NCBI RefSeq assembly: GCF_013249065.1
Contig: NZ_JABRWQ010000004.1
Location: forward strand, 1 to 64,000
Direction: 5' to 3'
Length of the DNA stretch: 64,000 bases
Origin: Winogradskyella litoriviva
GTDB lineage: Bacteria; Bacteroidota; Bacteroidia; Flavobacteriales; Flavobacteriaceae
The notes beneath the pieces were generated by a model. The model was not told the DNA's origin. It worked only from the letters and a program-made list of their open reading frames with translations, and did not search any database. The position numbers were made by a program, and so were the translations under genes. Below, one piece after another: positions 1-64,000 of the stretch (within the stretch, counting starts at the first letter, position 1; the number at the start of each line of letters is the position of its first letter).

Positions 1-57
1 GTTAAGCCCGTTTGCGCCGATGGTACTGCTTAACTGTGGAAGAGTAGGTCACCGCCT
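1..57 (+). rRNA. rrf: 5S ribosomal RNA, 3' part only
   Basis: The first 57 bases match the 3' half of bacterial 5S rRNA: the GCCGATGGTACTGC block (helices IV/V) followed by the GAGAGTAGG-like block (here AAGAGTAGGTC) and a closing ACCGCC. The 5' part and the rest of the rRNA operon lie before the window. A T-rich stretch and a strong terminator follow at once, as expected at the end of an rRNA operon. The exact 3' end could differ by a few bases. Confidence 0.9.
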
Positions 58-83
58 TTTTTTACCGAATTAATCGGTATTGT

Positions 84-118
84 AAAACCCTTACTATATT
101 ATTTAGTAAGGGTTTTTG
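84..118 (+). terminator. rRNA operon terminator
   Basis: Perfect inverted repeat AAAACCCTTACTA / TAGTAAGGGTTTT with a short AT loop, ending in a T run. It lies just after the 5S rRNA and reads as a Rho-independent terminator of the rRNA operon. Because both flanks are A/T-rich it may also stop the minus-strand DUF6095 transcript arriving from the other side. Confidence 0.85.
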
Positions 119-157
119 TGTTTTATAAAGTAATTTAGAAAAATAAAAAATATGGAA

Positions 158-397
158 TTACTTTTTATTATTAAACATACTATTCATTATTGTGTTAATA
201 CCAACTACTAATAAACCGATAGCCAAGATACATAGTAAAATCGCCAAAATTAGTAGTGCAATATAAAGTGGTTTGTTTTGATTGCTAAAGGCTAAGTGGA
301 GTATTGCAGGTCCTAAAAACATAAAGATTAAACACAATAGTAACTGTTTCAACCCTTTGGTTAAAACCTCTTTGTTCGTTCTGTTATTTTCTTCCAT
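158..397 (-). CDS. DUF6095 family small membrane protein
   Basis: A 79-residue protein with a charged N-terminus and two predicted membrane helices (about residues 17-36 and 45-67), ending in a short polar tail. It resembles the small DUF6095 proteins of Flavobacteriaceae, for which I know of no described function. Its start overlaps the 3' end of murQ by 14 bases, so the two are probably translated from one mRNA. That placement behind a cell-wall recycling gene is suggestive but proves no role. The family name is from recognition; the membrane topology is read from the sequence. Confidence 0.75.
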   Translation of the reverse strand: MEENNRTNKEVLTKGLKQLLLCLIFMFLGPAILHLAFSNQNKPLYIALLILAILLCILAIGLLVVGINTIMNSMFNNKK

Positions 398-1196
398 GGA
401 TAATACTTTTTCTAACTGACTTAAATTTAGTTAATAATTTAGAGGCTTCTGATTCAGCAATGTTTAGTTCTTGCATTATCATTTGTATACCTCGCTTTAC
501 TAGTTTGTCATTGCTTAATTGCATATCGACCATTTTATTCCCTTTAACTTTACCCAACTGAATCATACTTGTAGTTGTAATCATATTAAGTACAAGTTTT
601 TGTGCGGTACCTGCTTTCATCCTTGAACTTCCTGTTAAAAATTCAGGGCCAACGATGACTTCAATAGGATATTTTGCTGTTAAAGATAGTGGGCTATCTT
701 TGTTACATGTAATGCAAGAGGTGATTATATTATGTTTATTACATATTTCTAAGGCATGAATCACATAAGGAGTAGTCCCAGAAGCTGCTATACCTATAAC
801 AATATCTTTTTCTGAAATATTCACGTTTAATAAATCTTTCCAGCCTTGAGTAGTTGAATCTTCTGCATTTTCGACAGCTTTTCTAATTGCTTTATCTCCA
901 CCTGCAATTATTCCAATTATTAAATTATTTTGAACTCCAAAAGTGGGAGGGCATTCAGATGCATCTAGAATTCCTAATCTCCCGCTTGTTCCTGCTCCAA
1001 TATAAATTAATCTTCCTCCAGTTTTTAGTTTTGAAACAACTTGTATAATAACACTTTCTATTTGAGATATTGATTTTTCGACAGCTAATGGAACTGATTT
1101 ATCTTCGTTATTAATAGAGCTCACAATCTCATTAATAGACATATCTTCGAGATTATTGTAATTTGATTCTTGTTCAGTTGTTTTTGTAAATTTCAT
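384..1196 (-). CDS. murQ: N-acetylmuramic acid 6-phosphate etherase
   Basis: MurQ cleaves the lactyl ether of MurNAc-6-phosphate to give GlcNAc-6-phosphate and D-lactate, a cytoplasmic step of peptidoglycan recycling. The 270-residue protein is one SIS sugar-isomerase domain, with the sugar-phosphate loop IGAGTSGRLG at residues 66-75, the DASECPPTFG block with the expected catalytic Glu81, and a second family acid, Glu112, in AENAEDS-like context. It is slightly shorter than the roughly 300-residue E. coli enzyme, as usual in Bacteroidota. DUF6095 follows with a 14-base overlap. No other recycling gene (anmK, nagZ, murK) is adjacent. Confidence 0.95.
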   Translation of the reverse strand: MKFTKTTEQESNYNNLEDMSINEIVSSINNEDKSVPLAVEKSISQIESVIIQVVSKLKTGGRLIYIGAGTSGRLGILDASECPPTFGVQNNLIIGIIAGGDKAIRKAVENAEDSTTQGWKDLLNVNISEKDIVIGIAASGTTPYVIHALEICNKHNIITSCITCNKDSPLSLTAKYPIEVIVGPEFLTGSSRMKAGTAQKLVLNMITTTSMIQLGKVKGNKMVDMQLSNDKLVKRGIQMIMQELNIAESEASKLLTKFKSVRKSIIHGRK

Positions 1197-1275
1197 GATT
1201 TAAAGATATGAAATTTATTATGTAGAATTTCGAATTTATAATTGTATTGAATTACTATTTTAATCAAATAAAATA

Positions 1276-2088
1276 TTATTCTATGATATATATTTGTTCT
1301 TCAACTTCCGATAGTCGGAAGTACCCAAAAGGATAATTATCTTCATTAGTTGTATTGATACAGTTTCCTCTTACAGTTGCTGGTTGTGTTTCAAATGGAC
1401 CTCCACCATCTTCACTACCTTGCTGTAATAGTATAAACATGAATTCATAGTATTGTTCTGAAACTCCATAATGTCTTATCGTTATCTCATTTCCTATTTC
1501 TAAATCTTCTTCTGCATAAAATCCGAAAATTTGATTACCATCTATAAATTTATCATCTAAAACATCTAATGATATATCTTCTAAGTCAGTGTAATACTCA
1601 AAGAAATAGTAATTATCTATATTTATTGGGTCTGTAAAATATACTTTAACCTCTATTTCATCACCTAAAAAACCACCATCATTATTTTGTTCTATATAAT
1701 CTATTGGTACTACTGACATTAATATTTCTTTGGCGGTATAAATCTCATTGTTATAATTAATAGTTAAAGTGTATTCTTGATTAATGATAGGAATAAAATT
1801 ATTATTTAAATAGATGCCTGTATTTGCATCTTCGATAAAATTAAAGATATTATTATTTGTGTCCGTAATCTGAACTATTGCTCCATTAGCAGGAGGAATT
1901 TCATCGTCAAAAAATGGAGATGAAAGAGATAGTTTAATACTCTGCTCGTTTCCCGCAGTATTTTTATACCAGTTTATTGAAGCTTCTATAACCAGTCTTG
2001 GTTCCGTTTCATTTAAATCTACATCTATTACATCCTCACAATTGTAAAATGAAATACAAATTATAAATAGGTATATTAACTTTTTCAT
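1276..2088 (-). CDS. DUF4249 family outer-membrane lipoprotein
   Basis: A 270-residue protein with a short lipoprotein signal ending in SFYNC (lipobox Cys17), so probably anchored to the outer membrane. The rest has the acidic, beta-rich look of DUF4249, a Bacteroidota family normally encoded directly beside a TonB-dependent receptor. That holds here: the receptor gene ends two bases upstream, so both are surely one operon. By analogy with other receptor/lipoprotein pairs it may be a surface partner of the receptor, but the substrate is unknown and no catalytic motif is visible. Confidence 0.85.
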   Translation of the reverse strand: MKKLIYLFIICISFYNCEDVIDVDLNETEPRLVIEASINWYKNTAGNEQSIKLSLSSPFFDDEIPPANGAIVQITDTNNNIFNFIEDANTGIYLNNNFIPIINQEYTLTINYNNEIYTAKEILMSVVPIDYIEQNNDGGFLGDEIEVKVYFTDPINIDNYYFFEYYTDLEDISLDVLDDKFIDGNQIFGFYAEEDLEIGNEITIRHYGVSEQYYEFMFILLQQGSEDGGGPFETQPATVRGNCINTTNEDNYPFGYFRLSEVEEQIYIIE

Positions 2089-2090
2089 AA

Positions 2091-4466
2091 TTAAAATTTA
2101 AAATTATATGAAATTGATGGCACCATTCCGAAAATTGCTAATTTTATGGCTTCGTTTGTGCCAGTATCACTATTTTCTCTAAAAGAAATACTAGCGGCAT
2201 TTTTGCGACCATATACATTATAAATTCCAAATACCCATTCTCCTTTAAAAGTCCTATTACTTTCTGGTTTTGGATTGTAATTGGCAGATAAATCTAAACG
2301 ATGATAAGATGGTAGCCTACTAGAGTTTCTAGCTTCATAATTAGGAATTACAAGTCCATTATATTCATATTGACTATTAGGATAGGTGGTAGGTTGACCA
2401 GTTTGAAATATAAAATTAGAACTAAATGACCATTTTTTATTTAATTCATAACTCCCTGTTAGCGAAATGTCATGTGTTTTATCGTAGGCTGTGTTGTACC
2501 ATTTTCCATTATTTATGCCTGTTTCTACATCAGTTCTTCCAGGTGTTCGTTGTTCAGATTTAGATAGTGTATATGCCAACCATCCTGTAAAGCGGCCTTC
2601 ATTTTTTCTAAATAATACCTCTAATCCATATGCTTTTGCTTCTCCATTTAATATAACTTGTTCAATAGCATCATTAGCAATTAAATCTGCTCCATCGACA
2701 TAATCTATGCGATTTTTAATGGTTTTGTAAAAACTTTCTACTTCTAATGAAAAAGTATTGTTCTTAAAAGTTTTAAAATACCCTAGTGCGATTTGATCTA
2801 ATAATTGTGGCTTTACATATTTACCACTTGGTGTCCAGACATCTAAAGGGGTAGGAGAGGTGGTATTAGATAATAAATGCAAATATTGACTCATTCTATT
2901 ATAACTAGCCTTTATGGATGATACCTTATTTAATTGATACGCAACAGCAAGTCTTGGTTCTAAATTGGCAAATGATTCAATAACATCGCTTTTATCAAAT
3001 GTTTCGGTTGCAATAGGTTCTGCCTTTTCGTATATGCCAATTTCTTCATTAAATGTTAGAGGTAAGTTGTTCTCATAAATATTTAATTCATCTTGGCCGA
3101 GCCTATGGAACATACTTAACCTTGCACCATAACTTAAGGATAGTTTATTATTTATTTTATGTTCAGCATCTATATATATGGCATTCTCTAAAGCATATTT
3201 GTCAATTAATTTGTAGGGATTAATTCCTGATGTTTCTGTCGTAGGATTAATTTCTCCGGGATTAAAATTGTAATACATACTATTAAAACCGTATTCTAGT
3301 TTAAAATCATTATTAAGATAATGTTTAAAATCATATTTAAGGTTGAAGTTTAAAATACCAGAAACCCAATCAAATTCAACAAAACTCAATTCTAGTCCAT
3401 AATAATAATCTGAATAGATTAAAGACAGATTAGAAAATAATTTATCAGAAAACAAATGATTCCACCTAAAGTTAAGAACTGTATTTCCAAACGTATTTTG
3501 AAAACTATCAGAGATTTCAAATACATCACGCCCAAAATAACCTGATAAATAAACATTATTATTGTTATTAATATTGTAGCTTAATTTAGTATTTAAATCA
3601 TAAAAATAAGCTTTACTGTCTATGTCAAATAACGGTAAGAACAAATGTGCATAACTACTTCTTCCTCCAATTAAAAAAGAGCCTTTATCTTTTTTTATAG
3701 GACCTTCTGCTAGTAAACGGCTTGATATAAGGCCAATTCCTCCATTCATATGAAACGAATTACTATTGCCTTCTTTCTGATAAATATCTAAAACAGATGA
3801 AACTCGACCTCCATATTTAGCAGGAATTCCTCCTTTATACAATTTAAGATCTTTAATCGCATCTGGGTTAAAAACTGAAAAGAAACCAAAAAGATGTGAG
3901 GAATTAAAAATTGTAGCTTCATCTAATAGAATTAGATTTTGATCGGCTGCTCCACCTCTTACATTAAAACCTGAAGCACCTTCACCTGCATTTGTAACAC
4001 CAGGTAAAAGCGTGATGGATTTTATAACATCTACTTCACCTAAAACTACAGGCATATTCTTTATCGTTTTTATAGATAAAGAGTTAACACTCATCTGTGG
4101 TTTTTTTAAATTTAATTTTTCAATTTTCTCTGTAATAACTACTTCATCTAAACTCTCAGTAGTTTCCTCTAATCGGTAGTTTTTAGTAAGGTTAGCGGTA
4201 AGTTCTAATGTTTCAGTTATAGTTGTAAAACCAATATAACTAATTTGAATCTCATAGTTGCCAGAAGGTAAAGTTATAGAGTAAAAACCATATTCATTAG
4301 TTATAGTTCCTGTTTGTAATTCAGGAATAATAATGTTAACACCTATAAGTGTTTCATTACTGCTACTATCTGTTATTGTTCCACTTAATGTTATCTTATC
4401 TTGAGCACTAAGATTGAACGAAATAAAAAATAAACACAGAAAAAAAACTCTTATTAGTGTTTTCAT
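2091..4466 (-). CDS. TonB-dependent receptor with carboxypeptidase-regulatory-like N-terminal domain
   Basis: A 791-residue outer-membrane transporter. Residues 1-21 are a signal peptide ending in SAQ; about 25-110 form a CarboxypepD_reg-like beta domain (TLSGTITDSSSNETLIGVNI); about 125-240 form the plug, with GFNVRGGAADQN and the typical GGIPAKYGGRVSSVLDI block; the remainder is a 22-strand-type barrel ending in aromatic Phe. It would take up a ligand across the outer membrane using TonB energy. The DUF4249 partner follows two bases downstream. There is no SusD, so this is not a classical polysaccharide locus; the ligand cannot be named from sequence. Confidence 0.93.
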   Translation of the reverse strand: MKTLIRVFFLCLFFISFNLSAQDKITLSGTITDSSSNETLIGVNIIIPELQTGTITNEYGFYSITLPSGNYEIQISYIGFTTITETLELTANLTKNYRLEETTESLDEVVITEKIEKLNLKKPQMSVNSLSIKTIKNMPVVLGEVDVIKSITLLPGVTNAGEGASGFNVRGGAADQNLILLDEATIFNSSHLFGFFSVFNPDAIKDLKLYKGGIPAKYGGRVSSVLDIYQKEGNSNSFHMNGGIGLISSRLLAEGPIKKDKGSFLIGGRSSYAHLFLPLFDIDSKAYFYDLNTKLSYNINNNNNVYLSGYFGRDVFEISDSFQNTFGNTVLNFRWNHLFSDKLFSNLSLIYSDYYYGLELSFVEFDWVSGILNFNLKYDFKHYLNNDFKLEYGFNSMYYNFNPGEINPTTETSGINPYKLIDKYALENAIYIDAEHKINNKLSLSYGARLSMFHRLGQDELNIYENNLPLTFNEEIGIYEKAEPIATETFDKSDVIESFANLEPRLAVAYQLNKVSSIKASYNRMSQYLHLLSNTTSPTPLDVWTPSGKYVKPQLLDQIALGYFKTFKNNTFSLEVESFYKTIKNRIDYVDGADLIANDAIEQVILNGEAKAYGLEVLFRKNEGRFTGWLAYTLSKSEQRTPGRTDVETGINNGKWYNTAYDKTHDISLTGSYELNKKWSFSSNFIFQTGQPTTYPNSQYEYNGLVIPNYEARNSSRLPSYHRLDLSANYNPKPESNRTFKGEWVFGIYNVYGRKNAASISFRENSDTGTNEAIKLAIFGMVPSISYNFKF

Positions 4467-4557
4467 ATATAATGATAATAGTTTTATTGATGAATTCTTA
4501 TTTTTAAAACGAATACTTTCAAATCTTGTTACACTAAAAGTAAATTAAAAAGCATAA

Positions 4558-4583
4558 AAAAAGCTTCTCGGAAGAAGCTTTTT
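4558..4583 (-). terminator. icd terminator
   Basis: Hairpin AAAAGCTTCT / AGAAGCTTTT with a 4-base loop, followed on the minus strand by a T run. It sits 27 bases after the icd stop codon. A/T runs on both sides mean it could work in both directions. Confidence 0.8.
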
Positions 4584-4609
4584 AACAAAATCTTAATTGT
4601 AATATATAG

Positions 4610-7149
<2,540 letters not shown>

Positions 7150-7196
7150 TAAAAAGCCATATCACTCAGATTAAATCTGTGTTGACATGGCTTTCT
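7150..7196 (-). terminator. Strong terminator of the short-ORF cassette
   Basis: Long imperfect hairpin: outer stem AAAGCCAT/ATGGCTTT, then TCA/TGA, then inner stem CAGATT/AATCTG, with small internal loops. On the minus strand it ends in a TTTTTATTTG tail. Its orientation shows that a minus-strand transcript from the 7.25-7.5 kb region ends here, well before icd. Confidence 0.8.
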
Positions 7197-7255
7197 TAGA
7201 AACAGTACTACGTGACCTGTCTAGCTTACGCTAACTCTTAGGAGGATGACCGAAA

Positions 7256-7411
7256 TCATTCCGTTTTTGGTTCAAGTGTTCCTGCTTCAAATTCGAAACA
7301 ATTCATACCTTTCAAAATGTATTGACCTGATATTACTATGTCTCTTAGGTCTGTTTTTCTTGATGTTTTTCCTTTCAAACTTCGTATAAACGAACAAATA
7401 GGTTTAAACAT
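7256..7411 (-). CDS. Putative small protein, 51 residues (downstream partner)
   Basis: An ATG frame of 51 codons starting MFKPICSFIRSLKGK and ending FEAGTLEPKTE, with a TGA stop at 7256-7258. The first 20 residues are basic and partly hydrophobic; the second half is acidic. Its ATG overlaps the stop of the preceding 30-codon frame (ATGTTTAA), the usual layout of translationally coupled genes. The stop codon sits in a small hairpin (GGA-TGA/TCA-TCC), and a strong terminator follows about 60 bases later. I do not recognise the family. Composition looks protein-like, but it could also be chance inside a structured non-coding RNA. Confidence 0.45.
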   Translation of the reverse strand: MFKPICSFIRSLKGKTSRKTDLRDIVISGQYILKGMNCFEFEAGTLEPKTE

Positions 7412-7496
7412 TGCTCTTTCTTTTTGTGTTCACTTTCGATTCCACTACTTTTTCTGAGCTTTCCACTTTATTAATATCACCTACAACGCATGTCAT
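7404..7496 (-). CDS. Putative small peptide, 30 residues (upstream partner)
   Basis: An ATG frame of 30 codons, MTCVVGDINKVESSEKVVES then a basic tail ending KSNV, with a TAA stop at 7404-7406. The sequence is hydrophilic and Lys/Glu/Val-rich with no signal peptide. Its stop overlaps the start of the 51-codon frame by eight bases. That tight overlap in an otherwise gene-free region, plus a shared terminator downstream, is the main support. No family is recognised. It could be a leader peptide controlling the second frame, half of a two-peptide unit, or chance. Confidence 0.35.
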   Translation of the reverse strand: MTCVVGDINKVESSEKVVESKVNTKRKSNV

Positions 7497-7755
7497 ATTA
7501 CTAAAGCTTCATGATTGTTTTACAAACACTTGCTAATGCAAATTGCTACACAATCTCAAAAAACGACCTCAATACATAAAGAACGAATCTTTAGTAACAA
7601 TTTAACATAAATCTAAATTTTACTTTAAAACCAAACTAAGTTTGTTGTTAATTGTTTGACTAAATTATAATTTTTTTTAATAAATCACAACCTTTTAACA
7701 CTTTAGATATCAACAGCTTATAAACTGTAGTTATTAACAATTGTTTATAACCAAA
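7497..7755. other. Intergenic stretch upstream of the short-ORF cassette
   Basis: AT-rich DNA between the small ORFs and the rplS terminator. It must hold the cassette promoter if the cassette is real. I do not find a clean TTTG-N19-TAnnTTTG on the minus strand; TAGCAATTTG at about 7534-7543 is a loose match with one extra base. No tRNA, tmRNA, RNase P or 6S signature is visible. Confidence 0.35.
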
Positions 7756-7779
7756 AAAGCCTTCTAAAAAGAAGGCTTT
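7756..7779 (-). terminator. rplS terminator
   Basis: Perfect hairpin AAAGCCTTCT / AGAAGGCTTT with a 4-base loop; the minus strand continues into a short T run. It lies 22 bases after the rplS stop and ends the ribosomal protein transcript before the small-ORF region. Confidence 0.85.
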
Positions 7780-7801
7780 AATTGTAATATATAAGTTGGA
7801 A

Positions 7802-8152
7802 TTATCTTCTAACTTCTTTGATTCTTGCTTTTTTACCAGTAAGACCTCTAAAGTAGTAAATTCTTGCTCTACGTACTTTACCACGCTTGTTAACTTCTAT
7901 CTTTTGTAAAGCTGGTAAATTTACTGGGAAGATACGTTCTACACCAATAGTTCCTGACATTTTACGGATAGTAAAGGTTTCAGAAGATCCACTTCCTTTA
8001 CGTTGCAATACAACTCCTCTAAAAAACTGAGTACGTACTTTTTCACCTTCTCTAATTTCGTAGTAAACAGTGATTGTATCACCAGCACTAAATTCTGGAA
8101 AGTCTTTACGGGTTACAAATTCGTCTTGTACAAATTTTACTAAAGAATTCAT
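7802..8152 (-). CDS. rplS: 50S ribosomal protein L19
   Basis: L19 lies at the 30S-50S interface of the ribosome. The 116-residue product matches the family in full: the N-terminal SLVKFVQDEFV, the GDTITVYYEIREGEK SH3-like core, RTQFFRGVVLQRKGSGSSET, the GVERIFPVNLP turn and the basic tail KRGKVRRARIYYFRGLTGKK. trmD, its usual partner in bacteria, lies upstream on the same strand, but a separate promoter box and a 185-base gap suggest rplS is also transcribed alone. A terminator follows. The 5' leader may carry an L19 autoregulatory element. Confidence 0.98.
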   Translation of the reverse strand: MNSLVKFVQDEFVTRKDFPEFSAGDTITVYYEIREGEKVRTQFFRGVVLQRKGSGSSETFTIRKMSGTIGVERIFPVNLPALQKIEVNKRGKVRRARIYYFRGLTGKKARIKEVRR

Positions 8153-8219
8153 TTTCTTTTATTTATTATAGTTGATTTAAAGCAACATTCACGATTTTCG
8201 CCAGAGGTTGGTCTAAAAT
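8153..8219 (-). promoter_or_regulatory. Candidate L19 leader (autoregulatory 5' UTR)
   Basis: About 67 untranslated bases lie between the predicted rplS transcription start and its ATG, longer than most leaders in this window. The segment has short potential stems (CCA/TGG around CCAACCTCTGG, and CGA-AAA-TCG). A leader motif upstream of L19 has been reported in Flavobacteria, so control by free L19 is plausible. This rests on position and weak structure; I could not run a covariance model. Confidence 0.4.
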
Positions 8220-8225
8220 GGTGTG

Positions 8226-8256
8226 CAAAAGTAATGATATTTTAAATATACACAAT
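8226..8256 (-). promoter_or_regulatory. rplS promoter
   Basis: Minus strand ATTG, 19-base spacer, TACTTTTG. This matches the Bacteroidota promoter TTTG-N19-TAnnTTTG with one mismatch in the -33 box and exact spacing. It gives rplS its own promoter downstream of trmD. Confidence 0.65.
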
Positions 8257-8337
8257 GGTTTAAAGGGAAAAATTTTATTTAAAGATTACTAGTTGTTTGA
8301 CCTTAGCCTTTAGGTATTTGACTATAGCTAACAGAAC

Positions 8338-9015
8338 TTAGTCATCTAAAAGGTCTGGTCGTCTTTCTTGAGTTCTTTTATAAGCTTGTTCTTCTCGCCA
8401 TTTTTCAATTTTAGCAAAGTTGCCACTAAATAAAACTTCAGGAACTTTCATACCATCATATTCTCTTGGTTTAGTATAAATAGGTGGTGCTAATAGATTG
8501 TCTTGAAATGAATCGGTTAGGGCAGAGGTTTCATTTCCTAATACGCCAGGAATTAATCTAATTACGGCATCACACAAAACGGCAGCTCCCAATTCGCCAC
8601 CAGAAAGCACATAATCTCCAATTGATATTTCACGTGTAATAAATCTATCTCTCACACGTTGATCGACACCTTTATAATGGCCACAAAGAATAATAATATT
8701 CTCTTTTAAAGATGTTTGGTTGGCAATACTTTGATTTAATTGTTCACCATCTGGTGTCATATAAATAATTTCGTCGTAATGACGTTCAGATTGTAATTTA
8801 GAAATACATTTATCAATAGGAGCAATAGACATTACCATACCTGCGCCTCCTCCAAATTGTGTGTCATCCACGGATTTGTAGTTTCCGGTGGCATAATCTC
8901 TTAAATTATGAAAGTGTACTTCTACTAGACCAGCTTCTATAGCTCTCTTTAATATGGAAGCTTCAAACGGGCTTTTTAAAAGTTCTGGTAAAACGGTAAT
9001 TATATCTATGCGCAT
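8338..9015 (-). CDS. trmD: tRNA (guanine37-N1)-methyltransferase
   Basis: TrmD methylates G37 next to the anticodon of tRNAs reading CNN and some GNN codons, using S-adenosylmethionine, and prevents +1 frameshifting. The 225-residue SPOUT protein shows GGGAGM at residues 55-60, the trefoil-knot segments [11 protein letters not shown] (110-120) and [10 protein letters not shown] (132-141), and the C-terminal helical part with [15 protein letters not shown]. The length is typical for the family. It precedes rplS on the same strand, the classical rpsP-rimM-trmD-rplS neighbourhood; rpsP and rimM are not here. Confidence 0.97.
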
Positions 9016-9076
9016 GGGTAATATATATAGTTTGCAAAGATAGGATTAATAAAAGAAAATTTAATATTTGTAATTA

Positions 9077-11101
9077 TTACTGTTTTAATTTTATTATTAG
9101 ACGCATGTTTTTTACGATCTTAATTTTTTCATTAAGACGTTTTAGTTCTTCATAATTTTCTTTAGGTATTAAGTTTTGAATTATTCTATATTTTGAATTA
9201 AATCTCAATTGGTTATTATTACTCGTCATGATTTTAAAAAAATATTCTCCATATTCATTTTTAAAATCAACATTTTTGTTATCAAGTCCTACAACTTCTA
9301 TATCGCACGGAAAATTTAAATCGAAAAATAAATTGTCGGAATAGCTATAATCAAGATAATAATCTAATTCTGACGTATCAGTAATTGTTTCTATTTCATT
9401 ATGTTGTATTAATTTGTTTACTGATACACTTACTAAGCTATCATTTATAAACGATACTACATTATTTAAAGTCCCATTGCCATTCATAGTATAAGAAAAC
9501 GGTTTATTTCTATTAAATATTACATCTGTTATAGTATCAATTTCTAAAGTGTTATCATTGCCTTCAAAATCAGATAAGGCCTCATAAAAATTACTTGCAT
9601 CTTCATTTTCATTTAGCATTTCAAAAAAAGTTCTTACATCTGTTGATAACCCTCCAGAGATTTTAAATTTGTATCTAAAAGATGTGGTTTTTTTATCTAT
9701 ATTTATATTACTCGATATTGATTGTATTATATAATTATGGTTGGCGTCCATTTCAGGTAAATTAATTTTAGCAACGGATACCGAATCTACTTCTGCAAGT
9801 TCTAAATCTCTATTTATAAATTTGTCTTTTCTTTTCTTGTTAGCTTCAAAATAAGGCTTAACTATAATGGCTTCTGTACCATAAATAGATGTTGGTATTT
9901 CATCAATTTGGTACATATAAAAGTCTTCATGTGGATATAGAAATTTAAGAAATCCTTTTTCGTTTTCATATGCGAAAAAAATATGATCAAATTCACCTTT
10001 TCTAATATAATGTGCATCTATTTTACCAGCTCGTTTGGTTCTGCTAAAAACTGCCCAATATTTTATGTCTAAATCCTCTAATATTTGTCTATAAAAACGT
10101 CTTATACTGATAGCATCAAATCGTTGTTCTTTTAAAAAATATCCTGTGGACTTTATAAATTCACTATCATTTATGGGCTCAACTTTAAAGTTGTCTAATA
10201 CTGCGGAATGTAATAGTTTAAATTTATGATATTTACTACTATCTTTTGCAGTACCAATTACTCTTCGTTTCCACCTTTTGTAATATGAGGAATTGTCATA
10301 GTCTAGTGCCATAGGTTGTGTTAGAAAATTAAATTCTTGGTTGTAAACATCTTTCCATGTTCTTAATTCGCTATCTTTTTCTTCTAAAGAGTAATATATA
10401 TATGGTTTTTCACATGGTAAACAATTGTGGTCGTTTACCAATTGTCCTTTTAATTTATCCATAGAAAATTGTACATAAACCATGGTGTCGTTTGCAACAA
10501 TTGCTGGCTTAGGGAAGTTGTTGTAAGACTTATATCTTACTGATAACTCAGGGCCAGTTCTTACAGTAAACTGACTATTTATACTGGGAATGTCTCTATA
10601 CAAATTAACAAAATTCATTAATTCGTGCTGTCGTAGGTTTTTATAATATACGTAGTTGGTTTCAATGGTGTCACCAGGTTCTACAGCAGGTATAGGGTAA
10701 TTTATAGCGCTAAATTTTTTGCCTTTTGAGTTTTTAAAAAATACTTTACTTGAATCTAATTCTACTATAGAACCATCTGCTTTTAAGGTTTTTATTTTAA
10801 TGCTTTTTAAGTGGTTGCTTTCGTATTCGTCTAAATTTAAGAAAGCATAATTTTCCACACCTTTTATAGAGTTAACAACTAATTTATTACTGACCGAAAT
10901 ATAAGTTTTATAACGTGCCCAGCTTTTTGCATAGGAAATATCTGTATATGAGTACAAATAATACGCATCTGCATTTTTACATAACTCAGTGAAAGGGTCG
11001 TCGCTATTATTTTTAAAGTTAGGTTTAAAGCTGAAAAATAATGCAAATGAGCATATGATGATAATGCTATATTTTTTGTTTTTTAAGAACAATTGGTTCA
11101 T
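9077..11101 (-). CDS. DUF3857 protein with degenerate transglutaminase-like domain
   Basis: A 674-residue protein with one N-terminal hydrophobic segment (residues 10-26, signal peptide or anchor). The DUF3857 beta domain spans about 60-230 and a transglutaminase-like domain about 290-400. In the latter the nucleophile motif GDC is absent (RFDAISIRRFY at about 327-337), while a His remains in FDHIFFAY (H373). It is therefore probably not a working protease or crosslinker. It overlaps the upstream DUF3857 gene by 35 bases, so the pair is co-translated. Exported proteins of this family are common in Bacteroidota; their function is not established. Confidence 0.8.
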   Translation of the reverse strand: MNQLFLKNKKYSIIIICSFALFFSFKPNFKNNSDDPFTELCKNADAYYLYSYTDISYAKSWARYKTYISVSNKLVVNSIKGVENYAFLNLDEYESNHLKSIKIKTLKADGSIVELDSSKVFFKNSKGKKFSAINYPIPAVEPGDTIETNYVYYKNLRQHELMNFVNLYRDIPSINSQFTVRTGPELSVRYKSYNNFPKPAIVANDTMVYVQFSMDKLKGQLVNDHNCLPCEKPYIYYSLEEKDSELRTWKDVYNQEFNFLTQPMALDYDNSSYYKRWKRRVIGTAKDSSKYHKFKLLHSAVLDNFKVEPINDSEFIKSTGYFLKEQRFDAISIRRFYRQILEDLDIKYWAVFSRTKRAGKIDAHYIRKGEFDHIFFAYENEKGFLKFLYPHEDFYMYQIDEIPTSIYGTEAIIVKPYFEANKKRKDKFINRDLELAEVDSVSVAKINLPEMDANHNYIIQSISSNINIDKKTTSFRYKFKISGGLSTDVRTFFEMLNENEDASNFYEALSDFEGNDNTLEIDTITDVIFNRNKPFSYTMNGNGTLNNVVSFINDSLVSVSVNKLIQHNEIETITDTSELDYYLDYSYSDNLFFDLNFPCDIEVVGLDNKNVDFKNEYGEYFFKIMTSNNNQLRFNSKYRIIQNLIPKENYEELKRLNEKIKIVKNMRLIIKLKQ

Positions 11102-12896
11102 TTATTATTTTTTTAAATGATTGTAGTATTTCATTGGTTTTACTAATGTTTTCTTTGTCTATAAAAATATAGTTGGAGATAAAATCATAGTTGCACTCTA
11201 AGACTAAATTAGATGTAGCTTTTATTTCCATTTTAAGCGAAATTCCATTTTCCATATATTCATAGTTGATGGAATTAAATATTTCTATTGGCTCATCTAA
11301 TAGAATTGTTACTTGTACTTGTTTATAAAAAGAGTTTCTTAAGTAAGTACCTTCCATTAAAGTTTCTCTATTTTCAGTTTCTATTAGTCTTGGTAAAAAA
11401 TCAATAAAAAGATATTTATTTTGGTTATCATTAAAAGTTTTTCCATTTATAGATATATGACCATTAAAGTGAAATTTTTGTACCTCGTTGGTGAAATTTA
11501 AGTTGCTAACTGATTGGTTACCAAAAATTTCTTGGTACAATTGTTTGCTATAATTATTAAATTCTATTTTAGTTTCATAATTAAGATTTCTACGTAAATA
11601 ATTGCCAGAAGCTCCAAAATAATCAATATTAAAATCACCTTCTATAAGTGTTTTTTTAGAATCTAATTTTAAATTTATTTTATAATTAATTTTGTTTTGT
11701 TGAGGCGTTAATGCTTCCACTTTATAGAATAAACCTCCATTAGAGTTAACAATTAATATGGTGCGTCCTTGCAAACTTTGAACTGGTGTTCCTTCTATAT
11801 GGATTGGGTCAGTTGGGTCTAATAGTAGTGTTTTATTGTTAATGAATGCCGTTGCTATAACATGATTAGCTGAGCTTAAAGAAGGAAAATCACAATCACT
11901 AATATGGTCAAAAGTTGCAGCCAAAGCAATGTTACTAGTAATCCCTTTATATCTTAAAGCTTCAGATAAAAAATTAGATAAATCTTTACAGTCTCCTTGT
12001 TTATTTAAATATACTTCGTTTGGATGAGAAGGAATAAACGCTCCCATACCAATTTCTATAGCGACATATTTGAAGCTATTTTTTACATAATTATATATAA
12101 TATTAACAATTTCAAGAGGGTCATTAGTGTGTGATGTTAAATCATCTATTTTTTCTTTAACTGTTACATTTAATCCCTTTTTTTCTGCTACATTTTTATT
12201 ATACCAATCATTAATATAACTGATAGGTTTATTATTATATGAATTAGGGTATACTATGGTCCTCATAAAGGGAATCTTCATATTTTTATAGATTCCAAAA
12301 AACTGTAGAGGATCAGGTTTAATTTTTTTTGGACATGCGACAATAAGCCATTCAGATCCTGTATTGGTTTTTGTTGAATCTATCTTAAAAAAAGGTAATG
12401 AGTCTGTATAAATTGTTTTGTGTGCTAATTGAAATTGCTTAGGAATATTGATTTGATACTTTAAGGTATCTATAACGTTATATGAAGAGAAGTGCAAACT
12501 AGCGAAATACATTAATTGGTTGCATGATATTTGATAGCTTAATATTATATCCATATCAGCTGGTATCACTACAGATTTATTTTTTTGACTAGTTATGTAA
12601 TCTAATTTAACGTCTTGCTCATATATTTTTTTGATAGCTATTTGTTTTTGGCGTTTTCCTTTTTTAACATAGAGTCTAATATTTGAAATTTCTTCTAGTT
12701 CCGAATCATAAAATATGGGATAGATCCTGACTTCATCACTTTTTTTAAATGTAACTATTATTTCATTTGTAAAAGTGGAGTCTTCTTTTATTTTAATTTT
12801 TTCAAACTTAGATTTTAAATGTAGATTTTGAGAGACTCCATTTAAATTGTAAAAGGTTAAAAGCAAAGTAATTATTGGGACAAAATAACTTTTCAT
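11067..12896 (-). CDS. DUF3857/transglutaminase-core exported protein
   Basis: A 609-residue protein with a signal peptide (about residues 1-22), DUF3857 domain (about 45-215) and a transglutaminase-like core (about 260-370). The papain-type set is intact: Cys303 in KQGDCKDLS, His345 in SSANHVIATA and Asp360 in LLLDPTDP. It could act as a periplasmic thiol peptidase or acyl transferase; substrates are unknown. It is the first gene of a two-gene unit with the degenerate paralogue, whose start lies inside its last 35 bases. Co-expression of an active and an inactive family member suggests they may work as a pair, which is inference. Confidence 0.85.
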   Translation of the reverse strand: MKSYFVPIITLLLTFYNLNGVSQNLHLKSKFEKIKIKEDSTFTNEIIVTFKKSDEVRIYPIFYDSELEEISNIRLYVKKGKRQKQIAIKKIYEQDVKLDYITSQKNKSVVIPADMDIILSYQISCNQLMYFASLHFSSYNVIDTLKYQINIPKQFQLAHKTIYTDSLPFFKIDSTKTNTGSEWLIVACPKKIKPDPLQFFGIYKNMKIPFMRTIVYPNSYNNKPISYINDWYNKNVAEKKGLNVTVKEKIDDLTSHTNDPLEIVNIIYNYVKNSFKYVAIEIGMGAFIPSHPNEVYLNKQGDCKDLSNFLSEALRYKGITSNIALAATFDHISDCDFPSLSSANHVIATAFINNKTLLLDPTDPIHIEGTPVQSLQGRTILIVNSNGGLFYKVEALTPQQNKINYKINLKLDSKKTLIEGDFNIDYFGASGNYLRRNLNYETKIEFNNYSKQLYQEIFGNQSVSNLNFTNEVQKFHFNGHISINGKTFNDNQNKYLFIDFLPRLIETENRETLMEGTYLRNSFYKQVQVTILLDEPIEIFNSINYEYMENGISLKMEIKATSNLVLECNYDFISNYIFIDKENISKTNEILQSFKKIINEPIVLKKQKI

Positions 12897-13013
12897 ATTT
12901 AAATTTAATCAATTTTATATAATTTTAAAAATTTGAAATGATTAAATTTTTTGTAAGTTATTTATTACTATATTTTTTAATCTATAATATTAGAGATTTT
13001 GGATATGTTTTAT
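12897..13013. other. Upstream region of the DUF3857 pair
   Basis: AT-rich stretch just upstream of the 609-residue gene; it should contain its promoter. TAnnTTTG-like boxes are not clear here. No ORF or RNA gene is visible. The rest of the 406-base gap holds an SGNH-hydrolase remnant and a terminator, listed separately. Confidence 0.35.
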
Positions 13014-13190
13014 TTAAGACTCTATTTCTCTTTCAATTATAGGGGCAATAGCTTCTCTGTATTTATTGTAAGCTCATGCAGTCAGATGAATGCTATCAAA
13101 AGAGAATACGTCTTTTAATATTTGCTTATAAGGGAATAGTATATTAAAATCAATATATTACCATTCTTCTCTCACATAGTTTTTTACTTA
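13014..13190 (-). pseudogene. Decayed SGNH/GDSL hydrolase C-terminal remnant
   Basis: Translating the minus strand in one frame gives NYVREEW-stop-YIDFNILFPYKQ, then FSFDSIHLTA-stop, then YNKYREAIAPIIEREIES and a final stop at 13014. The DSIHLTA...Y..Y.EAIAPII pattern is the C-terminal Asp-x-x-His block of SGNH esterases (normally DGIHLTAEGY). Two in-frame stops interrupt it and no upstream half with the GDS block is present, so this is a dead gene fragment. It lies in the 406-base gap between the DUF3857 pair and the coiled-coil membrane protein. Confidence 0.65.
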
Positions 13191-13258
13191 TAAAATGTTT
13201 TTGTTAAAGCATTTTAGGTTATATAAGATTGGGAATCTTCTGAATTATAAATAAAAAA

Positions 13259-13280
13259 ATCCGTAATTAAATTACGGATT
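13259..13280 (-). terminator. Terminator of the 202-residue coiled-coil protein gene
   Basis: Perfect hairpin AATCCGTAATT / AATTACGGATT with almost no loop; on the minus strand it runs into a T7 tail. It sits 23 bases after the stop of the membrane protein gene and before the pseudogene remnant. Confidence 0.8.
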
Positions 13281-13302
13281 AAACTTATATTTAATTTTGT
13301 TA

Positions 13303-13911
13303 TTAAGACTTTTGCTTATTTAGCTCGTCTTGTAACTGGCGTCTTACTTTTTGTTCGCGTTCTAAAGCGGTACGTCTGTGATCTTCAAACTCAATTTCTA
13401 CTTCTTCTAATTTACGCTTAGCTTCTCTTGTAGATGAATTGCTTCCTTTAAATTTGTAAATAAACAAAAGTAATAAGGCAAATAAAGCACCAATAATACT
13501 CCACATTAAAACCTTATAACTTGCTTTACTAGTTTGTATGCCAAATAACGAAATGTTATCTTTTTCCTCATTTGTGGCATTTAGCGTAGTTTCAGTATTT
13601 GCTAAATTAGATTTTAAACTTTCAATTTCATCTGCTTGTTTCTTTACTACTGCCTGTGTGTCTGATAAATCTTTGTGTACTGCCTTTAGTGTATCTGCTA
13701 CATGAGATTTTAAGGTATACAACCAAGTTCTTTTAACTACTTTGTATTCTTGATACTTACCAGATTTTCTAATTAAATATTCAAACTGATTATCTATTGT
13801 ACCACTGTTAAGAGATAATTTCTCTTCTGTTTCCGTTTCAGTTTGTGCTTTTATAGTTTGTAAACTAAATGTAACTAAAAGAATAACAGAGACTTTGGTT
13901 AGGAATTTCAT
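13303..13911 (-). CDS. Exported coiled-coil protein with one transmembrane helix
   Basis: A 202-residue protein: signal peptide 1-22 (ends IKAQ), an extracytoplasmic part with a coiled coil at about 85-118 (repeated Lys/Glu/Leu heptads), one membrane helix at about 133-152, and a highly charged helical tail (EAKRKLEEVEIEFEDHRR). Similar Bacteroidota proteins carry the inherited name tRNA (guanine-N1)-methyltransferase in databases; nothing here supports that, and the real TrmD is encoded 4 kb away. Function is unknown; a structural envelope role is possible. It is a single-gene unit with its own terminator. Confidence 0.75.
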   Translation of the reverse strand: MKFLTKVSVILLVTFSLQTIKAQTETETEEKLSLNSGTIDNQFEYLIRKSGKYQEYKVVKRTWLYTLKSHVADTLKAVHKDLSDTQAVVKKQADEIESLKSNLANTETTLNATNEEKDNISLFGIQTSKASYKVLMWSIIGALFALLLLFIYKFKGSNSSTREAKRKLEEVEIEFEDHRRTALEREQKVRRQLQDELNKQKS

Positions 13912-13997
13912 CTAAGGTGTAATTTTGATTTTGTTAGATTAATTGATTGCCAAGATAATAATTTTATGAAGATTTCCATACATATTTACTAAACAAA

Positions 13998-14021
13998 TAG
14001 CCTCACAATAATGTGAGGCTA
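13998..14021 (-). terminator. Second hairpin downstream of gap
   Basis: Perfect 9-bp stem TAGCCTCAC / GTGAGGCTA with a 6-base loop; on the minus strand it is followed by TTTGTTTAG, a weak T tail. With the hairpin at 14124-14155 it may form a double terminator after GAPDH, insulating the coiled-coil gene that starts at 13911. Confidence 0.55.
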
Positions 14022-14123
14022 CTTATATACGACTTAAAAATTATTTTAGATGTTCAACAATCTTAAAAGTAAAAAATTTCTAATTATTGCACTTTAAAGT
14101 ATTGGTTATTGGATACCAAAATG

Positions 14124-14155
14124 AAAAAAATCTCACCAATGGGTAAGATTTTTTC
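14124..14155 (-). terminator. gap (GAPDH) terminator
   Basis: Hairpin AAAAAATCT-ACC / GGT-AGATTTTTT, flanked by A/T runs so it can act in either direction. It begins 20 bases after the GAPDH stop on the minus strand. Confidence 0.75.
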
Positions 14156-14174
14156 TTTTCCTTTTTCAATAATT

Positions 14175-15623
14175 CTAATAGTAAGTATAGCGTCTTACTT
14201 TAGAAATATACTTTGCCAAACGAACTACTTGATGACTATAACCATATTCATTATCATACCATATATAGAGTATAGCATTTTTACCATCTTTTCTCACAAT
14301 AGTTGCTTTACTGTCATAAATAGAAGGTGCAGAGCTACCAACAATATCGCTAGATACAAGCTCGTCGCTCATTTCGTATTTAATTTGTTCTACCAAATCA
14401 CCTTCAAGCGCATATTTTTTCATAATAGTATTAATGCTATCAACTGAAGTTTCATTTTTTAATTCTAAATTTAAAATTGCTAGAGATCCATTTGGTACAG
14501 GAACTCTAATAGCATTTGAGGTTAGCTTGCCTTCTAAAGATGGTAAAGCTTTGCTTACAGCTTGGCCTGCACCAGTTTCTGTAATTACCATATTTAATGC
14601 TGCAGCACGTCCTCGTCTATATTTTTTATGAAAATTATCTACTAAATTCTGGTCATTGGTATAAGCGTGTATTGTTTCTAAATGACCTGTAATAATACCA
14701 AAAGAATCTTCAACGGCTTTTAATATAGGAGTGATAGCATTGGTTGTACAAGATGCAGCTGAAAATATTTTAACCTTATCTGGATTATGTTCTGTATGAT
14801 TAACACCATGTACAATATTAGGAATTCCTTTACCTGGTGCAGTAAGTAATACTTTGTCAACACCTTTTGCTTTAAGATGTCTACTTAGAGCTTCCTTATC
14901 TCTAAATGCACCAGTATTATCAATAATTAAGGCATTTGAGATTCCATATTTAGTATAGTCTATATCTTCTGGCTTATTTGCCGAAATGATTTTTACAGTA
15001 GTACCATTAATAATTATTGCTGAGTTTTTTGGGTCTGTACTTACCATTCCGGAGAAATCACCATGTACAGAATCGTTTCTTAGTAAAGAAGCTCGTTTTT
15101 CTAACACCGTTTCATCAATGTCGCCTCTGGTAACAATAGCTCTTAATCTTAATTGGTTCCCTTTACCAGTACGTGTCATTAATTCACGTGCTACTAAACG
15201 TCCAATTCTACCAAATCCATAAAGTACAACATCTTTAGGTTCAATAGCTTTATTGTTTTTAGCCTTACCTAATTTTGAAGCTACAAATGCTGTAGCATTA
15301 CTATATTTTTGGTCCTCTAAATGAAACTCGTAAGTTAACTTCCCTATGTCTAGCTTAGCAGGAGGGAAGTTTAAAGCACTAATTGCTTGTGCAATTTCAA
15401 CAGAATCAAAAATTGAAATTGGTTTTTGAACAAATTCACCTGCATATTCATGTAAATTTAAAATTTCGCTTACATTTCTGTCTATTAATTGATTTCTAAA
15501 CAAAACGAGCTCAATAGACTTATCATACCATAAGTCACTTATTATTTTAATAAATTCTACTGTTGCTCTGCGACGGTCAGCTTGAAACGCTAACTCTTTC
15601 TCGTAAGTGGCATTAAAACCCAT
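14175..15623 (-). CDS. gap: Glyceraldehyde-3-phosphate dehydrogenase, long N-terminal extension type
   Basis: The C-terminal 350 residues are a full phosphorylating GAPDH: Rossmann GFGRIGR at 136-142, catalytic Cys292 in SAASCTTNAITP, His319 in ETIHAYTNDQ and the closing WYDNEYGYSHQVV. It interconverts glyceraldehyde-3-phosphate and 1,3-bisphosphoglycerate. About 130 residues precede the Rossmann fold (helical, with RRRATVEFIKIISDLWYDKS). This 482-residue form is widespread in Bacteroidota, so the extension is a family trait and not a fusion error. Role of the extension (regulation, or a bias to gluconeogenesis) is unknown. It is monocistronic, with its own terminators. Confidence 0.93.
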   Translation of the reverse strand: MGFNATYEKELAFQADRRRATVEFIKIISDLWYDKSIELVLFRNQLIDRNVSEILNLHEYAGEFVQKPISIFDSVEIAQAISALNFPPAKLDIGKLTYEFHLEDQKYSNATAFVASKLGKAKNNKAIEPKDVVLYGFGRIGRLVARELMTRTGKGNQLRLRAIVTRGDIDETVLEKRASLLRNDSVHGDFSGMVSTDPKNSAIIINGTTVKIISANKPEDIDYTKYGISNALIIDNTGAFRDKEALSRHLKAKGVDKVLLTAPGKGIPNIVHGVNHTEHNPDKVKIFSAASCTTNAITPILKAVEDSFGIITGHLETIHAYTNDQNLVDNFHKKYRRGRAAALNMVITETGAGQAVSKALPSLEGKLTSNAIRVPVPNGSLAILNLELKNETSVDSINTIMKKYALEGDLVEQIKYEMSDELVSSDIVGSSAPSIYDSKATIVRKDGKNAILYIWYDNEYGYSHQVVRLAKYISKVRRYTYY

Positions 15624-15716
15624 ATTAATTGGTTTAGAGATTAAATATTGATTAGTTTATTTTTGCGAAAATACTATATTTCAAACGTTTTCGTAGCACT
15701 TTTTAACGAAAATAAA

Positions 15717-15747
15717 AACCCTTCAAAGAATATTACTTTGAAGGGTT
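15717..15747 (-). terminator. htrA terminator
   Basis: Perfect 12-bp hairpin AACCCTTCAAAG / CTTTGAAGGGTT with a 7-base loop; on the minus strand it is followed by TTTTATTTT. It lies 24 bases after the stop of the HtrA protease gene. Confidence 0.85.
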
Positions 15748-15771
15748 CTCTTAACCTAATTATTAAAGAAT

Positions 15772-17181
15772 TTATCTAAAATTATAGACTACTTTTTCAC
15801 CATCATTATTAATAACCTCTATTTGTAAAGGTTCATTTATTGCTCTTGTTTTTATAGCATTTTGTGCATCGTCAATGGTATAAAGTTTATTACCATTAAT
15901 TTTTGTGATAATAGAACCTTCTTCAATACCATTTTTATTCCAATATGGTTTATAATTTTCGTCGAAGGTTGAAATCTTAACCCCAAATTCAGTTTTATAT
16001 TTTTTAAGTTCTGCTTTTGTAGCATTTTTTATAAAACCAATTGTTGGTAGTTTAATAGTTGAAGGCTTAAGTAAAGTTACTGGTACTGTTTCTTCTTCTC
16101 CATCTCTAAGTAATGTAACGTTTACGACATCATTAGGGCTTTTAGTTTTTAAATAGCCAGATAAGTCTGAAAATTTTTGAATTTTAACATTATCAATTTT
16201 ATAAATGATATCACCAGATTGTATACCAGCTTTTTCAGCACCTGTGTCTTCTTGCACATCACTTACATAAAAGCCTTCTGTAGTGTCTGTCCCTAATTCT
16301 TTTGCAGCATCATTATTTAAAGCACCACCAACAACACCAAGAATTCCGTTTTGAACATTACCATATTCCATTATATCATTCACAATTTTACGCGCAATAT
16401 TACTTGGCACGGCAAAAGAATAACCAATATAAGAACCAGTTTGCGATGATATAGCCGTATTTATACCTATTAAATCACCACTGGTATTTACCAATGCACC
16501 TCCTGAGTTTCCAGGATTTACAGCAGCATCAGTTTGTATAAAGGACTGTGAGTGGTTGCCAGATAAATCTCTAGATTTTGCACTTATAATACCAGCAGTT
16601 ACTGTTGAGTTAAGGTTAAAAGGATTACCTACTGCTAAAACCCATTCGCCAACTTTAGCATTATCAGAATCTCCAAAGGCCATAAATGGTAGGTCTTCAT
16701 CGGTTTCAATTTTTAACAATGCTATATCTGTGGTTTCGTCCGTACCTATTAATTCTGCCATATATGCTTTATTGTTATTTAGCGTAATGCTTATTTCGTT
16801 TGCATTCTTAATAACATGGTTGTTTGTTACAATATAACCCGTTGGAGAAATAATAACACCACTTCCTGTACCAACGTGTGCACGCTGAGAGCTACGACCA
16901 TAAAATAAGTCTCTCATTGATGTTGGCGCATTTACAATAGCTGTGTTTTTTACATGGACTACAGCATCTAAAGATTTATCAGCTGCTTCAACAAAATTTG
17001 CTGCAATTAGATTGTTATTATTTACTGTATTGTGAGTAGATGTTGGCACAAATACAGGAAGGTCAGTAGACGCTTCAACAGTTAAAGGTTGCGATTCATT
17101 TTCAACAAAAAGCTTATAACCACTTAAGGTTAAAAATCCACCTAATGCCGAAACAAACACTAATAATAATACCTTCTTCAT
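15772..17181 (-). CDS. htrA: HtrA/DegP-family periplasmic serine protease
   Basis: A 469-residue protein that degrades or refolds damaged envelope proteins. An N-terminal hydrophobic segment (3-20) exports or anchors it. The trypsin-like domain has the triad His122 (TNNHVI), Asp152 (TTDIALL) and Ser226 (NPGNSGGAL). A PDZ domain covers about 275-365 (ILGVVGG...), and a second, weaker PDZ-like region ends the protein (KINGNKLYTIDDAQNAI). Length and two-PDZ layout fit DegP/DegQ-type enzymes of Bacteroidota. It has its own terminator, and dapF is divergent upstream, so both promoters share the 160-base gap. Confidence 0.93.
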   Translation of the reverse strand: MKKVLLLVFVSALGGFLTLSGYKLFVENESQPLTVEASTDLPVFVPTSTHNTVNNNNLIAANFVEAADKSLDAVVHVKNTAIVNAPTSMRDLFYGRSSQRAHVGTGSGVIISPTGYIVTNNHVIKNANEISITLNNNKAYMAELIGTDETTDIALLKIETDEDLPFMAFGDSDNAKVGEWVLAVGNPFNLNSTVTAGIISAKSRDLSGNHSQSFIQTDAAVNPGNSGGALVNTSGDLIGINTAISSQTGSYIGYSFAVPSNIARKIVNDIMEYGNVQNGILGVVGGALNNDAAKELGTDTTEGFYVSDVQEDTGAEKAGIQSGDIIYKIDNVKIQKFSDLSGYLKTKSPNDVVNVTLLRDGEEETVPVTLLKPSTIKLPTIGFIKNATKAELKKYKTEFGVKISTFDENYKPYWNKNGIEEGSIITKINGNKLYTIDDAQNAIKTRAINEPLQIEVINNDGEKVVYNFR

Positions 17182-17325
17182 AATTTTCAGTTTTAAGTTT
17201 AATTTTATTTTTCTTTTATCTAACGATTAAAATTAGAAATTTATTGATTTCAATTTTCAATTTAACGTCTTTTTAACTTCAATTTTAACGCGTGTTTAAC
17301 AACTGTTTATAACATGTATTATTCT

Positions 17326-17333
17326 TATATTTG
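17326..17333 (+). promoter_or_regulatory. dapF promoter, -7 box
   Basis: TATATTTG, an exact match to TAnnTTTG, ten bases before ATG 17343 and sixteen before ATG 17349. CTGTTT at 17303-17308 is a possible weak -33 element. The box overlaps the TTG at 17331, which therefore cannot be the start codon of dapF. Confidence 0.6.
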
Positions 17334-17348
17334 CCTCTAATTATGATT

Positions 17349-18122
17349 ATGACATTTTACAAATATCAAGGTACAGGCAATGATTTTATTATTGTAGATA
17401 ACCGACTGCAAACTATAGATAAGAAGAATACTAAAGGTATTAAGGAATTATGCGACCGTCGTTTTGGCATTGGCGCAGATGGATTTATACTTTTAGAAAA
17501 TGATGAGGATTCAGATTTTAGAATGGTGTATTACAATGCAGATGGTAATGAAAGTAGTATGTGCGGAAATGGAGGTCGTTGCATTGTTGCTTTTGCAAAA
17601 TTTTTAGGCATTATAGAAAATGAAACTCAGTTTAATGCTATTGATGGACTGCATAATGCAAAAGTTGAAGCTGATATAGTACATTTACAAATGCAAGATG
17701 TTTTAAATATTGAAACTCACAACAATCATCAATTTTTAAATACAGGATCGCCTCATCATGTAGAAATGGTTTCAGGCATTTCTAATTTTGAAGTTAATTT
17801 TTATGGTTCTAAAATTAGATATGGAGAGCCTTATAATGAAGCTGGTAGTAATGTGAATTTTGTTGAACAAATAGACACAAATCATTTTGCAGTTAGAACC
17901 TATGAAAGAGGTGTAGAGGATGAAACTTTGTCTTGCGGAACAGGTGTTACTGCAGTTGCAATTGCAATGCATAAAATAGGAAAAACAGAAAGCAAAAATA
18001 TTAACTTAAAAACACAAGGTGGTGAGCTAAAGGTTACATTTAATTATGATGCTAACGGTTACCATAATATTTGGTTAGTTGGACCAGCAGAGCAAGTTTT
18101 TAAAGGCAATATTGAATGGTAA
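17349..18122 (+). CDS. dapF: Diaminopimelate epimerase
   Basis: DapF converts LL- to meso-diaminopimelate, for lysine and for peptidoglycan crosslinks. Both catalytic cysteines are present: Cys72 in SMCGNGGRC and Cys196 in LSCGTGVTA, in the two mirror-image halves of a 257-residue protein of normal length. The frame is open upstream to a TTG at 17331 and an ATG at 17343, but the promoter box covers 17326-17333 and the family starts at M-T-F-Y-K-Y-Q-G, so I use 17349 (17343 is possible). The stop overlaps the next gene by seven bases; dapF, GNAT, mltG and the DUF2279 gene form one operon. Confidence 0.95.
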   Translation: MTFYKYQGTGNDFIIVDNRLQTIDKKNTKGIKELCDRRFGIGADGFILLENDEDSDFRMVYYNADGNESSMCGNGGRCIVAFAKFLGIIENETQFNAIDGLHNAKVEADIVHLQMQDVLNIETHNNHQFLNTGSPHHVEMVSGISNFEVNFYGSKIRYGEPYNEAGSNVNFVEQIDTNHFAVRTYERGVEDETLSCGTGVTAVAIAMHKIGKTESKNINLKTQGGELKVTFNYDANGYHNIWLVGPAEQVFKGNIEW

Positions 18123-18640
18123 GTCTAAAAGGGAAACATATCTATTTACGAGCTTTAGAACCAGAAGATTTAGAGTTTGTCTACACAATTGAAAATGATA
18201 CAAACCTTTGGCATTTAAGTGATACGCAAACACCATATTCTAGGTTTTTAATAAAACAATATCTCGAAAATGCTCAGCAAGATATTTTTGAAGCCAAACA
18301 GTTAAGACTAGCCATTTGTAATAAAGATGACGATACTGTTGGTTTAATTGATGTTTTTGATTTTGATATAAAAAATAAACGTGCAGGTATTGGTATTCTT
18401 ATAAAGGATAAAGAGAATAGAAATCTGGGTTTTGGTAAAGAAGCGTTGGAATTATTGGTAGATTATTGTTTTGAAACTTTGCATTTGCATCAAGTATATG
18501 CTAATATATCAGTAAACAACTTAGCAAGTTTAAAACTGTTTCAGAAAAATGGATTTAAGAAAATAGGACTAAAAAAAGATTGGAGTTTTGATGGTAAAAT
18601 CTATACCGATGAATTCCTTTTACAACGAATCAACAATTAA
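18116..18640 (+). CDS. GNAT-family N-acetyltransferase (RimJ/RimL type)
   Basis: A 174-residue single-domain acetyltransferase. It begins with the RimJ/RimL-like LKGKHIYLRALEPEDLEF, has the acetyl-CoA loop region around ENRNLGFGKEALELLV (about 100-115) and ends with the VSVNNLASLKLFQKNGF-type motif (about 140-155; here ISVNNLASLKLFQKNGF). Members acetylate protein N-termini, polyamines or small amines; SpeG-like polyamine acetylation is one option, but the substrate cannot be read from sequence. It overlaps dapF by seven bases and is two bases from mltG, so it is co-expressed with cell-wall genes. Confidence 0.88.
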   Translation: MVSLKGKHIYLRALEPEDLEFVYTIENDTNLWHLSDTQTPYSRFLIKQYLENAQQDIFEAKQLRLAICNKDDDTVGLIDVFDFDIKNKRAGIGILIKDKENRNLGFGKEALELLVDYCFETLHLHQVYANISVNNLASLKLFQKNGFKKIGLKKDWSFDGKIYTDEFLLQRINN

Positions 18641-18642
18641 CT

Positions 18643-19686
18643 ATGTATATTAAAAAAATTCTTTGGGCAATTGCTCTTATTGGTTTGGTAATTTGTGGCG
18701 CCTTTGCTTACTATATATATGGAGCAATGTTTAAGCCCAATACAAAATTTAATAATGAAACGGCTTATATTTTTGTGCCAACGGATGCAACTTACCCACA
18801 AGTGCTTGCGCAATTAAAACCACTTTTAAAAGATATAGATAAGTTTGATGCTTTAGCAAGTCAGAAAAAATATAATACTAACATTAAAGCTGGTCGTTTT
18901 GCAATTTCTAAGGGAATGAATAATAATGACATTATTAATTCTATAAGAAGTAAAAATCTTCCAATTAAAATTGCTTTTAATAATCAGAATAGTATTGAGG
19001 ATTTAGCAGGAAGAATAAGTAACCAAATTGAAGCCGATAGTTTATCGCTTTTAAAGGCAATGACAGATTCTGAATTTTTATCAAAAAATGATTTTAACCA
19101 AGCAACTGCTTTAGGCATGTATTTGCCAAATAGTTATGAATTCTTCTGGAATACTTCTGCTGAAACCTTTAGAGATAGAATGTTAACTGAGTATAATCGC
19201 TTTTGGACAGACAAAAGAAAAGCACAAGCTAAGAAACTGAATTTAACACCAAATGAGGTGATAACTTTGGCTTCTATTGTACATGAAGAATCTAAGCAAG
19301 CAGATGAGCAACCTAGAGTAGCTGGAGTCTACCTTAACCGATTAAGAATTAAAATGCCATTACAAGCCGATCCTACATTAAAATTTGCAGCTTATAAATT
19401 GCCAGAATATAAGAATACTGTTATAAGACGTGTTCTAAATGTTCATAAAGAAATAGAATCACCATATAATACCTATAAATATTCTGGTTTACCACCAGGA
19501 CTTATTGCTATGCCAGACTTATCAGCAATAAAAGCCGTTTTAAATCCGGAAAAGCATAATTACTTATATTTTGCAGCAGACGCCAAGCGTATTGGCTATC
19601 ATAAGTTTGCTAAAACGTTGGGTCAGCACAATAATAATGCAAGACAATATCATAACTATTTGTCTTCTCAAGGTATTAATAAGTAA
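18643..19686 (+). CDS. mltG: Endolytic transglycosylase MltG
   Basis: MltG cuts nascent glycan strands and is thought to set their length. The 347-residue protein has one N-terminal membrane helix (about 6-26), a LysM-like region in the first half, and the YceG catalytic core with ASIVHEESK (Glu215/Glu216) followed by the family block RVAGVYLNRLRIKMPLQADPT and ending near SGLPPGLIAMP. All hallmarks of the family are present and the length is typical. It is two bases after the GNAT gene and three before the DUF2279 gene. Confidence 0.95.
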   Translation: MYIKKILWAIALIGLVICGAFAYYIYGAMFKPNTKFNNETAYIFVPTDATYPQVLAQLKPLLKDIDKFDALASQKKYNTNIKAGRFAISKGMNNNDIINSIRSKNLPIKIAFNNQNSIEDLAGRISNQIEADSLSLLKAMTDSEFLSKNDFNQATALGMYLPNSYEFFWNTSAETFRDRMLTEYNRFWTDKRKAQAKKLNLTPNEVITLASIVHEESKQADEQPRVAGVYLNRLRIKMPLQADPTLKFAAYKLPEYKNTVIRRVLNVHKEIESPYNTYKYSGLPPGLIAMPDLSAIKAVLNPEKHNYLYFAADAKRIGYHKFAKTLGQHNNNARQYHNYLSSQGINK

Positions 19687-19689
19687 GAT

Positions 19690-20595
19690 TTGAATTATTC
19701 AATTTGCCATATTATATTTTTCATATTGGCTAGCAATTTTCTCTTTTCGCAATCTAACTTCAATAAAGTTTTAAAACCTAGTGATAGTTTAAATAAATCG
19801 AGACGAAACACTGTTATTATTACTGAATCGGTCTTAGCTTCTACAACTTTAATTAGTCTACACCAGCTATGGTATGCAGATTATCCTCGTTCTAGTTTTA
19901 AAACTTTAAATGATAGTGGAGAATGGTTGCAAATGGATAAAATGGGTCATGTGTTTTCCTCGTATCAGTTAAGTAGATTAGGAGTAGGTGCTTTAAATTG
20001 GGCTGGTGTTAAAGAAAAAAACCAATTAATATATGGTTCTGCATTAGGCCTAGGGTTTTTAACAACTGTTGAAGTGATGGATGGTTTTTCTAAAGAATGG
20101 GGATTTTCTTGGACAGATATGGCTGCAAATGCAGCAGGAACAGGTTTATATGTTGGGCAACAATTACTCTGGAAAGAACAACGAATTACATTAAAATATT
20201 CATTTCATAGAACACAATTTGCAAAGCAGAGACCAAATAAACTAGGAAATGGTTTATCTGAAGAGTTTTTAAAAGATTATAATGGACAAACCTATTGGTT
20301 GAGTGCTAATATTAATTCATTTTTAAAAACCGAAACTATACCTAATTGGTTGAATTTAGCTTTTGGTTTTGGAGCAGAAGGCATGTTAACGGGAGAAGCC
20401 AGAGATCCTTTATTTTTAAATCAAAATAGAAGACGTCAATTTTACCTTAGTTTAGATGTTGATTTAACCAAAATAAAAACAAAATCTAATGTTATGAAAA
20501 CCATTTTTGACGTTTTTAACGTAATTAAGGTTCCGTTCCCAGCGATAGAACTGAATGACAATGGACGTGTTAAATGGCATCCTGTCTACTTTTAA
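19690..20595 (+). CDS. DUF2279 (YfiM-like) exported protein
   Basis: A 301-residue protein with a signal peptide (about 1-20, ending LFSQ). It resembles DUF2279/YfiM lipoprotein-like proteins of Bacteroidota, with WLQMDKMGHVFSSYQLSRLG near residue 77 and conserved Asp/Trp-rich helices (GFSKEWGFSWTDMAANAAGT). The start codon is TTG, the only choice that keeps the signal peptide intact. The C-terminal half has amphipathic strands that may associate with the outer membrane. Function is unknown. It ends the dapF-mltG operon. Confidence 0.8.
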   Translation: MNYSICHIIFFILASNFLFSQSNFNKVLKPSDSLNKSRRNTVIITESVLASTTLISLHQLWYADYPRSSFKTLNDSGEWLQMDKMGHVFSSYQLSRLGVGALNWAGVKEKNQLIYGSALGLGFLTTVEVMDGFSKEWGFSWTDMAANAAGTGLYVGQQLLWKEQRITLKYSFHRTQFAKQRPNKLGNGLSEEFLKDYNGQTYWLSANINSFLKTETIPNWLNLAFGFGAEGMLTGEARDPLFLNQNRRRQFYLSLDVDLTKIKTKSNVMKTIFDVFNVIKVPFPAIELNDNGRVKWHPVYF

Positions 20596-20647
20596 GTTAA
20601 AATTTTAACACTTAATCGGTTGATTTTCAGTTATTACAAAATTGTTG

Positions 20648-20655
20648 TATATTTG
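20648..20655 (+). promoter_or_regulatory. Promoter -7 box of the lysozyme-fold protein gene
   Basis: TATATTTG, exact match to TAnnTTTG, with TTTT (one mismatch to TTTG) 20 bases upstream. It implies a leader of about 50 bases before the ATG at 20714. The in-frame ATG at 20642 lies upstream of this box and would not be transcribed from it. Confidence 0.6.
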
Positions 20656-20713
20656 CACGCGAATTTTGTATCATAGTTTGGGGAAACTATTTTACTTTAA
20701 AAATTTAGCTGTT

Positions 20714-21370
20714 ATGACTAAAAATAGTGTTAAGAACTTTATAGTACCATTTGCAGTTTGTTTATTATTGGCAGTTGCATTGTATCCAGATTCAACACTT
20801 AATCCTGAGACTTATTCCACAGAAGGGTTAGAACTTAATTATAATATTTCTGCAGATTTAGCAATGGTTGATAATAACCATTCTTTAAATCATAATTTCT
20901 TTTCACCTCAATTAGGTAAATCCTTTGAAGGTTTTAAAGAGGCTATTGCGTTTAAAGAATCTCAAGGTGATTACTTTACCGTAAATACCTTAGGTTATTT
21001 AGGAAAATATCAATTTGGAAAAGAAACTTTAAAACTATTAGGCGTATATACACCTAATCAATTTTTATATAATCCTGAATTGCAAGAAAAAGCATTTATT
21101 GCCAATATAGAGCGTAATAAATGGGTTTTAAGAAAAGACATTAAACGTTTTGAAGGTAAACACATTGCTGGTATTAAAGTTACCGAATCTGGTATTTTGG
21201 CAGCTGCACATTTAGCAGGTCCAGGTAGTGTTAAAAAATTCTTACGTAGTTATGGTGGTAATAATATTTCCGATGATTATGGTTCAACCGTAAGAGGGTA
21301 TATGAAAAAGTTTTCTGGCTATGACACTTCTATGATTGCACCAGACAAGAAGGCAAGAGTAACAATGTAA
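20714..21370 (+). CDS. Exported lysozyme/transglycosylase-fold protein
   Basis: A 218-residue protein with a signal peptide or N-terminal anchor (about 7-24). The middle reads like a soluble lytic transglycosylase: AIAFKESQGDYFTVN, where the Glu fits the catalytic acid, then GYLGKYQFGKETL and later ESGILAAAHLAGPGSVKKFL. Homologues in Flavobacteriaceae are often labelled peptidoglycan-binding protein LysM although no LysM repeat is seen here. It probably acts on peptidoglycan in the periplasm. I start at 20714 because the first 24 codons of the longer frame lie in the promoter and leader. Confidence 0.75.
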   Translation: MTKNSVKNFIVPFAVCLLLAVALYPDSTLNPETYSTEGLELNYNISADLAMVDNNHSLNHNFFSPQLGKSFEGFKEAIAFKESQGDYFTVNTLGYLGKYQFGKETLKLLGVYTPNQFLYNPELQEKAFIANIERNKWVLRKDIKRFEGKHIAGIKVTESGILAAAHLAGPGSVKKFLRSYGGNNISDDYGSTVRGYMKKFSGYDTSMIAPDKKARVTM

Positions 21371-21382
21371 TTAAGGTTTCAA

Positions 21383-22099
21383 TTAATTTTTCTGAATAAT
21401 AAAGATGGCAGGTCTTTTGTGAAAATCTTCTTTATTGTGTTTCCACTCTTTGGCTGTTTTAGTTTTTATAAATTCTGTTGGCAAAGTTAAATCACATGCC
21501 ACACAGACTCTAGTTTCTGGATGTAACATATTGGCTAAATCTTCAAGCATTTTCATGTTTCGATAAGGTGTTTCAATAAAAATTTGTGCTTGGTTGTGCT
21601 CCGAAGAGATTCGTTCTAATGCCTTTATTTTAGATTTTCGTTCACTTTTATCAATAGGTAGGTAGCCGTTAAATGTAAAACTTTGACCATTCATGCCAGA
21701 ACCCATTAGAGCTAAAACTATGGAAGATGGGCCAACAAGTGGAACAACTTTAATATCCATTTGATGGGCTAATGCTACTATGTCGGCACCAGGATCTGCA
21801 ATTGCTGGACAGCCAGCTTCAGATAATAAACCTATAGAAATCCCAGACAAACAACTGTTTAAAAAAGTACTACGTTCTTCTTCCGTTGTATACTTATTCA
21901 AAACTTGTAGTTTTAAAGAAGGTTGCGATTTACTTGGAGAAACACGTTTTATAAAACGACGCGCTGTTTTTTCGTTTTCAACAATATAGTAATCTAATTC
22001 TTCAATAATTTTTTTGATTGAAATTGGTAGTACCTCTAATGGTGGATTATCACCTAATCTTGTTGGTATAAGATATAAAACTCCTTTTGTAGTGCTCAT
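21383..22099 (-). CDS. SAM-dependent methyltransferase, RsmI-like tetrapyrrole-methylase fold
   Basis: A 238-residue protein of the tetrapyrrole methylase superfamily, close to RsmI, which 2'-O-methylates C1402 of 16S rRNA. Visible marks: N-terminal LYLIPTRLGDNPPLEVLP, the SAM-loop LLSEAGCPAIADPGADIV (about 95-112), PLVGPSSIVLALMGSGMNGQSF, and IFIETPYRNMKML. The canonical RsmI C-terminal extension is absent, as in the shorter Bacteroidota form, so an identical target is not assured. It overlaps the upstream sugar-dehydrogenase gene by one base. Confidence 0.85.
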   Translation of the reverse strand: MSTTKGVLYLIPTRLGDNPPLEVLPISIKKIIEELDYYIVENEKTARRFIKRVSPSKSQPSLKLQVLNKYTTEEERSTFLNSCLSGISIGLLSEAGCPAIADPGADIVALAHQMDIKVVPLVGPSSIVLALMGSGMNGQSFTFNGYLPIDKSERKSKIKALERISSEHNQAQIFIETPYRNMKMLEDLANMLHPETRVCVACDLTLPTEFIKTKTAKEWKHNKEDFHKRPAIFIIQKN

Positions 22100-23520
22100 T
22101 AAATTTTAACCAGTTTGTTAATATATTGTTTAGAATTAGGTCCAGTTATTTTTAAAATATAAATCCCGTTGGATAGTTCTGATATGTTTATAGTTTGTAT
22201 TATATCAGAATTACGTTGTATTGATTTAGTTAGTTTTCCTTGTAAATCAAAAATAGATATTTTATCCGAAATGTTGTTAGTGTCTACTGAGCCAAAATTT
22301 ATACTTAGATAGTTATTACTTGGATTAGGATATATTGAAATTGTAGAATATGTATTGTCATTAATACTTAAAGATGTGTCTGTAATTTTATATATACTGC
22401 CAGATGTTGGGTCTGCAACATATAATTCACCATTAACATCTTCACCAAAAGAAGACCAATTGCCATTAAAATCTTGTAATGTCTTGGTCCACATATTTAT
22501 TGCTTCATCAAAGGCTAAATAACCAATTTCTTCACTGCAATAGTCGGCAAAAAAATAATAGCCATAAATATTAGGAAATTCAGTTCCACGATATCTATAA
22601 CCACCAGTAATAGAGCATTTAGACTCACCATCTCCAAAATGATTATAACCTTCAACAGGAAAGGTATAGGAGCTAGGTGTAGAGCAACCGTTGGTATTGT
22701 AGGGTAGATTACCTTCATAACAGCGCCAGCCATAATTTAGACCTGTACTAGCTTCAATTGCAGTGACATGATTTATTTCTTCATAGTCATTTTGTCCAAC
22801 ATCAGCAATCCAAATATCACCATTTAAGCGATCAAAAGAAAATTTCCACGGGTTTCTTAATCCATAAGCCCATATTTCGTCTCTAACGGTTGTATCACCA
22901 ATAAAAGGATTATCCGAAGGAATACTATAATTATGAGTTTCAGTTGTGGTATCAATATCTAAGCGGAGTAGTTTACCTAATAAACTTTGTGTATTTTGAG
23001 AATAGTTATCTGGGTCACCACCTGATCCTCCATCACCAGTAGCTATGTATAAATAACCATCAGACCCAAACGCTAAATCTCCTCCATTATGGTTGCTATA
23101 GGGTTGGTTAATTGATATAATATTAAATTCAGAATTTACATCAGCAATTAATGGATTTGACGCTTGTCTTGTAAATCTAGAAATAACTGTATTCCCAGAA
23201 TTATTAATATAGTTTACAAAAAAATAACCGTTAGTACTATAATCAGGATGAAAAGCTAAGCCTAGCAATCCTCTTTCAAAGCCAGTGTTTATAACAATAT
23301 TATCGATGTCTAAGAAAGGGGTTGCTTCTATTGTGCCGTTAGAATTTATTATTTTTATATAGCCACTTTGTTCTACTATATATAGCTTGTCTTCGCCAGC
23401 ATGTTTTATACTAACAGGTCCATTTAAACCATTGGCATATAATTCTAATTCTAGGCTTTGTGATTGTGAATACTGAATAAATAAAAATGTAGATATGATT
23501 AAAGTTGTTAATGATTTCAT
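22099..23520 (-). CDS. PQQ-type soluble sugar dehydrogenase, T9SS-secreted
   Basis: A 473-residue exported protein: signal peptide 1-20, then a six-bladed GDH-type beta-propeller (about 22-375), as in soluble glucose/sorbosone dehydrogenases, with RGLLGLAFHPDYSTNG, HNGGDLAFGSDGYLYIATGD and NPWKFSFDRLNGDIWIADVG. Such enzymes oxidise sugars with pyrroloquinoline quinone. The last 75 residues form a type A T9SS sorting domain (IYPNPSNNYLSI ... NGIYILKI), so it is secreted or attached to the surface. Several family members bind no PQQ; activity is not proven here. It overlaps the methylase gene by one base. Confidence 0.9.
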   Translation of the reverse strand: MKSLTTLIISTFLFIQYSQSQSLELELYANGLNGPVSIKHAGEDKLYIVEQSGYIKIINSNGTIEATPFLDIDNIVINTGFERGLLGLAFHPDYSTNGYFFVNYINNSGNTVISRFTRQASNPLIADVNSEFNIISINQPYSNHNGGDLAFGSDGYLYIATGDGGSGGDPDNYSQNTQSLLGKLLRLDIDTTTETHNYSIPSDNPFIGDTTVRDEIWAYGLRNPWKFSFDRLNGDIWIADVGQNDYEEINHVTAIEASTGLNYGWRCYEGNLPYNTNGCSTPSSYTFPVEGYNHFGDGESKCSITGGYRYRGTEFPNIYGYYFFADYCSEEIGYLAFDEAINMWTKTLQDFNGNWSSFGEDVNGELYVADPTSGSIYKITDTSLSINDNTYSTISIYPNPSNNYLSINFGSVDTNNISDKISIFDLQGKLTKSIQRNSDIIQTINISELSNGIYILKITGPNSKQYINKLVKI

Positions 23521-23585
23521 ATTTTTATTAAAATGGTTCAGCTACTAAGTTACAAAAAAGAGTTTTAGTAGAGTTGGAGATAGTT

Positions 23586-24044
23586 TTAACTCCTCATTAA
23601 AGCTTTCGCAATAATATTGCAAGTTTCATTAACCAATTTATACACATATTCAAATCCATCTTTTTCACCGTAGTATGGGTCTGGCATATTTTTGTTTTTT
23701 ACAGAAGGATTAACATCTAAAAACAATTTAACCTTGTTAACATCATCTGTGTCTCTTGCTAATCGGATAATGTTGTTGTAGTTAGACTGATCCATAGCAT
23801 AGATATAATCAAAAGCATCAAAGTCAGAGACTTTAAACTGTCTTGCGCTTTGTGTACTGATGTCTAAACCATTTTTTTTTGCAACAGCAATAGAGCGTCT
23901 GTCAGGGGCATTACCAATATGATAGGCACCTGTGCCAGCTGAATCTACATAGAAATGGTCTTCTGGTAATTTGGATTGTAAAATGCCATGTGCTAATGGC
24001 GAACGACATATATTCCCCAAACATACCATTAAGATACAAGTCAT
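23586..24044 (-). CDS. Low-molecular-weight protein-tyrosine phosphatase
   Basis: A 152-residue cytoplasmic phosphatase. The P-loop CLGNICRS gives Cys8-x5-Arg14 followed by Ser; the family general acid lies in MPDPYYG near residue 120. It removes phosphate from tyrosine of proteins, often bacterial tyrosine kinases or capsule regulators, but arsenate reductases share the fold. With DPYYG and the SPLAHG helix I favour phosphatase. It lies 12 bases after dnaA on the same strand, a common Bacteroidota neighbourhood. Confidence 0.93.
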   Translation of the reverse strand: MTCILMVCLGNICRSPLAHGILQSKLPEDHFYVDSAGTGAYHIGNAPDRRSIAVAKKNGLDISTQSARQFKVSDFDAFDYIYAMDQSNYNNIIRLARDTDDVNKVKLFLDVNPSVKNKNMPDPYYGEKDGFEYVYKLVNETCNIIAKALMRS

Positions 24045-24056
24045 AATTAAGAGTAA

Positions 24057-25484
24057 TTAAAGCGCTAGTTTTTTAGATAAATCTTCTACGTATTTTCTAA
24101 ATTGCTTATCTGTTGAAGATAAATTGTCTACTGTTTTGCACGCATGAAGAACAGTAGCATGATCGCGTTGCCCAATTTGAGAACCAATACTAGCTAAAGA
24201 GGCTTTAGTGTATTTTTTAGCAAAGAACATTGCTAATTGACGGGCTTGTACAATATGACGCTTACGTGTTTTAGATTGAAGCGTATTTACATCCATTTGA
24301 AAATAATCAGATACTACTTTCTGTATATAATCTATAGATACTTCACGTTTTGTATTCTTTACAAACTTCTCTACTATATCCTTAGCAAGGTTAATTGTAA
24401 TTTCTTTCTTATTGAAAGAAGATTGCGCAATTAATGAAATTATAGCACCTTCAAGCTCTCTAACATTAGTTTTAATGTGCTTTGCTACATACTCTACAAT
24501 TTCATCAGGCATTTCAACACCATCTCTGTAAAGCTTGTTTTTTAAAATCGAAACTCTTGTTTCAAAATCAGGTGTTTGTAATTCGGCAGAAAGTCCCCAT
24601 TTAAAACGAGATAATAAGCGTTGCTCAATATCTTGCATATCAACAGGTGCTTTGTCACTTGTTAATATTACTTGCTTACCATTCTGATGTAAATGATTAA
24701 AGATGTGGAAAAATACATCTTGTGTACCTGTTTTACCAGATAAAAACTGTACATCATCAATAATTAAAACATCTATAATTTGATAGAAGTGAATAAAGTC
24801 ATTTCTATTATTCTTTTTAACAGAATCTATATATTGCTGAGTAAACTTTTCAGCAGAAATATATAAAACTGTTTTTTCAGGATATTTATCTTTAATATCA
24901 ACACCTATGGCATGCGCTAAATGTGTTTTACCTAGGCCAACACCACCAAAAATTAACAAAGGGTTGAATGATGTACCTCCAGGTTTATTTGCAACAGCAA
25001 TTCCTGCATTTCTTGCCAAACGGTTAGAGTCACCTTCTAAAAAATTTTCAAAACTATAACTAGGGTTAAGCTGAGATTCTATCTTAACATTTCTTATTCC
25101 TGGGATTATAAACGGATTTCTAAGCTCAGGGCTTTTATTGTTAAAAGGAACATCAACATCTTGTGATTTTACAGCCGATCGGTTAGAACTTGGTATCTTT
25201 TCTGTAAAAGGTTGTTTGTTGCCATACGTGTTTTCCATTTTAATAACGTAAACCAATTTGGCATCTTCACCTAACTCTTTTGTAAGGGCTACCTTTAAAA
25301 TTTTAACATAGTGCTCCTCTAACCATTCATAGAAAAATTTACTAGGAACTTGTATACTTAATGCATTACCAGAAAGTTTCACTGCAACTATAGGTTCAAA
25401 CCATGTTTTATAGGCTTGAGGTTGTATATTATCCTTTATAAAGGCAAGACAATTACTCCATACAGATTGCGCTGTGTTATCCAT
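24057..25484 (-). CDS. dnaA: Chromosomal replication initiator DnaA
   Basis: DnaA binds DnaA boxes at oriC and melts DNA to start replication. All four domains are present in 475 residues: the N-terminal SVWSNCLAFIKDNI interaction domain, a variable linker (about 90-140), the AAA+ domain with Walker A FGGVGLGKTH (Lys186), Walker B IIDDVQFLSG (Asp243-Asp244) and the arginine-bearing QRLLSRFKWG, then the DNA-binding signature GQRDHATVLHACKTV near 446-460. A hairpin followed by ten T lies in its 5' leader. No dnaN or gyrB is adjacent, as usual in Bacteroidota. Confidence 0.98.
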   Translation of the reverse strand: MDNTAQSVWSNCLAFIKDNIQPQAYKTWFEPIVAVKLSGNALSIQVPSKFFYEWLEEHYVKILKVALTKELGEDAKLVYVIKMENTYGNKQPFTEKIPSSNRSAVKSQDVDVPFNNKSPELRNPFIIPGIRNVKIESQLNPSYSFENFLEGDSNRLARNAGIAVANKPGGTSFNPLLIFGGVGLGKTHLAHAIGVDIKDKYPEKTVLYISAEKFTQQYIDSVKKNNRNDFIHFYQIIDVLIIDDVQFLSGKTGTQDVFFHIFNHLHQNGKQVILTSDKAPVDMQDIEQRLLSRFKWGLSAELQTPDFETRVSILKNKLYRDGVEMPDEIVEYVAKHIKTNVRELEGAIISLIAQSSFNKKEITINLAKDIVEKFVKNTKREVSIDYIQKVVSDYFQMDVNTLQSKTRKRHIVQARQLAMFFAKKYTKASLASIGSQIGQRDHATVLHACKTVDNLSSTDKQFRKYVEDLSKKLAL

Positions 25485-25521
25485 GCGTTAAATTAAATTT
25501 TACGTTGTTAGTTAGTTTAGC

Positions 25522-25576
25522 AAAAAAAAAAGAGAATTAGGATTCTCCAGTAGTTTTGAACAGGACAAATATGTGA
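25522..25576 (-). promoter_or_regulatory. dnaA leader: near-consensus -7 box and terminator-like hairpin
   Basis: On the minus strand CATATTTG (25569-25576, one mismatch to TAnnTTTG) is followed by hairpin GAGAAT-CCTA-ATTCTC (25532-25547) and a run of ten T. The hairpin has only six base pairs, but the T tract makes it look like an intrinsic terminator inside the dnaA leader, 37 bases before the ATG. It could attenuate dnaA, or stop antisense transcripts from the minus-strand yigZ operon upstream. Confidence 0.4.
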
Positions 25577-25684
25577 ACAAAATTCTTAATAAAAAAATTA
25601 AAAAACTTTGAATATTTAGAAATAATTCCTCATGTTTAAAACGATTTTAAAATTACAAAATTATTCCTAAATAAATTTATATAA

Positions 25685-26092
25685 ATGAATTATAATGAAA
25701 CTAAAATAAGGGTACGTTATGGCGAGACAGATCAAATGGGTGTAGTGTATCATGCCAACTACGCTGTGTACTTTGAAGTAGGTAGAACTGAGTGGTTGCG
25801 CGAGTTTGGGTTGAGTTATAGTGGTATGGAAGCAGATGGCATTATGTTGCCAGTTGTGTCATTGTGTGTAAACTACAAAAATTCAGCACGTTATGATGAT
25901 GTTCTTAAAGTAAAAACTACACTAAAAAAAATGCCTAAAGCTTCTATTGAATTTGAATATGAATTACGAAACGAGTCCGACATTTTATTGGCAACAGGAA
26001 GCACAATTTTAGCTTTTATTGATGTGAAGAAGAATAGACCTACGAGATGTCCAAAATATCTTTTAGACAAACTGCAAAATTATTCGTTATAA
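25685..26092 (+). CDS. Acyl-CoA thioesterase, hotdog fold (YbgC/4HBT family)
   Basis: A 135-residue single hotdog domain. IRVRYGETDQMGVVYHANYAVYF-type opening (about 7-29) contains the Asp used by 4-hydroxybenzoyl-CoA thioesterase-like enzymes, and FEVGRTEWLR follows. It hydrolyses acyl-CoA thioesters; the YbgC branch associates with the Tol-Pal envelope system in other bacteria, but no tol gene is here. It is the only plus-strand gene between dnaA and yigZ, and its end overlaps the convergent yigZ-like gene by six bases. Confidence 0.9.
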   Translation: MNYNETKIRVRYGETDQMGVVYHANYAVYFEVGRTEWLREFGLSYSGMEADGIMLPVVSLCVNYKNSARYDDVLKVKTTLKKMPKASIEFEYELRNESDILLATGSTILAFIDVKKNRPTRCPKYLLDKLQNYSL

Positions 26093-26692
26093 TTCTTTGA
26101 TTTCAACACCGAAAAATTGATCGAACAAATCAAAAACTTTAGAAGTGTGACTTTTTCTGACAGATATTTCTAACAAACAATTTAATTCTAAGGTTTGATT
26201 TTTTATTTCAACATCATTTTCTTTTAAAATCCGCATAACTTTGCTCATATTTTTATATTCAAACTTGAGCTTAAATTTTTTATCGATGGTTCTTTCAACA
26301 ATTTTAGAGGCTTCTAATGCTAATTTCGCTCCTGTTCGGTAGGCATTAATTAATCCGCCAACACCAAGTTTTACACCTCCATAATATCTGACCACTATAA
26401 TTAAGATATTGGTGACTTCAAAAGATTGTATCTGTCCATAGATTGGCATTCCGGCAGAATTACTTGGTTCGCCATCATCATTAGCTCTATATTGAATAGT
26501 TTCTGTACCTATTTGGAAAGCGTAACACCAATGTCTTGCCGCATAATGCTCTTTCTTAATCTCTTCTAGATGTTGTTTTATCTGTTCTTCGTTTGTGACA
26601 GGAAAAGCAAAACCATAGAACTTGCTATTCTTGTCTTTAAATAATTCGCCTTGGGCTGGTTCAGTAATAGTTTTATATAAATCGTTTTCCAT
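26087..26692 (-). CDS. IMPACT/YigZ family protein
   Basis: A 201-residue protein. The N-terminal UPF0029/Impact domain (about 10-115) has SKFYGFAFPV, HWCYAFQIG, DDGEPSNSAGMPI and VRYYGGVKLGVGGLINAYR, the family signature; the C-terminal ferredoxin-like domain (about 135-195) follows. Eukaryotic IMPACT regulates Gcn2; the bacterial role is uncertain. It is the last gene of a minus-strand run (LEA lipoprotein, ribD, HAD, EamA, IMPACT); its start is one base from the EamA stop. Confidence 0.92.
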   Translation of the reverse strand: MENDLYKTITEPAQGELFKDKNSKFYGFAFPVTNEEQIKQHLEEIKKEHYAARHWCYAFQIGTETIQYRANDDGEPSNSAGMPIYGQIQSFEVTNILIIVVRYYGGVKLGVGGLINAYRTGAKLALEASKIVERTIDKKFKLKFEYKNMSKVMRILKENDVEIKNQTLELNCLLEISVRKSHTSKVFDLFDQFFGVEIKEL

Positions 26693-27543
26693 TACGATAG
26701 TGTAACTAAAAGTATAGCAATAAAAGCCAATCCAATACCAATCCAGTTCTTCTTAGATAAGTTTTCTTTAAATAGCGCTAATCCTAATAGTGTTGATAGA
26801 GCTAAAATACCAATGTTGTTAATGGTAAATATAGTAGAGCTTTCAGTGTTTTCTACTCGTAAAGCTAATATTAAGAAGTACATAGAGCAATAGTTAACTA
26901 AACCTAACACAATACCAAATGGTACACTTTTTATTTGTAAAGTCTTTTTTGAACTTATGGACTTATATATCAATAAGAAGAATCCCATTATACCAGCAAT
27001 TCCGAATATGGTAGACAAAAACATAGGAATATTCCCTTCTGGAGCAAAATGATTTACAGTAGTATCTATAATGCCAGAACCGATAAATAGAATTATTGGT
27101 AAATAGATTGATTTTGTTAAAACGGTTGTGTCTTTTTTCTTAATTGAGGTTAAATAAACAGCAACTAACGCTAAAGCAATTCCAATTAATTTTTGAGCTT
27201 CTGTACTTTCGTTGTGCACGTATATGCCAAATAGTACCGGAATTACTAAACTCATTTTACTAGCAACCGAAACTACAGAGAGTCCATTTTTTTGCGCTGT
27301 AAGCGCCATAACGTTAAATATTGCAATAAACAGAAAACCTAAGCCAATGGCGGCAATAAACCAATTGGTTTCAATTATTTGAGTAGGTGATATGTTACCA
27401 TCATATAAAATAAATCCGCATACAAAAGCTGTAGCATAGTTAACCACAATTGCTTGTAAAGTGTCTACATTGTATTTGCTAAAAAGCTTAAATAATACAA
27501 ATATTGCCGTAGAGGACAATACGCTTAAAAATAAATATATCAA
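26692..27543 (-). CDS. EamA/DMT-family membrane transporter
   Basis: A 283-residue inner-membrane protein with about ten hydrophobic helices in two homologous halves, as in drug/metabolite transporters. The second half ends in KNWIGIGLAFIAILLVTLS, the typical EamA close. Substrates of this family range from amino acids to nucleotide sugars and cannot be assigned. It overlaps the HAD hydrolase gene by four bases (ATGA) and the IMPACT gene by one base, so it is translationally coupled on both sides. Confidence 0.9.
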   Translation of the reverse strand: MIYLFLSVLSSTAIFVLFKLFSKYNVDTLQAIVVNYATAFVCGFILYDGNISPTQIIETNWFIAAIGLGFLFIAIFNVMALTAQKNGLSVVSVASKMSLVIPVLFGIYVHNESTEAQKLIGIALALVAVYLTSIKKKDTTVLTKSIYLPIILFIGSGIIDTTVNHFAPEGNIPMFLSTIFGIAGIMGFFLLIYKSISSKKTLQIKSVPFGIVLGLVNYCSMYFLILALRVENTESSTIFTINNIGILALSTLLGLALFKENLSKKNWIGIGLAFIAILLVTLS

Positions 27544-28157
27544 AAGAGGTCGTTTTTAGTTTCAAAAAGTGTGATGACATCTTCTTTAGTTTCGTCGATG
27601 TTCCAAGTATGGAATCCCATTTGGTCTGCTGTGTCAGTATTGGCTTTGGTGTCATCAATAAATAGACATTCATTCGCGTTAAGGCTATTTTCATTTAACA
27701 CGAATTCAAAAATATCGTTATTCGGTTTTCTAAAATGAATTTGCTGAGATAAATAAAAGACATCAAAACACGACTTAAATTCTTCAAAAAACGGAACCGT
27801 TTCCTTTACATAATCAATATGCATATCATTTGTATTACTCAGTAATATGAGTTTGTATTCTTTTTGAAGCGCTAAATTTTTAATAAACTCTAGGCGATGC
27901 TCAGGAAAATCTTTAATGATACAATTCCAAGCCTTAATAAGTTCTATGTCACTAATATTTGGAAATTTCGATTTGTAGAATGCAATAAACTCTGAAGTCG
28001 TAATCTTTCCTACTTCATATAATTCATTGATTCCAATCATATCAACTTCAAAGGTTTCTAAATTGAATAAATCTAAAGCATGCTGCATAGCACCTTGCTT
28101 ATCAAGGTTAATAAATACATCGCCAAAATCGAAAATTAAAGTCTTAATCTTTTGCAT
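27540..28157 (-). CDS. HAD-superfamily hydrolase (subfamily IA)
   Basis: A 205-residue phosphatase-like protein. Motif I is FDFGDVFINLD (nucleophile Asp in the first eleven residues), motif II is LILLSNTNDMH, and motif III/IV is FRKPNNDIFEFVL with ECLFIDDTKANTDTA. A helical cap lies between I and II. It probably dephosphorylates a small metabolite such as a sugar phosphate or flavin precursor; its position directly after ribD makes the missing riboflavin-pathway phosphatase a tempting guess, but this is inference from neighbourhood only. It overlaps ribD by 14 bases. Confidence 0.88.
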   Translation of the reverse strand: MQKIKTLIFDFGDVFINLDKQGAMQHALDLFNLETFEVDMIGINELYEVGKITTSEFIAFYKSKFPNISDIELIKAWNCIIKDFPEHRLEFIKNLALQKEYKLILLSNTNDMHIDYVKETVPFFEEFKSCFDVFYLSQQIHFRKPNNDIFEFVLNENSLNANECLFIDDTKANTDTADQMGFHTWNIDETKEDVITLFETKNDLF

Positions 28158-29148
28158 ATATTTTTAAAGTATCATTTTTAATAGTATTTTCAAATATTAA
28201 ATTTCCTATGATTTGTGGTGCTTTAATACCTGATTTAAATTCGGTTTTTCCGATAAAAACTCTGGCTTCATCCCAAAGATTTTCGTCTATAAATGTTTGA
28301 AGTGTTTGTGAGCCACCTTCTATAATAATAGAGTTGATATTTTGTTTGAATAATACATCTGCAATTTGAATCGCTATTGGTTTTTCAAAATCAATATCTT
28401 TATCCGTAACTCTTATAGTTTTGGCTTCATCATTAAAAATAGAGTAATCAGAGTTTAATTTTGAAGTTCTGTCTAATACCACTCTAATAGGATTTTCGCC
28501 AGACCAATCTCTAACCGTTAAACTCGGATTGTCTTCAATTACTGTATTTGTTCCAACTAAAATAGCTTGTTCTTCGGCACGCCATTTATGTACTAATTGA
28601 CGAGAATATTTATTGGTTATCCAAACTGGTTTTTTTTCATCTTTCTTAATTGGCGCCATAAAACCATCAGTTGTTTCTGCCCATTTGAGTATTATATAAG
28701 GGCGCTTTTTATTGTGAAATGTAAAAAATCGCTTGTGATGCGCTTTACATTCGGCTTCCAAAACACCAACAGTAACATTACAGCCAGAAGCTTTGAGTTT
28801 AGCAATACCTTTACCCGCAACTTCAGGATTATCGTCAATACAGCCAATGACTACATTCGGAATTTTATGTTTTACAATTAAATCGCTACAAGGTGGTGTT
28901 TTACCAAAATGGCTGCAAGGTTCTAATGTTACGTAAAGTGTGCATTTAGTTAAAAGCGACTTGTCTTTTACGGCATTTATAGCGTTTACTTCAGCATGGT
29001 TACCACCATAAGCACTAGTGTAACCTTCTGCAATTATCAAATCATTGTGCACAATCACAGCGCCAACCATTGGGTTTGGTCTTGTGGTTCCCAATCCGTT
29101 TTTGGCAATTTGTAAACAGCGTTTTATGTAGGTTTCGTGCGTAGTCAA
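28144..29148 (-). CDS. ribD: Bifunctional riboflavin biosynthesis deaminase/reductase RibD
   Basis: RibD deaminates the pyrimidine from GTP cyclohydrolase II and then reduces its ribose side chain. The deaminase half (1-145) has the zinc ligands HAEVNAINA and EPCSHFGKTPPC; the reductase half (about 150-334) has RPYIILKWAETTDGFMAP, KPVWITNKYSRQLVHKWRAE and INSIIIEGGSQTLQ. The start codon is TTG (29146-29148), directly after the stop TAG of the preceding lipoprotein gene; it gives the family-typical N-terminus TTHETYIKRCLQIAKNG. No other rib genes are in the window. Confidence 0.95.
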   Translation of the reverse strand: MTTHETYIKRCLQIAKNGLGTTRPNPMVGAVIVHNDLIIAEGYTSAYGGNHAEVNAINAVKDKSLLTKCTLYVTLEPCSHFGKTPPCSDLIVKHKIPNVVIGCIDDNPEVAGKGIAKLKASGCNVTVGVLEAECKAHHKRFFTFHNKKRPYIILKWAETTDGFMAPIKKDEKKPVWITNKYSRQLVHKWRAEEQAILVGTNTVIEDNPSLTVRDWSGENPIRVVLDRTSKLNSDYSIFNDEAKTIRVTDKDIDFEKPIAIQIADVLFKQNINSIIIEGGSQTLQTFIDENLWDEARVFIGKTEFKSGIKAPQIIGNLIFENTIKNDTLKIYAKD

Positions 29149-29607
29149 CTAGAGTTTTATTTTAACATCTTGGATTTCATCAACCGTATATGTAGAAGAG
29201 TAACCCATAATTTTATATTTAATATCACCTTTATAATGTACTTTCAGGCTTTGGCTAATTAAACTACCTAACAAGCCACCAAGGCTATTCTTGTCTATAA
29301 GACGTTCGGTTTCTACAGTGACAGTTAAAGGAATTGTGAAATTCTTTTTGCGAGGCACATCAAATTCATCAGAGATAATCGTTGCGACTTCTGCATCATT
29401 AATGTAAACCTTTAAATCATCAGTTTTTAAAGTGCCACCAACATCGTTTTTATTGAGAAAAAAAGCATCTGCACTAAGCGTAATCCTTTTAGAATTAGAA
29501 TCAATGACTTTGATATTATCGAGTTTAACAAACTCAGGTTTTTCAGTTACAGCACAGTTGAAAAGTAGTGTAAAAGTTAGGGAAAACATTAAGAGTCTTT
29601 TAAACAT
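29149..29607 (-). CDS. LEA-type (LEA14/NDR1-like) lipoprotein
   Basis: A 152-residue protein with a lipoprotein signal ending LLFNC (Cys18). The mature part resembles a LEA type 2 / WHy domain: a beta-sandwich with LDNIKVIDSNSKRITLSADAF, LKVYINDAEVATI and a final HYKGDIKYKIMGYSSTY strand set. Such domains occur in Bacteroidota lipoproteins of unknown role. It is the first gene of the run that leads into ribD with no spacer. The assignment is from pattern only. Confidence 0.7.
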   Translation of the reverse strand: MFKRLLMFSLTFTLLFNCAVTEKPEFVKLDNIKVIDSNSKRITLSADAFFLNKNDVGGTLKTDDLKVYINDAEVATIISDEFDVPRKKNFTIPLTVTVETERLIDKNSLGGLLGSLISQSLKVHYKGDIKYKIMGYSSTYTVDEIQDVKIKL

Positions 29608-29657
29608 AAAATTGTTTTTATATGTATTTTTGATTTTGACTAAAAAGTAATTATTAA

Positions 29658-30149
29658 GTGCGCAAAGATACTATTGTTATCCGAGAAATTGAAGCTAAGG
29701 ACAATCCTAAAATAGCAAAAGCAATTCGGACTGTTTTAATAGAAATGGGAGTTCCTAAAGTTGGAACAGCTTATGAAGATGCCGCTTTAGATTGTATGAC
29801 AGAAACGTACGACCAACCTAAGAAAGCGTATTTTGTAGTTGAAAGTGGTAACGACATCATTGGTGGTGCCGGAATTTCGCCCTTAGATAATTACGAAGGT
29901 AATGTGTGCGAATTACAGAAAATGTATTTTATGCCAGAAGGCAGAGGAAAAGGTTTAGGTAGCAAAATGATGAATAAGTGTTTAGATTTTGCTAAGCAAT
30001 CTGGTTTTAAACAATGCTATTTAGAAACCTTACCTTATATGGATGATGCCCGAAAATTATATAGAAAAGTAGGTTTTAAATCTATTGATAAGCCAATGGG
30101 AAACACTGGTCATTACTCATGTACAGTTTGGATGCTTAAAGATTTGTAA
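29658..30149 (+). CDS. GNAT-family N-acetyltransferase
   Basis: A 163-residue acetyltransferase starting at GTG (29658). Motif A shows LQKMYFMPEGRGKGLGSKMM at about 92-111, including the acetyl-CoA loop GRGKGLGS, and motif B-like sequence CYLETLPYMDDARKLYRKVGF follows. The substrate is unknown. The next gene, prmC, begins three bases after its stop, so the two are co-translated. PrmC with a GNAT neighbour is common in Flavobacteriaceae and may reflect shared translation-factor modification, but this is inference. Confidence 0.88.
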   Translation: MRKDTIVIREIEAKDNPKIAKAIRTVLIEMGVPKVGTAYEDAALDCMTETYDQPKKAYFVVESGNDIIGGAGISPLDNYEGNVCELQKMYFMPEGRGKGLGSKMMNKCLDFAKQSGFKQCYLETLPYMDDARKLYRKVGFKSIDKPMGNTGHYSCTVWMLKDL

Positions 30150-30152
30150 GTA

Positions 30153-31025
30153 ATGGTATTAAAAGAACTTCAACATATATTTCATATAGAATTAGATGCT
30201 ATTTATGGTAAACATGAAGTGGATAGTTTCTTCTATTTGTGTACCGAACATTATTTAAACGTGCCAAGAATACAATTGACATTAGAACAAGGATTAGCAA
30301 TTACAAAACCTGAAACAGAGACTTTCTTTAAGGTTTTAGAAGATTTAAAACAGCAAAAACCGATTCAATATATTTTAGGTGAAACAGAATTTTACGGATT
30401 GCCATTTAAAGTAAATGAGCATGTGCTGATTCCGAGACCAGAGACTGAAGAACTTGTAGATTTAATGATTCGTTCTGTCACAGCGAGTGCAGTCGAGAAG
30501 TCTATAAAAATCCTGGATGTTGGTACAGGTTCTGGTTGTATAGCAATTTCATTAGCTAAAAACTTACCAAAAGCAGAAGTTTACGCTTTAGATGTAAGCA
30601 ATGAAGCGTTAGCAATGGCAAAAGAAAATGCTAAAGGTAATAATGTAGACATAACATTTATTGAGGTAAGTATATTAGAAGCGTCTAATTGGAATTTGTT
30701 TTTTGAAAATACAAAGTTCGATGTCATTGTGTCTAATCCACCATACGTAAGAGAAATAGAAAAACAAGAAATACAACCCAATGTTTTAGATAACGAACCA
30801 CATTTGGCTTTGTTTGTTGAGGATGATAATCCTTTAATATTCTACAAAGCGATTACTTATTTTGCAGTTAAAAAGTTGAAGACAAACGGTAAATTATATT
30901 TTGAAATCAACCAATACCTTGGAGAAGAAACGAAGCAATTATTAGTTGATGCTAATTTTGAAAATGTTGAGTTGCTGAAAGATTTAAATGGGAATGATAG
31001 AATGTTGAAAGGAGTAAAGATATAA
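30153..31025 (+). CDS. prmC: Peptide chain release factor N5-glutamine methyltransferase
   Basis: PrmC (HemK) methylates the Gln of the GGQ motif in release factors 1 and 2. The 290-residue protein has the N-terminal helical domain (1-80), the SAM motif ILDVGTGSGCIAISLAK (about 117-133) and the catalytic NPPY in VIVSNPPYVRE (about 194). Length and order are normal. It starts three bases after the GNAT gene, and the SH3 lipoprotein gene starts one base after its stop. Confidence 0.96.
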   Translation: MVLKELQHIFHIELDAIYGKHEVDSFFYLCTEHYLNVPRIQLTLEQGLAITKPETETFFKVLEDLKQQKPIQYILGETEFYGLPFKVNEHVLIPRPETEELVDLMIRSVTASAVEKSIKILDVGTGSGCIAISLAKNLPKAEVYALDVSNEALAMAKENAKGNNVDITFIEVSILEASNWNLFFENTKFDVIVSNPPYVREIEKQEIQPNVLDNEPHLALFVEDDNPLIFYKAITYFAVKKLKTNGKLYFEINQYLGEETKQLLVDANFENVELLKDLNGNDRMLKGVKI

Positions 31026-31026
31026 T

Positions 31027-32454
31027 ATGAGAGTTTGGTTAATCTTAATAGTTGTATTTATTTGTTTTTCTTGTAAAGTGAATTCACAAGAAACGGAAAA
31101 GAAAAAAGTAATTATTGAGCAAGCGTATGATTTTAGTTCTATTGATAAGGACACGCTTTTTATTGAAGGTAAACAATTACTGTATGTGAAACCTTCTCAG
31201 AAAGAATTCGAAATTATAAAAAACATAGAAGGAGTTCAAGCTTTAAACAATACATTTAATTTTTCTGCATCAAATATCATTGACTCTTTAAAGTCGCAAA
31301 ATTTAGTTTCAATAACTAGTAAAAGAGTTTTAGGAATTATAACAAAAAATGACACCATATATATTGACCGTTTAAATACCAAAAAATTCAATTCTCATAA
31401 TCATTTTTCAATATATTATATAAATACGTGTAATTATATTAGTTACACTTATAGAACTCGAGATAATCCCTATTTTGTTGTAGATAAGTTATATGAAGAC
31501 ATGTCTTGCGATTCCATAATTGAGCAAAAATATGTGATTGCACAAAATGGATTAAATATTAGAAAAGCAGGAGGGCAAGTTACAGGTAAGTTTAATAATG
31601 GAGATATCGTTAACGTAATAGGTTACACTAAAGATTCTATTGAAATAAAAGACAAAAACAAAATTGTAAAAGGGAGATGGGCAATTATTAATTATGAAGA
31701 TTTTGAAGATGGTAGACGTCATAAAAAACGATATGTTTTTGAAGGTTATTTAGGTAATATTGAAGATGTAAAAGTTTATGATGAAGACTTAATTTATGGT
31801 TCTGTAATAAAAACTCCTGCTGAGCAAGACTATAATGACGATGCCTATATTGAAAATCTTTCTGATTATTTTAAATATGAACTGATATCAGCAAGTAAAT
31901 TCAATTCTGTAAATCAAGATAATTCATATTTTTTAACTAAAAACCCTTCGATTAAGATTACTAAAAATGAAGATAAAACAGAGAATTTTAATCTTCCTAT
32001 AAAAGATAGTATACTAACTTTTAAAAGTAAGATGGATTACAGTGCAGCTTCGTATACATATTATGGAGATATTGATGTTATTAATTCATATCTCGTTTAT
32101 GGAGTTTACTATAAAGCAGAAGAAGCTTTGTTTAGTGTAATAGATAAAGAAACGGGAGAAACAAAGTTTATGTTTCCTGAGTTTCCTAATTTCTCTCCAA
32201 ACAAAAAAAGAATCATTTGTTTTAGCTATAATATTTATAGCGAAATCAATTATTTAGAAATTTATAGTGTAAAGCCAAATCAAACAATGATTTTAGATTA
32301 TGTGTTTACTTTTCCCAATTGGATTAATTTTGAAAGTGATAATGTAAAATGGTTATCTAACGATACAATTGTATTTAAAATAGTAAATCCGAATATCTAC
32401 AATGGAAGTGAAGTTGTAAATCCACAATATTTAAAACTTCAATTTAAAAAATAG
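31027..32454 (+). CDS. SH3-domain lipoprotein of unknown function
   Basis: A 475-residue protein with lipoprotein signal ending CFSC (Cys16). About residues 172-240 form a bacterial SH3-like domain (QNGLNIRKAGGQVTGKFNNG ... GRWAIINY). The C-terminal 180 residues contain beta-rich sequence with NFSPNKKRIICFSYNIYSE and WLSNDTIVFKIVNP, possibly a WD/propeller-like or tail domain. SH3b domains often bind peptidoglycan or metals. The gene is tightly packed between prmC and ligA (one and eleven bases), yet it has no obvious link to either. Confidence 0.7.
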   Translation: MRVWLILIVVFICFSCKVNSQETEKKKVIIEQAYDFSSIDKDTLFIEGKQLLYVKPSQKEFEIIKNIEGVQALNNTFNFSASNIIDSLKSQNLVSITSKRVLGIITKNDTIYIDRLNTKKFNSHNHFSIYYINTCNYISYTYRTRDNPYFVVDKLYEDMSCDSIIEQKYVIAQNGLNIRKAGGQVTGKFNNGDIVNVIGYTKDSIEIKDKNKIVKGRWAIINYEDFEDGRRHKKRYVFEGYLGNIEDVKVYDEDLIYGSVIKTPAEQDYNDDAYIENLSDYFKYELISASKFNSVNQDNSYFLTKNPSIKITKNEDKTENFNLPIKDSILTFKSKMDYSAASYTYYGDIDVINSYLVYGVYYKAEEALFSVIDKETGETKFMFPEFPNFSPNKKRIICFSYNIYSEINYLEIYSVKPNQTMILDYVFTFPNWINFESDNVKWLSNDTIVFKIVNPNIYNGSEVVNPQYLKLQFKK

Positions 32455-32465
32455 AATAAGAATAA

Positions 32466-34460
<1,995 letters not shown>

Positions 34461-34531
34461 ATTCTTACATAAAAAAGAGCTTTTATTCGATGAAATACAC
34501 AATTTTAACGCTAAAGTGTTAAAAAAATGTT

Positions 34532-34539
34532 TATATTTG
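34532..34539 (+). promoter_or_regulatory. Promoter -7 box of the 248-residue membrane protein gene
   Basis: TATATTTG, exact match to TAnnTTTG, 24 bases before the ATG at 34564. No clear -33 box at the usual distance. Confidence 0.5.
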
Positions 34540-34563
34540 CTTCCGTTAATAAGGGATTAATTA

Positions 34564-35310
34564 ATGTTAGTAAATAAAATTTTAAAAGGTGGATTATTGC
34601 TCTTAGGTGGCATCTACATTTTACTTGAAGGTCTTGCCAAAGAAGTAGAAGGAGCAGTTCTAGGTGCAATACTCTTGGTTTTGCTAATATGGCTGTACTC
34701 GCGTATTACAATTCATAAGTCCAAGTTTTTTTATTCCTTTCTAATAGTCTTTACTTTAGGGCAAATATTAAGTGCAATTTCATGGTTTAGGTTAGAAATA
34801 GAAGAGGGAGAAATTGATTACATGTATTTTTTAACAAACATACTTTTTATTATTTCTTATGTTTTACTCATTCTTAAAACAGTAAAGCAGTTAAATTTAA
34901 AAGTAGTATTTTCAGAGCTCACCACACCTATAATTGTCTTAGTTGTTTTAGATGTTTTTTGCGTGTCATTAATATCGGGTACTACAGAGGTAGCATTGTC
35001 CAACTCTCAATATATTTTAGAATATGTTTATAATGCAGTAGTAATGACTTTATTGTCGTTTGCTTTAATAGATTATATGTACAGAAACAATTCTAAATCC
35101 ATGTTGTTTTTGCTAGCTGCAATTTTCATGACATTTTCTGAAATTATTCAGCTTGCTTATTATTATATCTTACAAGATGATAATTTAGGTTTTATATATG
35201 CTTTCTTTTTAGTGATAGCTTTTGTCTTCTTTTATTTACAATCACAGTATAAGGTAACCGCTCCAGTAGCTGCTTATGAGGAGGAATCTTTAGAAGTTAA
35301 GAATAGTTAA
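34564..35310 (+). CDS. Polytopic membrane protein, possibly YhhN-like
   Basis: A 248-residue protein with about eight hydrophobic segments and a short acidic tail (AAYEEESLEVKNS). The first segment begins at residue 9 with GGLLLLGGIYILLEG. The spacing of helices recalls the YhhN/lysoplasmalogenase family, but I see no motif that settles it, so the name is tentative. It is a single gene with its own promoter box, convergent with the 5'-nucleotidase genes that follow on the other strand. Confidence 0.6.
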   Translation: MLVNKILKGGLLLLGGIYILLEGLAKEVEGAVLGAILLVLLIWLYSRITIHKSKFFYSFLIVFTLGQILSAISWFRLEIEEGEIDYMYFLTNILFIISYVLLILKTVKQLNLKVVFSELTTPIIVLVVLDVFCVSLISGTTEVALSNSQYILEYVYNAVVMTLLSFALIDYMYRNNSKSMLFLLAAIFMTFSEIIQLAYYYILQDDNLGFIYAFFLVIAFVFFYLQSQYKVTAPVAAYEEESLEVKNS

Positions 35311-35393
35311 TCATTTTTAAAATGAATTGTTTTTTATACCAATATCAAATGGGAGAAATTTCCACGTCACCATTTAGGATTTAAAATCAAAAT

Positions 35394-36305
35394 CTACACC
35401 ATTACAGAAGTACCTTCAGATTTAATTTGCTTACCTGAATTAAAATAGAAATCTATTTTTCCTAAATACAAACCATAACAACCTACTTGGTTTACTAGTA
35501 CATTTTTACCAATACTATTTGTTTCTATAGTAGGTTTGGATAAAAACGTATGTGTATGTCCTCCAATAATGAGGTCAATATCTTTAGTTGCTCTTGCAAG
35601 TTTTATATCACTAACTTTATTTGGCTTGTTTTTATAATCATATCCAATATGAGAAAGGCAAATAACCAAATCACATTTTTTTTCTTCTTTTAAAAGACGA
35701 GACATGTCTTGTGCTTTTTCTATTGGGTCATGATATACGGTTTCTTTATACATGTTTTTGTCTACTAAACCTTCTAGCTTAATGCCTAAACCGAAGACAC
35801 CTATTTTTATTCCATCTTTAATGATGATTTTATACGGCTTAACATGGGTATCCATTACTGTGTTTGAGAAATCGTAATTTGCAGAAACGAATTCAAAATC
35901 TGCATGAGGAATTTGTGCATACAGTCCGTCTATACCATTATCAAAATCATGATTACCTATAGTAGCGACATCGTATTTCAGCATACTCATTAGTTTAAAC
36001 TCTAATTCGCCTCCATAATAATTAAAATATGGAGTGCCTTGAAAAATATCACCAGCATCTAACAATAAGGTATTAGGGTTTTCTTGTCTTATAGATTCAA
36101 CTAAAGTGGCACGTCTTGCAACGCCTCCTTTATTAGCATTTCTACCATCTTCTGGTCCAAAAGGATCTATATGGCTATGTACATCATTGGTATGTAAAAT
36201 TGTTATTTTTTTTGTTTTAGAACCAAATGATTGTAAACTAAGTCCGCCAACACCAGCTAAAACAGCAGCAGCTGTCGATTTTTGTATAAATTGTCTTCTT
36301 TTCAT
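35394..36305 (-). CDS. Metallophosphatase (5'-nucleotidase N-terminal domain), exported
   Basis: A 303-residue protein that is only the calcineurin-like half of a UshA-type nucleotidase. The metal motifs are HTNDVHSHID, DAGDIFQGTP, GNHDFDNGID, CLSHIGYD and IIGGHTHTFL. The start MKRRQFIQKSTAAAVLAG looks like a twin-arginine signal (RRxFI). The C-terminal substrate-binding domain is encoded by the gene four bases upstream. It would release phosphate from nucleotides outside the cytoplasm. Whether both polypeptides assemble is not shown. Confidence 0.9.
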   Translation of the reverse strand: MKRRQFIQKSTAAAVLAGVGGLSLQSFGSKTKKITILHTNDVHSHIDPFGPEDGRNANKGGVARRATLVESIRQENPNTLLLDAGDIFQGTPYFNYYGGELEFKLMSMLKYDVATIGNHDFDNGIDGLYAQIPHADFEFVSANYDFSNTVMDTHVKPYKIIIKDGIKIGVFGLGIKLEGLVDKNMYKETVYHDPIEKAQDMSRLLKEEKKCDLVICLSHIGYDYKNKPNKVSDIKLARATKDIDLIIGGHTHTFLSKPTIETNSIGKNVLVNQVGCYGLYLGKIDFYFNSGKQIKSEGTSVMV

Positions 36306-36309
36306 ATTC

Positions 36310-37068
36310 TTAATCGTTAAGCTGAATAAAACGTTTGTCTTGTTTTGGGTTTATGGTGTCTTTCTTTTTAAAATTGTCTAATAATACATCTCTTATTTTA
36401 TAGTTTAAAACATGTAAACTTTCATTTTTGCTAAAAAATACCATGCCATCACCACCATTAAATAGATAATCATTGGTGGCTACAAAATAAGTTTTAGAGG
36501 CGTCTATTGGTTCTCCTTTAATCGTTGCAGATACAATATTTCCATCTTTGTCTAAAGTTAATTGCAACTGATTAGAAACCGGATGCGCACGTTTGGCTTT
36601 AGCCAGGTATTGCATCATTTCATTAACCTGCTCGCCTTTTAATTCTACAATTACCACGGAGTTTTCAAAAGGCATAATTTCAAAAGCCGTTTTTGTAGTG
36701 ATATCTCCTTTTGAGATGATGGAGCGTATTCCACCATGATTTAGTAAAACAAAATCAATGTTGTTGCCTGTTCTTTTATTAAAAATAGGATTACCTTCCA
36801 TATAAACAGCATCTGCCATAAAATTACCAATAGCTGTATTATAATCGCCATCAGATTTCGTGTAAGTTTCAGGTGCATAAGAGATGATATTATTCATGTC
36901 TTTATTAACGTGCTCTCTGTATGGTTTTATAAAAGCTTCAACGGCTTCATTAGGTTCTAACTTTTCATCTATATTAAGTCGTTCGCCTTCAGTTTTTGAT
37001 ATTTTTGGCGATGCACAGCTGAAAATGAGTAACAAAAAACATAATTTTAAAGTGTGTTTAATAGTCAT
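36310..37068 (-). CDS. 5'-nucleotidase C-terminal domain lipoprotein
   Basis: A 252-residue protein with a lipoprotein signal (LLLIFSC, Cys18) and the UshA-type C-terminal nucleotide-binding domain: NTAIGNFMADAVY, DFVLLNHGGIRSIISKGDIT, MPFENSVVIVELKGEQV and FVATNDYLFNGGDGM. The catalytic metallophosphatase domain is absent here and is the next gene, four bases away. The domain order in the operon (C-terminal part first) is the reverse of the fused enzyme. Together they probably form a membrane-anchored, two-subunit nucleotidase; that is inference from adjacency and known fusions. Confidence 0.9.
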   Translation of the reverse strand: MTIKHTLKLCFLLLIFSCASPKISKTEGERLNIDEKLEPNEAVEAFIKPYREHVNKDMNNIISYAPETYTKSDGDYNTAIGNFMADAVYMEGNPIFNKRTGNNIDFVLLNHGGIRSIISKGDITTKTAFEIMPFENSVVIVELKGEQVNEMMQYLAKAKRAHPVSNQLQLTLDKDGNIVSATIKGEPIDASKTYFVATNDYLFNGGDGMVFFSKNESLHVLNYKIRDVLLDNFKKKDTINPKQDKRFIQLND

Positions 37069-37113
37069 TGAATAACTTATATAAAGTTTATATTAATATG
37101 TTGGTGCTTTTAT

Positions 37114-37121
37114 TAAATTTG
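37114..37121 (+). promoter_or_regulatory. Promoter -7 box of the DUF6913-dapA operon
   Basis: TAAATTTG, exact match to TAnnTTTG, 18 bases before the ATG at 37140. It sits in the 71-base gap between divergent transcription units. No convincing -33 element. Confidence 0.5.
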
Positions 37122-37139
37122 CACAAAGGCTAAAGATAA

Positions 37140-37658
37140 ATGATTTTAAAAGCATTTAAAGAAAAATCAAATCGAAAATATGTTAATAAATTATTGGCAG
37201 AACGTAAATCTTCTGTAAACAATAATAAAATAAGGACAGTTGCAGTATTATTAAATGCTAATGAGTTTCATGAGTTTGAGGTATTTAGAGTTTATTTTAA
37301 GGCATTAGGCTTAATCTCTCCAAAGAATAAAATAGTTGCTTTTACAATGGACGATAAGTTAGAACATAATCAATGGAACACACATTTTAGTCCAAAAGAT
37401 TTTGGATGGAAAGGAAAAATAAAAAATACAGATTTACAGTCTTTTATAAATGAACCATTTGACATGATGATTTCTTTTTATAAAAGTGAAGTTTTACACT
37501 TGAATCAAATTACGGCAGCATCTAAAGCTCTTTTTAAAGTAGGTATATCTAATGAGGATGAAAGACTTTACGATTTAATAATAGATGTAGAATTAAAGGA
37601 AATCAATGTTTTTAAAGAAGAACTAAAGAAATATTTAAACATACTAAAAAAGATATAA
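37140..37658 (+). CDS. DUF6913 family protein
   Basis: A 172-residue soluble protein that I match to DUF6913, a family found beside dapA in Flavobacteriaceae. It has a basic N-terminus (KAFKEKSNRKYVNKLL), no signal peptide, and a mixed alpha/beta body with WNTHFSPKDFGWKGKI and FDMMISFYKSEVLHLNQIT. Function is unknown. Its stop TAA overlaps the dapA ATG (TAATG), so the pair is translationally coupled. A link to lysine or peptidoglycan precursor synthesis is only suggested by this neighbour. Confidence 0.75.
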   Translation: MILKAFKEKSNRKYVNKLLAERKSSVNNNKIRTVAVLLNANEFHEFEVFRVYFKALGLISPKNKIVAFTMDDKLEHNQWNTHFSPKDFGWKGKIKNTDLQSFINEPFDMMISFYKSEVLHLNQITAASKALFKVGISNEDERLYDLIIDVELKEINVFKEELKKYLNILKKI

Positions 37659-38542
37659 TGACCAAGTTTATAGGTACAGGTGTAGCATTAATTACACCTT
37701 TTAACGCAGATTTAAGTATCGATTATGATGCTTTAGAGCGTCTTGTAGAATATAATATTGAAAACGCGACTGATTATTTAGTTATTAGCGGAACTACAGG
37801 AGAGAGTGTTACAGTAACGCCAGAAGAAAAAAAAGAACTTATTGCCTTTATATCTAAAGTAAACAATGGAAGATTACCACTGGTTTTAGGTGTAGGAGGA
37901 AACAATACAGCCAAGGTTATAGCAGAAATTAAAGCAACAGATTTTTCTGGCATAGATGGCATTTTGTCTGTTTCACCCTATTATAGTAAACCAACACAAG
38001 AAGGAATATATCAACATTTTAAAGCAATTGCTGAGGTTTCCCCTAGACCAATAATTTTATATAATGTTCCTGGTAGAACATCATCTAACATGTCGCCTCA
38101 GACCACATTGCAATTAGCTAAGGATTTTAAAAATATAGTTGCAATAAAAGAAGCAGGTAATAACGTTCACCAATATTTAGAATTATTAAGAACTAAACCA
38201 AAAGACTTCTTAGTGCTTTCTGGAGATGATGATTTAGCTCTTGGTGTTGCATTAGCTGGTGGTTCTGGTGTTATTTCTGTAATAGGACAAGCTTTGCCCA
38301 AAGAATTTTCAGAAATGATAAGATTAGGTATAGCACGCAAAGCAAAGGAAGCATATGATATTCATTTTAAATTAATGCCTATTACAAGTCTTATATTTTC
38401 GGAGAATAATCCTGCAGGTATAAAAGCTGTATTAGAAGGGTTAAATATATCTAAACCACATGTACGTTTACCACTAGTTGAGGCAACAAATGAGTTAAAG
38501 TCTGCCATTAAAAATGAATTAAAAATATTGGGTAAAAGTTAA
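37658..38542 (+). CDS. dapA: 4-hydroxy-tetrahydrodipicolinate synthase
   Basis: DapA condenses pyruvate with aspartate semialdehyde, the first committed step to diaminopimelate and lysine. The 294-residue TIM-barrel protein has SGTTGESVTVTPEEKKELI (about 43-61), the catalytic Tyr in LYNVPGRTSSNM (about 133) and the Schiff-base Lys in IVAIKEAGNN (about 162). The length is normal. dapF, for the later epimerase step, is elsewhere in the window. The start overlaps the DUF6913 stop; an independent promoter box precedes bamD. Confidence 0.97.
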   Translation: MTKFIGTGVALITPFNADLSIDYDALERLVEYNIENATDYLVISGTTGESVTVTPEEKKELIAFISKVNNGRLPLVLGVGGNNTAKVIAEIKATDFSGIDGILSVSPYYSKPTQEGIYQHFKAIAEVSPRPIILYNVPGRTSSNMSPQTTLQLAKDFKNIVAIKEAGNNVHQYLELLRTKPKDFLVLSGDDDLALGVALAGGSGVISVIGQALPKEFSEMIRLGIARKAKEAYDIHFKLMPITSLIFSENNPAGIKAVLEGLNISKPHVRLPLVEATNELKSAIKNELKILGKS

Positions 38543-38625
38543 ACTTTATATAAATACCTGAATTGCCTAGAAACAAGGCTTAATTTAGCCAATAATAATT
38601 GTTTTTAAATTCCGTTAATAATGCT

Positions 38626-38633
38626 TACTTTTG
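38626..38633 (+). promoter_or_regulatory. bamD promoter, -7 box
   Basis: TACTTTTG, exact match to TAnnTTTG, with TTTT (one mismatch to TTTG) about 20 bases upstream. It lies 17 bases before the ATG at 38651 and overlaps the region after an in-frame ATG at 38621, which is thus unlikely as a start. Confidence 0.6.
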
Positions 38634-38650
38634 CATCCTGTTTAAAATTT

Positions 38651-39463
38651 ATGAAGAAAGGTTTATACATACTATTATTAAGTATTCTATTTGTTTCATG
38701 TAGCGATTTTCAGAAAACTTTAAAATCTGACGATACTGCAGCGAAGTTTGAAATGGCAGAAGAGCTTTATGATGCGCAGAAATGGGCAAAATCATATAGG
38801 TTGCTAGACCAAATACTTCAGAAGTATAGAGGAAAACCTCAAGCTGAAAAAATAACATTTATGCATGCTATGTGTTCTTACCATTTAGGTGATTATTACA
38901 TTGCAAGTTATCACTTAGATAAATTTACAGATGTATATCCTCAAAGTGAAAAGTTAGAACAAGCATCTTTTTTATCTGCTAAAGGCTATTATTTTAATTC
39001 GCCTGTTTACTCTAAAGAGCAAAAAGAAACCTTAGAGGCGATTGAAAAATTACAATTATTTATAAATGCGTACCCTAATTCACAATATTTAGGAGAAGCA
39101 AATACATTAGTAAAAGAATTAGATTTTAAACTAGAGAAAAAGGCATTCGAAATTGCTAAACAATATGATTTAATTAAAGATTATAAAGCTTCAATTAAAT
39201 CATTTAATAATTTTTTATTAGAATTTCCTGGGACTTCTCTTAGAAGTGAAGCATTTTTCTACAGACTTGATGCTGCTTACAATTTAGCGATTTTAAGTGT
39301 AGATTATTTAAAAGAAGATCGACTTAAAGAAGCCATAAGTTATTACAATGCATTAAAGAAATCCTATCCTAATTCTACAAATTTAGATAGTGCTAATTTA
39401 ATGAATGAAAGATTACAAGAAGAATTAAAGACATTTACTACAAATAAAGTTAAAACATTATAA
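38651..39463 (+). CDS. bamD: Outer membrane protein assembly factor BamD
   Basis: BamD is the essential lipoprotein partner of BamA in inserting outer-membrane barrels. From the chosen ATG it has 270 residues: lipoprotein signal MKKGLYILLLSILFVSC (Cys17), then five TPR-like helical pairs (for example AEELYDAQKWAKSYRLLDQI and FINAYPNSQYLGEANTL). A frame-open ATG 30 bases upstream lies in the promoter and would spoil the signal. Its stop overlaps the rpoZ start (TAATGATGG). It heads the bamD-rpoZ-coaBC-porD cluster typical of Bacteroidota. Confidence 0.93.
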   Translation: MKKGLYILLLSILFVSCSDFQKTLKSDDTAAKFEMAEELYDAQKWAKSYRLLDQILQKYRGKPQAEKITFMHAMCSYHLGDYYIASYHLDKFTDVYPQSEKLEQASFLSAKGYYFNSPVYSKEQKETLEAIEKLQLFINAYPNSQYLGEANTLVKELDFKLEKKAFEIAKQYDLIKDYKASIKSFNNFLLEFPGTSLRSEAFFYRLDAAYNLAILSVDYLKEDRLKEAISYYNALKKSYPNSTNLDSANLMNERLQEELKTFTTNKVKTL

Positions 39464-39792
39464 TGATGGATTTAAAAAAAACAGATGCACCAGTAAGTAC
39501 AGTTACTTATAACAGAAACGCAATTGATGCGCCTACAGATAATATCTATGAAGCAATTTCTGTGATTTCTAAGCGTGCAGAACAAATAAATACAGATATA
39601 AGACGTGAGTTAATAGATAAACTAGAAGAGTTTGCAACTTATAACGATAGTCTTGAAGAGATTTTTGAAAACAAAGAACAAATTGAAGTTTCTAAGTTTT
39701 ATGAGAAATTACCTAAGCCACATGCTTTAGCAGTTAAAGAATGGTTAGATGATAAAATTTATCACAGAAATACTGACGATCCACAGCCTTAA
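39463..39792 (+). CDS. rpoZ: RNA polymerase subunit omega (Bacteroidota RpoZ)
   Basis: A 109-residue protein of the RpoZ/omega family in its Bacteroidota form. The conserved core APTDNIYEAISVISKRAEQI and KLEEFATYNDSLEEIFENKEQI- type helices match; the usual proteobacterial N-terminus is replaced. It stabilises the beta' subunit. The first two codons are both ATG (39463 or 39466); the first overlaps the bamD stop. It lies between bamD and coaBC, the standard place for omega in this phylum (near coaBC, as rpoZ-coaBC in Firmicutes). Confidence 0.88.
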   Translation: MMDLKKTDAPVSTVTYNRNAIDAPTDNIYEAISVISKRAEQINTDIRRELIDKLEEFATYNDSLEEIFENKEQIEVSKFYEKLPKPHALAVKEWLDDKIYHRNTDDPQP

Positions 39793-39800
39793 ATAAAAGC

Positions 39801-41012
39801 ATGTCTATTTTAAAAGACAAAAATATTTTACTAGGTATTACCGCAGGTATTGCCGCATATAAATCTGCTAGTTTAGTCAGATTATTCATAAAAGCAGGTG
39901 CTAACGTTAAAATCGTTATGACACCTGCTTCTAAGGATTTTATAACACCACTTACACTTTCTACTTTATCTAAAAACCCTGTTTATTCCTCTTTCGTTAA
40001 TGATAAAGACGGAAATGGCGTATGGAATAGTCATGTAGATTTAGGACTTTGGGCAGACCTCTTTGTTATTGCTCCAGCCACTGCTAATACAATGGCTAAG
40101 ATGGCAACTGGAGTTTGTGATAATTTACTATTGGCCACTTATCTTTCTGCAAAATGTCCTGTTTACTTTGCACCAGCAATGGATTTAGATATGTATTTGC
40201 ACGAAACAACTAAAAGTTCTTTTGAAAAACTAATCTCATTTGGTAATAAGTTGATACCTGCAGGAACAGGTGAGCTTGCTAGTGGTTTGGTAGGTGAAGG
40301 TCGTATGTCAGAACCAGAAGATATTTTGGCATATATAAAGAAAGATATTTTAAATCAATTACCGCTAAGAGGAAAGCAGGTTTTAATAACAGCTGGTCCT
40401 ACTTACGAGGCTATAGATCCTGTACGTTTTATAGGAAATCATTCAAGTGGTAAAATGGGTTTTGAAATTGCAAAGGCAGCTTCAAATTTAGGTGCTGAGG
40501 TGACTTTAATTACGGGTCCAACACATCAAAATATAGTACATAATTTGGTAACTGTTATACCTGTGGTAAGCGCAGAGGAAATGTATAACAAAGTCCATTT
40601 ACATTATAAAACTGCCGATATAGCTATACTTTCTGCGGCTGTTGCTGATTACAGACCAAAAAATGTATCCGATCAGAAAATAAAAAAGAAGGATTCAACG
40701 TTTACTGTTGAGTTAGAAAAAACAAAGGACATTTTAAAATCACTCGGAGAGATAAAAACCAATCAATTTTTAATTGGGTTTGCCTTAGAAACAAATAATG
40801 AAATGGAGAATGCAATCGGGAAATTGAAATCTAAGAATTTAGATCTTATTGTGTTAAATTCATTGCAAGACAAAGGAGCTGGTTTTGGAGTATCCACAAA
40901 TAAAGTTACATTTATAACATCTTCTAACACCATTATAGAAAATGAATTAAAATCTAAGGCTGATGTGGCCAAAGATTTAATGCAACTAATATTAAAACAA
41001 ACGCATGCGTAG
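39801..41012 (+). CDS. coaBC: Bifunctional phosphopantothenoylcysteine decarboxylase/phosphopantothenate-cysteine ligase
   Basis: CoaBC adds cysteine to phosphopantothenate (CoaB half) and decarboxylates the product (CoaC half), making 4'-phosphopantetheine for coenzyme A. The 403-residue protein has the flavin-binding CoaC domain (1-185; GITAGIAAYKSASLVR, NSHVDLGLWADLFVIAPAT, FAPAMDLDMY) and the CoaB domain (187-403; VLITAGPTYEAIDPVRFIGN, SSGKMGFEIAKAA). It overlaps porD by eight bases. The last CoA step, coaE, is also in this window, 10 kb away. Confidence 0.97.
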   Translation: MSILKDKNILLGITAGIAAYKSASLVRLFIKAGANVKIVMTPASKDFITPLTLSTLSKNPVYSSFVNDKDGNGVWNSHVDLGLWADLFVIAPATANTMAKMATGVCDNLLLATYLSAKCPVYFAPAMDLDMYLHETTKSSFEKLISFGNKLIPAGTGELASGLVGEGRMSEPEDILAYIKKDILNQLPLRGKQVLITAGPTYEAIDPVRFIGNHSSGKMGFEIAKAASNLGAEVTLITGPTHQNIVHNLVTVIPVVSAEEMYNKVHLHYKTADIAILSAAVADYRPKNVSDQKIKKKDSTFTVELEKTKDILKSLGEIKTNQFLIGFALETNNEMENAIGKLKSKNLDLIVLNSLQDKGAGFGVSTNKVTFITSSNTIIENELKSKADVAKDLMQLILKQTHA

Positions 41013-41892
41013 ATTAATTCTTTTATTTGCTTTTTTATTTTCAGCAGTAGGGTTTTCTCAAGAACTAAATTGTACTGTTAATGTTATTGCTCAGCAAACA
41101 GGCAATGAGAATGACATAATTTTTAAAACTTTAGAAAAACAATTAACAGAGTTTATAAATAATACAAAATGGACAGATAAGACTTTTAAGCAAAATGAGC
41201 TTATTAATTGTAGTATGGTTATAAATGTGAAAGAAAACAATAACGATATGTTTTCTGCCTCTTTACAAGTGTCTTCTTCTCGTCCTATTTTTAACTCAAC
41301 TTACAGTTCGCCAATATTTAATTATAATGACAAAGATTTTAACTTTCAATATTTAGAGTTTCAAAATTTAGTTTTTAATGAGACACAGTTTGAATCTAAT
41401 TTAATTTCAGTATTAGCTTTCCATGTTTATATGATTTTAGGGATGGATGCAGACTCTTTTGAGTTAAATGGTGGAGATGATTATTTTGAGCAAGCTCAAA
41501 CTATAGCTAATTATTCGCAACAGCTTAATGGTCAAGGTTGGAAATTAGAAGATGGTTTACAATCACGTTTTGCCTTAATAAATAGTTTAATGTCTCCAAC
41601 ATATAGTGGTATACGCTCTGCGATCTATAAATATCATATTGAAGGTTTAGATATTATGAATGAAAACTTAAAGGAAGGGAAAAACAATATTATTTCTGTT
41701 TTTAATGATTTAAAAAAGGTACATAATTCTCGTCCTAATTCTTTCTTAATGCGTGTTTTCTTTGATGCAAAGGCAGATGAAATTACAGATATTCTCTCTG
41801 GTGGACCAAACGTTAATATATCTAATGCTAAAGATATTTTAGATAAAATAGCACCAATGTATTCCCAAAAGTGGCGAAATATAAAGAATTAA
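41005..41892 (+). CDS. porD: Type IX secretion protein PorD (DUF4835)
   Basis: A 295-residue exported protein, signal peptide 1-18 (ends GFSQ). It matches DUF4835, the family of PorD, an envelope component linked to the type IX secretion system of Bacteroidota. Family-typical sequence includes LNCTVNVIAQQTG at the mature N-terminus, SSSRPIFNSTYSSPIFNYND and AFHVYMILGMDADSFELNGGD. It lies in its conserved place between coaBC (overlap eight bases) and recN. At least two proteins with T9SS sorting domains are encoded in this window, consistent with an active system. Confidence 0.9.
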   Translation: MRRLILLFAFLFSAVGFSQELNCTVNVIAQQTGNENDIIFKTLEKQLTEFINNTKWTDKTFKQNELINCSMVINVKENNNDMFSASLQVSSSRPIFNSTYSSPIFNYNDKDFNFQYLEFQNLVFNETQFESNLISVLAFHVYMILGMDADSFELNGGDDYFEQAQTIANYSQQLNGQGWKLEDGLQSRFALINSLMSPTYSGIRSAIYKYHIEGLDIMNENLKEGKNNIISVFNDLKKVHNSRPNSFLMRVFFDAKADEITDILSGGPNVNISNAKDILDKIAPMYSQKWRNIKN

Positions 41893-42000
41893 GATTTTAC
41901 AATATTACTGCTGTAGTATAAAAGAATTCTTAATATTTTTCTTTCTAGTTATTATTTTAAAATCTTAATTACTTAATTTGTATTACTAAATTATAAACGG

Positions 42001-43653
42001 TTGTTAACATCACTTTACATAAAGAATTACGCCCTAATTGACGAGTTAAACGTAACGTTTAATAACGGTCTAACCATTATTACAGGAGAAACTGGAGCAG
42101 GTAAATCTATTTTGTTAGGTGGTTTGTCTTTAGTTTTAGGGAAACGCGCAGATTTAAGTCAGGTAAAAAACACCAAAGAGAAATGCATAATAGAGGCTGT
42201 TTTTGATGTTGCTAATTACGATTTAAAAGCGCTGTTTAAAGCATTAGACTTAGATTACGATGTGCAAACCATTATTAGGCGCGAAATTTTACCATCAGGA
42301 AAATCTAGAGCATTTATTAATGATACACCTACCAATTTAGAAAACTTAATTGCATTGAGCAGTTATCTAATAGATATTCATTCGCAACAGCAAACTCAGC
42401 AGTTAACACAAGATGATTATCAGTTTAAAGTTATTGATGCTTTGGCTGATAATGAATTAAATCTCAAAGAATTTTCAAATCGATTAACGGACTATAAAAC
42501 ACTTCAAAAGAAATTAGAAGAATTAAAGCAGTCTAAAGCCGAATTAATAAAAGAATACGATTACAATCTGTTTTTATCTAAAGAATTGAATGAAATTAAT
42601 TTAGAAAAAATAAATATTGAAGAATTAGAAGCACAATACGAAGAACTTAATAATGTTGAAATTATAGCAGAAAAATTAGGAAGTGCCAAAACAATATTAA
42701 ATGCGGAAACTCTGGGTGTTGTGGATCAAGTTAATTTGGTTAAACAAGAGCTGTCAAAAATTGCAAACTTTGGAAAATCATACGATGCTTTAAGAGAGCG
42801 CATGGTAAGTATTAGTATAGAAATCGATGATATATTAGTAGAACTTGACGACTTAGAAGAGAATTTATCATCTGACCCACAAGAATTAGAACGTGTTGGG
42901 AGTAAACTTCAAATTATAAATAATTTATTTCAAAAACATTCCGTTGTAGATATTAATGAATTATTAGAAATTAAAAATAATTTACAATCTAAAATTGATA
43001 ATACAGAAAGTTTAGATGAAACAATAATTCAAAAAGAACAAGAAGTTTTAAAATTAAACGAAAAACTTAATGAAATTGCCTTAAAAATTCATAAAAAAAG
43101 GAAAAAGGTGATTCCTGTATTTGTTTCAAAATTAGAAGCAATACTATCTGATTTAGGTATGCCAAATGCTAAATTTAAAGTAGAATTAGAAACTATTGCT
43201 AAATTTTCTAAAAATGGAAAAGATAATCTGCAGTTTCTGTTTATGGCCAATAAAGGGTCTAGTTTTAACGAATTAAAAAAATCTGCCTCAGGAGGAGAAC
43301 TTTCGCGTATAATGTTGGCTATAAAATCTATTTTGGCAGAATATATTCAGCTACCTTCTATAATGTTTGATGAAATAGATACAGGTGTTTCTGGTGAGAT
43401 TTCAAATAAAATGGGAGAAATTATGAAGCAAATGAGCGGAAAAATGCAAGTGTTTACTATAACACATTTACCCCAAATTGCGGCTAAAGGTAACTCGCAT
43501 TTCAAAGTATTTAAAACGGATATTGAAGATATAACACATACACAACTTAAAAAGCTAAATGAAGAAGAACGTATTGTAGAAATTGCACAAATGTTGGGTG
43601 GTTTTGATATAACTGATTCTGCAATGGCTCATGCAAAGCAATTATTAAATTAA
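42001..43653 (+). CDS. recN: DNA repair protein RecN
   Basis: RecN is an SMC-like ATPase acting on double-strand breaks. The 550-residue protein has Walker A ITGETGAGKSILLGG (about 29-43), long coiled coils with a turn (about 155-365) and the signature ASGGELSRIMLAIKSI plus FDEIDTGVSGEIS near the C-terminus. The start codon is TTG: no ATG or GTG lies between it and the upstream in-frame stop, and it gives the family-typical N-terminus LTSLYIKNYALID. It follows porD by about 110 bases and precedes fabI by 53. Confidence 0.95.
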   Translation: MLTSLYIKNYALIDELNVTFNNGLTIITGETGAGKSILLGGLSLVLGKRADLSQVKNTKEKCIIEAVFDVANYDLKALFKALDLDYDVQTIIRREILPSGKSRAFINDTPTNLENLIALSSYLIDIHSQQQTQQLTQDDYQFKVIDALADNELNLKEFSNRLTDYKTLQKKLEELKQSKAELIKEYDYNLFLSKELNEINLEKINIEELEAQYEELNNVEIIAEKLGSAKTILNAETLGVVDQVNLVKQELSKIANFGKSYDALRERMVSISIEIDDILVELDDLEENLSSDPQELERVGSKLQIINNLFQKHSVVDINELLEIKNNLQSKIDNTESLDETIIQKEQEVLKLNEKLNEIALKIHKKRKKVIPVFVSKLEAILSDLGMPNAKFKVELETIAKFSKNGKDNLQFLFMANKGSSFNELKKSASGGELSRIMLAIKSILAEYIQLPSIMFDEIDTGVSGEISNKMGEIMKQMSGKMQVFTITHLPQIAAKGNSHFKVFKTDIEDITHTQLKKLNEEERIVEIAQMLGGFDITDSAMAHAKQLLN

Positions 43654-43706
43654 GATTGTTATATTAAAAAAATCAACCATAAATAAACCAACTAAAATAT
43701 ATAAGT

Positions 43707-44525
43707 ATGTCATATAATTTACTAAAAGGAAAAAGAGGAATAATATTTGGAGCATTAGATGAGAATTCCATAGCTTGGAAAACAGCTGTTCGGGTACACG
43801 AAGAAGGAGGAGTTTTTGTATTAACAAATGCACCTGTCGCAATGAGAATGGGACAAATAAATGAATTGGCAGAAAAAACAGGTTCTCAAATTATACCAGC
43901 AGATGCAACTTCTGAAGAAGATTTGCAGAATTTAGTAGAAAAATCTATGGAAATCTTAGGAGGTAAAATTGATTTTGTTTTGCATTCTATTGGTATGTCT
44001 ATTAATGTTAGAAAAGGAAAGCATTATACAGACCAAAATTATGCATGGACACAAAAAGGAACAGATGTTTCTGCAATGTCTTTTCATAAAGTAATGCAAA
44101 CTCTTTATAAGGCAGATGCCATGAATGAATGGGGAAGTATTGTAGCTTTAACTTATATGGCTGCACAACGTGTATTTCCAGATTATAATGATATGGCAGA
44201 TAATAAAGCCTACTTAGAAAGTATTGCTCGTAGTTTTGGTTATTTCTTTGGAAGAGATAAAAATGTTAGAGTAAATACTATATCGCAATCACCAACGCCA
44301 ACTACAGCTGGTTCTGGCGTTAAAGGTTTTGATGGTTTTATAGCATATGCAGAGAAAATGTCACCCTTAGGAAATGCAACTGCAATGGATTGTGCTAATT
44401 ACACCATAACATTGTTTAGTGATTTAACAAAACGTGTTACACTCCAAAACCTTTATAATGATGGAGGGTTTAGTAATATGGGAGTAAGTGATGCAGTGAT
44501 AGATACTTTTGTAGAGAATCAATAA
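43707..44525 (+). CDS. fabI: Enoyl-[acyl-carrier-protein] reductase [NADH]
   Basis: FabI performs the last reduction of each fatty-acid elongation round. The 272-residue SDR protein has the divergent FabI nucleotide loop (GIIFGALDENSIAW), LHSIGMSINVRKGKHYTD and a Tyr-x6-Lys pair in DYNDMADNKAYLES. The motif ISQSPTPTTAGSGVKGFDG includes the substrate loop; the extra residues relative to E. coli FabI are normal for Bacteroidota. It follows recN by 53 bases and ends in a terminator; the shared operon is likely but not certain. Confidence 0.95.
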   Translation: MSYNLLKGKRGIIFGALDENSIAWKTAVRVHEEGGVFVLTNAPVAMRMGQINELAEKTGSQIIPADATSEEDLQNLVEKSMEILGGKIDFVLHSIGMSINVRKGKHYTDQNYAWTQKGTDVSAMSFHKVMQTLYKADAMNEWGSIVALTYMAAQRVFPDYNDMADNKAYLESIARSFGYFFGRDKNVRVNTISQSPTPTTAGSGVKGFDGFIAYAEKMSPLGNATAMDCANYTITLFSDLTKRVTLQNLYNDGGFSNMGVSDAVIDTFVENQ

Positions 44526-44547
44526 GTTATTAAATTTAATATTAAAT

Positions 44548-44579
44548 AAAAGCCGTTTCATTTAAATGTAACGGCTTTT
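44548..44579 (+). terminator. fabI terminator
   Basis: Stem AAAAGCCGTT / AACGGCTTTT with a 12-base loop, followed by a T-rich run. It lies 23 bases after the fabI stop and ends the recN-fabI transcript. Confidence 0.85.
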
Positions 44580-44765
44580 ATTTTTTTTGAATTTACCGAA
44601 ATTTGATAATTAATAATAATAGAGTTCAATTAAAATTTATCTATTATGTTAATTGATGTTTCTTGTCGTGATTTTTTACATTTTATCGATTTGAAAGTTA
44701 AACATCCGTATCTTCTAAAGAATTAACATATTTTTAAAGAATTACTAACTTTTAATCCATTTTAC

Positions 44766-47700
44766 ATGAAAAAAATTACAATAATGCTATTTGCGTTGGT
44801 TGCTTTTTGTTGGCAATCTAATGCGCAAATTTTTATTCAAGAAAGTCTAGATTCTGGTTTCCCAGCAGGATGGACACAAGTAAGTTATTTTACTAGTACA
44901 GCTGAAGCTTATTTGTGTGAAGGATCAGGGAACATCGCTGATAACATGTTCAGTTCAGCATCAAATGATGGTTCTTTTACATCACCAAATTATGTTGGAG
45001 GTTCAAACGGAACAGATACTACGGTTGAATTTCAATGGTTGGCGAGACCATATTTAACTAATGCTGTTGATTATATTATTTATGTAGAATACTCTACTGA
45101 TGATGGTGCTGCTTGGAATTCAATTTCGTCTTTTGGAGTTACAGAAACTACGGCTTGTTCGCAATACTCTGAAACTATACCAGCAGCAAGTTTGCCAAGT
45201 GGCTCTGATTTTAAATTTAGAATTAGAGGAGAGTGGCAAAGTGGAGATAGTTATTTTTATTTAGATAATTTATCTGTAACTCAAGTTATCGCTAATGCCC
45301 CAGATTGTCCTACAAATATTGTAGCTTCAGCTGATGCAAGTTGCGGAAATTTCGATGTTCCAATTACATGGGATTCAACGGCCACAGCAACAGGATATAA
45401 AATTTCTGTAGGTACCACTGCTGGAGGAACAGATATTGAAAATGCAACAGATTTAGGTAATGCTACATCTTATACACTTTCTAATACTGCTTTAAGTACA
45501 GATTATTATTATACTGTTATAGCTTATAATGATTTAGGCGATTCTACAGGCTGTTCTGAAATGTCATTTACAACAGGTGCTAACGAGTGCTATTGTGATC
45601 CTTCTTCTGAAAATACAAATACTACAACTTTAATAAGTGACTTTGTTACAACAGGAGGTGATGATAATATCTCAAATACTGCAACTGGTTTATCTGTTGG
45701 TCATTATGAGAGTTTTTATGATACTCATTTTGTTTCTAGTTTTGCGGATGGACAATTTGATTTCAGTGTTACTATTGAAGGAGGTACAGTTGGTTGTGCA
45801 ATTTGGGTAGATTGGAATTCTGACTATGTTTATGATGTAGCTACAGAAACAGTTTTTAATACTACAAGTTATGGAAATGGTCCGTTTACCGGAACAGTTA
45901 CAATTCCTACGGGAACAGCTAATGGTGATTATTACATGCGAGTAATGATAGATTGGAATGATGCTAATCCTTCAGCTGATGCTAGTGATGATGCTTGTAC
46001 ACTTAATTCAGGTAGAGGTGAAGTTGAAGATTATAAAATTACTGTAATCGATGCACCTAGTTGTCTTCCACCTACAGATTTATTGGTTTCAGCAATAGGT
46101 TCAGACCAAGTAGATTTAGAATGGACAGAAAATGGTACAGCATCATTATATAATGTTGAAGTAGTAGCAGAAGGAGCTGAGCCAACAGGTACAGCTACAG
46201 ATTTAGGTGTTTCTAATCCATATACAAAAACTGGTTTAACACCTGTAACAATGTATGATTATTATGTTCAAGCAGATTGCGGTGGAGGTGATGTGAGCGC
46301 ATGGTCTGGCCCTTATACTTTTATGACAGGTTGTACTGCTTATGCAGCTCCATATATGGAGAATTTTGATGAAGTTTCTTCTTCAGAAGTACCTGCATGT
46401 TGGTCAACGATTGTAAATTCTACATCAGAATATGCTACTGTGCTTACAAATACTACACAAGCTGTTTCGGATCCGAATTCTATGCGTTTCTATAACTCTG
46501 GAGATACAGATGCAGAATTAATTTTAGTATCACCTAATTTTAGTGATGACTTTACATTAAATAGAGTTCGTTTTTCTGCGAGAGATGCTGATGCAAATGA
46601 TTTTATTGTTGGTACTATAACAGACCCAACAGATGCAAGTACATTTACAGCATTTCAAACGATTACGTTAACTTCAACACATACAGAGTATTCAGTAAAT
46701 TTTGATACTTATACAGGTACTGATGAATACATTGCTCTAAGAATGGTGCCATCTGGAACGTATGATTACACTTATGTAGATAATTTTAATTGGGAGGCTA
46801 TTCCTAGTTGTTTAGAACCTTCAGATTTAGTACTTACAGGATTTACAGCAACATCAGCAGATATTGCTTGGACAATTGGAGATTCAGAAACACTTTGGGA
46901 TATTGAATTAGTTGATATTACAAATGGTGGATCTGTTACAGGAACAGCAACGTCTACCGATGTAACAAACCCATATACAATAGAATCTTTAACTGCTAAT
47001 ACTGATTATGAAGTATATGTTAGAGCAAATTGTGGTGATAGTTATAGCCCTTGGGTTGGTCCGTTATCTTTCTTTACAGGATATTGTTCATCAGTACCTT
47101 CAAGTAATGATGGTGATGGTATTTCAAATCTTCAAGTTGGTTCTGTAGATTTTGCAAGTGGTGGTGATATTACATATGAAGATTTTACTGGTTCTCCAGT
47201 AGATTTGGCTGCTGGTATTAACTCAAATGTTCAGATTACATTTGTAACAGGTTATACTTATGGTACAAATATTTGGATTGATTTTGATGATGATTTAGTA
47301 TTTGATGCTTCAGATTTAGTTTTTACAGGTGAATCAACAAACGCTAATCCAACAACATTAGATGCATCATTTACTATGCCAGCAGGTGCTAATTTAGGTC
47401 AGCATAGAATGCGTATTGTAACAGATGATTCTAATTCTAATGCTACAGACCCATGTAATAGCTCTACCTATGGTGTAACAATGGATGTAGATATTAATAT
47501 TATTGAAGCATCTTGTGCACCTGCAGAAGCAACAGCTACAATTGTATCTGATTGTGATAATAATCAATTTTCAATAGATGTTGATGTTACAGCTTTAGGT
47601 GATGGTACTCCAGAACTTTATGATGGCACAAATACGTATGCTGTTTCAGGTTTAGGAGTTATAACAGTTGGTCCTTATACCAGTGGTACTAGTGTTGACT

Positions 47701-48440
47701 TAAATATTTTACATGGTACAGATAATACTTGTGATTTATTTGTAGGATCTTTTGTTTACGATTGTCCTCCTTTAAATGATGATTGTTTAGGAGCATTTTC
47801 TGTTACTGTAGAAAATGAAATAGCAGATTTTGCATCTGCAACTCAAATTCAAGGCTCAATAGCTGCAGCTACAGATTCAGGTGTTGCTGCTTGTGCAGGA
47901 ACTTCAAATGATGATGTATGGTTTAGTTTTGTTGCAACTGCAACGGACATTAATATTGATGTAACTGATGATTTTGATGGTGTAATAGAGCTATTTAGTG
48001 GAGAATGTGGTAGTTTAGTATCTGTAGAATGTGATGATTATGATGTTACTTTTGGTAATCCAAGAATTAGCCGTACTGATTTTGTAGTTGGTGAAACTTA
48101 CTACTTAAGAGTTTTCTATTATTATGCAACTACGTCTTCAGCATCAGATTTTACATTGGCAATTTGGTCAGAATCTGAAGAAGCATTATCTATTGATAAT
48201 TTCGAAAACGAAACAGCTTTCTCATACTATCCTAACCCAGTTAAAAATACATTAACTTTAAATGCTCAAAATACAATAGAGCAAGTTTCAATGTATAATA
48301 TGCTAGGTCAAGAAGTATTAAGAGCTATGCCTAATACTATTGATAGTGAATTAGACATGTCTCAGTTACAGACAGGGACTTATTTTGTAAAAGTTACTAT
48401 TGCAAATGTTACTAAAACAATTAAAGTGATTAAGCAATAA
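44766..48440 (+). CDS. Large T9SS-secreted multidomain surface protein (Fn3/GEVED)
   Basis: A 1224-residue exported protein. Order: signal peptide 1-20; a choice-of-anchor/MAM-like beta domain (about 25-175); Fn3 (about 177-270); GEVED-type domain with WVDWNSDYVYD and RGEVEDYKI (about 275-435); Fn3 (about 437-520); second MAM-like domain (about 525-680); Fn3 (about 680-775); second GEVED (about 775-920); a Cys-bearing linker; a pre-peptidase-like sandwich (about 1000-1140); and a type A T9SS sorting domain (YYPNPVKNTLTLN ... QTGTYFVKVT). It is acidic and Thr/Ser-rich, as expected for a surface adhesin or filament. The target is unknown. It is monocistronic. Confidence 0.9.
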   Translation: MKKITIMLFALVAFCWQSNAQIFIQESLDSGFPAGWTQVSYFTSTAEAYLCEGSGNIADNMFSSASNDGSFTSPNYVGGSNGTDTTVEFQWLARPYLTNAVDYIIYVEYSTDDGAAWNSISSFGVTETTACSQYSETIPAASLPSGSDFKFRIRGEWQSGDSYFYLDNLSVTQVIANAPDCPTNIVASADASCGNFDVPITWDSTATATGYKISVGTTAGGTDIENATDLGNATSYTLSNTALSTDYYYTVIAYNDLGDSTGCSEMSFTTGANECYCDPSSENTNTTTLISDFVTTGGDDNISNTATGLSVGHYESFYDTHFVSSFADGQFDFSVTIEGGTVGCAIWVDWNSDYVYDVATETVFNTTSYGNGPFTGTVTIPTGTANGDYYMRVMIDWNDANPSADASDDACTLNSGRGEVEDYKITVIDAPSCLPPTDLLVSAIGSDQVDLEWTENGTASLYNVEVVAEGAEPTGTATDLGVSNPYTKTGLTPVTMYDYYVQADCGGGDVSAWSGPYTFMTGCTAYAAPYMENFDEVSSSEVPACWSTIVNSTSEYATVLTNTTQAVSDPNSMRFYNSGDTDAELILVSPNFSDDFTLNRVRFSARDADANDFIVGTITDPTDASTFTAFQTITLTSTHTEYSVNFDTYTGTDEYIALRMVPSGTYDYTYVDNFNWEAIPSCLEPSDLVLTGFTATSADIAWTIGDSETLWDIELVDITNGGSVTGTATSTDVTNPYTIESLTANTDYEVYVRANCGDSYSPWVGPLSFFTGYCSSVPSSNDGDGISNLQVGSVDFASGGDITYEDFTGSPVDLAAGINSNVQITFVTGYTYGTNIWIDFDDDLVFDASDLVFTGESTNANPTTLDASFTMPAGANLGQHRMRIVTDDSNSNATDPCNSSTYGVTMDVDINIIEASCAPAEATATIVSDCDNNQFSIDVDVTALGDGTPELYDGTNTYAVSGLGVITVGPYTSGTSVDLNILHGTDNTCDLFVGSFVYDCPPLNDDCLGAFSVTVENEIADFASATQIQGSIAAATDSGVAACAGTSNDDVWFSFVATATDINIDVTDDFDGVIELFSGECGSLVSVECDDYDVTFGNPRISRTDFVVGETYYLRVFYYYATTSSASDFTLAIWSESEEALSIDNFENETAFSYYPNPVKNTLTLNAQNTIEQVSMYNMLGQEVLRAMPNTIDSELDMSQLQTGTYFVKVTIANVTKTIKVIKQ

Positions 48441-48462
48441 TAGCCTAATCCAAATAATTATT

Positions 48463-48490
48463 AAAAAGCCGCTTTTTAGCGGCTTTTTTT
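48463..48490 (+). terminator. Terminator of the large T9SS protein gene
   Basis: Stem AAAAAGCCGCT / AGCGGCTTTTT with a 4-base loop and a T8 tail, 22 bases after the stop codon. The arms resemble, but do not equal, those of the fabI terminator. Confidence 0.9.
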
Positions 48491-48593
48491 GTTCCTTATT
48501 TTAACAATAATGTGCTGCTGTTATCTTTATATAAGTCTAAAGATAATTTTTATTTAAGCTACTCTTAGCATTAATTTTTGTGTTAGGTTTAAT

Positions 48594-48601
48594 TACCTTT
48601 G
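48594..48601 (+). promoter_or_regulatory. Glycosyltransferase-operon -7 box close to the ATG
   Basis: TACCTTTG matches TAnnTTTG and ends only six bases before the ATG at 48608. Transcription would begin at or next to the start codon, suggesting a leaderless or near-leaderless mRNA. The -33 element is not at the ideal distance (TTTTTG at 48575-48580 is too close). Confidence 0.45.
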
Positions 48602-48607
48602 TAACTT

Positions 48608-49609
48608 ATGAAAACATTAGATTTTTCTTTTATTATTCCTGTATATAATAGACCTGAAGAAATCGAAGAACTCCTCAGTAGTTTTTTGAATTTTGATGGT
48701 GATAATAACTTTGAAATAGTAATAGTTGAGGATGGTTCTTCTGATACATCAGAGCATGTTGTAGAAAAATTTCAAAGTAAATTAGATATCTCTTATTATT
48801 ATAAACCAAATTCTGGTCCTGGAGATTCTCGAAATTATGGGATGCAAAAGGCAAAAGGCAATTATTATATTATTTTGGATTCAGATGTATTAATGCCTTC
48901 AAATTATTTAGCTGAAGTAAAAGCTTTTTTAGAAAAAAAATATTTTGATTGTTTTGGAGGTCCAGACGCTGCACATAGTTCATTTACTAATCTTCAAAAA
49001 GCCATAAATTTTGCCATGACTTCTTTTATTACTACAGGAGGAATAAGAGGAGGTAAGCAACAGGTAGAGGATTTTCAACCGCGTAGCTTCAATATGGGTT
49101 TGTCTAAAAAAGCATTTATAGCATCTGGCGGATTTGGAAGGATTCATCCTGGTGAAGATCCAGATTTATCGTTACGCTTGCATAAACTCGGTTTTAAGAC
49201 TGCACTTATAGAAAAAGCTTATGTGTATCATAAACGTCGTATTTCTTGGACGAAATTTTATAAACAAGTAAATAAATTTGGCATGGTTAGGCCAATACTT
49301 AATCAATGGCATCCAAAATCTAAAAGTCTAGTGTATTGGTTTCCAACTTTATTTAGTTTGGGACTAATTGTTTCATTACTTTTAATGATATTCAACTGTT
49401 ATTTACCTATTTACTTATATGGATTGTATTTTATTATAGCCTTTGTTTTAGCTTTAATTTTTAATAGAAGTATTGTAATTGCTTTTCAAGCTTTATTTGC
49501 CATTGTTATACAGTTTTTTGGTTATGGTTTAGGGTTTTTAATCTCAACATTTAAATTGGTTGTTTTAAGAAGAAACCCAAAGGAAGCATTTCCGCAATTG
49601 TTTTTCTAA
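48608..49609 (+). CDS. Family 2 glycosyltransferase, membrane-associated
   Basis: A 333-residue GT-A enzyme. The N-terminal domain has SFIIPVYNRPEEIEELL, IVEDGSSDTSEHVV, GPGDSRNYGMQKAKG and the metal-binding DSD in YYIILDSDVLMPS. A later motif, FGRIHPGEDPDLSLRLHKLG, carries the ED catalytic pair. Three or four hydrophobic helices follow (about 250-315). It transfers a sugar from a nucleotide-sugar donor to a lipid or polysaccharide acceptor; acceptor unknown. The YbbR-domain gene follows 12 bases later and coaE after it. Confidence 0.9.
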   Translation: MKTLDFSFIIPVYNRPEEIEELLSSFLNFDGDNNFEIVIVEDGSSDTSEHVVEKFQSKLDISYYYKPNSGPGDSRNYGMQKAKGNYYIILDSDVLMPSNYLAEVKAFLEKKYFDCFGGPDAAHSSFTNLQKAINFAMTSFITTGGIRGGKQQVEDFQPRSFNMGLSKKAFIASGGFGRIHPGEDPDLSLRLHKLGFKTALIEKAYVYHKRRISWTKFYKQVNKFGMVRPILNQWHPKSKSLVYWFPTLFSLGLIVSLLLMIFNCYLPIYLYGLYFIIAFVLALIFNRSIVIAFQALFAIVIQFFGYGLGFLISTFKLVVLRRNPKEAFPQLFF

Positions 49610-49620
49610 GTTTAAAAAAA

Positions 49621-50583
49621 ATGAAATCAAATATTAATTCTAACATATTAGATTATTTTAAAAATAAAAATTACAAGCGCTTTAGTTTATTTTTTTTAGC
49701 AGCCTTTATTTTATTGATTTTTTCTAAACTTTCTAGTGATTATAAGCAAACCATAAAGGTAAAAGTAAAATTAATTAATGTAGAGGATGAGATTATAATT
49801 AAAAATGACTCAGCTAATTATATTGATGCTTATGTTGAAGCTAAAGGTTTTTCTTTGGTGCCACTTCTTTTTAATAGTTCAAAAGAATTAATAGTAAATT
49901 CTAAGAATAATTTGACAAAAAAAGGAAATCAATTTATTTTTGATGTTCAAAAAAACAAATATTTATTAGAAGGGCAGCTGGGTAATTCCTTTAAATTACT
50001 AACTGTTTTGCCAGATACACTTTTAATTACTTTTTCTAAAAGAGCATCAAAAGTTGTACCTATAGAACTAGTTAAAAATATTAATTACGCTATTGGTTAT
50101 GATTTAAAAGGTGAATTTAAGTTTAATATAGATAGTGTAAAAGTTGTAGGGTCATCTGCAGTCGTAGATACTATTTATTCGATACCTACAGAAGAATTAG
50201 CTCTAGATAATGTTAACCAAAACATTAATAAAACTTTAATTTTAAACACGTCTGCATTAGAGCAGGTTGAAGTTTTTCCAAAAAATGTAAAGGTTACTGG
50301 AAGTGTAGCAAGGTTTACAGAAGGAATTAAGGAAATTCCAGTTATTGTAACCAATCAGCCAAAAGATATTACTATAAATATTTTTCCTAAAACAGTAAGT
50401 GTATCGTTTTATGTGGATTTAGAAGAATATAATGATGTAAAAACAGAAGATTTTAGAGTAGAATGTAATTATGAAGAATTAGATTTTAATCAGACCTATT
50501 TATTACCAAAAATAGTAAAGAAGCCATCTTTTGTTAAGCGAGTTAATATTAAGCAAAAACGAATCGATTATATAAAGTTGTAA
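49621..50583 (+). CDS. YbbR-like domain membrane protein
   Basis: A 320-residue protein with one N-terminal membrane helix (about 22-40) and an extracytoplasmic body of YbbR-like repeats: the central stretch with VVPIELVKNINYAIGYDLKG and SVKVVGSSAVVDTIYSIPT is a YbbR unit, and VFPKNVKVTGSVARFTEG starts another. In Firmicutes such proteins (CdaR) activate a c-di-AMP cyclase; no cyclase gene is beside it here, so this role is not implied. It stands directly before coaE (two-base gap), the standard Bacteroidota arrangement. Confidence 0.85.
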   Translation: MKSNINSNILDYFKNKNYKRFSLFFLAAFILLIFSKLSSDYKQTIKVKVKLINVEDEIIIKNDSANYIDAYVEAKGFSLVPLLFNSSKELIVNSKNNLTKKGNQFIFDVQKNKYLLEGQLGNSFKLLTVLPDTLLITFSKRASKVVPIELVKNINYAIGYDLKGEFKFNIDSVKVVGSSAVVDTIYSIPTEELALDNVNQNINKTLILNTSALEQVEVFPKNVKVTGSVARFTEGIKEIPVIVTNQPKDITINIFPKTVSVSFYVDLEEYNDVKTEDFRVECNYEELDFNQTYLLPKIVKKPSFVKRVNIKQKRIDYIKL

Positions 50584-50584
50584 A

Positions 50585-51172
50585 ATGGTAGTAGTTGGTC
50601 TTACAGGAGGAATAGGTAGTGGTAAAACCACTATTTTAGAGGTTTTTAAAAGCTTAGGAGTACCTGTATATATTGCAGATACGGAAGCTAAAGCATTAAT
50701 GAATCGTTCTAAAGTTATTAAGCGAAAACTAATACATCTATTTGGTGAAGAAGCCTATAAAAATGGGAAACTAAATAGACCTTATTTATCATCAAAAATT
50801 TTCAATAATAAAGAATTATTAATAAAAATGAATGCTATTGTTCATCCTAAAGTAGCATCTCATTTTAAACGATGGGTATCCAAGCAAAATGCCGAATATG
50901 TTATAAAAGAAGCCGCAATTATTTTTGAAAACAATCTTCAGAGTCAATATAATTATATAATCACCGTTGTAGCAGATGAAGATTTAAGAATAAAGCGTGT
51001 TATAAAACGTGATAATGCTTCAGAAGAAAAGGTGAAAACAATAATTAATAATCAATTATCTGATGCGGAAAAAATAAAAAAATCAGATTTTGTTATTATT
51101 AATAACGATTTGCACGAAGCTAAACAACAAGCCTTAAACGTACATAAAGAAATTCTTAAAAAAATAAAATAA
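50585..51172 (+). CDS. coaE: Dephospho-CoA kinase
   Basis: CoaE phosphorylates the ribose 3'-OH of dephospho-CoA, the last step of coenzyme A synthesis. The 195-residue P-loop protein has GLTGGIGSGKTT at residues 5-16, the CoA-binding DTEAKAL and NRPYLSSKIF segments, and the lid RDNASEEKVKTIINNQL. The length is normal. It is two bases after the YbbR gene; a new promoter for the two-component system follows its stop. Confidence 0.96.
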   Translation: MVVVGLTGGIGSGKTTILEVFKSLGVPVYIADTEAKALMNRSKVIKRKLIHLFGEEAYKNGKLNRPYLSSKIFNNKELLIKMNAIVHPKVASHFKRWVSKQNAEYVIKEAAIIFENNLQSQYNYIITVVADEDLRIKRVIKRDNASEEKVKTIINNQLSDAEKIKKSDFVIINNDLHEAKQQALNVHKEILKKIK

Positions 51173-51213
51173 AAATCGAGCACTTTCTTTTGTTAACGTT
51201 AGGTTAAACATAA

Positions 51214-51243
51214 TTTGTGCTAAATGTTAAAATGTTAAATTTG
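51214..51243 (+). promoter_or_regulatory. Histidine-kinase promoter, possibly leaderless
   Basis: TTTG, 18-base spacer, TAAATTTG: the best match to the Bacteroidota promoter consensus that I find in the window. The -7 box ends four bases before the ATG at 51248, so transcription should start at or within a few bases of the start codon and the mRNA may be leaderless. Confidence 0.7.
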
Positions 51244-51247
51244 GCTG

Positions 51248-52816
51248 ATGGGCAAAAAGCTATTCGTCTTATTGGTAGTTCTTATGAGTTTATCGCTCCT
51301 CGGAATTATTTTTGTACAATCGTTTTTTATAAACAATAGTTTAGAAAATGAAGAGGAGAATTTTGTAAGAAGTGTAAAACGATCTTTAAGCTATGTTTCT
51401 AATTCAATAGAAGAAGATGAGTTTAAAGATTATTTAAAGAAACTACAACCTTATTTAAATAATGAAAATAAGGCAAATTCTTCTATCATAAAGCAATTGT
51501 TAATTACCGCAGAAGACGATATTAATGATAAAACCATAGTGCATCGTAATACGGTTTTTGAAGAGCTTTACAAAGTACCATCTATGTTCATTGAAATTGA
51601 TGCAGATAGTTTTAATATAAGTAAACTATATAGTGAGCGTGTAACGGAATATTACAATACCACAACCATAGACGGTAAAAAACGAATGGATCCTGAAACG
51701 AGTCTAAAAGAGTATTCCTCTTTGGGAGATTTAGATAAGCAAGTTTATGAAGAAACCATTAAAACATTATTAAAAGACCAACCAGTTTACAGACGTGTTT
51801 CTGCAAAACAAGTAGAATCGTTATTAAGAAAAGAACTAACAAAAGAAGGAATTGATTTAGATTTTGAGTTTGCTATTTATGATGAAGATTTAGCGACTAA
51901 AATAATGTCTCAAAATTTTGAAATGACTTCAGAAGCACGTGGAGTTCCTATATTTTTAGATAATTATAATGAAAGTAGTTATAATCTTTGGGTAGAATTT
52001 CCGGAAAGAAAAAAATACCTTTTATCTTCTATTTTAAAGATGATAGTGCTTTCTATTGTATTTACTAGTATTATAATTGTCGCATACACAAGTGCTATTT
52101 ATCAATTAATTAAGCAAAGGCAAATATCACAGATTAAAACGGACTTTATAAATAATATGACGCATGAGTTTAAAACACCAATTGCGACTATTAATTTAGC
52201 TTTAGACTCTATAAAGAACCCCAAAATACTAAATGACCAAGAAAAGGTTCTGCGTTATTTAGGAATGATAAAGGAAGAGAATAAAAGGATGCATGCGCAA
52301 GTAGAAAATGTATTACGTATATCTAAGTTAGAAAAAAATGAGCTAAATATTAGTAAGGAAAGATATGATATACACGACTTAATTGAAGATGCAATAACAC
52401 ATGTAGAACTTATTGTAGAAGATAGAAAAGGTTATGTTAAAACTCATTTGAGTGCAGAACAGGCGTCAGTTTTAGCAAATGAAACACATTTTACTAATGT
52501 GTTAGTAAACATATTAGACAATGCCATAAAATATTCGGATGAAGCACCTAAAATTGATGTTTACACCGAAAATGTAGGAAATAATATAATAGTAAAAATA
52601 GCAGATCAAGGCAACGGAATGAGTAAGGCTGTTGCAAAACGTGTGTTTGAAAAATTTTATAGAGAACACACCGGAAATGTACATAATGTAAAAGGTCATG
52701 GGCTAGGATTAGCTTATGTAAAAAGAATAGTAGATGATCATCAAGGTCATATATCAGTAGAAAGCGAAAAAGGAAAAGGCAGTACTTTTATTATAAGAAT
52801 GCCATTAATATCATAA
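51248..52816 (+). CDS. Sensor histidine kinase
   Basis: A 522-residue inner-membrane kinase. Membrane helices at about 5-25 and 262-285 enclose a 235-residue extracytoplasmic sensor region of unrecognised fold. The cytoplasmic part has the H-box FINNMTHEFKTP (His306), N-box NILDNAIKYS, G1 DQGNGMS and G2 GHGLGLAYVKRIV. It phosphorylates the response regulator encoded ten bases later. The signal sensed is unknown. The start is placed directly after a strong promoter box. Confidence 0.95.
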   Translation: MGKKLFVLLVVLMSLSLLGIIFVQSFFINNSLENEEENFVRSVKRSLSYVSNSIEEDEFKDYLKKLQPYLNNENKANSSIIKQLLITAEDDINDKTIVHRNTVFEELYKVPSMFIEIDADSFNISKLYSERVTEYYNTTTIDGKKRMDPETSLKEYSSLGDLDKQVYEETIKTLLKDQPVYRRVSAKQVESLLRKELTKEGIDLDFEFAIYDEDLATKIMSQNFEMTSEARGVPIFLDNYNESSYNLWVEFPERKKYLLSSILKMIVLSIVFTSIIIVAYTSAIYQLIKQRQISQIKTDFINNMTHEFKTPIATINLALDSIKNPKILNDQEKVLRYLGMIKEENKRMHAQVENVLRISKLEKNELNISKERYDIHDLIEDAITHVELIVEDRKGYVKTHLSAEQASVLANETHFTNVLVNILDNAIKYSDEAPKIDVYTENVGNNIIVKIADQGNGMSKAVAKRVFEKFYREHTGNVHNVKGHGLGLAYVKRIVDDHQGHISVESEKGKGSTFIIRMPLIS

Positions 52817-52826
52817 AAATCGAATT

Positions 52827-53534
52827 ATGGAAGAGCAAAATAAAAAAATACTTTTAGTTGAAGACGATCCAAATTTTGGAACAGTTTTAAAAGATTATTT
52901 AATGATGAACGATTACGACGTGGTTCATGCTAAAAATGGTATGGAAGGTTTTGAGAAGTTCAAAAAAGACGATTACGATCTTTGTATCTTAGACGTTATG
53001 ATGCCCTATAAAGACGGATTTACGTTAGCAAAAGAAATACGAGAAAAAAATACAGATGTGCCTATCGTTTTCTTAACGGCAAAGGCTATGAAAGAAGATG
53101 TATTAAAAGGTTATAAAGTAGGAGCAGATGATTATCTTAATAAACCTTTTGATAGTGAAGTGTTATTAATGAAAATTAAGGCTATTATGCAACGTAAAGC
53201 AACAGATACTGTTGCAGATAGCAAACAATTTGAATTTAAAATTGGTCGTTTTGATTTAAATTCTAAACTAAGATTTTTAAAATTTGATGGAGGAGAGCCA
53301 ACAAAACTATCTCCTAAAGAAAACGAATTGTTACGTTTATTAGCTTTACATGAAAATGATTTAATGCCTAGAGAATTGGCATTAACAAAAATATGGAGAG
53401 ATGATAACTATTTTACATCGCGTAGTATGGATGTGTATATTGCAAAATTACGTAAATACTTAAAACCAGATCCTAATGTAGAAATTTTAAATATACATGG
53501 TGAAGGTTTCAGATTAGTTATAAATAACCAATAA
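52827..53534 (+). CDS. OmpR-family response regulator
   Basis: A 235-residue regulator: receiver domain 1-120 with acidic pocket EDD (12-14), phospho-acceptor Asp56 in ILDVMMPYKDG and switch Lys in FLTAKAM; then a winged-helix DNA-binding domain (about 135-233) with LSPKENELLRLLALHEN and YFTSRSMDVYIAKLRKYL. It is activated by the neighbouring kinase and probably binds direct repeats at target promoters; targets cannot be told. A bidirectional terminator follows. Confidence 0.96.
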   Translation: MEEQNKKILLVEDDPNFGTVLKDYLMMNDYDVVHAKNGMEGFEKFKKDDYDLCILDVMMPYKDGFTLAKEIREKNTDVPIVFLTAKAMKEDVLKGYKVGADDYLNKPFDSEVLLMKIKAIMQRKATDTVADSKQFEFKIGRFDLNSKLRFLKFDGGEPTKLSPKENELLRLLALHENDLMPRELALTKIWRDDNYFTSRSMDVYIAKLRKYLKPDPNVEILNIHGEGFRLVINNQ

Positions 53535-53556
53535 GGTTTTTGCTTTTGTATATTAT

Positions 53557-53590
53557 AAAAAAAATCCAGTTCATTGAACTGGATTTTTTT
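53557..53590. terminator. Bidirectional terminator after the two-component genes
   Basis: Stem AAAAAAATCCAGTTCA / TGAACTGGATTTTTTT, nearly loopless. It lies 22 bases after the response-regulator stop and just before the VanZ gene. Poly-A and poly-T arms allow use in both directions. The vanZ gene 18 bases later needs its own promoter or readthrough. Confidence 0.85.
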
Positions 53591-53607
53591 TAATACTATT
53601 TTTATAA

Positions 53608-54009
53608 ATGATTAAGTTCTTTCAAGGAGTTACAATTGTATTTCTACTTTTTATAATTTGGATTATATTTTCTGCTAATACAGGTGGTAATAATATATTT
53701 TTTGAGTTTGTGAATTGGTTGCCTTTTGGTGATAAAATTGGACATTTTTTCTTGTTTGGATGTTTAACCCTTGGTGTAAATTTTGCGTTCAACTTTAAAA
53801 AGTTTACATTCTGGGAAGTATTACCCTTAGGAACGTTTTTAGTTTCTGTTTTTGTGTTAATAGAAGAATTAAGTCAAGGCTTTTTACCTAATAGAACCTT
53901 GGATGTAGCAGATTTATTAGCTGATGGTTTAGGAATAGTTAGTTTTACTTTTATTGGAAATGTACTTAGTAAAAAAGGATTTTTCGGATTGAGAGTAACA
54001 AATAAATAA
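53608..54009 (+). CDS. VanZ-like family membrane protein
   Basis: A 133-residue protein with four hydrophobic helices. It shows the VanZ pattern: GDKIGHFFLFGCLTLGVNF (about 41-59), a glutamate in FVLIEELSQGFLPNRTLDVADLLADGLG near residue 90-105. VanZ proteins confer low-level glycopeptide resistance in enterococci, but most homologues have no proven job. It stands between a terminator and the convergent miaA gene, whose stop is eight bases away. Confidence 0.88.
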   Translation: MIKFFQGVTIVFLLFIIWIIFSANTGGNNIFFEFVNWLPFGDKIGHFFLFGCLTLGVNFAFNFKKFTFWEVLPLGTFLVSVFVLIEELSQGFLPNRTLDVADLLADGLGIVSFTFIGNVLSKKGFFGLRVTNK

Positions 54010-54017
54010 AACAATCT

Positions 54018-54923
54018 TTATTCTTCAATAGAGTTTATATAAGATATAATCTCACTCACATTAGTTTCGTAATCGAACCACTTAATTGATTCCTCTTTTT
54101 TAAACCACGTTAATTGTCGTTTTGCAAACCGTCTTGTATTTTTCTTTATTTCTGAAATAGCAAAATCTAAAGACCAATTTCCTTCAAAATAATTAAACAA
54201 TTCTTTATAACCAACTGTATTTAAAGCATTGAGTTGCTTGTGGGTTATTAGCGATTCTACTTCATCTAATAAACCATTCGCCATCATTATATCTACACGC
54301 TGATTAATTCTATCATAAATAATAGAACGTTCTGCGTTAAGGCCAATAGTTATGGTTTTAAACGCTCTCACTTTTTTGGGATTTGTAAGAAATGAAGAAT
54401 AGGGTTGGCCTGTGCCAATACAAATCTCTAAAGCTCTTATAATACGTTGAGGATTATCTATAGCAATCGTTTTATAAGTTTGAGGGTCTAAATTATGTAA
54501 TTGGGTTTGTAATGATTTTAGGCCTTTGCTTTCTAGTTCTTTATTGAGTTGTAGTCTTATATTAGCATCTACATCAGGAAAATAATCTAAACCTTTAGCA
54601 ACAGCTTTTACATACAAACCAGAGCCACCTACCATAATGACAACTGGATTTTTTTTATGTAATTCTTTAATTTTAGAAATTGCTTCACGTTCAAAATCAC
54701 CAACATTAAAATTATCTGTAATAGATTTATTTTGAATAAAATGATGTGGTGCTGCATTCAATTCTTCTTTAGAAGGTACAGCTGTTCCAATAGTCATTTC
54801 CTTATAAAATTGACGAGAATCAGCAGAAATAATTTCTGAATTAAAGTATTTAGCAAGCTTAATACTTAAAGAAGTTTTACCGATGGCAGTTGGGCCAACT
54901 ATGGAAATAAGAAGTTTATTCAT
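54018..54923 (-). CDS. miaA: tRNA dimethylallyltransferase
   Basis: MiaA adds a dimethylallyl group to A37 of tRNAs that read UNN codons. The 301-residue protein has P-loop VGPTAIGKTSLS (about 8-19), the catalytic ISADSRQFYKEM segment, the DNPQRIIRALEI motif and the C-terminal RRFAKRQLTWFKKE helix. I start at the ATG 54921-54923, which gives the family N-terminus M-N-K-L-L-I-S-I-V-G-P; a further in-frame ATG 42 bases upstream would lie inside the ion-channel gene. The overlap with that gene is then eight bases. Confidence 0.95.
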   Translation of the reverse strand: MNKLLISIVGPTAIGKTSLSIKLAKYFNSEIISADSRQFYKEMTIGTAVPSKEELNAAPHHFIQNKSITDNFNVGDFEREAISKIKELHKKNPVVIMVGGSGLYVKAVAKGLDYFPDVDANIRLQLNKELESKGLKSLQTQLHNLDPQTYKTIAIDNPQRIIRALEICIGTGQPYSSFLTNPKKVRAFKTITIGLNAERSIIYDRINQRVDIMMANGLLDEVESLITHKQLNALNTVGYKELFNYFEGNWSLDFAISEIKKNTRRFAKRQLTWFKKEESIKWFDYETNVSEIISYINSIEE

Positions 54924-55794
54924 GGTGTAATTTACAACCACATTTATGGCAGTATTCTGCACCATCTTGATGCTTTTCGGCTAAACAATTAATGCAGCAT
55001 TGCGAATTTGTATGTACTTCAATTAAATCTTCTGGTTGAATAAGTTTGTTACCTTTATTTTCTTCTTTGTTTAGGCTGTTTTTAGCATATTCGGCAGATA
55101 CTATTCCCGTTGGTACCGCAATTATACCATAACCTAAAATCATAATAATTGTAGTTATAAATTGACCTAGTGGTGTTTGTGGAGCAATATCACCAAAACC
55201 AACAGTGGTTAAAGTTACGATACACCAATATACACTTTTAGGAATATTAGTAAATCCATTGGCTTCACCTTCAACCAAATACATTATTGTACCAAAAACT
55301 ACAGAAGATACCATTACAGCAAATAAAAACACCAAGATTTTTACTCTACTTCCAATTATAGAATCTTTTAGTTGTTTGGATGCACCTAAATAACGCGCTA
55401 ATTTTAGAATTCTAAAAACCCTTAATAATCTTAACGCTCTAAGTGTTACTAATGCTTGTGCACCTCCAAATAAAAAGGTAAGGTACATTGGTATTGTAGA
55501 TAAAAGATCTATAATGCCAAAAAAGCTAAAAATGTATTTTAAGGGTTTCCTAACACTAATTACTCTCAATACATACTCTATAGAAAATAGGATAGTTACA
55601 ATCCATTCTCCAATATATAATATCTGATGATATTCTCTATCTATACTAACCACGCTTTCTAGCATAACTAGTATAATACTTATAATAATAAATGCTAATA
55701 ATAGAATATCAAACCATTTACCGTTAGGTGTATCTGCTTCATAAATAACTTCATGAAGTTTTGATTTCCAGGTATGTTTGTTTTCTATTTCCAT
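54916..55794 (-). CDS. Voltage-gated-type potassium channel with C-terminal zinc ribbon
   Basis: A 292-residue ion channel of the six-helix Kv type. S4 (117-136) bears Arg/Lys at every third position (119, 122, 125, 128, 131, 134), and the pore has the selectivity filter TTVGFGD (196-202). The last 28 residues hold six cysteines in CCINC and CHKCGC (266, 267, 270, 282, 285, 287), which looks like a small zinc ribbon. It should be a K+-selective channel gated by voltage, perhaps modulated via the ribbon. The miaA start overlaps its end by eight bases. Confidence 0.93.
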   Translation of the reverse strand: MEIENKHTWKSKLHEVIYEADTPNGKWFDILLLAFIIISIILVMLESVVSIDREYHQILYIGEWIVTILFSIEYVLRVISVRKPLKYIFSFFGIIDLLSTIPMYLTFLFGGAQALVTLRALRLLRVFRILKLARYLGASKQLKDSIIGSRVKILVFLFAVMVSSVVFGTIMYLVEGEANGFTNIPKSVYWCIVTLTTVGFGDIAPQTPLGQFITTIIMILGYGIIAVPTGIVSAEYAKNSLNKEENKGNKLIQPEDLIEVHTNSQCCINCLAEKHQDGAEYCHKCGCKLHHE

Positions 55795-55818
55795 TATCTA
55801 AAAGTACAAAAAGTAAAA

Positions 55819-57765
55819 TTATTGTTTTTCTAGTACAATGACAGCGTTGTTTTGTATTTCTACAACCTTATCCATAAACTTTTTTAAATAAGGATAATAC
55901 TCTGGTGCATAGATAGGTAAATTAAATTGCACTTTAAAATAGAGTATTAAAGATTCATCATTTAACTCAGAATTAAACAAAAGACTACCCGATTTATTTG
56001 GCAGTATATAATTGATTGGTTCGGGAATTTCGAGTACTGTTAGATCGTCATCAATTTTAATTTGTATGCTATAATTGTAAATGTCTTTGTAACCAAAATC
56101 AATAGGATAACTGCGTTCTTGCAGTTTAAAAGGATTTTCTTCAAAAAACTTTATGAGAAAAGGATTCAAGTAAATTTTATTTCCAATAAATTCTGGCTCA
56201 AGAGTAACATCTGCCTCTTCAATAAAACTTGATTTAGAAATATCAAAATCTTCAACTTTGTGATTTTCAATTGCAATATCTGTAAATTCATTGATTTTGT
56301 TCTCTAAATAACTAGTTGGGTTTTCATTGTATTCTCTTTTTTGTTGATGAGAATGATAACCAGAGTATTTACTCTGTATGGTTCCAGTGAATTCGTCTTC
56401 TATAAAAGAATCGAGTTTTACTCTATGAGTTCTCAGGGAAAAAGGTTCAATAATAATATCTTCCCAATAGCTACCATCTTTAAAATCAATAAGTCTACCG
56501 TATTGGTTTAATGTTCTAAATGGTAATTCACCAAAGGCGAGATATTTATCAGTTGCATCTAAATAATAATCTTTTTCATCGATTGTGGTTTTCAAAATCA
56601 CATAATTAAATTCAGATAAAACCGGAAAAATTTTGGTGGCAAGTGCGTTATCTCGTGTAGATACTAAAATGGGATAAACCGTAAAACCTTCATTAGTTAG
56701 TAAGTTTTCTAATAATAAGTTAATTTCAAATACACTACCTACTTTTTCTTTAATTAGGTTTTTTACTGATACATCGTGACGTTCTATTTTACCATTCCAG
56801 TTATAATTAGTTAAAACGAATTGGTAAATCGCATTAGCTTTTTCTAGTTTATTGTTTATTGAGGATATTTGTTCTGGTAATACACCTTTAATAAGACTTT
56901 TTTTACTAATCTGTTTACCAAAATCCTTATCTGCTTTTAATTCTTGGTCAACATCTTTCCATGTTTTAGTTATTTTATCAACGGTGCCATCAAATCCTTG
57001 ATATACGCTTAATTCGTATTCAATTCTTGCTGTATAGTTGAGAGCTGTTGTGGTAAAACCTTCTGGTTTATATGCAGGTATATTTTTCATTACATACTTA
57101 CTAACCGTGCAGTCTGCAGTGCCACCTCTACCAACTTCTAGGCAATTTCGTTCTATTTTAGCATCGTTAATTTCTAACGGAATTCCGCCTACTAATTTTA
57201 CGTGATAGTCGTAGTTGCCAGGAATACTAGTGTTATATTCGCTGTATAAAACGGGATCTGGACCTTGAAAATACCAAGGCTGAAATTTATTCATAAATCG
57301 AGACTGTTTTTCATAACTATAGGTTATAATACTACCAACTTTGATATTAGGTAAAACAAATTTTACTGTAGTTGAGTATTCGTTTTCTTCTTTAAAAATG
57401 GCATTTAAAGAGAGTTCTGTCTTTACTACTTTTCCATTTTCTAGGTTATAAGTTGCGCCTTTAATATTATCAATTCGTTCTTTGGACGATTTACCTTTGT
57501 ATAAAGTTACCTCAATTTCTCCTCTATCAAATCCACTTGATTTTAAAATTTTTACTTTTTGTTTTATTTGCACTTTTAGCCAAAATGTTTCCTTATCAAT
57601 GAAACTATTTCCGTAATCATATATAACAAGTGCATTAGCTGTAGAGTCTTTTGAATAAGACGTTTGTTCTAATTCACTTTTTATAACAGCCATATTACTA
57701 ACATAGCTTTGAGAAAAACATAAATAAGACGCAAAAAGCGAAACAATTAACAATCTATATTTCAT
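55819..57765 (-). CDS. DUF3857 protein with degenerate transglutaminase-like domain
   Basis: A 648-residue exported protein: signal peptide 1-18, DUF3857 (about 50-235) and transglutaminase-like domain (about 300-410). The nucleophile position reads KVGSVFEINLLL (341-352) with no Cys, and the usual FNH is FNYVI (386-390); only the Asp of YYLDATD (403) remains. It is therefore almost certainly not a thiol enzyme. It shares this family with the two genes at 9-13 kb. Its ATG overlaps the exonuclease stop by one base. Confidence 0.85.
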   Translation of the reverse strand: MKYRLLIVSLFASYLCFSQSYVSNMAVIKSELEQTSYSKDSTANALVIYDYGNSFIDKETFWLKVQIKQKVKILKSSGFDRGEIEVTLYKGKSSKERIDNIKGATYNLENGKVVKTELSLNAIFKEENEYSTTVKFVLPNIKVGSIITYSYEKQSRFMNKFQPWYFQGPDPVLYSEYNTSIPGNYDYHVKLVGGIPLEINDAKIERNCLEVGRGGTADCTVSKYVMKNIPAYKPEGFTTTALNYTARIEYELSVYQGFDGTVDKITKTWKDVDQELKADKDFGKQISKKSLIKGVLPEQISSINNKLEKANAIYQFVLTNYNWNGKIERHDVSVKNLIKEKVGSVFEINLLLENLLTNEGFTVYPILVSTRDNALATKIFPVLSEFNYVILKTTIDEKDYYLDATDKYLAFGELPFRTLNQYGRLIDFKDGSYWEDIIIEPFSLRTHRVKLDSFIEDEFTGTIQSKYSGYHSHQQKREYNENPTSYLENKINEFTDIAIENHKVEDFDISKSSFIEEADVTLEPEFIGNKIYLNPFLIKFFEENPFKLQERSYPIDFGYKDIYNYSIQIKIDDDLTVLEIPEPINYILPNKSGSLLFNSELNDESLILYFKVQFNLPIYAPEYYPYLKKFMDKVVEIQNNAVIVLEKQ

Positions 57766-59135
57766 TAGTCTTTATTTAAATCAATTATTTTTAAACGTTT
57801 ATTTCTCCTTAAGTAACTTTGTATAATATGTTGAGAATCTCTATCGTTTGTCATAGGAGTAATAACAGACTTGAGAATTTTTAAATTATTTATTTGATGG
57901 TTCAGTTCAAAATAACCCATACCTTTAAAAATACCATTTTCAATTAAAAACACAGATTTTTCTTCTATTTCACGACCTTTATCAATAATAAGCATATTTT
58001 TATTATCGTAACTAAATTTTTCCTTAAGTAAATTAACTCGATTATTATATACTTCTATGGGTTCTTCATTAATACAAGCACCTAAACATTCTTTTACTTC
58101 ATATTTAAAACAGCTTGTCTTTGTAGTGTATAAACCAGTTAGCTTTTGGCATAAATTAAAATCTTCTACAGCCTTAAACAAAAAATGTTTTCCACTAGCC
58201 CTAGTGCTAAAGGTTGTTATTGGAGCATCCTCTCTATCTGATTTATCTATTTGGAGATTGATATAACCATTGCTATCTGTGTAACTATATAGAGCATGGG
58301 TGAAAATACTTCTCCGTAAAGCTCTATTAAAAATAGGTTTGTTTTTTTTTATTTCTGCACTTTCTTTTAATAATGCGGCTAATTCGCTACCTGTTTTTTC
58401 ATAAGTAACTGTATTAACTAATTTCTGAATTTTCTTAGATTTAGAATTTGTACCCGTAAAATGCTGAATAATACGCTTTCTTATATTTTTACTTTTACCT
58501 ATATAAATAATTTCACCGTCTACATTATGTATGTAATAAACACCGGTATCGGATGGTAACTCATCTATAATATTATTAAGATTAGAAGACATTTTAGATT
58601 TTTGTTCAATCTTAATTGCGTCTTTTACAATCACTTTATCTAAATCTTTATTCAATAGCATTTTAAACAACTTTACCGTTGCCATAGCATCTCCATTTGC
58701 TCTGTGTCTATCTGCAATAGGTATTCCAAGTGCACGTGTTAATTTCCCTAAACTATAAGATTCCATATCAGGAATTAATTGTTTAGATAACTCAACGGTA
58801 CAGAGTGTTTTGCGTTTATAGGGAAAGCCTAAACGTTTAAATTCGGTTTTAAGAATTCTGTAATCAAAAGAAGAATTATGAGCTACAATAATGCAATCTT
58901 CCGTAATTTCTACAATACGTTTTGCAACCTCATAAAATTTAGGTGCATTTCTAAGCATATTAGAATTTATGCCTGTAAGATTAACAACAAAGGGTTGAAT
59001 TTCGCGTTGCGGATTAACTAAAGAAATAAATTGGTCTGTTACTTTATGACCATCGTACTGATAGATTGCAATCTCTGTAATCCCTTCTTCATTGTACTTT
59101 CCACCAGTGGTTTCTATGTCTAGTATTGCGTATAT
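57765..59135 (-). CDS. Exonuclease/GIY-YIG nuclease fusion, apparent ATA start
   Basis: DnaQ-type 3'-5' exonuclease (about 1-170) fused to a UvrC-like GIY-YIG nuclease (GVYYIH and IYIGKS at about 198-215, if counted from the upstream start), a Bacteroidota repair protein. The nearest ATG (58956-58958) gives 397 residues that lack the catalytic D-I-E-T-T-G block. Reading on upstream in frame restores 59 residues including YAILDIETTGGKYNEEG, with HNSSFD and HRANGD following. The codon at the family's Met position is ATA (59133-59135), and no ATG, GTG or TTG lies between it and the upstream stop. Coordinates assume an ATA start; a truncated protein is the alternative. Confidence 0.75.
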   Translation of the reverse strand: MYAILDIETTGGKYNEEGITEIAIYQYDGHKVTDQFISLVNPQREIQPFVVNLTGINSNMLRNAPKFYEVAKRIVEITEDCIIVAHNSSFDYRILKTEFKRLGFPYKRKTLCTVELSKQLIPDMESYSLGKLTRALGIPIADRHRANGDAMATVKLFKMLLNKDLDKVIVKDAIKIEQKSKMSSNLNNIIDELPSDTGVYYIHNVDGEIIYIGKSKNIRKRIIQHFTGTNSKSKKIQKLVNTVTYEKTGSELAALLKESAEIKKNKPIFNRALRRSIFTHALYSYTDSNGYINLQIDKSDREDAPITTFSTRASGKHFLFKAVEDFNLCQKLTGLYTTKTSCFKYEVKECLGACINEEPIEVYNNRVNLLKEKFSYDNKNMLIIDKGREIEEKSVFLIENGIFKGMGYFELNHQINNLKILKSVITPMTNDRDSQHIIQSYLRRNKRLKIIDLNKD

Positions 59136-59193
59136 GGTATTCTGATATTTTATTCTAGTTGTACAGTTATATTTAAAGTAACTTGTACGTTAA

Positions 59194-59856
59194 CTAATTA
59201 TTGTAATTTCTTACTCCAAATATACTACTTCCTACGCGAATCATGGTACTTCCACATGCAATTGCTAACTGATAATCACCACTCATTCCCATACTTTTAA
59301 CTTTTAGTTCAGCGTTTGTGTTTTTAAGTTCTGAAAATGTGTTGTTTAGGAATTTAAATTCATTTTCAATTTGTTTTGAATTATCGGTAAAAGTGGCCAT
59401 TCCCATTAGGCCAACAATCTTTATGTTTTTTAATTCTGAAAACTCATTAGATTTTAAAAGGGTAGAAGCATCATTTGCAGACATACCAAATTTACTATCT
59501 TCTTCAGCAATTTTAATCTGAAGTAAACAATCTATAACTCTATTATGGTTTTTGGCTTGTTTGTTTATTTCTTTTAATAATTTGAAGCTGTCCACACCAT
59601 GTATTAAGCTTACAAATTTAGCCATGTACTTCACCTTGTTTCTTTGTACATGTCCAATCATATGCCATTCAATGTCTTTTGGCATTTCTTCATGTTTATC
59701 AATCATTTCTTGGATTTTATTTTCTCCAAAAATGCGTTGGCCAGCATTATAAGCTTCCATTAAATCGCTTACGGGTTTTGTTTTTGAAACTGCTACTAAA
59801 GTAACATGCTTTGGTAGTTTAGATTTTATATGTTCTAAATTTGCTTTTATACTCAT
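59194..59856 (-). CDS. yggS: YggS family pyridoxal-phosphate homeostasis protein
   Basis: A 220-residue PLP-binding TIM-barrel of the YggS/PROSC family, which buffers free pyridoxal phosphate. The PLP lysine lies in LVAVSKTKPVSDLMEAY (about 20-36), and family blocks FGENKIQEMIDK, WHMIGHVQRNKVKYM and GMSGDYQLAIACGSTMIRVGSSIFG are present. No catalytic partner is expected. It lies 40 bases after the DUF1015 gene and about 60 before the exonuclease fusion on the same strand. Confidence 0.96.
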   Translation of the reverse strand: MSIKANLEHIKSKLPKHVTLVAVSKTKPVSDLMEAYNAGQRIFGENKIQEMIDKHEEMPKDIEWHMIGHVQRNKVKYMAKFVSLIHGVDSFKLLKEINKQAKNHNRVIDCLLQIKIAEEDSKFGMSANDASTLLKSNEFSELKNIKIVGLMGMATFTDNSKQIENEFKFLNNTFSELKNTNAELKVKSMGMSGDYQLAIACGSTMIRVGSSIFGVRNYNN

Positions 59857-59895
59857 TATTCTGTTTATTTTGAATAATTGTTATTTTTTTCAGAG

Positions 59896-61134
59896 TTAAT
59901 ACTCATATATAGTTATCGCACTTCTTAATTTTGGTAAAATATAGGTGCTTTTTGGTGGCATACGTAATCCTTGATCAGCAATTTGTTTCATTTGTTCTAC
60001 ATTAGATGGACACATGCCAAAGCCAACTTTATATTCACCACTATCGACACTACTTTTAATGGTAATCATTTCATGTTTACCATTGACATAAGAGATTCTG
60101 TTATCTTTTCTTAAATCTTCAATACCTAAAATAGGTTGAAGTATGGTTTTGTATAATAATTGTGCATCTAATCGGTCTAAAGCTGTTTTAAAATTGTAAT
60201 TCGTTTTTCTTAAATATAAAGAATAAAATTCTCCATCTAAGTACATACTAAAATGATGTGGTTTTGATGGGTTATAAGGTATTAAGCCTCTATTTTCAAT
60301 ACGATAAGATGTATCTAGCTTAATTAAAAATTCTTCTTTTGTTAGACCGTTTAAATCTTTAATTAGTCTATTAAACTCTTGAATAACCAAATCAGATTCA
60401 GGAATTAAATAAGACATAAAAAAGTTATAAGATTCTTTTCCGTTGTGGTTTGGATTCTTGGCTTTTTCATCTTTATATAGCAAATAAGACGAAGCTGATC
60501 GATGATGACCATCAGCTATATAAACAGTATCCATTTTGCTAAATTCTTTTTGAATAGTTTTAATAGTTTCTATAGCATCTATTTTCCATAAATAATGTGT
60601 ATCTCTATAGGTCATTGTAAATTCAAACTCAGCATAACCTTTTTGTGTTTCCTTAATAATCTGTGCAATTGTAGGATTATCAGGATAGGTGAGAAGCACA
60701 GGTTCTGCATTAAAACCTACGGTTTGTAAATAATTTTTGAAGGTTTCTTCGCGTTTAGCAATAGTTTCTTCGTGTTTCTTTATTCTGTTTTTTTCGTAAT
60801 CTTCAGCGCTTGTTGCAGCAATGATTCCATTAAAAACTTGTCCATGTCTATTTACAATTTTATAAACATAAAAAGAAGGTTTCTCATCTTGTACAAAAAC
60901 ACCATCTTCCTTAAATTCTAAATATCTATTTTTTACAAGTTTATAGCGTTCTTCACCTGTAACTTCTTGTGCGTATTTGTAACCAGGATTTATAATATGA
61001 AGAAAACTATATGGATTATAGGCCATGCGAGATTCTCGCTCATCTAAAGTATAACTTTGATAAGGGCGTGAAGCAACAAGACCAACAATTGCTCTTGTTG
61101 GTTTAACGGCTTTAAATGGAATAATTTTAACCAC
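59896..61134 (-). CDS. DUF1015 family protein
   Basis: A 412-residue cytoplasmic protein of DUF1015. It starts MVKIIPFKAVKPTRAIV with VASRPYQSYTLDERESRMAYN-like phosphate-binding sequence, and has ADGHHRSASSYLLY (about 206-219) and DNRISYVNGKHEMI. The HHR block suggests nucleotide or phosphate binding. In many bacteria DUF1015 genes adjoin serA and serC, which points to serine metabolism; neither is here, so the role stays open. Its stop is one or two bases from the M23 gene. Confidence 0.88.
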   Translation of the reverse strand: MVKIIPFKAVKPTRAIVGLVASRPYQSYTLDERESRMAYNPYSFLHIINPGYKYAQEVTGEERYKLVKNRYLEFKEDGVFVQDEKPSFYVYKIVNRHGQVFNGIIAATSAEDYEKNRIKKHEETIAKREETFKNYLQTVGFNAEPVLLTYPDNPTIAQIIKETQKGYAEFEFTMTYRDTHYLWKIDAIETIKTIQKEFSKMDTVYIADGHHRSASSYLLYKDEKAKNPNHNGKESYNFFMSYLIPESDLVIQEFNRLIKDLNGLTKEEFLIKLDTSYRIENRGLIPYNPSKPHHFSMYLDGEFYSLYLRKTNYNFKTALDRLDAQLLYKTILQPILGIEDLRKDNRISYVNGKHEMITIKSSVDSGEYKVGFGMCPSNVEQMKQIADQGLRMPPKSTYILPKLRSAITIYEY

Positions 61135-61135
61135 T

Positions 61136-61765
61136 CTAGTTTCTGTTTTTATTAATAAAATTTGTTGGATTTAAATATCCAGTTGTGTCTGTAGAATAGC
61201 CAGAACCAATATCTAAATCTACTTTATTTCTAATTTCTAGATGAAGATGTGCAAAATATGCACCATTACAATTTCCTATAGTAGCAATCTTTTCTCCTTT
61301 TTTAATAAATCGATTAGAGTTTACTAAAATAGAATCGCAATGCGCGTAAATTGACTTGTACAATTTTTTATTATGTAAATGAACAATTCGTATAACTTTT
61401 CCCCAGCCACCTTTATAATCTTTTACTTCACTTATATACCCATTTGCAATAGAATATATTGGGTCTCCAAAATCCGTGTTGCCACCATTTTCACCATTCC
61501 AATCATCGCCTAAATGGTTGTTTTCTTGAAATTTTTGAGCATTATAATAGCCTTTGGCATTTGGTTTTCCTACAGGGAAATCAAAGCCTTTGGCCACAAA
61601 AGTTGTATCATTTTTAAACCGAGTTTTATAATTATTTTTTTCTGTAAAAACAGGTGATGTATCTGTTGAGTAGGCATTTATTGGGTCATCAGCTATTTGT
61701 ATGGCATTGTCTTTACAAGACCAAAATATAAAGCAGACAAAACAATAAATTACAGGATATTTCAT
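61136..61765 (-). CDS. M23 metallopeptidase, lipoprotein
   Basis: A 209-residue protein with a lipoprotein signal ending FWSC (Cys17). The LytM/M23 domain (about 80-200) has the zinc motifs HLGDDW (H-x3-D) and HLHLEIRN (H-x-H). It would cut peptide crosslinks in peptidoglycan from the periplasmic side. The order of motifs and the full zinc set argue for an active enzyme and against an EnvC-type activator. It lies one base from the DUF1015 gene and about 40 from the dehydrogenase gene. Confidence 0.9.
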   Translation of the reverse strand: MKYPVIYCFVCFIFWSCKDNAIQIADDPINAYSTDTSPVFTEKNNYKTRFKNDTTFVAKGFDFPVGKPNAKGYYNAQKFQENNHLGDDWNGENGGNTDFGDPIYSIANGYISEVKDYKGGWGKVIRIVHLHNKKLYKSIYAHCDSILVNSNRFIKKGEKIATIGNCNGAYFAHLHLEIRNKVDLDIGSGYSTDTTGYLNPTNFINKNRN

Positions 61766-61803
61766 AAGTAGAAATAGTATTCAAAATAGTATAAGTATTC
61801 TGT

Positions 61804-62694
61804 TTACTTTACAAACTGTTTAGAAACTTTTTCAGCTTTTCTACTTTCTGAATAATCGTAAAAACCTGCACCAGATTTTACACCTAATTTACCAGCCATA
61901 ACCATATTAACAAGCAATGGGCAAGGTGCATATTTAGGGTTTTTAAATCCATCGTACATTACATTAAGGATGGACAGGCAAACATCTAAACCTATAAAAT
62001 CGGCTAGTTGCAATGGACCCATTGGATGTGCCATTCCTAATTTCATAACGGTATCAATTTCTTCAACACCAGCTACACCATTATATAATGTTTCAATAGA
62101 TTCGTTAATCATTGGCATTAAAATACGGTTAGCTACAAAACCAGGATAATCGTTAACCTCTGTTGGTACTTTGCCTAAGGTTTTAGATAATTCCATAATC
62201 GTAGAAGTTACCTCATCACTAGTGTTGTATCCTCTAATTATCTCAACTAATTTCATAATTGGTACCGGATTCATAAAGTGCATACCAATAACATTCTCTG
62301 GTCTTGAAGTCACTGCAGCAATTTGCGTAATAGAAATAGAGGATGTGTTGGTTGCTAAAATGGTATCATTGCTACAAATATCACTTAATTGCTTAAATAT
62401 TTTAAGTTTTAAATTTAGATTCTCTGTTGCAGCTTCAACAATTAAATCAGCATTTTTAACCCCTTCTTCTGTATTTGTAAACGTTTTAATGTTACCTAAT
62501 GTAATGGCCTTGTCAGACTCGCTAATTTTTTCTTTAGCTACCATGCGATCTAAATTCCTGGCAATGGTATCCATGCCTCGTTTAAGAGAGTCTTCACTAA
62601 TATCAATTAGTTTAACGCTAAATCCAGATTGTGCAAATGTGTGAGCAATTCCATTTCCCATGGTTCCTGCACCTATAACTGCTATATTTTTCAT
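61804..62694 (-). CDS. 3-hydroxybutyryl-CoA dehydrogenase
   Basis: A 296-residue 3-hydroxyacyl-CoA dehydrogenase: NAD motif VIGAGTMGNGIAHTFAQSG (4-22), then NTSSISITQIA, HFMNPVPIMKLVEII with the catalytic His (about 138), and the C-terminal dimer domain with VANRILMPMINESI and PMGPLQLADFIGLDVCL. It oxidises 3-hydroxybutyryl-CoA with NAD in fatty-acid or butyrate metabolism. No thiolase or crotonase is adjacent. The product is of normal length and looks intact. Confidence 0.95.
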   Translation of the reverse strand: MKNIAVIGAGTMGNGIAHTFAQSGFSVKLIDISEDSLKRGMDTIARNLDRMVAKEKISESDKAITLGNIKTFTNTEEGVKNADLIVEAATENLNLKLKIFKQLSDICSNDTILATNTSSISITQIAAVTSRPENVIGMHFMNPVPIMKLVEIIRGYNTSDEVTSTIMELSKTLGKVPTEVNDYPGFVANRILMPMINESIETLYNGVAGVEEIDTVMKLGMAHPMGPLQLADFIGLDVCLSILNVMYDGFKNPKYAPCPLLVNMVMAGKLGVKSGAGFYDYSESRKAEKVSKQFVK

Positions 62695-62730
62695 ATTAAT
62701 ATATATGTTTTAAATGATGAAATTCTAAGA

Positions 62731-63384
62731 TTAATTATCGCTTATTAATTCTTCTCCATGATAAGGACAGAATTTCCAACTACCATTATGTTTTTTATTA
62801 TCAATAGGGCATTTTTTCTCTCTAACTAAAGAGGGTAGCGGTAAGTTGTATTCAAAACTAGAATTATTAAAATTAAGTTGAAAAACTGTTTCCTTTGTAG
62901 GGGAAATAGCATCACTGAAGGTATTGTCAAAAACGAAAAACTCAATATTTTCACCGACTTCACCTAACATTTTACTAAAAGTTGGTTTAAGCACATCTAT
63001 CATAGATTGAATTTCATCAGAATAAGATTTTAGAGGCTTATAAGAATTGTTATTAACAACTAACTCTAAGTCTAAAATTTTATTTTTCTTAATTCCAGAG
63101 AACGCAGTTAATTCGGCATCAAGTAATATAAAGAGTGAATAATCTTTGAATATAGTGCTGATTTCATCTATTAAGGCTTGTGTGCCAAGAGGACTATCTT
63201 TTAAGGCAACTTCCCAATATACTTCAGGTAACCACCATACTTGTTTCATATTTTGTCCAGTTTTCTCAGTTTGAATTAAATCTTTAACTAAGGTCATTAA
63301 ATCTGGATTCTTATTTTTGTTTTGAGAAAATGCTATTGAAATATAAAAACAAAATGCTATAAATATTAGGTTTTTTTTTATCAT
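62731..63384 (-). CDS. Exported hypothetical protein with C-terminal CP..CPYHG motif
   Basis: A 217-residue protein with signal peptide 1-20 (ends AFSQ). I do not recognise the family. The body is mixed alpha/beta, with QVWWLPEVYWEVAL and YSLFILLDAELTAFSG. Near the C-terminus, about 190-212, the segment CPID ... WKFCPYHGEEL has two Cys-Pro units, an arrangement that could bind a metal, but with only two cysteines and few His this is uncertain. It lies one base from the oxidoreductase gene upstream of it, so they are probably co-transcribed. Confidence 0.6.
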   Translation of the reverse strand: MIKKNLIFIAFCFYISIAFSQNKNKNPDLMTLVKDLIQTEKTGQNMKQVWWLPEVYWEVALKDSPLGTQALIDEISTIFKDYSLFILLDAELTAFSGIKKNKILDLELVVNNNSYKPLKSYSDEIQSMIDVLKPTFSKMLGEVGENIEFFVFDNTFSDAISPTKETVFQLNFNNSSFEYNLPLPSLVREKKCPIDNKKHNGSWKFCPYHGEELISDN

Positions 63385-64000
63385 TTAAAATTGATTAATA
63401 ATCATATTAGCAACTCGCAATGCTTCTGTACCATCATGCAATGTAACAATTGGTTTCGTGTTGTTATTAATGGCGTCAGCAAACGTTTCTAATTCATCTA
63501 AAATAGCGTTATTGTTTGCTATATCTGGATTGTCAAAATAGATTTGTTTTTTAATACCTTCGGCATTTTGAAGAATCATATCAAAATCACCTGGATTATC
63601 TGGTGCGTCTTTCATTTTTACAACCTCACATTTCTTTTCTAGAAAATCTACTGATATATAAGCGTCTTTTTGAAAGAAACGTGTTTTACGCATGTTTTTT
63701 AAAGAAATTCGGCTTGCCGTTAAATTGGCCACACAACCGTTTTTAAATTCTATACGTGCATTGGCAATATCTGGAGTTTCGCTTACAACAGAAACTCCAC
63801 TCGCAGAAATATGTTTTACAGGTGACTGCACAACACTTAATATAATATCTATATCATGAATCATTAAATCTAAAACCACAGGAACATCCGTGCCACGAGG
63901 GTTAAATTCTGCTAGTCTATGACATTCTATAAACATTGGATTTTTAATTTGGTCTTTAACGGCTATAAATGCAGGATTAAAACGCTCTACATGTCCAACC
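63385..64000 (-). CDS. Gfo/Idh/MocA family oxidoreductase, partial
   Basis: The C-terminal 205 residues of a Gfo/Idh/MocA dehydrogenase, cut by the window edge; the NAD-binding part lies beyond it. The frame continues to base 64000 with VGHVERFNPAF, then FIECHRLAEFNPRGTDVPVV and DLMIHDIDIILSVVQSPV, the typical DxxxHDID block with a catalytic His. Members near envelope genes often oxidise sugar nucleotides such as UDP-GlcNAc; this is possible but not shown. An internal ATG at 63936 is not the start. Confidence 0.88.
   Translation of the reverse strand, partial: VGHVERFNPAFIAVKDQIKNPMFIECHRLAEFNPRGTDVPVVLDLMIHDIDIILSVVQSPVKHISASGVSVVSETPDIANARIEFKNGCVANLTASRISLKNMRKTRFFQKDAYISVDFLEKKCEVVKMKDAPDNPGDFDMILQNAEGIKKQIYFDNPDIANNNAILDELETFADAINNNTKPIVTLHDGTEALRVANMIINQF

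Follow-up and report, generated by a model that had tools for sequence, protein, structure and literature searches.

The question raised by this locus is what occupies the gap of about 970 bp between icd and rplS in Winogradskyella litoriviva. The window that we analysed is the first 64,000 nt of contig NZ_JABRWQ010000004.1 (assembly GCF_013249065.1), and features of the locus are listed in Table 1. The first-pass annotation had placed a hidden unit in this gap, on the minus strand and with its own terminator before icd, and had offered three explanations for it: a two-peptide system, a leader peptide with a regulator, or a structured RNA. The gap was confirmed and so were the two minus-strand ATG frames (ORF1 and ORF2, 30 and 51 codons), which overlap by 8 bases. 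An unannotated unit does lie inside the gap, and the strong terminator said to close it was found as a hairpin followed by a T run at 7195-7151. A simple terminator scan did not call this hairpin; its sole call was the rplS terminator at 7779-7756.

The coding potential of the two frames was examined in the 30 best loci of the genus. A pair of small overlapping peptide genes, be it a two-peptide system or a leader peptide with its regulator, would agree with the fact that both frames are open in the source genome and that the ATG of ORF2 is retained in all 30 loci, where it is a piece of a conserved RNA motif. Against it, the ATG of ORF1 is present in 1/30 loci, which is the source genome itself (one other locus has TTG), and the frame is broken by indels in 18/30. 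In ORF2, indels disrupt the frame in 28 of the 30 loci; the frame stops after 9 codons in one further locus, and fewer than 25 codons are read in 25. The gap contains many frames of comparable size on both strands, so ORF1 and ORF2 do not exceed what is expected by chance. The peptides had been matched to no known family, and this held: the Pfam search with ORF1 and ORF2 gave no match, and PHROGs gave a single weak match, to ORF1 alone (E 0.083). Moreover, covariation of RNA helices extends through both frames. Random stops or frameshifts and such covariation were the very observations that the first-pass annotation had named as incompatible with coding, and both were found. Since the reading frames are not kept across relatives, we rejected a small protein-coding gene pair and regard the peptide explanations as extremely improbable.

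The structured RNA, in turn, was borne out by covariation. The minus strand folds with a z score of -2.76 and none of 100 shuffles was as stable; the plus strand, its complement, reached -2.52, with 2/100 shuffles as stable. We aligned 56 of 58 homologues (alignment A3), 30 from the same genus (L036 and all of L001-L030 except L020) and, from other genera, 26 of 27 (L037-L063 except L057); L020 and L057 were left out because the terminator or the P0 string was not located. RNAalifold proposed 114 pairs on A3. Standard pairs were found in 94.4% of 6330 cells (shuffle mean 85.7, slid controls 39-45) and two-sided, compensatory changes in 74 of the 114 pairs (shuffle mean 41.4, slid 33-40), for a structure that is derived from the alignment it is counted on and is therefore favoured over the slid versions. 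Two-sided changes were present in 655 cells (shuffle mean 197, slid 94-121); relatedness of the sequences inflates these cell counts, and the margin over the controls is still large. None of the five measures was reached by any of 500 shuffles. The stability of the RNA fold, and above all the covariation, is beyond chance at this locus.

The individual parts of the structure differ in how they vary. In the core alignment A1 (76 positions, 58 sequences) 98.4% of the cells are paired, with two-sided changes in 7/14 pairs (shuffle mean 2.7). The 5' three-way junction has 17 pairs and 87.6% of its cells paired; two-sided changes occur in 15 of these pairs (shuffle mean 10.3, slid 10-14) and in 109 cells (shuffle mean 31.9, slid 22-40). 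When the sequences are folded singly, the closing stem of the junction forms in 53/56 (mononucleotide shuffles mean 20.8, max 29). Helix P1 has 13 pairs, 6 of them with two-sided changes, and 98.1% of its cells are paired. In the 5 pairs of P0, where 96.1% of the cells are paired, the changes are one-sided (G-U) and none is two-sided. All 13 pairs of the terminator stem are formed in 56/56 homologues; 9 never vary and 4 change on one side, so covariation is uninformative for this stem. Pairing of P0 and of the terminator therefore rests on conservation and G-U changes. From genus to genus the terminator stem (AAAGCCATGTCA...TGATATGGCTTTT) hardly changes in sequence, which is more constancy than termination needs, and it may be a binding site.

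Table 1. Features of the locus and of the source genome; positions refer to the window unless a contig (C22, C61) is given
Feature	Position	Strand	Remarks
icd	4610-6829	minus	Pfam monomeric IDH
Intrinsic-terminator hairpin and U run	7151..7195	minus	almost invariant sequence; helix 24
3' domain	7199..7288	minus	long-range closing helix and inner hairpins; helices 18-23
ORF2	7256-7411	minus	ATG frame, 51 codons; chance frame within the RNA gene
Core hairpin	7295..7344	minus	apical loop GGTCAATACATTTTGAAAG nearly invariant; helices 15-17
Multibranch domain	7347..7568	minus	closed by long-range helix P1; helices 2-14
Helix P1	7568-7556 paired with 7363-7347	minus	A3 covariation
ORF1	7404-7496	minus	ATG frame, 30 codons; chance frame within the RNA gene
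Hairpin P0	7577..7593	minus	conserved loop and 3' strand (GTTCTTTA); helix 1
5' three-way junction	7592..7657 (aligned stretch)	minus	closing stem and two hairpins; covariation, single-sequence folds
Predicted noncoding RNA gene, about 505 nt	7150..7655	minus	both ends predicted from promoter and terminator positions and the conserved fold
Putative promoter	7660..7690	minus	TTG 7690-7688, 20 nt, TAATTTAG 7667-7660 (sigmaA-like box)
DnaA-box-like repeats	7703..7750	minus	inverted repeat TTATAAACAATTGTTAATAA, then GTTTATAA and TGTTGATAT; conserved cluster
rplS	7802-8152	minus	Pfam Ribosomal_L19
L19-Flavobacteria leader (RF03130)	8183-8210		before rplS
dnaA	24057-25484
6S-Flavo (RF01685)	C22:224022-224151		above cut-off, elsewhere in source genome
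RNase P RNA (RF00010)	C22:151200-151533		above cut-off, elsewhere in source genome
tmRNA (RF00023)	C61:76351-76747		above cut-off, elsewhere in source genome

Judged by comparison of the homologous sequences, the locus is almost certainly a real structured RNA gene. It would be an independent noncoding gene of about 505 nt on the minus strand, transcribed from a sigmaA-like promoter, with its start near 7655, to the intrinsic terminator, with its end near 7150. The predicted transcript would fold, in this order, into the 5' three-way junction, P0, the multibranch domain closed by P1, the core hairpin, the 3' domain and the terminator hairpin. The span from P0 to the terminator is 434-491 nt in the 56 loci. 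The boundaries given at first, 7150-7500, were thus too short for the unit, and the promoter and the repeat cluster reach up to 7750.

The promoter was placed with the flavobacterial sigmaA box TAnnTTTG, which is described, together with its position relative to the transcription start, in PMC9723704. The 75 nt that follow the repeat cluster contain a TAnnTT[TA][GA] box in 72/73 loci (shuffle mean 30, max 40); TTG-N17-23-TAnnTT is found in 39/73 (shuffle mean 9, max 16), with shuffles that, here as for the pre-P0 box, the repeat cluster and the junction closing stem, kept single-base content only. The strict box TAnnTTTG was not enriched in these loci (7/73, shuffle mean 4, max 9). When picked by position, about 60 nt before P0, the box is TAnnTTAG in 52 of the 56 loci of A3. 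Placing it at -12 to -5 puts the start near 7655, immediately before the closing stem of the junction. Our first promoter candidate had been a TAnnTTG right before P0, found in 24/56 loci (shuffle mean 7, max 14; TAnnTTTG in 1/56). It was dropped because this stretch forms the 3' strand of the three-way junction and a better-aligned box lies about 60 nt further upstream. The box TAnnTTAG is consistently one base off the published TAnnTTTG, which may be the sign of a regulated or an alternative promoter.

No known noncoding RNA signature had been recognised in the gap, and our searches agree. A cmscan of the source window and 40 other loci against Rfam 15 at the gathering threshold gave no family over the RNA. 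The matches in the 40 other loci were L19 leaders and one Flavo-1, none overlapping the RNA; within 6850-7800, a search up to E 10 gave seven matches, all under the family thresholds. ARAGORN found no tRNA or tmRNA in the window. Like the predicted RNA, 6S-Flavo, tmRNA and RNase P RNA are housekeeping-type single-copy RNAs of the source genome, and a diverged form of any of them was rejected since the genome already has each elsewhere. Flavo-1 (RF01705) and the L19 leader (RF03130) are also flavobacterial RNA motifs but have 76 and 29 model positions. In L061 a Flavo-1 element (496-578) stands right before the L19 leader of rplS.

We know of few bacterial RNAs of such size and structural complexity. 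OLE, ROOL and GOLLD, which we take to be included in Rfam, surprised once their structures or phenotypes emerged. These RNAs are, like the RNA found here, large and non-coding, with an elaborate conserved fold and invariant stretches. The new RNA differs in being without an Rfam match and in being seen, in our searches, in Flavobacteriaceae only; identity with OLE, ROOL or GOLLD was rejected, since the scans of the window and the 40 loci gave no such match. The locus has what describes a large ornate RNA, namely large size, an elaborate fold supported by covariation and no coding content. It falls into no RNA family that could be tested, "large ornate RNA" being a loose umbrella. A closer comparison is offered by the Rfp sRNAs of Flavobacterium psychrophilum, described in PMC9723704, which are likewise independent, terminated, structured and intergenic RNAs of the same family, Rfp18 among them. 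They are typically short (the independent sRNAs of that study have a median of 176 bp, PMC9723704), against about 505 nt here. In the genus that we take to be Flavobacterium (g128) there was no match to our core model, and the RNA was absent from the rplS locus in the five members read. One Rfp RNA may nevertheless be a diverged homologue, the Rfp RNAs being set apart here by their reported features. Searches among open-access PMC articles brought up no account of the RNA found here.

Homologues were sought in relatives at several depths. With 7140-7560 as the query, blastn found the locus in 65/68 genomes of the genus, the three misses including one complete genome, and in 115/397 Flavobacteriaceae genomes. 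A model of the 76-nt core (R1), which matches 7295-7370 in the source window, gave one match per genome in 100/298 Flavobacteriaceae genomes and 65/187 genera; the search filters used miss weak matches. When R1 was run on 296 genomes sampled across the class, of which at least 12 are Flavobacteriaceae, it had 3 matches, all in Flavobacteriaceae. A second model, R2, was built from the 3' domain and the terminator. We applied it to 40 rplS loci that were core-negative or weak, and on the rplS strand 27 of them reached E <= 1e-3, which we read as diverged copies; the 40 are drawn from about 200 core-negative or weak genomes, among the rplS matches listed, lean to closer relatives and include one earlier weak R1 positive (L135). 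The terminator hairpin contributes to the R2 signal: 5 of the 27 loci also match on the opposite strand there at E <= 1e-3. At rplS loci of other families 0/20 reached this threshold. A full-length profile HMM also detects many.

The predicted RNA is thus widespread in Flavobacteriaceae, with absences. No such RNA was found in rplS-icd gaps of roughly 120-300 nt, among others in L099, L106, L111, L133 and L134, and the same holds for further loci of the family (L137, L139, L140, L143, L148). As several family members are without it, the RNA is not essential across Flavobacteriaceae. The gaps of L099, L106, L133 and L134 measure roughly 120-240 nt and their genomes are about 1.9-2.7 Mb; loss of the RNA in these four may be tied to genome reduction. 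By eye, the 3' domains of the diverged loci L104, L114, L122, L123, L124, L127 and L128 share GCAATCAATGGTTGCCG (GCAATCAAGGGTTGCCG in L127), and other homologues have different hairpins at this place.

The position of the RNA between rplS and icd might point to an element that acts in cis, as the 3' UTR of rplS or as a leader or riboswitch of icd. The distance from the end of rplS, which lies upstream on the same strand, to the aligned start of the RNA is indeed 194-240 nt in 53/56 loci and 366 in two, rplS being outside the stretch examined in the remaining one. Likewise, icd was located within the stretch in 50/56 loci, and in all of these it lies downstream on the same strand. Its distance is 94-1286 nt past the RNA, however, and about 5.6 kb in G192 and 6.7 kb in G372, so that an icd leader or riboswitch, which we checked for a fixed position before icd, was rejected. 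On the other side, the RNA is bracketed by the rplS terminator (7779-7756), the promoter-like box and its own terminator. The RNA and the repeat cluster also occur where rplS is missing from the 4 kb examined (L203, with icd present) or separated from them by an inserted gene (L204, 1025-2200, minus). For these reasons we find a cis-acting element improbable.

The repeats upstream of the promoter, about 48-95 nt before the predicted RNA start, form a conserved cluster. Their consensus is TTATTAACAATTGTTAATAACTnnnGTTTATAAnnTGTTGATAT, which we take to resemble four DnaA boxes; a DnaA box is a 9-mer of the form TTATNNACA. Several 9-mers of the TTATNNACA type stand close together at 7703-7750 and are kept in the homologues, as expected of a DnaA-box cluster. 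At no more than 8 of 43 mismatches (shuffles 16-25) the consensus was found in 53/55 RNA-positive loci scored, the two misses, L028 and L029, having a gap longer than the 260 nt scanned (a 420-nt scan takes in L029). At the same threshold it was present in 18/27 diverged loci and 3/13 loci without an R2 match, and in 0/7 RNA-less loci of the family and 0/20 loci of other families. When the tolerance was raised to 13 mismatches over 833 kb (the window and 40 loci), every match still fell at an RNA locus. In L203 and L204 the distance from the cluster to P0 is about 145-170 nt, as it is in the window, and since the cluster moves with the RNA at this spacing it belongs to the RNA gene. The exact inverted repeat occurs once in the source genome; with up to two mismatches there are 21 sites per strand against 14 for the reversed pattern, a weak enrichment. 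Loose DnaA boxes were not enriched over the window (81 found, 76 expected).

These repeats could also mean that the locus is a DNA element, either for DnaA titration or like an origin, and that the apparent RNA is incidental. The DnaA-box-like cluster is conserved together with the locus, and in 4 of the 6 genomes examined (the source window, G192, G234 and G372) about 11-16 kb separate rplS from dnaA. Compensatory changes at paired positions, on the other hand, would not be expected of a DNA site. In the other two genomes dnaA was not found around the locus, within 400 kb in G014 and 120 kb in G241; there is no skew minimum at the locus in G014 and a local skew maximum about 7 kb off in G241. 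The GC-skew minimum of the window itself is at 17367, away from the RNA locus. We therefore rejected the origin of replication as a general reading of the cluster and hold a pure DNA element to be very unlikely. Binding of the cluster by DnaA itself seems doubtful to us; DnaA, or a different protein that recognises a similar site, may control transcription of the RNA.

The structured RNA gene thus remains as the preferred reading, and its fold, promoter-like and terminator elements, single copy and independence from the neighbours are supported by comparison. From this independence we infer that the RNA probably acts in trans. We propose that it would most likely be the scaffold of an RNA-protein particle, because of its size, its many invariant loop residues and a terminator stem that is too invariant for termination alone, and that its output would be set by a factor binding the upstream inverted-repeat cluster. 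Size, fold and invariant apical loops are also what makes us lean to a ribonucleoprotein over purely antisense pairing, at about even chances. A trans-acting sRNA that pairs mainly with mRNAs, its fold presenting a pairing loop, would be the other possibility. Flavobacteria express many sRNAs, and Rfp18 of F. psychrophilum is reported to affect protease mRNAs (PMC9723704); nearly unchanged unpaired segments, among them the apical loop of the core, would suit this role. The length of about 505 nt and more than 100 supported pairs, set against the median of 176 bp given in PMC9723704, speak against such an sRNA, and we consider it possible but rather unlikely. A particle linked to replication in much of Flavobacteriaceae, in which a new class of large ornate RNA has its synthesis set by DnaA through promoter-proximal boxes, would be a more far-reaching reading of the locus, and we regard it as speculative and not probable.

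The locus illustrates how an unremarkable stretch between genes, in a common family, can conceal a large RNA overlooked by gene finders and by Rfam, even one that is recognisable in nearly all genomes of its genus and, by its core alone, in about a third of the family's genera. With one core match per genome and an intergenic site, deletion, pull-down and structure work would be direct. If the upstream repeats do bind DnaA, a noncoding RNA would be tied to chromosome replication. As to the origin of this chromosome, the gap 17181-17331, about 10 kb from the RNA, is a candidate. Here an HtrA-like gene (15772-17181, minus) is divergent from dapF (17331-18122, plus). A two-mismatch copy of the inverted repeat lies at 17293-17312, adjoining the skew minimum.
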